NCBI GenBank assembly: GCA_020441225.1
Contig: JAGRMP010000127.1
Coordinates: 325 to 11,901, forward strand
DNA length: 11,577 nt
Source of the DNA: Maritimibacter sp.
GTDB taxonomy: Bacteria; Pseudomonadota; Alphaproteobacteria; Rhodobacterales; Rhodobacteraceae
Direction of reading: 5' to 3'
Both the position numbers and the translations under genes were made by a program. The stretch's first letter is position 1. The number at the start of each line of letters is the position of its first letter. The notes below the pieces were generated by a model. That model saw nothing but the letters and a program-made list of their open reading frames with translations, was not told the DNA's origin and ran no database searches. Shown here piece after piece: positions 1-11,577 of the stretch.

Positions 1-44
1 TCTTCGTCACGGCAGAAGGTCTTGGTAAGCTTGAACAGTTTCAT
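1..44 (-). CDS. 5' end of a small protein gene, possibly a Flp-type pilin (partial)
   Basis: Only the first 14-15 codons lie in the window, reading MKLFKLTKTFCRDE and continuing off the left edge. The start is supported by a strong GGAGG (53-57 on the minus strand) eight bases upstream of the ATG at 44-42. An ATG at 49-47 is ruled out because it meets a stop two codons later. A short basic N-terminus followed by an acidic 'RDE(D/E)' resembles the leader of Flp family type IVb pilins in Rhodobacteraceae, which usually continue DGAVTVDW. That identity is inference from a few residues. The gene is divergent from the lytic transglycosylase and shares the AT-rich intergenic region with it. Confidence 0.45.
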   Translation of the reverse strand, partial: MKLFKLTKTFCRDE

Positions 45-439
45 TTCATTTCCCTCCGAAAGCTCAGCTCGTTTGTGATCGGCGCCAGCAGAACCCCCGA
101 ACCGTCTGTGAACCGATCCGCTGCCCTGCTTGGCATGAGGTGCAATACACCCTCCGATTGGGGCGAGAGTTGGACGCATATCGTATATTTTTGGACGGTT
201 GCCTCAGATTTGGCGCAAACTGTACTAAAATATTGAAATGATTAATAAAAACATGTTAACGACGAGTGGAAAATTCGCTTGTTTCGGGGGGCTGGAGCGC
301 CGGGTCCGGAACCCCGGTCAAGAAAAACTGGCCTGAGCCGGTTGAATTTGAGATACTGGCCATAACAAATCGCCCCGGGCCGCGTGTCCGGAGGCCCAAA
401 ACCGGGGCAACGACCCCGGGCACAAGAGGCAGAGCAGAC
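45..439. promoter_or_regulatory. Divergent intergenic region with AT-rich core
   Basis: This gap of about 395 bases separates a minus-strand gene from the plus-strand transglycosylase. Roughly 180-261 is markedly AT-rich for this genome (runs such as ACTAAAATATTGAAATGATT) and is the likely promoter zone for one or both genes. The best plus-strand hexamer pair I can find is weak: TTGGCG at 210-215, an 18-base spacer, TGAAAT at 234-239. The leader from 262 to 439 is GC-rich. It holds a short hairpin with CCGGGG (402-407) pairing to CCCCGG (414-419) just upstream of the transglycosylase start, with no T-run after it. An open frame extends upstream to 266 but looks non-coding. Confidence 0.4.
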
Positions 440-1300
440 ATGATGCGGGTCAGTCCTTTCCTGACGTTCCTGGCATATGCTTTCGCATGCGTGCCGTTGC
501 ACGCTGCGGCCGAAAGCTTGCCCGAATACCCAGATTTCACCTTCAAACGGGTCTCGGTGCCGCAGGTCGGGCAGGGGCCCAAGATCAGCGTCCAGATCGA
601 TCCGGTGGAGCAGGCCGCTTTCATCGCATCGCGTCCGAAACCCGGGGCGCAAAGGTTCGACCCGACCGCCGAGCCGGTCGTTGCGGCCGTGCCGGCCGCT
701 GCGCGGGTGACGGCCAAGAGCGGCTGGGAATGGTTCTGGGAAGGGGTGTCGCCCACGCGCGACACCGCCGGGCCCGCCAATGTCGCCAAGGCGCTGCGGT
801 CGCTTGAGACCGCCGAGGGGATCGCCGAGCCGCGGTTGCAGACGCTGCAGAACATCGCCCGCGCCTATGGCCGGCAGATCCTGACCGCCACGATCGGTAC
901 CGATGTGTCGCCGGCGCTGGTGCTGGCGCTGATCTCGGTCGAAAGCAGCGGCCTGTCCTCGGCCGAGAGCCACAAGGGCGCCCAGGGGCTGATGCAGCTC
1001 ATCCCCGATACCGCCGCGCGGTTCGGGGTCGAGGATGCGACCGATCCGGCCCAGAACATCAAGGGCGGCGTGGCCTATCTCGAATGGCTTTTGGAGAAGT
1101 TCGACCGCGATCCGATCCTTGCGCTTGCAGGTTACAATGCCGGTGAAGGCGCGGTGCTCAAGCACAATGGCGTCCCGCCCTTCGCCGAGACCCGGGCCTA
1201 TGTGCCCAAGGTGCTGGCCGCCTGGCGGGTGGCGCGCGGGCTGTGCCAGACCCAGCCCGAACTCATCTCGGACGGGTGCGTTTTCACGGTTTCGGGCTGA
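440..1300 (+). CDS. Secreted lytic transglycosylase (SLT family 1, GH23)
   Basis: The 286-residue protein probably cleaves the beta-1,4 MurNAc-GlcNAc bond of peptidoglycan with formation of 1,6-anhydroMurNAc in the periplasm. An N-terminal signal peptide (about residues 1-23, hydrophobic core then HAAA) precedes a low-complexity segment (about 25-115). A C-terminal SLT domain follows (about 145-262). Family hallmarks are visible: ISVESSG with the catalytic Glu at 168, GAQGLMQLIP at 180-189, and LAGYNAGEGAV at 229-239. The ATG at 440 (with a second ATG at 443) was preferred over the in-frame ATG at 266 because the signal peptide begins there and the upstream residues look like translated leader. 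It lies 49 bases before the HAD-UbiA gene on the same strand. Cysteines at 269 and 280 could form a C-terminal disulfide. Confidence 0.9.
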   Translation: MMRVSPFLTFLAYAFACVPLHAAAESLPEYPDFTFKRVSVPQVGQGPKISVQIDPVEQAAFIASRPKPGAQRFDPTAEPVVAAVPAAARVTAKSGWEWFWEGVSPTRDTAGPANVAKALRSLETAEGIAEPRLQTLQNIARAYGRQILTATIGTDVSPALVLALISVESSGLSSAESHKGAQGLMQLIPDTAARFGVEDATDPAQNIKGGVAYLEWLLEKFDRDPILALAGYNAGEGAVLKHNGVPPFAETRAYVPKVLAAWRVARGLCQTQPELISDGCVFTVSG

Positions 1301-1349
1301 CCCGGACTCGCACGGGCGCAGGGGCAGGGGGCCGTCATCGGGGCAGGAC

Positions 1350-2780
1350 ATGGGTGAAACAAGGCCGCTGGTGCTCGATGTCGACGGCACCTTTCTCAAG
1401 ACCGACATGCTGCTCGAATGCTTCTGGGCCGGGCTCGGGCGCGATCCGCTGGCGACGCTGCGCGCCTCGGTCACGCTGATCGGCGACCGGGCGGCGCTCA
1501 AGGCGCAGCTCGCGCGCATCGCCGCGCTCAGGACCGATCTTCTGCCGGTGAACGGCGGGGTGATGGCCGAGGTCGAGGCGGCCCGGGCCGCGGGCCGCGA
1601 GGTGATCCTGGCTTCCGCCTCGGATGAGAGCCTGGTCAAGAGCCTCGCTGCCGACCACGGGTTGTCGGAGCGCGTCTTCGGCTCGGACGGCACCACCAAC
1701 CTCAAAGGCGCCGCCAAGGCGAAATCGCTGGTTGCGGCCTTCGGCGACGGCGGGTTCGACTACGGCGGCAACGAGGCCGCCGACCGCAAGATCTGGGCCA
1801 AGGCGGCCGGGGCGCTGGTGGTGAACGATCCCGCCTCCGCCCGGCTCCTCGAAGGGCAGGGCAAGCCGGTGACCCGGATCGAGGGCGGCTGGCGCTGGGG
1901 CAGCCTCGCGAAAGCCTTTCGCCCGCATCAATGGGTCAAGAACCTGCTCCTTTTCGTGCCGCTCCTCGCCGGTCACGCCTTCCATGCCTGGCCCTGGATC
2001 GTCACCCTCCTGGGGGCACTCGCCTTTTCGCTGGGCGCCTCGGCGATCTACGTGGTCAACGACCTGCTCGACCTCGAAGCCGACCGGCTGCATGCCACCA
2101 AGCGCCGCCGCCCCTTCGCCTCGGGTCGGGTGCCGATCCTCGTGGGCATGGCGGCGGGTACCGCCGCAGGGCTTGCGGCGCTGGGGATCGCGGCACTGAT
2201 CGGCTGGGGGTTCTGCGCTGTGCTCGCGCTCTACATGGCGCTGTCGCTCGCCTATTCGCTGCAGCTCAAGCGGATGCGCTGGATCGACATCGCAACCCTT
2301 GCGACGCTCTACACCATTCGTGTGGTCGCGGGTGCGCTGGCCTCGGGCGTCGGGATCTCCGGCTATCTTCTGGTGTTCATCTACCCGGTCTTCATCGCGC
2401 TGGGCGCGGTCAAACGGATCACCGAGCTCACGCTTGCGCGCTCCGACGCGCGGCTTCCGGGCCGCGGCTACGGCCGGCCCGACCGGAGCGACCTGCTCAA
2501 CGTAGCGGTCCTCGGCATGGTCGGCGCGCTCGTCGCCTTCTTCGGCTATTCCTTCACCGAACAGGCGCATGCGCTCTACCCGACGCGCTGGCTCCTGTGG
2601 GTGGCGCTGGTGCCGATCTTCTGGTGGCTCTACCGGATGATCCGGATGGGCTGGGCCGGCAAACAGGATTACGACCCGATCGTTTTCGCACTGCGGGACA
2701 AGCGCGGCATCGGTATCCTGCTGATCGCGCTGTCGATCATGTTCCAGGCCGCGGGGATCTGGCGCGCCTGGCTGGGATAG
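1350..2780 (+). CDS. HAD phosphatase-UbiA prenyltransferase fusion, predicted polyprenyl-phosphate phosphoribosyltransferase (DPPR synthase-like)
   Basis: The 476-residue protein has two domains. The N-terminal HAD-like domain (about 1-180) carries motif I LDVDGT (Asp10, Asp12), a Ser-containing motif II strand (ILASAS, 86-91), a lysine region (LKGAAKAK, 118-125) and a motif IV variant GGNEAAD (139-145). The C-terminal UbiA domain (about 185-476, eight to nine membrane segments) has NDLLDLEAD (237-245), then ATKRRRP (249-255) and YSLQLKRMRWID (302-313). That first motif closely resembles the NDxxDxExDRxHPTKRxRP motif of mycobacterial DPPR synthase Rv3806c, rather than ubiquinone-type UbiA. 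Predicted reactions are PRPP plus polyprenyl phosphate to polyprenyl-phosphoryl-phosphoribose, then 5-dephosphorylation. The dprE1/dprE2 homologues downstream support this. The acceptor lipid is inferred. The alternative is a generic UbiA transferase. The start has a moderate GGGGCAGG upstream. Confidence 0.82.
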   Translation: MGETRPLVLDVDGTFLKTDMLLECFWAGLGRDPLATLRASVTLIGDRAALKAQLARIAALRTDLLPVNGGVMAEVEAARAAGREVILASASDESLVKSLAADHGLSERVFGSDGTTNLKGAAKAKSLVAAFGDGGFDYGGNEAADRKIWAKAAGALVVNDPASARLLEGQGKPVTRIEGGWRWGSLAKAFRPHQWVKNLLLFVPLLAGHAFHAWPWIVTLLGALAFSLGASAIYVVNDLLDLEADRLHATKRRRPFASGRVPILVGMAAGTAAGLAALGIAALIGWGFCAVLALYMALSLAYSLQLKRMRWIDIATLATLYTIRVVAGALASGVGISGYLLVFIYPVFIALGAVKRITELTLARSDARLPGRGYGRPDRSDLLNVAVLGMVGALVAFFGYSFTEQAHALYPTRWLLWVALVPIFWWLYRMIRMGWAGKQDYDPIVFALRDKRGIGILLIALSIMFQAAGIWRAWLG

Positions 2781-2842
2781 GCTTGCACTCCCGTGGGTCC
2801 GGGCGCAGGCTGGAGCTGCGCGACCGGGCTTGGAGGTGAGCC

Positions 2843-3907
2843 ATGAAATGCGTCGTCCTCGGTGGATACGGCGGTGTCGGCCGGAGCCTGTGCCGCGCGC
2901 TTCAATCCGAACGGAACGCCGAGGTGATCGTCGCGGGGCCCCGCGCGGACCGGGCCCGTGCCTTTGCCACCGAGATCGGCGCGGGTTGGGCCGATGCCCG
3001 TGCGGAGGAGGCGAACAGCCTGGCGCAGGCCTTCGCGGGCGCGCGGCTGGTGATCGTTTCCGCCCCGGTTGGTGCGCATATCGCCGGGATCGGCGCGGCG
3101 GCGCTCGACGCGGACGCCGACATGGTCGACATCCTGCTCGATGCCGCGGTGCCCGACCGTCTCGCCCCGCTCGCCGACAGGGCGGCCGAGCGGGGGCGTG
3201 TGCTCCTGACGCAAGCGGGGTTTCACCCCGGCCTCCCCGGCGTTTTCATCCGCGCGGCGGCACTCCGCCTGGACCGGCTGCACAGCGCCCGGGTGACGAT
3301 GGCGATGTCGACCGCCTTCGACCAGCCCGCCGCCACGCGCGAGCTGGTGCAGGCGGTTGCAGCCAACGATGCGCGCATCCTGGAGGCGGGGGCCTGGCGC
3401 AGGGCGGGGTGGCGCGACATGGTCGAGGTGGAGTTCGGCGCGGGTTTCGGCGCCCGCAGCACCTTCCCGCTCCGAATGCGCGAGATCGAGGATCTGGGCT
3501 TGCCCGAGATGACCGAGGCCGGGGTCTGGGCCGCGGGGTTCGACAAGGTGACGGACAATCTGCTGATGCCGCTCGCCATGGCCTTCGGCGGCACGGGCTG
3601 GGGCCAGCGCCTGATCGGCCGGGCGATCTGGGCCGCCACCCGGAGGTGGCCAGCGCCGGGTCGGGGCGTGGTCTTCCGTCTCGAAGCGGAAGGCGCGCTC
3701 CACGGCGCGGCCGCCGCGCTCACCCTCGAAGCCCGGGCGGACGACGCCTATCGCTTCACCGTCGACGCGGTGATGGTCGCGCTCGCCCAGCTTCTGGACG
3801 GGACGTTGCCGCCGGGGCTGCATTACATGGGTCGCGCGCTGGACCCCGACCGGGCGCTTGCCGATCTCGCCGCGCGGGGCGTCGCGGTCGATACGCGCTG
3901 GCGGTGA
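2843..3907 (+). CDS. Saccharopine dehydrogenase-like NAD(P)-binding oxidoreductase of unknown substrate
   Basis: The 354-residue protein begins with a Rossmann fold: MKCVVLGGYGGVGRSLCRAL has a GxGxxG-type loop at 8-13, followed by predicted beta-alpha units to about residue 125. A conserved-looking turn AGFHPGLPG (125-133) resembles the point in saccharopine dehydrogenase-family proteins where the substrate domain begins. The C-terminal half (about 135-350) is soluble-looking and I cannot assign a substrate. The start is well supported by GGAGGTGAG at 2832-2840. It lies 62 bases after the UbiA gene and 87 bases before allE on the same strand. Position alone does not say whether it serves the arabinose-lipid or purine pathway. 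True lysine-pathway saccharopine dehydrogenase is unlikely given this context. Confidence 0.75.
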   Translation: MKCVVLGGYGGVGRSLCRALQSERNAEVIVAGPRADRARAFATEIGAGWADARAEEANSLAQAFAGARLVIVSAPVGAHIAGIGAAALDADADMVDILLDAAVPDRLAPLADRAAERGRVLLTQAGFHPGLPGVFIRAAALRLDRLHSARVTMAMSTAFDQPAATRELVQAVAANDARILEAGAWRRAGWRDMVEVEFGAGFGARSTFPLRMREIEDLGLPEMTEAGVWAAGFDKVTDNLLMPLAMAFGGTGWGQRLIGRAIWAATRRWPAPGRGVVFRLEAEGALHGAAAALTLEARADDAYRFTVDAVMVALAQLLDGTLPPGLHYMGRALDPDRALADLAARGVAVDTRWR

Positions 3908-3940
3908 GGGCCGGGCACCGGCGACCGCGCGGCTTCCCCC

Positions 3941-3969
3941 TTGGCCTCCCCCGATCTCGGGCCTATGAC
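3941..3969 (+). promoter_or_regulatory. Candidate sigma-70-type promoter for allE
   Basis: TTGGCC (3941-3946) and TATGAC (3964-3969) are separated by exactly 17 bases, each matching four of six consensus positions. This lies in the 87-base gap upstream of allE and would give a short leader of about 20 bases. No operator could be recognised. Confidence 0.35.
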
Positions 3970-3994
3970 ATTGCGGTATCACGAAAGGCGAGCC

Positions 3995-4819
3995 ATGACC
4001 CAACGCACCTATGCGACCCCGCCCGGCGGGCTGCCGCCGCAGAGCGAGCTGCTCTCGGGGCGCGCCGTGTTCACCGAGGCCTATGCGGTGATCCCCGCGA
4101 ACACTATGCGCGACATCACCCTGATCGCGCTGCCGTTCTGGGCGATGACCAAGGTCTGGGTGATCGCCCGGCCGATGACCGGCTTTGCCGAGACCTTCTC
4201 GCATTACATCCTCGAGGTCGCGCCCGGCGGCGGTTCGCCGCATCCCGAGACCAATCCCGCGGCCGAGGCGGTTCTGTTCGTGACCGCGGGGCAGGTGGTG
4301 GTCAACATCGAGGGCCAGCCCTACCGGATGGGCCCGGGGGGCTATGCCTGGCTGCCGCCCGGCTGCGACTGGACGCTGGAAAACCCAGGACCGGCGCGGG
4401 CCGTGCTGCACTGGATCCGCAAGCGCTACATCGTCGTGGACGGGATCGAGACGCCACAGGCTTTCGTCACCAGCGAGCGCGATCACGCGCCGCACCCGAT
4501 GCCCGACACCGACGGGCGCTGGGCCACGACCCGCTTCGTCGACCCGCTCGACACCCGCCACGACATGCACGTGACCATCGTCACGCTCGAGCCCGGCGCG
4601 GTGATCCCGTTTCTCGAAACCCATGTGATGGAGCACGGGCTCTACGTGCTGCAGGGCAAGGGCGCCTACCGGCTCAACCGCGACTGGGTCGAGGTCGAGG
4701 CGGGCGATTACATGTGGCTGCGCGCCTTCTGCCCGCAGGCCTGTTACGCCGGCGGCCCGGAGCCGTTTCGCTACCTGCTCTACAAGGACGTCAACCGGCA
4801 CGCGGCGCTCGATCTCTGA
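3995..4819 (+). CDS. allE: (S)-ureidoglycine aminohydrolase (bicupin)
   Basis: The enzyme releases ammonia from (S)-ureidoglycine to give (S)-ureidoglycolate, the step before AllA in allantoin degradation. The 274-residue product has two cupin domains: about 60-140 (SPHPETNPAAEAVLFVTAG, GGYAWLPPG) and about 190-265. The second carries the expected metal ligands in the pattern E-x-H-x3-H...Q: Glu208, His210, His214 and Gln248. The segment VMEHGLYVLQGKGAYRLNRD is strongly characteristic of the family. Length matches known members. I chose the ATG at 3995 over an upstream in-frame start because CGAAAGGCGAGCC precedes it and the family N-terminus fits. It is alone here: the other purine genes are about 4.3 kb away on the other side of the arabinose-lipid operon. 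Its substrate-producing partner AllC is not in the window. Confidence 0.92.
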   Translation: MTQRTYATPPGGLPPQSELLSGRAVFTEAYAVIPANTMRDITLIALPFWAMTKVWVIARPMTGFAETFSHYILEVAPGGGSPHPETNPAAEAVLFVTAGQVVVNIEGQPYRMGPGGYAWLPPGCDWTLENPGPARAVLHWIRKRYIVVDGIETPQAFVTSERDHAPHPMPDTDGRWATTRFVDPLDTRHDMHVTIVTLEPGAVIPFLETHVMEHGLYVLQGKGAYRLNRDWVEVEAGDYMWLRAFCPQACYAGGPEPFRYLLYKDVNRHAALDL

Positions 4820-4868
4820 GTGCCCGGGGCACGTGGCAGCTGTGGGCGGACCCCGGACCGGCGTCGCC

Positions 4869-4893
4869 GAGACCCCGGCGCCTCTTCGGTCTC
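4869..4893 (+). other. Hairpin downstream of allE
   Basis: GAGACC (4869-4874) pairs with GGTCTC (4888-4893) across a 13-base loop that itself contains GGCGCC. It lies about 50 bases after the allE stop and has no T-run, so it is at best a weak terminator or RNA-stabilising structure. Confidence 0.25.
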
Positions 4894-4933
4894 ACCCCGC
4901 GGGCGATCCGCCGCCGAAGGGGGCGGTAAACGG

Positions 4934-4962
4934 TTCGCATTTTTGAAACAATTCCATATTAT
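4934..4962 (+). promoter_or_regulatory. Candidate promoter of the flippase-dprE1-dprE2 operon
   Basis: TTCGCA (4934-4939, four of six) and TATTAT (4957-4962, five of six) are separated by 17 bases inside a sharply AT-rich patch (4938-4975) in an otherwise GC-rich region. The predicted start, near 4969, would leave a leader of only about 24 bases. No clear Shine-Dalgarno precedes the ATG at 4993, so translation of the first gene may be weak or leaderless-like. A second TTGAAA at 4943-4948 lacks a well-spaced -10. Confidence 0.45.
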
Positions 4963-4992
4963 CGCCGCAATAACGCGCTAACCCGAAAACAA

Positions 4993-6006
4993 ATGGCGAT
5001 GTCGAGCACCGACCCTTTCCCCGCCGCGCCCCGCGCGCCGAAACGCCGCCTGCGCGACAGGCTGGTGGTGGCCGGGCTCGTGGTGCTGGTCTTTGCCGGG
5101 CTGGCAGGGCTCGCCGCTGCGACCGGCTGGGAAGAGACGCGCGCCCAGATTGCCAAGCTGCATCTGTGGCAGCTCCTGGTCCTGCTCGCGCTTTCGATGA
5201 CCAATTACCTCTTTCGGGGCCTGCGCTGGCACATGTTTTCCGAGCATCTCGGCCTGCCGCTCGGCTATCTCGCCACCTTTCGCCATTTCCTCGGCGGCTT
5301 CGCGATGAGCGTCACCCCCGGCCGGCTCGGCGAGCTGGTGCGGATGCGCTGGATCGGGCGCGAGACGGGCTGGAAATTCGAACGCACCGCGCCGCTGGTG
5401 CTGGTCGACCGCGCCTCGGACCTCGCCGCGCTCGGCGTGCTGCTCGGGGTGAGCCTCGCCTTTTCCGCGACCGGCATCGCCTTCGGCATCCCGGTGACGC
5501 TGCTCGCCCTCGCGGGCGCGCTTCTGGCCACCCGACCGCGGCTCCTGCGCGCCGTCGCCACCTGGGGCCACAAATCCACCGGACGGTTCCCGCGGCTGTT
5601 TGCCAAGATCCGGCGCGCGTCCGACGCGCTCGCGGCCTTCAATTCCCCCCTCGCGATGACGCTCGCCGGGATCCTCGGGATCGTCGGCTGGTATGCCGAG
5701 GGCTATGCCTTTCACCTGCTCCTTGCCTGGATGGGGGCCGACATCGGCCTCGCCAAGGCGGTGGCGATCTTCGTGTTCTCGGGGCTCGCCGGCGGGCTCA
5801 CCGGCGCGCCGGGCGGGGTCGGCGGCGCGGAAGCCGCGATGATCGCGCTGCTGACGCTCGAAGGCGTGCCGCTCGAGGCTTCCGTGCCTGCGACCGCCAT
5901 CATCCGGGTCACCACCCTTTGGTTCGCCATCGGGATCGGCCTTCTGGTCTTTCCCGCCGCCGAACGCATCTCGTTGAGAAAGAAACATGCTCTGGAAAGA
6001 AACTGA
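4993..6006 (+). CDS. Flippase-like integral membrane protein (LPG_synthase_TM / UPF0104 family)
   Basis: The 337-residue protein has about seven to eight hydrophobic segments (near 23-43, 60-75, 93-108, 145-158, 162-180, 222-245, 255-275, 300-320). It shows the conserved pattern of the lysylphosphatidylglycerol-synthase transmembrane family: NYLFRGLRW (71-79), TPGRLGELVRM (108-118), VLVDRASDL (136-144) and GAPGGVGGAEAAM (271-283). It lacks the catalytic aminoacyl-transferase domain of MprF, so it matches the stand-alone transmembrane form. Family members are linked to lipid or lipid-linked-sugar translocation. Its 20-base overlap with the dprE1-like gene suggests it acts on that pathway's product, perhaps flipping polyprenyl-phosphoryl-arabinose to the periplasm as GtrA-type Rv3789 was once proposed to do. 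That role is inference. An ATG at 4999 is an alternative start. Confidence 0.82.
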   Translation: MAMSSTDPFPAAPRAPKRRLRDRLVVAGLVVLVFAGLAGLAAATGWEETRAQIAKLHLWQLLVLLALSMTNYLFRGLRWHMFSEHLGLPLGYLATFRHFLGGFAMSVTPGRLGELVRMRWIGRETGWKFERTAPLVLVDRASDLAALGVLLGVSLAFSATGIAFGIPVTLLALAGALLATRPRLLRAVATWGHKSTGRFPRLFAKIRRASDALAAFNSPLAMTLAGILGIVGWYAEGYAFHLLLAWMGADIGLAKAVAIFVFSGLAGGLTGAPGGVGGAEAAMIALLTLEGVPLEASVPATAIIRVTTLWFAIGIGLLVFPAAERISLRKKHALERN

Positions 6007-7309
6007 CTATGCCGGCTGGGCCCAGGTCCACAAGGCGCGCGGCTCCGTAGCCCGGCCCGAACGCGCGGCCCAGCTTACGCGGCTGATGCAGGACAGCCCC
6101 GCGCCCGCCCACGGGATGCGGCGCAGCTACAACGACAGCCCGCTCAACGACGGCGGCGCCGCGATCGACATGACCCGGATGGACAAGATCCTCGGCTTCG
6201 ATCCCGAAACCGGCGTGCTCGAGGTCGAGGCGGGCGTGCAGCTCGGCGATCTCGTCCGGCTCTTCGCGCCGCGCGGCTGGGTGCCCGCCGTGGTGCCGGG
6301 CACCGGCTTCCCCACCGTGGGCGGTGCCATCGCCCATGACATCCACGGCAAGAACCACCACGTGCTCGGCTCTTTCGGTCAGCATGTATTGGCGGTCACG
6401 TTGGTCCAGCCGGGCGGGAAACGCATCGAGGTGACCCCCGAGAGCGACCCGGCGCTGTGGCGTGCGACCATGGGCGGGATCGGCCAGACCGGGGTGATCG
6501 TCGCGGCGCGGCTCCAGATGATCCCGACCCCGGGCGACGGCATGCGGGTCAAGGAAACCCGCGTCGCCAATTTCGACGCCTTTCTCGAGCTGCTCGACAG
6601 CTCCGACTATCGCTACAACGTCGGCTGGATCGACGGCACCGCCACCGGTTCGGCGTTGGGCCGCGGCATCCTCGAGGAAGCCGAACTGTCCGAGCCGCCC
6701 CGGCGGGCGCGGGGCCTGCCGGCGATCCCGGTGCCGATCAACCTGCCCGGATTTGCCCTGTCGGCGCCGACGGTGAAAAGCTTCAACGCGCTCTACTGGC
6801 GCAAAGTACCGGCGGCGGGCAACACCCATGTGATGCCGATCGCGCAACATGTCTTCCCGCTCGACAAGCTCCACGACTGGTACCGGCTCTACGGCAAACG
6901 CGGCTTTCACCAGTTCCAATGCGTGGTGCCGCTGGAAAACGCCGCCGTGCTCAAGGAGATCGTCGGCAGGATCGCGCGCTCGGGCCTCGCTTCGCCGCTC
7001 GCGGTCATCAAGCGGATGGGCGAGGGGCGCGCCGGTATGCTGAGCTTCCCGATGGAGGGCTACACCCTCGCCATCGACTTCCCGGCCCGCGACAAGGCCG
7101 AGGCGCTCATCAAGGAGCTCGAAACGATGACGCTGGAGGCGGACGGGCGGCTGTATCTGGGCAAGGACGCGCTCGCGACCGGCGACCGGATCAAGGCGAT
7201 GTACCCCGAATGGCAGGCCTGGGCGGCGGAGGCGGCCAAGGCCGACCCCGAGGGCCTGCTGATCACCGACATCGTGCGGCGGTTGCAGCTTCGGGAGGTC
7301 CAGCAATGA
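5987..7309 (+). CDS. dprE1: Decaprenylphosphoryl-beta-D-ribose 2'-oxidase homologue (FAD)
   Basis: The 440-residue FAD-dependent oxidase is predicted to oxidise C2 of polyprenyl-phosphoryl-ribose to the 2-keto intermediate passed to DprE2. From memory of the mycobacterial protein, many blocks match: RSYND (46-50), GGAAIDMT (56-63), PGTGFPTVGGAIAHDIHGKNHH (104-125, His120 and Lys122 matching His132 and Lys134), GSFGQHV (128-134), MGGIGQTG (162-169), LSFPMEGY (352-359) and GRLYLGKD (387-394, Lys393 matching Lys418). The N-terminal half is the FAD_binding_4 domain and the rest the substrate domain. The mycobacterial Cys387 position is Ala362 here, GCC at 7070-7072. Length is close to the 461 residues of the M. 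tuberculosis enzyme. It overlaps its upstream neighbour by 20 bases and the SDR by 4, indicating translational coupling. Azorhizobium NoeO is a related nodulation protein. Confidence 0.88.
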   Translation: MLWKETDYAGWAQVHKARGSVARPERAAQLTRLMQDSPAPAHGMRRSYNDSPLNDGGAAIDMTRMDKILGFDPETGVLEVEAGVQLGDLVRLFAPRGWVPAVVPGTGFPTVGGAIAHDIHGKNHHVLGSFGQHVLAVTLVQPGGKRIEVTPESDPALWRATMGGIGQTGVIVAARLQMIPTPGDGMRVKETRVANFDAFLELLDSSDYRYNVGWIDGTATGSALGRGILEEAELSEPPRRARGLPAIPVPINLPGFALSAPTVKSFNALYWRKVPAAGNTHVMPIAQHVFPLDKLHDWYRLYGKRGFHQFQCVVPLENAAVLKEIVGRIARSGLASPLAVIKRMGEGRAGMLSFPMEGYTLAIDFPARDKAEALIKELETMTLEADGRLYLGKDALATGDRIKAMYPEWQAWAAEAAKADPEGLLITDIVRRLQLREVQQ

Positions 7310-8037
7310 GCACCTGGATCATTCTCGGCGCCACCTCCTCGATGGCGCGCGCCTTTGCCCGTGAAATGGCCGAAACCGGGGCCGATGTGCTGGTCGCGGG
7401 CCGCGACATGGACGACCTCGAAGCCCTCGCGGCCGACCTTGCCGCGCGCGGCGCGGGGTCTGCGGCGGCGGTTGCCTTCGATGCGGCCGACCCGTCCACC
7501 TTCGCCCCCGTGGTCACGCGGCTGGGCGAGACCCAAGGCCCGCTCAACGCCGCCGTCTTTGTCGGCTGGATGCCGAGCCAGGCCGAGGTCGATGAAGATC
7601 CGTCGCTGATCGACCGGGTGGCGGCGGTGAACTACGCAGGCCCCGCGCGCTTCCTGCACGAAATCGCGCCGCTCATCGAGGCGCGCGGCGGCACCGTTGT
7701 CGGTGTGACCTCCGTCGCGGGCGACCGCGGGCGGTTCTCGAACTACGTGTACGGCTCGGCCAAGGCCGGTTTCGCCACCTACCTCTCAGGGCTCCGAAAC
7801 CGCCTGAACCGGTCGGGCGCGCATGTGGTGACGGTGAAGCCCGGCTTTGTCGACACTTCGATGACCTGGGGCGTGGAGGGCATGTTCCTCGTCGCGGCAC
7901 CTGCGGCCGTGGCCAAGAGCATCGCCAAGGCGGTCGAGAAGAAAAAGAACGTGATCTACACGCCCGGGTTCTGGTGGTTCATCATGACCATCATCAAACT
8001 GGTGCCGGAACGGATTTTCAAGAAACTGTCGTTCTGA
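7306..8037 (+). CDS. dprE2: Decaprenylphosphoryl-2-keto-erythropentose reductase homologue (SDR)
   Basis: The 243-residue short-chain dehydrogenase would reduce the DprE1 keto product to polyprenyl-phosphoryl-D-arabinose with a nicotinamide cofactor. The N-terminus IILGATSSMARAFA (5-18) is the DprE2-style cofactor loop. The catalytic set is Ser136 (TSVAGDRG), Tyr149 and Lys153 (YGSAK). PGFVDTSM (179-186) follows as in classical SDRs. The C-terminal tail, about 215-243, is hydrophobic then basic (FWWFIMTIIKLVPERIFKK) and could dock on the membrane near the lipid substrate, as in DprE2 proteins. GGGAGG (7293-7298) lies seven bases before the ATG, which overlaps the dprE1 stop in ATGA. Without the neighbour the SDR fold alone would not fix the substrate. 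The adjacent dprE1 homologue makes the assignment strong. Confidence 0.86.
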   Translation: MSTWIILGATSSMARAFAREMAETGADVLVAGRDMDDLEALAADLAARGAGSAAAVAFDAADPSTFAPVVTRLGETQGPLNAAVFVGWMPSQAEVDEDPSLIDRVAAVNYAGPARFLHEIAPLIEARGGTVVGVTSVAGDRGRFSNYVYGSAKAGFATYLSGLRNRLNRSGAHVVTVKPGFVDTSMTWGVEGMFLVAAPAAVAKSIAKAVEKKKNVIYTPGFWWFIMTIIKLVPERIFKKLSF

Positions 8038-8039
8038 GC

Positions 8040-8117
8040 GGGGCGAAGCGGCTTGGAAGCCGCTTGAACGCGATTTCAATCGCGTTGCAACGCCTTTCGA
8101 AAGGCGTTGGCCGCCCC
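8040..8117. repeat. Three tandem 20-bp perfect palindromes enclosed by a 6-bp inverted repeat
   Basis: Starting three bases after the dprE2 stop are three consecutive inverted repeats. All share a 9-base arm, a 2-base centre and a complementary arm: AAGCGGCTT (8046-8065), AACGCGATT (8067-8086) and AACGCCTTT (8089-8108, extendable by one pair). Start-to-start spacing is 21 and 22 bases. Each palindrome begins AA and ends TT, and the last two share AACGC...GCGTT. The set is enclosed by GGGGCG (8040-8045) and CGCCCC (8112-8117), which could close a four-way cloverleaf-like RNA fold. There is no T-run, so it is not a standard intrinsic terminator. It may stabilise mRNA ends, limit read-through, or be a repeated extragenic element. 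Confidence 0.85.
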
Positions 8118-8150
8118 TGGCCGTTCGCTTCGGGCAACAAATCAGAGGGT

Positions 8151-8180
8151 TTGACAAGATACTTGCCAAAAGCAGGTAAT
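8151..8180 (+). promoter_or_regulatory. Candidate sigma-70-type promoter for the EamA transporter
   Basis: A perfect TTGACA (8151-8156) is followed after 18 bases by GGTAAT (8175-8180, four of six). It sits between the palindrome array and the transporter start at 8230, giving a leader of about 43 bases. GAGG at 8221-8224 serves as ribosome binding site. Confidence 0.5.
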
Positions 8181-8229
8181 TTCCGTCAGTATCGCCGGAC
8201 CACGAGGACAGGCGGACGGCGAGGTAGGG

Positions 8230-9108
8230 ATGCAGCAATCATCGCAGGAGACGGCGGCAAATTCCGCGGGCGGCGTTCTGCTGATGATCGCCGGCGTCGC
8301 CTGCCTGAGCGCGAACGATGCCCTCGCCAAGGCGCTGACGGCGGGCTATTCGCCGTTGCAGATCCTGTTTCTGCGCAACGTGATCGCGCTCCCCTTCACC
8401 ATCGCCATCGGTCTGGTCCTGGGCGGCCCGGCGGCCCTGCGCTCGCATCGCCCCGCGGCGCATCTCCTGCGCGGCGCGCTCTGGGTCGGCGCGACGATCA
8501 TGTTCTTCACCAGCTTCAAGTATCTTGCCCTCGCCGAAGCGACCGCGCTGATCTTCGTCGCGCCGTTCTTCATCACCGCGATCTCGGCGGTCCTTCTGGG
8601 CGAGGAGGTCGGCTGGCGGCGCTGGCTCGCGGTGGTTGCGGGCTTTCTGGGCGTGCTGATCGTGATACGGCCCGGCGGCGCGGCGTTTCAGCCGATCTCG
8701 CTCCTGCCGGTGGCGACAGCGCTGGTCTATGCTGTCCTGATGCTCAGCGCACGCTGGGTCGACCGGCGCGAAAGCGTCTGGACGCTGCTGGTCTACCTCA
8801 CCGCGGCGAGCGCGCTCCTGAGCGCTCTGATCGTGCCCTTTGTCTGGGTCCCGGTGCGGGCCGAAGATCTGTGGCGCTTCGCGGCGATTGCGCTCGTGGG
8901 GACCGCGGGCATGACGATGATGACCCAGGCCTTCCGCCTCGCCCCGGCGGTGGTGGTCGCGCCGATGGATTACACCGGCCTTCTCTGGGCGACCTTGTTC
9001 GGCTGGGTCTTCTGGCGCGAGACCATCGACGGGATGACGGTGCTCGGCGCCGCCGTGATCGTCGCAAGCGGTGTCTTCACCATCCTGCGCGAGCGCAAGG
9101 CCGTCTGA
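8230..9108 (+). CDS. EamA/DMT-family membrane transporter
   Basis: The 292-residue inner-membrane protein has about ten hydrophobic helices in two EamA repeats (roughly 14-147 and 155-288). Typical features are an early SANDALAKAL helix (27-36), LFLRNVIALP (46-55), ALAEATALIFVAPFF (100-114), LLGEEVGWRRW (122-132) and, in the second repeat, APMDYTGLLWATLFGWVFWRE (244-264). Members export or import metabolites such as amino acids, nucleosides or nucleotide sugars, and the substrate cannot be read from sequence. It has its own promoter and ends 10 bases before the converging allA gene, so it is probably a separate transcription unit. Either an unrelated housekeeping role or transport linked to purine catabolism is possible. 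Confidence 0.85.
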   Translation: MQQSSQETAANSAGGVLLMIAGVACLSANDALAKALTAGYSPLQILFLRNVIALPFTIAIGLVLGGPAALRSHRPAAHLLRGALWVGATIMFFTSFKYLALAEATALIFVAPFFITAISAVLLGEEVGWRRWLAVVAGFLGVLIVIRPGGAAFQPISLLPVATALVYAVLMLSARWVDRRESVWTLLVYLTAASALLSALIVPFVWVPVRAEDLWRFAAIALVGTAGMTMMTQAFRLAPAVVVAPMDYTGLLWATLFGWVFWRETIDGMTVLGAAVIVASGVFTILRERKAV

Positions 9109-9118
9109 GGCGCCGTGG

Positions 9119-9616
9119 CTAGCCGACCACGACCCAGTCCTCGGCGTAGCGGTGCTCCTCGAGGTTGTCGCCGTCGCCGACCCGGTCGACCACTGCGAAC
9201 AGTCCCGGCGCTTCGAGCGGCGTGAGTACCCCGTGCCAGGTGCCGCGGTGGAAATTGATCGCCTGCCCGGGCGCGGTGAGGAAGGCCAGCGGATCGCCCG
9301 GCGTCCCGCCCGCATCCGGCGCGACGATCGCCAGAAAGGAACACAGGCACATCGGCACGAAGGCCTGGCTGCCGAGCGGGTGCCGTTCGACCAGGTCGAA
9401 GCGGTAGGGCAGGGCGCGCGGCACGGCGTCGAACAGGCTGAGCGCGGGGCGCCCGCCCGAATCCGGCCCGCCGAAATCGAGCTTAGCCCGGTCATGGTGC
9501 CGCTCGCAGAGCCCCGCGTTGATGAGAAAGTCCGGCCCACGGGTGGTGTCGAGCACGTCGCCGAACGGCGCAAAGGCCTCTGCCGTAAGCGGGACCGCCG
9601 TGATTTCCCGGCTCAC
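9119..9616 (-). CDS. allA: Ureidoglycolate lyase
   Basis: The 165-residue protein is predicted to split (S)-ureidoglycolate into glyoxylate and urea, the last step of this allantoin route. Recognisable AllA blocks are FGDVLD (18-23), ERHPLGSQAFVPM (77-89), GQAINFHRGTWHGVL (117-131) and DRVGDGDNLEEHRY (144-157). Length is close to the roughly 160 residues of E. coli AllA. The start is GTG at 9616-9614, overlapping the TGA of the upstream puuE-uraD gene in GTGA, so the two are translationally coupled. It converges on the EamA gene with a 10-base gap and no obvious terminator between them. AllE, the enzyme making its substrate, is encoded upstream at 3995. Confidence 0.93.
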   Translation of the reverse strand: MSREITAVPLTAEAFAPFGDVLDTTRGPDFLINAGLCERHHDRAKLDFGGPDSGGRPALSLFDAVPRALPYRFDLVERHPLGSQAFVPMCLCSFLAIVAPDAGGTPGDPLAFLTAPGQAINFHRGTWHGVLTPLEAPGLFAVVDRVGDGDNLEEHRYAEDWVVVG

Positions 9617-11025
9617 AGCAGCGCCTCGAGCCGGTGCAGCGCGATCCGCTCGACCTGGGCGCAGGCGGCGGCGAACTCGGTCTCGCTGTCATGGGCGATC
9701 CGCTGCTCGAAGGCGCGCAGGATCCCGGTCTTGTCGTGGTCGCGCACGGCGATGATGAAGGGAAACCCGTGTTTCGCCCGGTAGGCGGCGTTGGCCTGCT
9801 GAAACACCTCGCGCTCCTCGTCGGTCAGCGCGTCGAGCCCGGCCGAGGCCTGTTCGGCGGTGCTGTCGGCGGTCAGGCGCTTGGCGGCGGCGAGCTTGCC
9901 GGCGAGGTCGGGGTGGGCAAGCAGGACCTCCATCCGCTGGTCCCGCGCGGCGCTGCGAAACACCCGCGCAAGGGCGTTGGCGAGCCCCACGGCATTGTCA
10001 TGCGCGGGGCCGAGCTCCAGCCGGTAAGCCCGCTCGGCGATCCAGGGTGAATGCTCGTAGATGCCGCCGAAGGTCTCGACAAAGGTTGCCTGGTCCATCT
10101 GCGAGGGCCGGAGCCGGTCTTTCGGCGGATGGGTCTCGGCCCAGTGCCGGGCGATGTCGATCCGGCGCGGAAACCACACGCCCTCATGCCCCATCGCATG
10201 GTCGATGAACCGTTTCAGCCCCATGATCCGGCCCGGCCGGCCGATCAGCCGGTTGTGCAGCCCGATCGACATCATCTTGGGCGCCCCCGCCATCCCCTCG
10301 GCATAGAGCGCGTCGAAGGAGTCGCGCAGATAGCTGAAGAAATCGTCGCCGGTGTTGAAGCCTTGCGGCGTGGCGAAGCGCATGTCGTTGGCGTCGAGCG
10401 TGTAGGGGATGATGAGCTGATCGCGGTCGCCGATCCGCGCCCAATAGGGCAGATCGTCGTCATAGGTGTCGGAGACATAGGCCATCTCACCGGTCTCGGC
10501 GACGAGGCGCACGGTGTTGACCGAGCACCGCCCGGTGTACCAGCCCTCGGGCGCCGCACCGGTCACCTCGGTGTGCAGCCGGATCGCCTCGGCGATCGCC
10601 GCGCGCTCGTCCTCGGGGTCCATGTCCTTGTGCTCGACCCATTTGAGCCCGTGCGAGGCGATTTCCCAGCCGGCCTCCTGCATCGCCGCCACCTGTTCGG
10701 GCGACCGGGCCAGCGCCGTGGCCACGCCGTAGACCGTTGGCTTGATCCCGGCCGCCTCGAACAGCCGGAACACCCGCCAGAACCCCGCCCGCGCGCCGTA
10801 ATCGTAGATGCTCTCCATGTTCCAGTGGCGCTGGCCCGGCCAGGGCTGGGCGCCGACGATTTCCGACAGAAACGCCTCCGAGGCCGCATCGCCGTGGAGC
10901 AGGCAGTTTTCGCCGCCCTCTTCGTAATTGACCACGAATTGCACCGCGATCCGGGCCGCGCCCGGCCAGGCCGGATCCGGCGTCTCCCGCCCGTATCCAC
11001 GAAGATCGCGAGGATATCTGTGCAT
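9613..11025 (-). CDS. puuE: Bifunctional allantoinase PuuE / OHCU decarboxylase UraD
   Basis: This 470-residue fusion covers two successive steps. The C-terminal UraD domain turns 2-oxo-4-hydroxy-4-carboxy-5-ureidoimidazoline (OHCU) into (S)-allantoin, and the N-terminal PuuE domain hydrolyses allantoin to allantoate. PuuE (about 1-300) is a metal-independent polysaccharide-deacetylase-like fold, with RYPRDLRGYG (3-12), VNYEEGGE (32-39), IASHGLKW (122-129), GWYTGRCSVNT (161-171) and GLHNRLIGRPGR (255-266). UraD (about 305-470) shows GIYEHSPWIAERA (321-333), AHPDLAGKLA (370-379), STAEQASAGLDAL (388-400) and HGFPFIIAVR (419-428). Fusions in this order are known in proteobacteria. GGGAG (11033-11037) lies eight bases before the ATG. 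The gene leads the allA operon and is divergent from uraH. Confidence 0.95.
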   Translation of the reverse strand: MHRYPRDLRGYGRETPDPAWPGAARIAVQFVVNYEEGGENCLLHGDAASEAFLSEIVGAQPWPGQRHWNMESIYDYGARAGFWRVFRLFEAAGIKPTVYGVATALARSPEQVAAMQEAGWEIASHGLKWVEHKDMDPEDERAAIAEAIRLHTEVTGAAPEGWYTGRCSVNTVRLVAETGEMAYVSDTYDDDLPYWARIGDRDQLIIPYTLDANDMRFATPQGFNTGDDFFSYLRDSFDALYAEGMAGAPKMMSIGLHNRLIGRPGRIMGLKRFIDHAMGHEGVWFPRRIDIARHWAETHPPKDRLRPSQMDQATFVETFGGIYEHSPWIAERAYRLELGPAHDNAVGLANALARVFRSAARDQRMEVLLAHPDLAGKLAAAKRLTADSTAEQASAGLDALTDEEREVFQQANAAYRAKHGFPFIIAVRDHDKTGILRAFEQRIAHDSETEFAAACAQVERIALHRLEALL

Positions 11026-11163
11026 ATGACTGCTCCCATGCCCGGTTTTTCAGCAAAAGGGATAGGGGCTTGTGGTCGGGATGGAAACTGTTTTCACTCA
11101 GGGCGCGGGGCGGCTATGGCTTTGACCATCCCGCACGCAATCTTCGGGGAAAGGGCGACTTTC
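11026..11163. promoter_or_regulatory. Divergent control region between puuE-uraD and uraH-puuD
   Basis: The 138-base region must carry promoters for both arms. It contains an odd-centred dyad at 11082-11096, TGGAAAC-T-GTTTTCA, in which six of seven arm positions pair. This is a plausible operator for a purine-responsive repressor. On the minus strand, TTTCCA overlapping this dyad and TATCCC about 17 bases further form a weak promoter pair for puuE. No good plus-strand promoter stands out. No regulator gene is in the window. Confidence 0.45.
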
Positions 11164-11517
11164 ATGGGCGGCTTTCTGACGACGCATGTACTCGACACCG
11201 CGCGGGGCCAACCCGCGGCCGGGATCGAGATCGTGCTGTACCGGCTCACGGACGACGCGCGCGCCGAGATCGCCCGCGCGGTGACCAATGCCGACGGCCG
11301 TACCGATGCGCCGATCCTGCCGGAAACCGCCTTCGAGACCGGCAGCTACGAGCTGGTCTTCTTCGCCGGTGCCTATCTGCGCGCCACGGGGCAGGCGGGG
11401 GCCGAGCCCCTGTTCCTCGACCAGGTGCCGCTGCGCTTCGGGATGTCGGAAGAGACGCATTACCACGTGCCGCTGCTGCTCTCGCCCTTCGGCTATTCCA
11501 CCTATCGCGGCAGCTGA
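11164..11517 (+). CDS. uraH: 5-hydroxyisourate hydrolase (transthyretin-related)
   Basis: The 117-residue enzyme opens 5-hydroxyisourate to OHCU, the substrate of the UraD domain encoded divergently next door. Signatures are TTHVLDTARG (6-15, His8), Arg46 in NADGRTD, PLRFGM (89-94), HYHVPLLLSPFGYSTYRGS near the end (His99, His101) and the diagnostic C-terminal YRGS (114-117). The ATG at 11164 gives the usual length and places TTHVLD five residues in. An in-frame ATG at 11116 would add 16 unusual residues and is less likely. The upstream GGGGAAAGGGCG is only a fair ribosome site. The puuD-like start follows 11 bases later, so they form an operon. Confidence 0.94.
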   Translation: MGGFLTTHVLDTARGQPAAGIEIVLYRLTDDARAEIARAVTNADGRTDAPILPETAFETGSYELVFFAGAYLRATGQAGAEPLFLDQVPLRFGMSEETHYHVPLLLSPFGYSTYRGS

Positions 11518-11528
11518 CGGAGACCCCC

Positions 11529-11577
11529 ATGGAAATCTTCTGGACCATCATCTGGGAATGGGCCGAGTTTGCGGTCC
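11529..11577 (+). CDS. puuD: Urate hydroxylase PuuD-like membrane protein, 5' end only (partial)
   Basis: Sixteen codons are present: MEIFWTIIWEWAEFAV, then the window ends. The hydrophobic, Trp-rich start with WEWAxFAV resembles the first transmembrane helix of PuuD, the membrane-bound urate oxidase with a C-terminal cytochrome c domain in alphaproteobacteria. Its product, 5-hydroxyisourate, is the substrate of UraH, whose gene ends 11 bases upstream. ACGGAG at 11516-11521 overlaps the uraH stop and could serve as ribosome site. Identity rests on few residues plus context. Confidence 0.65.
   Translation, partial: MEIFWTIIWEWAEFAV

What the first reader, a model, noticed from the sequence alone, without database searches (positions are those of the whole stretch)
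1350..8037. Near-complete polyprenyl-phosphoryl-D-arabinose pathway in a probable Rhodobacteraceae genome
A DPPR-synthase-like UbiA, a fused HAD phosphatase, a DprE1 homologue and a DprE2 homologue together could turn PRPP and polyprenyl phosphate into polyprenyl-phosphoryl-arabinose. This lipid donor is best known from mycobacterial arabinan synthesis. Gram-negative precedents recalled from the literature are Azorhizobium noeCHOP (Nod-factor arabinosylation) and D-arabinofuranose on some Pseudomonas pilins. No arabinosyltransferase is visible here, so the arabinosylated product is unknown and may be undescribed.
Basis: partly seen in the sequence, partly recalled or inferred. Interest (0 to 1): 0.8.

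Follow-up and report, generated by a model that had tools for sequence, protein, structure and literature searches.

The report
Arabinose-lipid pathway beside Tad pilus genes
A marine-type bacterium carries the genes to make a lipid-bound D-arabinose donor next to what looks like its Tad pilus locus, and relatives carry an unnamed sugar-transferase-like gene at the end of that locus, so the sugar may decorate the pilus; this is inferred from genes and has not been shown in cells.

Summary
The window encodes a fused HAD phosphatase-UbiA phosphoribosyltransferase, a DprE1-like oxidase and a DprE2-like reductase, tested catalytic residues kept; two genes inside the coordinates do not belong. (1) The membrane protein overlapping dprE1 has the MprF flippase fold and occurs in 34 of 35 sampled genomes with this DprE1 and in 0 of 141 others: probable donor flippase. 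(2) The left edge holds 14 codons matching Flp-like pilin genes; Tad pilus genes flank the cluster in 37 of 43 fully flanked relatives. (3) An unannotated family, "K11", with a predicted GT-C fold, adjoins the Tad prepilin-peptidase gene in 32 of 38 K11 genomes and occurs only with a DprE1 homologue (38 of 38; 64 of 176 genomes have one). Three genomes keep Tad-linked K11 but carry another donor operon with GtrA in the flippase slot. Best reading: a three-component D-arabinofuranosylation system whose acceptor is probably the Tad pilus. Donor pathway: well supported. Transferase: likely. Pilus acceptor: inferred. The window's own genome is not held; the two nearest relatives searched do carry K11.

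The parts
1..44 (-). start of a Flp-like (Tad) pilin gene, cut by the window edge (14 codons, MKLFKLTKTFCRDE)
   Evidence: direct translation; same pattern and place as the Flp-like gene beside SLT in L002. The family name is my reading: full-length relatives reach Pfam Flp1_like only weakly (E 0.015-0.17 in 5 of 6, below the cut-off) and no NCBIfam pilin model; they lie just before the RcpC/CpaB gene
440..1300 (+). lytic transglycosylase (SLT), divergent from the Flp-like gene; in 60 of 80 loci
   Evidence: PF01464 9.9e-25
1350..2780 (+). HAD phosphatase-UbiA fusion: predicted polyprenyl-phosphate phosphoribosyltransferase plus 5'-phosphatase
   Evidence: NF006088 504 bits, PF01040, PF12710 (below its cut-off), PDB 8j8j 1e-25; catalytic motifs
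4993..6006 (+). PF03706 membrane protein with MprF flippase-domain fold; predicted flippase of the lipid-linked pentose; overlaps dprE1 by 20 bases
5987..7309 (+). DprE1-like FAD oxidase (predicted polyprenyl-P-ribose 2'-oxidase); Ala at the position of Cys387 (the benzothiazinone-reactive Cys, recalled)
   Evidence: PDB DprE1 4e-71; residues in 81 of 81 sequences
7306..8037 (+). DprE2-like SDR reductase; overlaps dprE1 by 4 bases
   Evidence: NF005489, NF053786 below cut-off; best PDB match DprE2 2e-22; YxxxK motif in 78 of 78

Best explanation
A three-component pentofuranosylation system. [quoted passage not shown] DprE1 and DprE2 invert C2 to give polyprenyl-phosphoryl-D-arabinofuranose; the PF03706/MprF-fold protein flips this lipid to the periplasmic face; a GT-C transferase (K11, not in the window, found in relatives, mostly at the end of the Tad locus) transfers D-Araf to an extracytoplasmic acceptor. 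The most likely acceptor is the Tad pilus, perhaps the Flp-like pilin, as TfpW does for type IVa pilin in Pseudomonas paraeruginosa. Shown here: genes, families, predicted folds, residues, linkage and co-distribution. Inferred: every catalytic step, the sugar, the acceptor, and the presence of K11 in the window's own genome.
Against: No biochemistry. Tad (CpaB) is in 166 of 176 genomes while a DprE1 homologue is in 64, so Tad pili do not need it. 10 of 35 DprE1 orthologs have no CpaB shown within 15 kb (contig breaks and a truncated listing explain some). Among DprE1 genomes, K11 was not found in G003 and G137, G002 and G009; G002 and G003 are close relatives of the window (80% DprE1 identity). 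In the nearest relative (L001's genome) the 1.4 kb beyond K11 holds no prepilin peptidase, and in L011's genome K11 lies in two frames. HAD-UbiA at E 1e-20 is missing from G068 and G071. The PF03706 gene is missing in G103 and in 7 of 80 loci, some cut, and 3 of its 34 matches span a stop codon (not examined). In G050 and G074 a divergent K11 sits with the donor operon, away from Tad. K11 has no sequence match to any solved structure even as a profile. The pilin is Flp-like by pattern and place only, and only 14 codons of it are in the window. The Flp tail test was ambiguous. Genomes are related, so the co-occurrence P values are only descriptive.
Confidence: 0.5

Rival explanations
1. The donor is made and flipped as above, but the acceptor is LPS, a capsule or another envelope glycan; the Tad neighbourhood is inherited gene order and K11 is a polysaccharide-modifying GT-C that happens to lie there.
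For: The characterised pentofuranose system modifies an O-antigen (PMC11127046); Tad pili exist in most genomes without the pathway; in G050 and G074 a K11 relative lies in the donor operon, not at Tad.
Against: K11 lies between the prepilin-peptidase gene and an AAA-protein gene in 32 of 38 genomes or most of them, and stays there when the donor operon is another one. I did not search for polysaccharide genes as such.
Confidence: 0.3
2. The transferred sugar is not arabinose: the pathway ends at polyprenyl-P-ribose or another epimer, or the DprE1/DprE2 homologues act on a different lipid-linked sugar.
For: DprE1 and DprE2 fall below the curated NCBIfam cut-offs of the mycobacterial enzymes; 11 of 176 genomes have a HAD-UbiA match without DprE1, so ribose-only systems may exist in the order.
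Against: The seven DprE1 active-site positions counted are invariant (the Cys387 and Cys129 positions differ); in the second group DprE1 lies within 15 kb of HAD-UbiA in 29 of 29.
Confidence: 0.1
3. The cluster makes a free arabinolipid or another lipid with no protein or polysaccharide acceptor.
For: PF03706 proteins also handle aminoacyl-lipids (MprF), and the window shows no transferase.
Against: K11, with a predicted GT-C fold, was found only in genomes with a DprE1 homologue (38 of 38 in the order sample).
Confidence: 0.07

Closest known systems
Three-component pentofuranosylation systems (Citrobacter youngae O1/O2 ORF12-15; Kelly et al. 2024, PMC11127046: abstract, found passages, section 7 and the first of two parts of section 12 seen)
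   Same: HAD-UbiA (PRP-PPPRS) fusion, a lipid flippase, a GT-C transferase; DprE1/E2 homologues reported there for Araf systems
   Different: There a MATE flippase, a GT136 transferase and an O-antigen acceptor; here an MprF-fold flippase, an unannotated predicted GT-C family (K11) and a Tad pilus neighbourhood
Pseudomonas paraeruginosa pilin arabinosylation (RGP80 genes and TfpW; PMC12369383, passages seen)
   Same: UbiA-dependent D-Araf donor and a transferase encoded with the pilin; the pilus as acceptor
   Different: Type IVa pilus, not Tad/IVc; donor genes on a separate island; whether TfpW and K11 are homologous was not tested
Mycobacterial DPA pathway (Rv3806c, Rv3807c, DprE1, DprE2, Rv3789, AftA/B/C/D, Emb)
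   Same: Homologous UbiA, DprE1 and DprE2; GT-C acceptor enzymes; flippase gene next to dprE1 (recalled for Rv3789)
   Different: Phosphatase of another family and SMR-type flippase (PMC11127046 passages), arabinan polymers; Cys387 position is Ala here
Azorhizobium noeCHOP (PMC2443382, passages seen)
   Same: Alphaproteobacterial genes proposed for a D-arabinose precursor
   Different: Nod factor acceptor; no direct sequence comparison was made
MprF flippase domain
   Different: Stand-alone, no synthase domain, encoded with dprE1; lipid substrate here predicted to be polyprenyl-P-pentose

Membership tests
Three-component pentofuranosylation system | polyprenyl phosphoribosyltransferase with conserved N-D-D-D motif and HAD nucleophile | tested here: met
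Three-component pentofuranosylation system | lipid-flippase-like protein encoded with the system | tested here: met
   PF03706 protein with MprF flippase fold adjacent to dprE1; flipping itself is not testable here
Three-component pentofuranosylation system | GT-C transferase encoded with the system | tested here: inconclusive
   absent from the window; predicted GT-C K11 in relatives; window genome not held
DprE1 (decaprenylphosphoryl-ribose oxidase) | score above the curated NCBIfam NF053785 cut-off | tested here: not met
   377 vs 500 bits
DprE1 (decaprenylphosphoryl-ribose oxidase) | active-site residues | tested here: met
   7 positions invariant in 81 sequences; the Cys387 position is Ala in all 81 and the Cys129 position varies
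DprE2 | score above the curated NCBIfam NF053786 cut-off | tested here: not met
   162 vs 250 bits, though the best PDB match is DprE2
MprF-type lipid flippase | PF03706 domain and flippase fold | tested here: met
MprF (bifunctional LPG synthase/flippase) | NF033480 cut-off / C-terminal synthase domain | tested here: not met
   337 aa only; 45 vs 600 bits
GT-C glycosyltransferase (K11) | GT-C fold (predicted model) with an invariant Asp shortly after the first helix | tested here: met
   D38 and D58 invariant in the 19 and in the 50 aligned sequences
GT87 / GT136 / TfpW family (K11) | family-level sequence match | tested here: inconclusive
   1 of 50 members hits GT87 weakly (3.4e-4); GT136 and TfpW sequences were not compared
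Flp/Fap pilin | match to a pilin family model above its cut-off | tested here: not met
   6 full-length relatives scanned: Flp1_like E 0.015-0.17 in 5, below cut-off; no NCBIfam pilin model. Place before RcpC/CpaB and sequence pattern are why I call it Flp-like
Tad locus beside the cluster (relatives) | RcpC/CpaB, secretin, T2SSE ATPase, TadB/TadC, prepilin peptidase | tested here: met
   PF16976, PF00263/PF13629, PF00437, PF19360, PF01478 on representatives; TIGR03177 places
Tad pilus glycosylation system | glycan on the pilus | not testable with these tools
   genetic linkage only

The most novel reading that the evidence does not exclude
A subset of Rhodobacterales decorates its Tad (type IVc) pili with D-arabinofuranose, using an MprF-type flippase for the lipid donor and a new GT-C family (K11) encoded at the end of the Tad locus; in some lineages another donor module with a GtrA-type flippase serves the same pilus-linked K11.
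Probability: 0.45. Interest if true: 0.8.

Novelty: new variant of a known kind. Interest (0 to 1): 0.68.

Why it matters
It would extend mycobacterial-type D-arabinose chemistry to Tad pili in Rhodobacterales, where tad genes were proposed to mark colonisers of diatom surfaces (PMC8383342, abstract seen; its text has no hit for 'decaprenyl', 'prenyltransferase', 'glycosyl' or 'transglycosylase'). Arabinose on type IVa pili is reported to give resistance to pilus-specific phages (PMC12369383, passage seen), so a similar role is testable. It also names a concrete candidate for a transferase family without an annotation and a new job for a PF03706 flippase. Ten searches of the paper library listed no title or abstract start that describes arabinosylation of Tad pili or a DprE cluster in Rhodobacterales; the lists were cut at 8 to 25 papers and the library lacks most subscription journals and preprints.

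Tried and rejected
Searching the window's own genome failed because none is held, so K11 could not be checked there. Sequence searches could not name K11: no Pfam hit at E 0.1 for 4 members, no NCBIfam hit for 3, no PDB hit for one member at E 1 or for the profile at E 10; of 50 members, one each hits DUF2142, GT87 and PIG-P. Tad presence versus absence is no test, because CpaB is in 166 of 176 genomes; linkage was used instead.

Flp tail test: the Ser/Thr fraction of the tail is slightly higher in K11+ genomes (0.30 vs 0.26 per genome, unadjusted p 0.017), the total Ser/Thr count is not different (p 0.48). A C-terminal [ST][YF] was noticed after the fact: 11 of 19 and 3 of 7 genomes with K11 and the window-type DprE1, against 3 of 39 and 0 of 20 without K11; but 0 of 3 with K11 and the other donor operon, 0 of 2 with the window-type DprE1 and no K11, and 23 of 53 in the first 80 loci. 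Stretches without a detectable Flp-like gene were dropped (20 and 10 stretches with K11, 40 and 20 without, were fetched). I treat it as a lead that may be ancestry only.

K11 outside the order: 2 of 289 genomes of a class sample, both weak (the tool scored at most 5 candidates a genome), with no relative of the window's proteins in those two short stretches. The saccharopine-dehydrogenase-like and ureide genes were considered as pathway parts and rejected: in L002 SLT, HAD-UbiA, the flippase, DprE1 and DprE2 follow one another without them. In the first K11 tree four sequences were lost to my pattern; one search restored them and left out the two divergent K11s and one of two identical sequences. 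In one search the label 'DprE2' on a gene inside the Tad loci is my clustering's mistake: it is a TPR protein. A tblastn of one Flp-like pilin against plasmids found 6 records, all of Rhodobacterales genera by name as I know them, annotated as hypothetical.
Full report
What is in the window. From left to right: the first 14 codons of a Flp-like pilin gene on the minus strand (44 to 3); a lytic transglycosylase (SLT); the HAD-UbiA fusion; a saccharopine-dehydrogenase-like protein; an ureidoglycine aminohydrolase; a PF03706 membrane protein; DprE1-like; DprE2-like; an EamA transporter; then ureide-catabolism genes. The PF03706 gene overlaps dprE1 by 20 bases and dprE1 overlaps dprE2 by 4, which suggests one operon. 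In the close relative L002 the order is Flp-like(-), SLT, HAD-UbiA, PF03706, DprE1, DprE2, so the two metabolic genes in the window are bystanders.

Donor pathway. The UbiA half matches the solved decaprenyl-phosphate phosphoribosyltransferase (1e-25). The residues shown by mutation to matter in Citrobacter ORF15 (N247, D248, D251, D255 and HAD D18; PMC11127046 section 7) have counterparts N237, D238, D241, D245 and D10 (or D12); the UbiA motif is in 42 of 42 and the HAD motif in 41 of 42 full-length relatives. DprE1 matches the PDB DprE1 set at 4e-71, and the positions equivalent to Y60, H132, K134, Q334, Q336, K367 and K418 (numbering recalled; alignment) are invariant in 81 sequences; the Cys387 position is Ala in all 81, so covalent benzothiazinone inhibition (recalled) would not be expected. 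DprE1 and DprE2 fall below NCBIfam's curated cut-offs for the mycobacterial enzymes, so I claim 'works like', not formal membership.

The Tad connection. Among 80 loci, genes that I clustered as Tad lie within the held stretch in 50, and in 37 of the 43 held with full 10-kb flanks. Names were given from my reading of the sequences and checked on representatives: RcpC/CpaB, secretin, CpaE-like AAA, T2SSE ATPase, TadB/TadC domain, prepilin peptidase; one partial 'TadC' piece gave no hit, and the Flp-like pilins reach Flp1_like only weakly. The usual order is PF03706-DprE1-DprE2 -> <- HAD-UbiA <- SLT, then Flp-like -> CpaB -> CpaC and onwards. The neighbours on the other side differ between lineages (topA and CoA-transferase genes, ureide genes, others) while the Tad side stays in most. 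In the 176-genome sample CpaB is within 15 kb of DprE1 in at least 25 of 35; the listing was truncated and several contigs end, so this is a lower bound. G013 and G014 have dprE1 on another contig but HAD-UbiA 2-3 kb from CpaB.

Donor swap. G030, G116 and G163 have Tad-linked K11 but only the 40% DprE1, in an operon HAD-UbiA, GtrA, DprE1, DprE2. In the K11 tree they fall inside the Tad type, at two places that well-supported branches keep apart. So the same pilus-linked K11 goes with either donor operon, which is what a transferase that needs only the lipid donor would show. The number is small (three genomes).

How it probably works. Cytoplasmic face: HAD-UbiA makes polyprenyl-P-ribose; DprE1/DprE2 make polyprenyl-P-arabinose. 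Flipping: PF03706 protein. Periplasmic face: K11 transfers the pentose to a Tad component. The pilin is the natural guess, because type IVa pilins carry D-Araf in P. paraeruginosa (PMC12369383, passages) and A. actinomycetemcomitans Flp1 is described as glycosylated (PMC6182317, passage; PMC12307814, passage, mentions RcpC in Flp glycosylation). My attempt to see an acceptor signature in the pilin tails was ambiguous. The role of the SLT is unknown; opening peptidoglycan for the pilus is a guess.

Limits. All of this is sequence and model evidence. Genomes are related, so the P values printed are descriptive. HAD-UbiA was not found at E 1e-20 in G068 and G071, and 11 genomes have a HAD-UbiA match without DprE1. 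No paper listed in ten searches describes this linkage, but the library is partial.

Noticed in passing
window 8230-11577: Ureide/allantoin catabolism genes: ureidoglycolate lyase, a PuuE allantoinase-UraD fusion and, by my reading of its translation only, a hydroxyisourate hydrolase at the right end; an ureidoglycine aminohydrolase lies inside the finding's coordinates at 3941-4819.
   Followed up: partly
window 2843-3907: Saccharopine-dehydrogenase-like NAD(P)-binding protein that was the best match of no frame in the 80 related loci at E 1e-8; an apparent insertion between HAD-UbiA and the flippase gene.
   Followed up: partly
L116:6404-7753 and equivalents (K9): An AAA-type ATPase gene with only weak Pfam matches sits beyond K11 at the end of many Tad loci, also in L125 (G137), where K11 was not found.
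   Followed up: no
L140:7603-9216 and L144:11958-13700: A divergent K11 relative (about 20% identical) sits beside DprE1/DprE2/HAD-UbiA/GtrA operons away from Tad, so the same transferase family may serve another acceptor.
   Followed up: partly
L262 (G188:C52:148200-152900): In one genome an SLT-type lytic transglycosylase lies beside K11.
   Followed up: no
L199-L218, L244-L253 versus L159-L198, L219-L238: Flp-like pilins of K11 genomes with the window-type donor often end in Ser/Thr-Tyr/Phe; those of genomes without K11 seldom do. Noticed after the fact and not seen in the three donor-swap genomes.
   Followed up: partly
176-genome sample: Eleven genomes have a match to the HAD-UbiA protein (some to its UbiA part only) but no DprE1 homologue; possible ribofuranose-only systems.
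   Followed up: no
L281 (G478:C64): K11 lies in two reading frames in L011's genome: a broken gene or a sequencing error; not examined.
   Followed up: no
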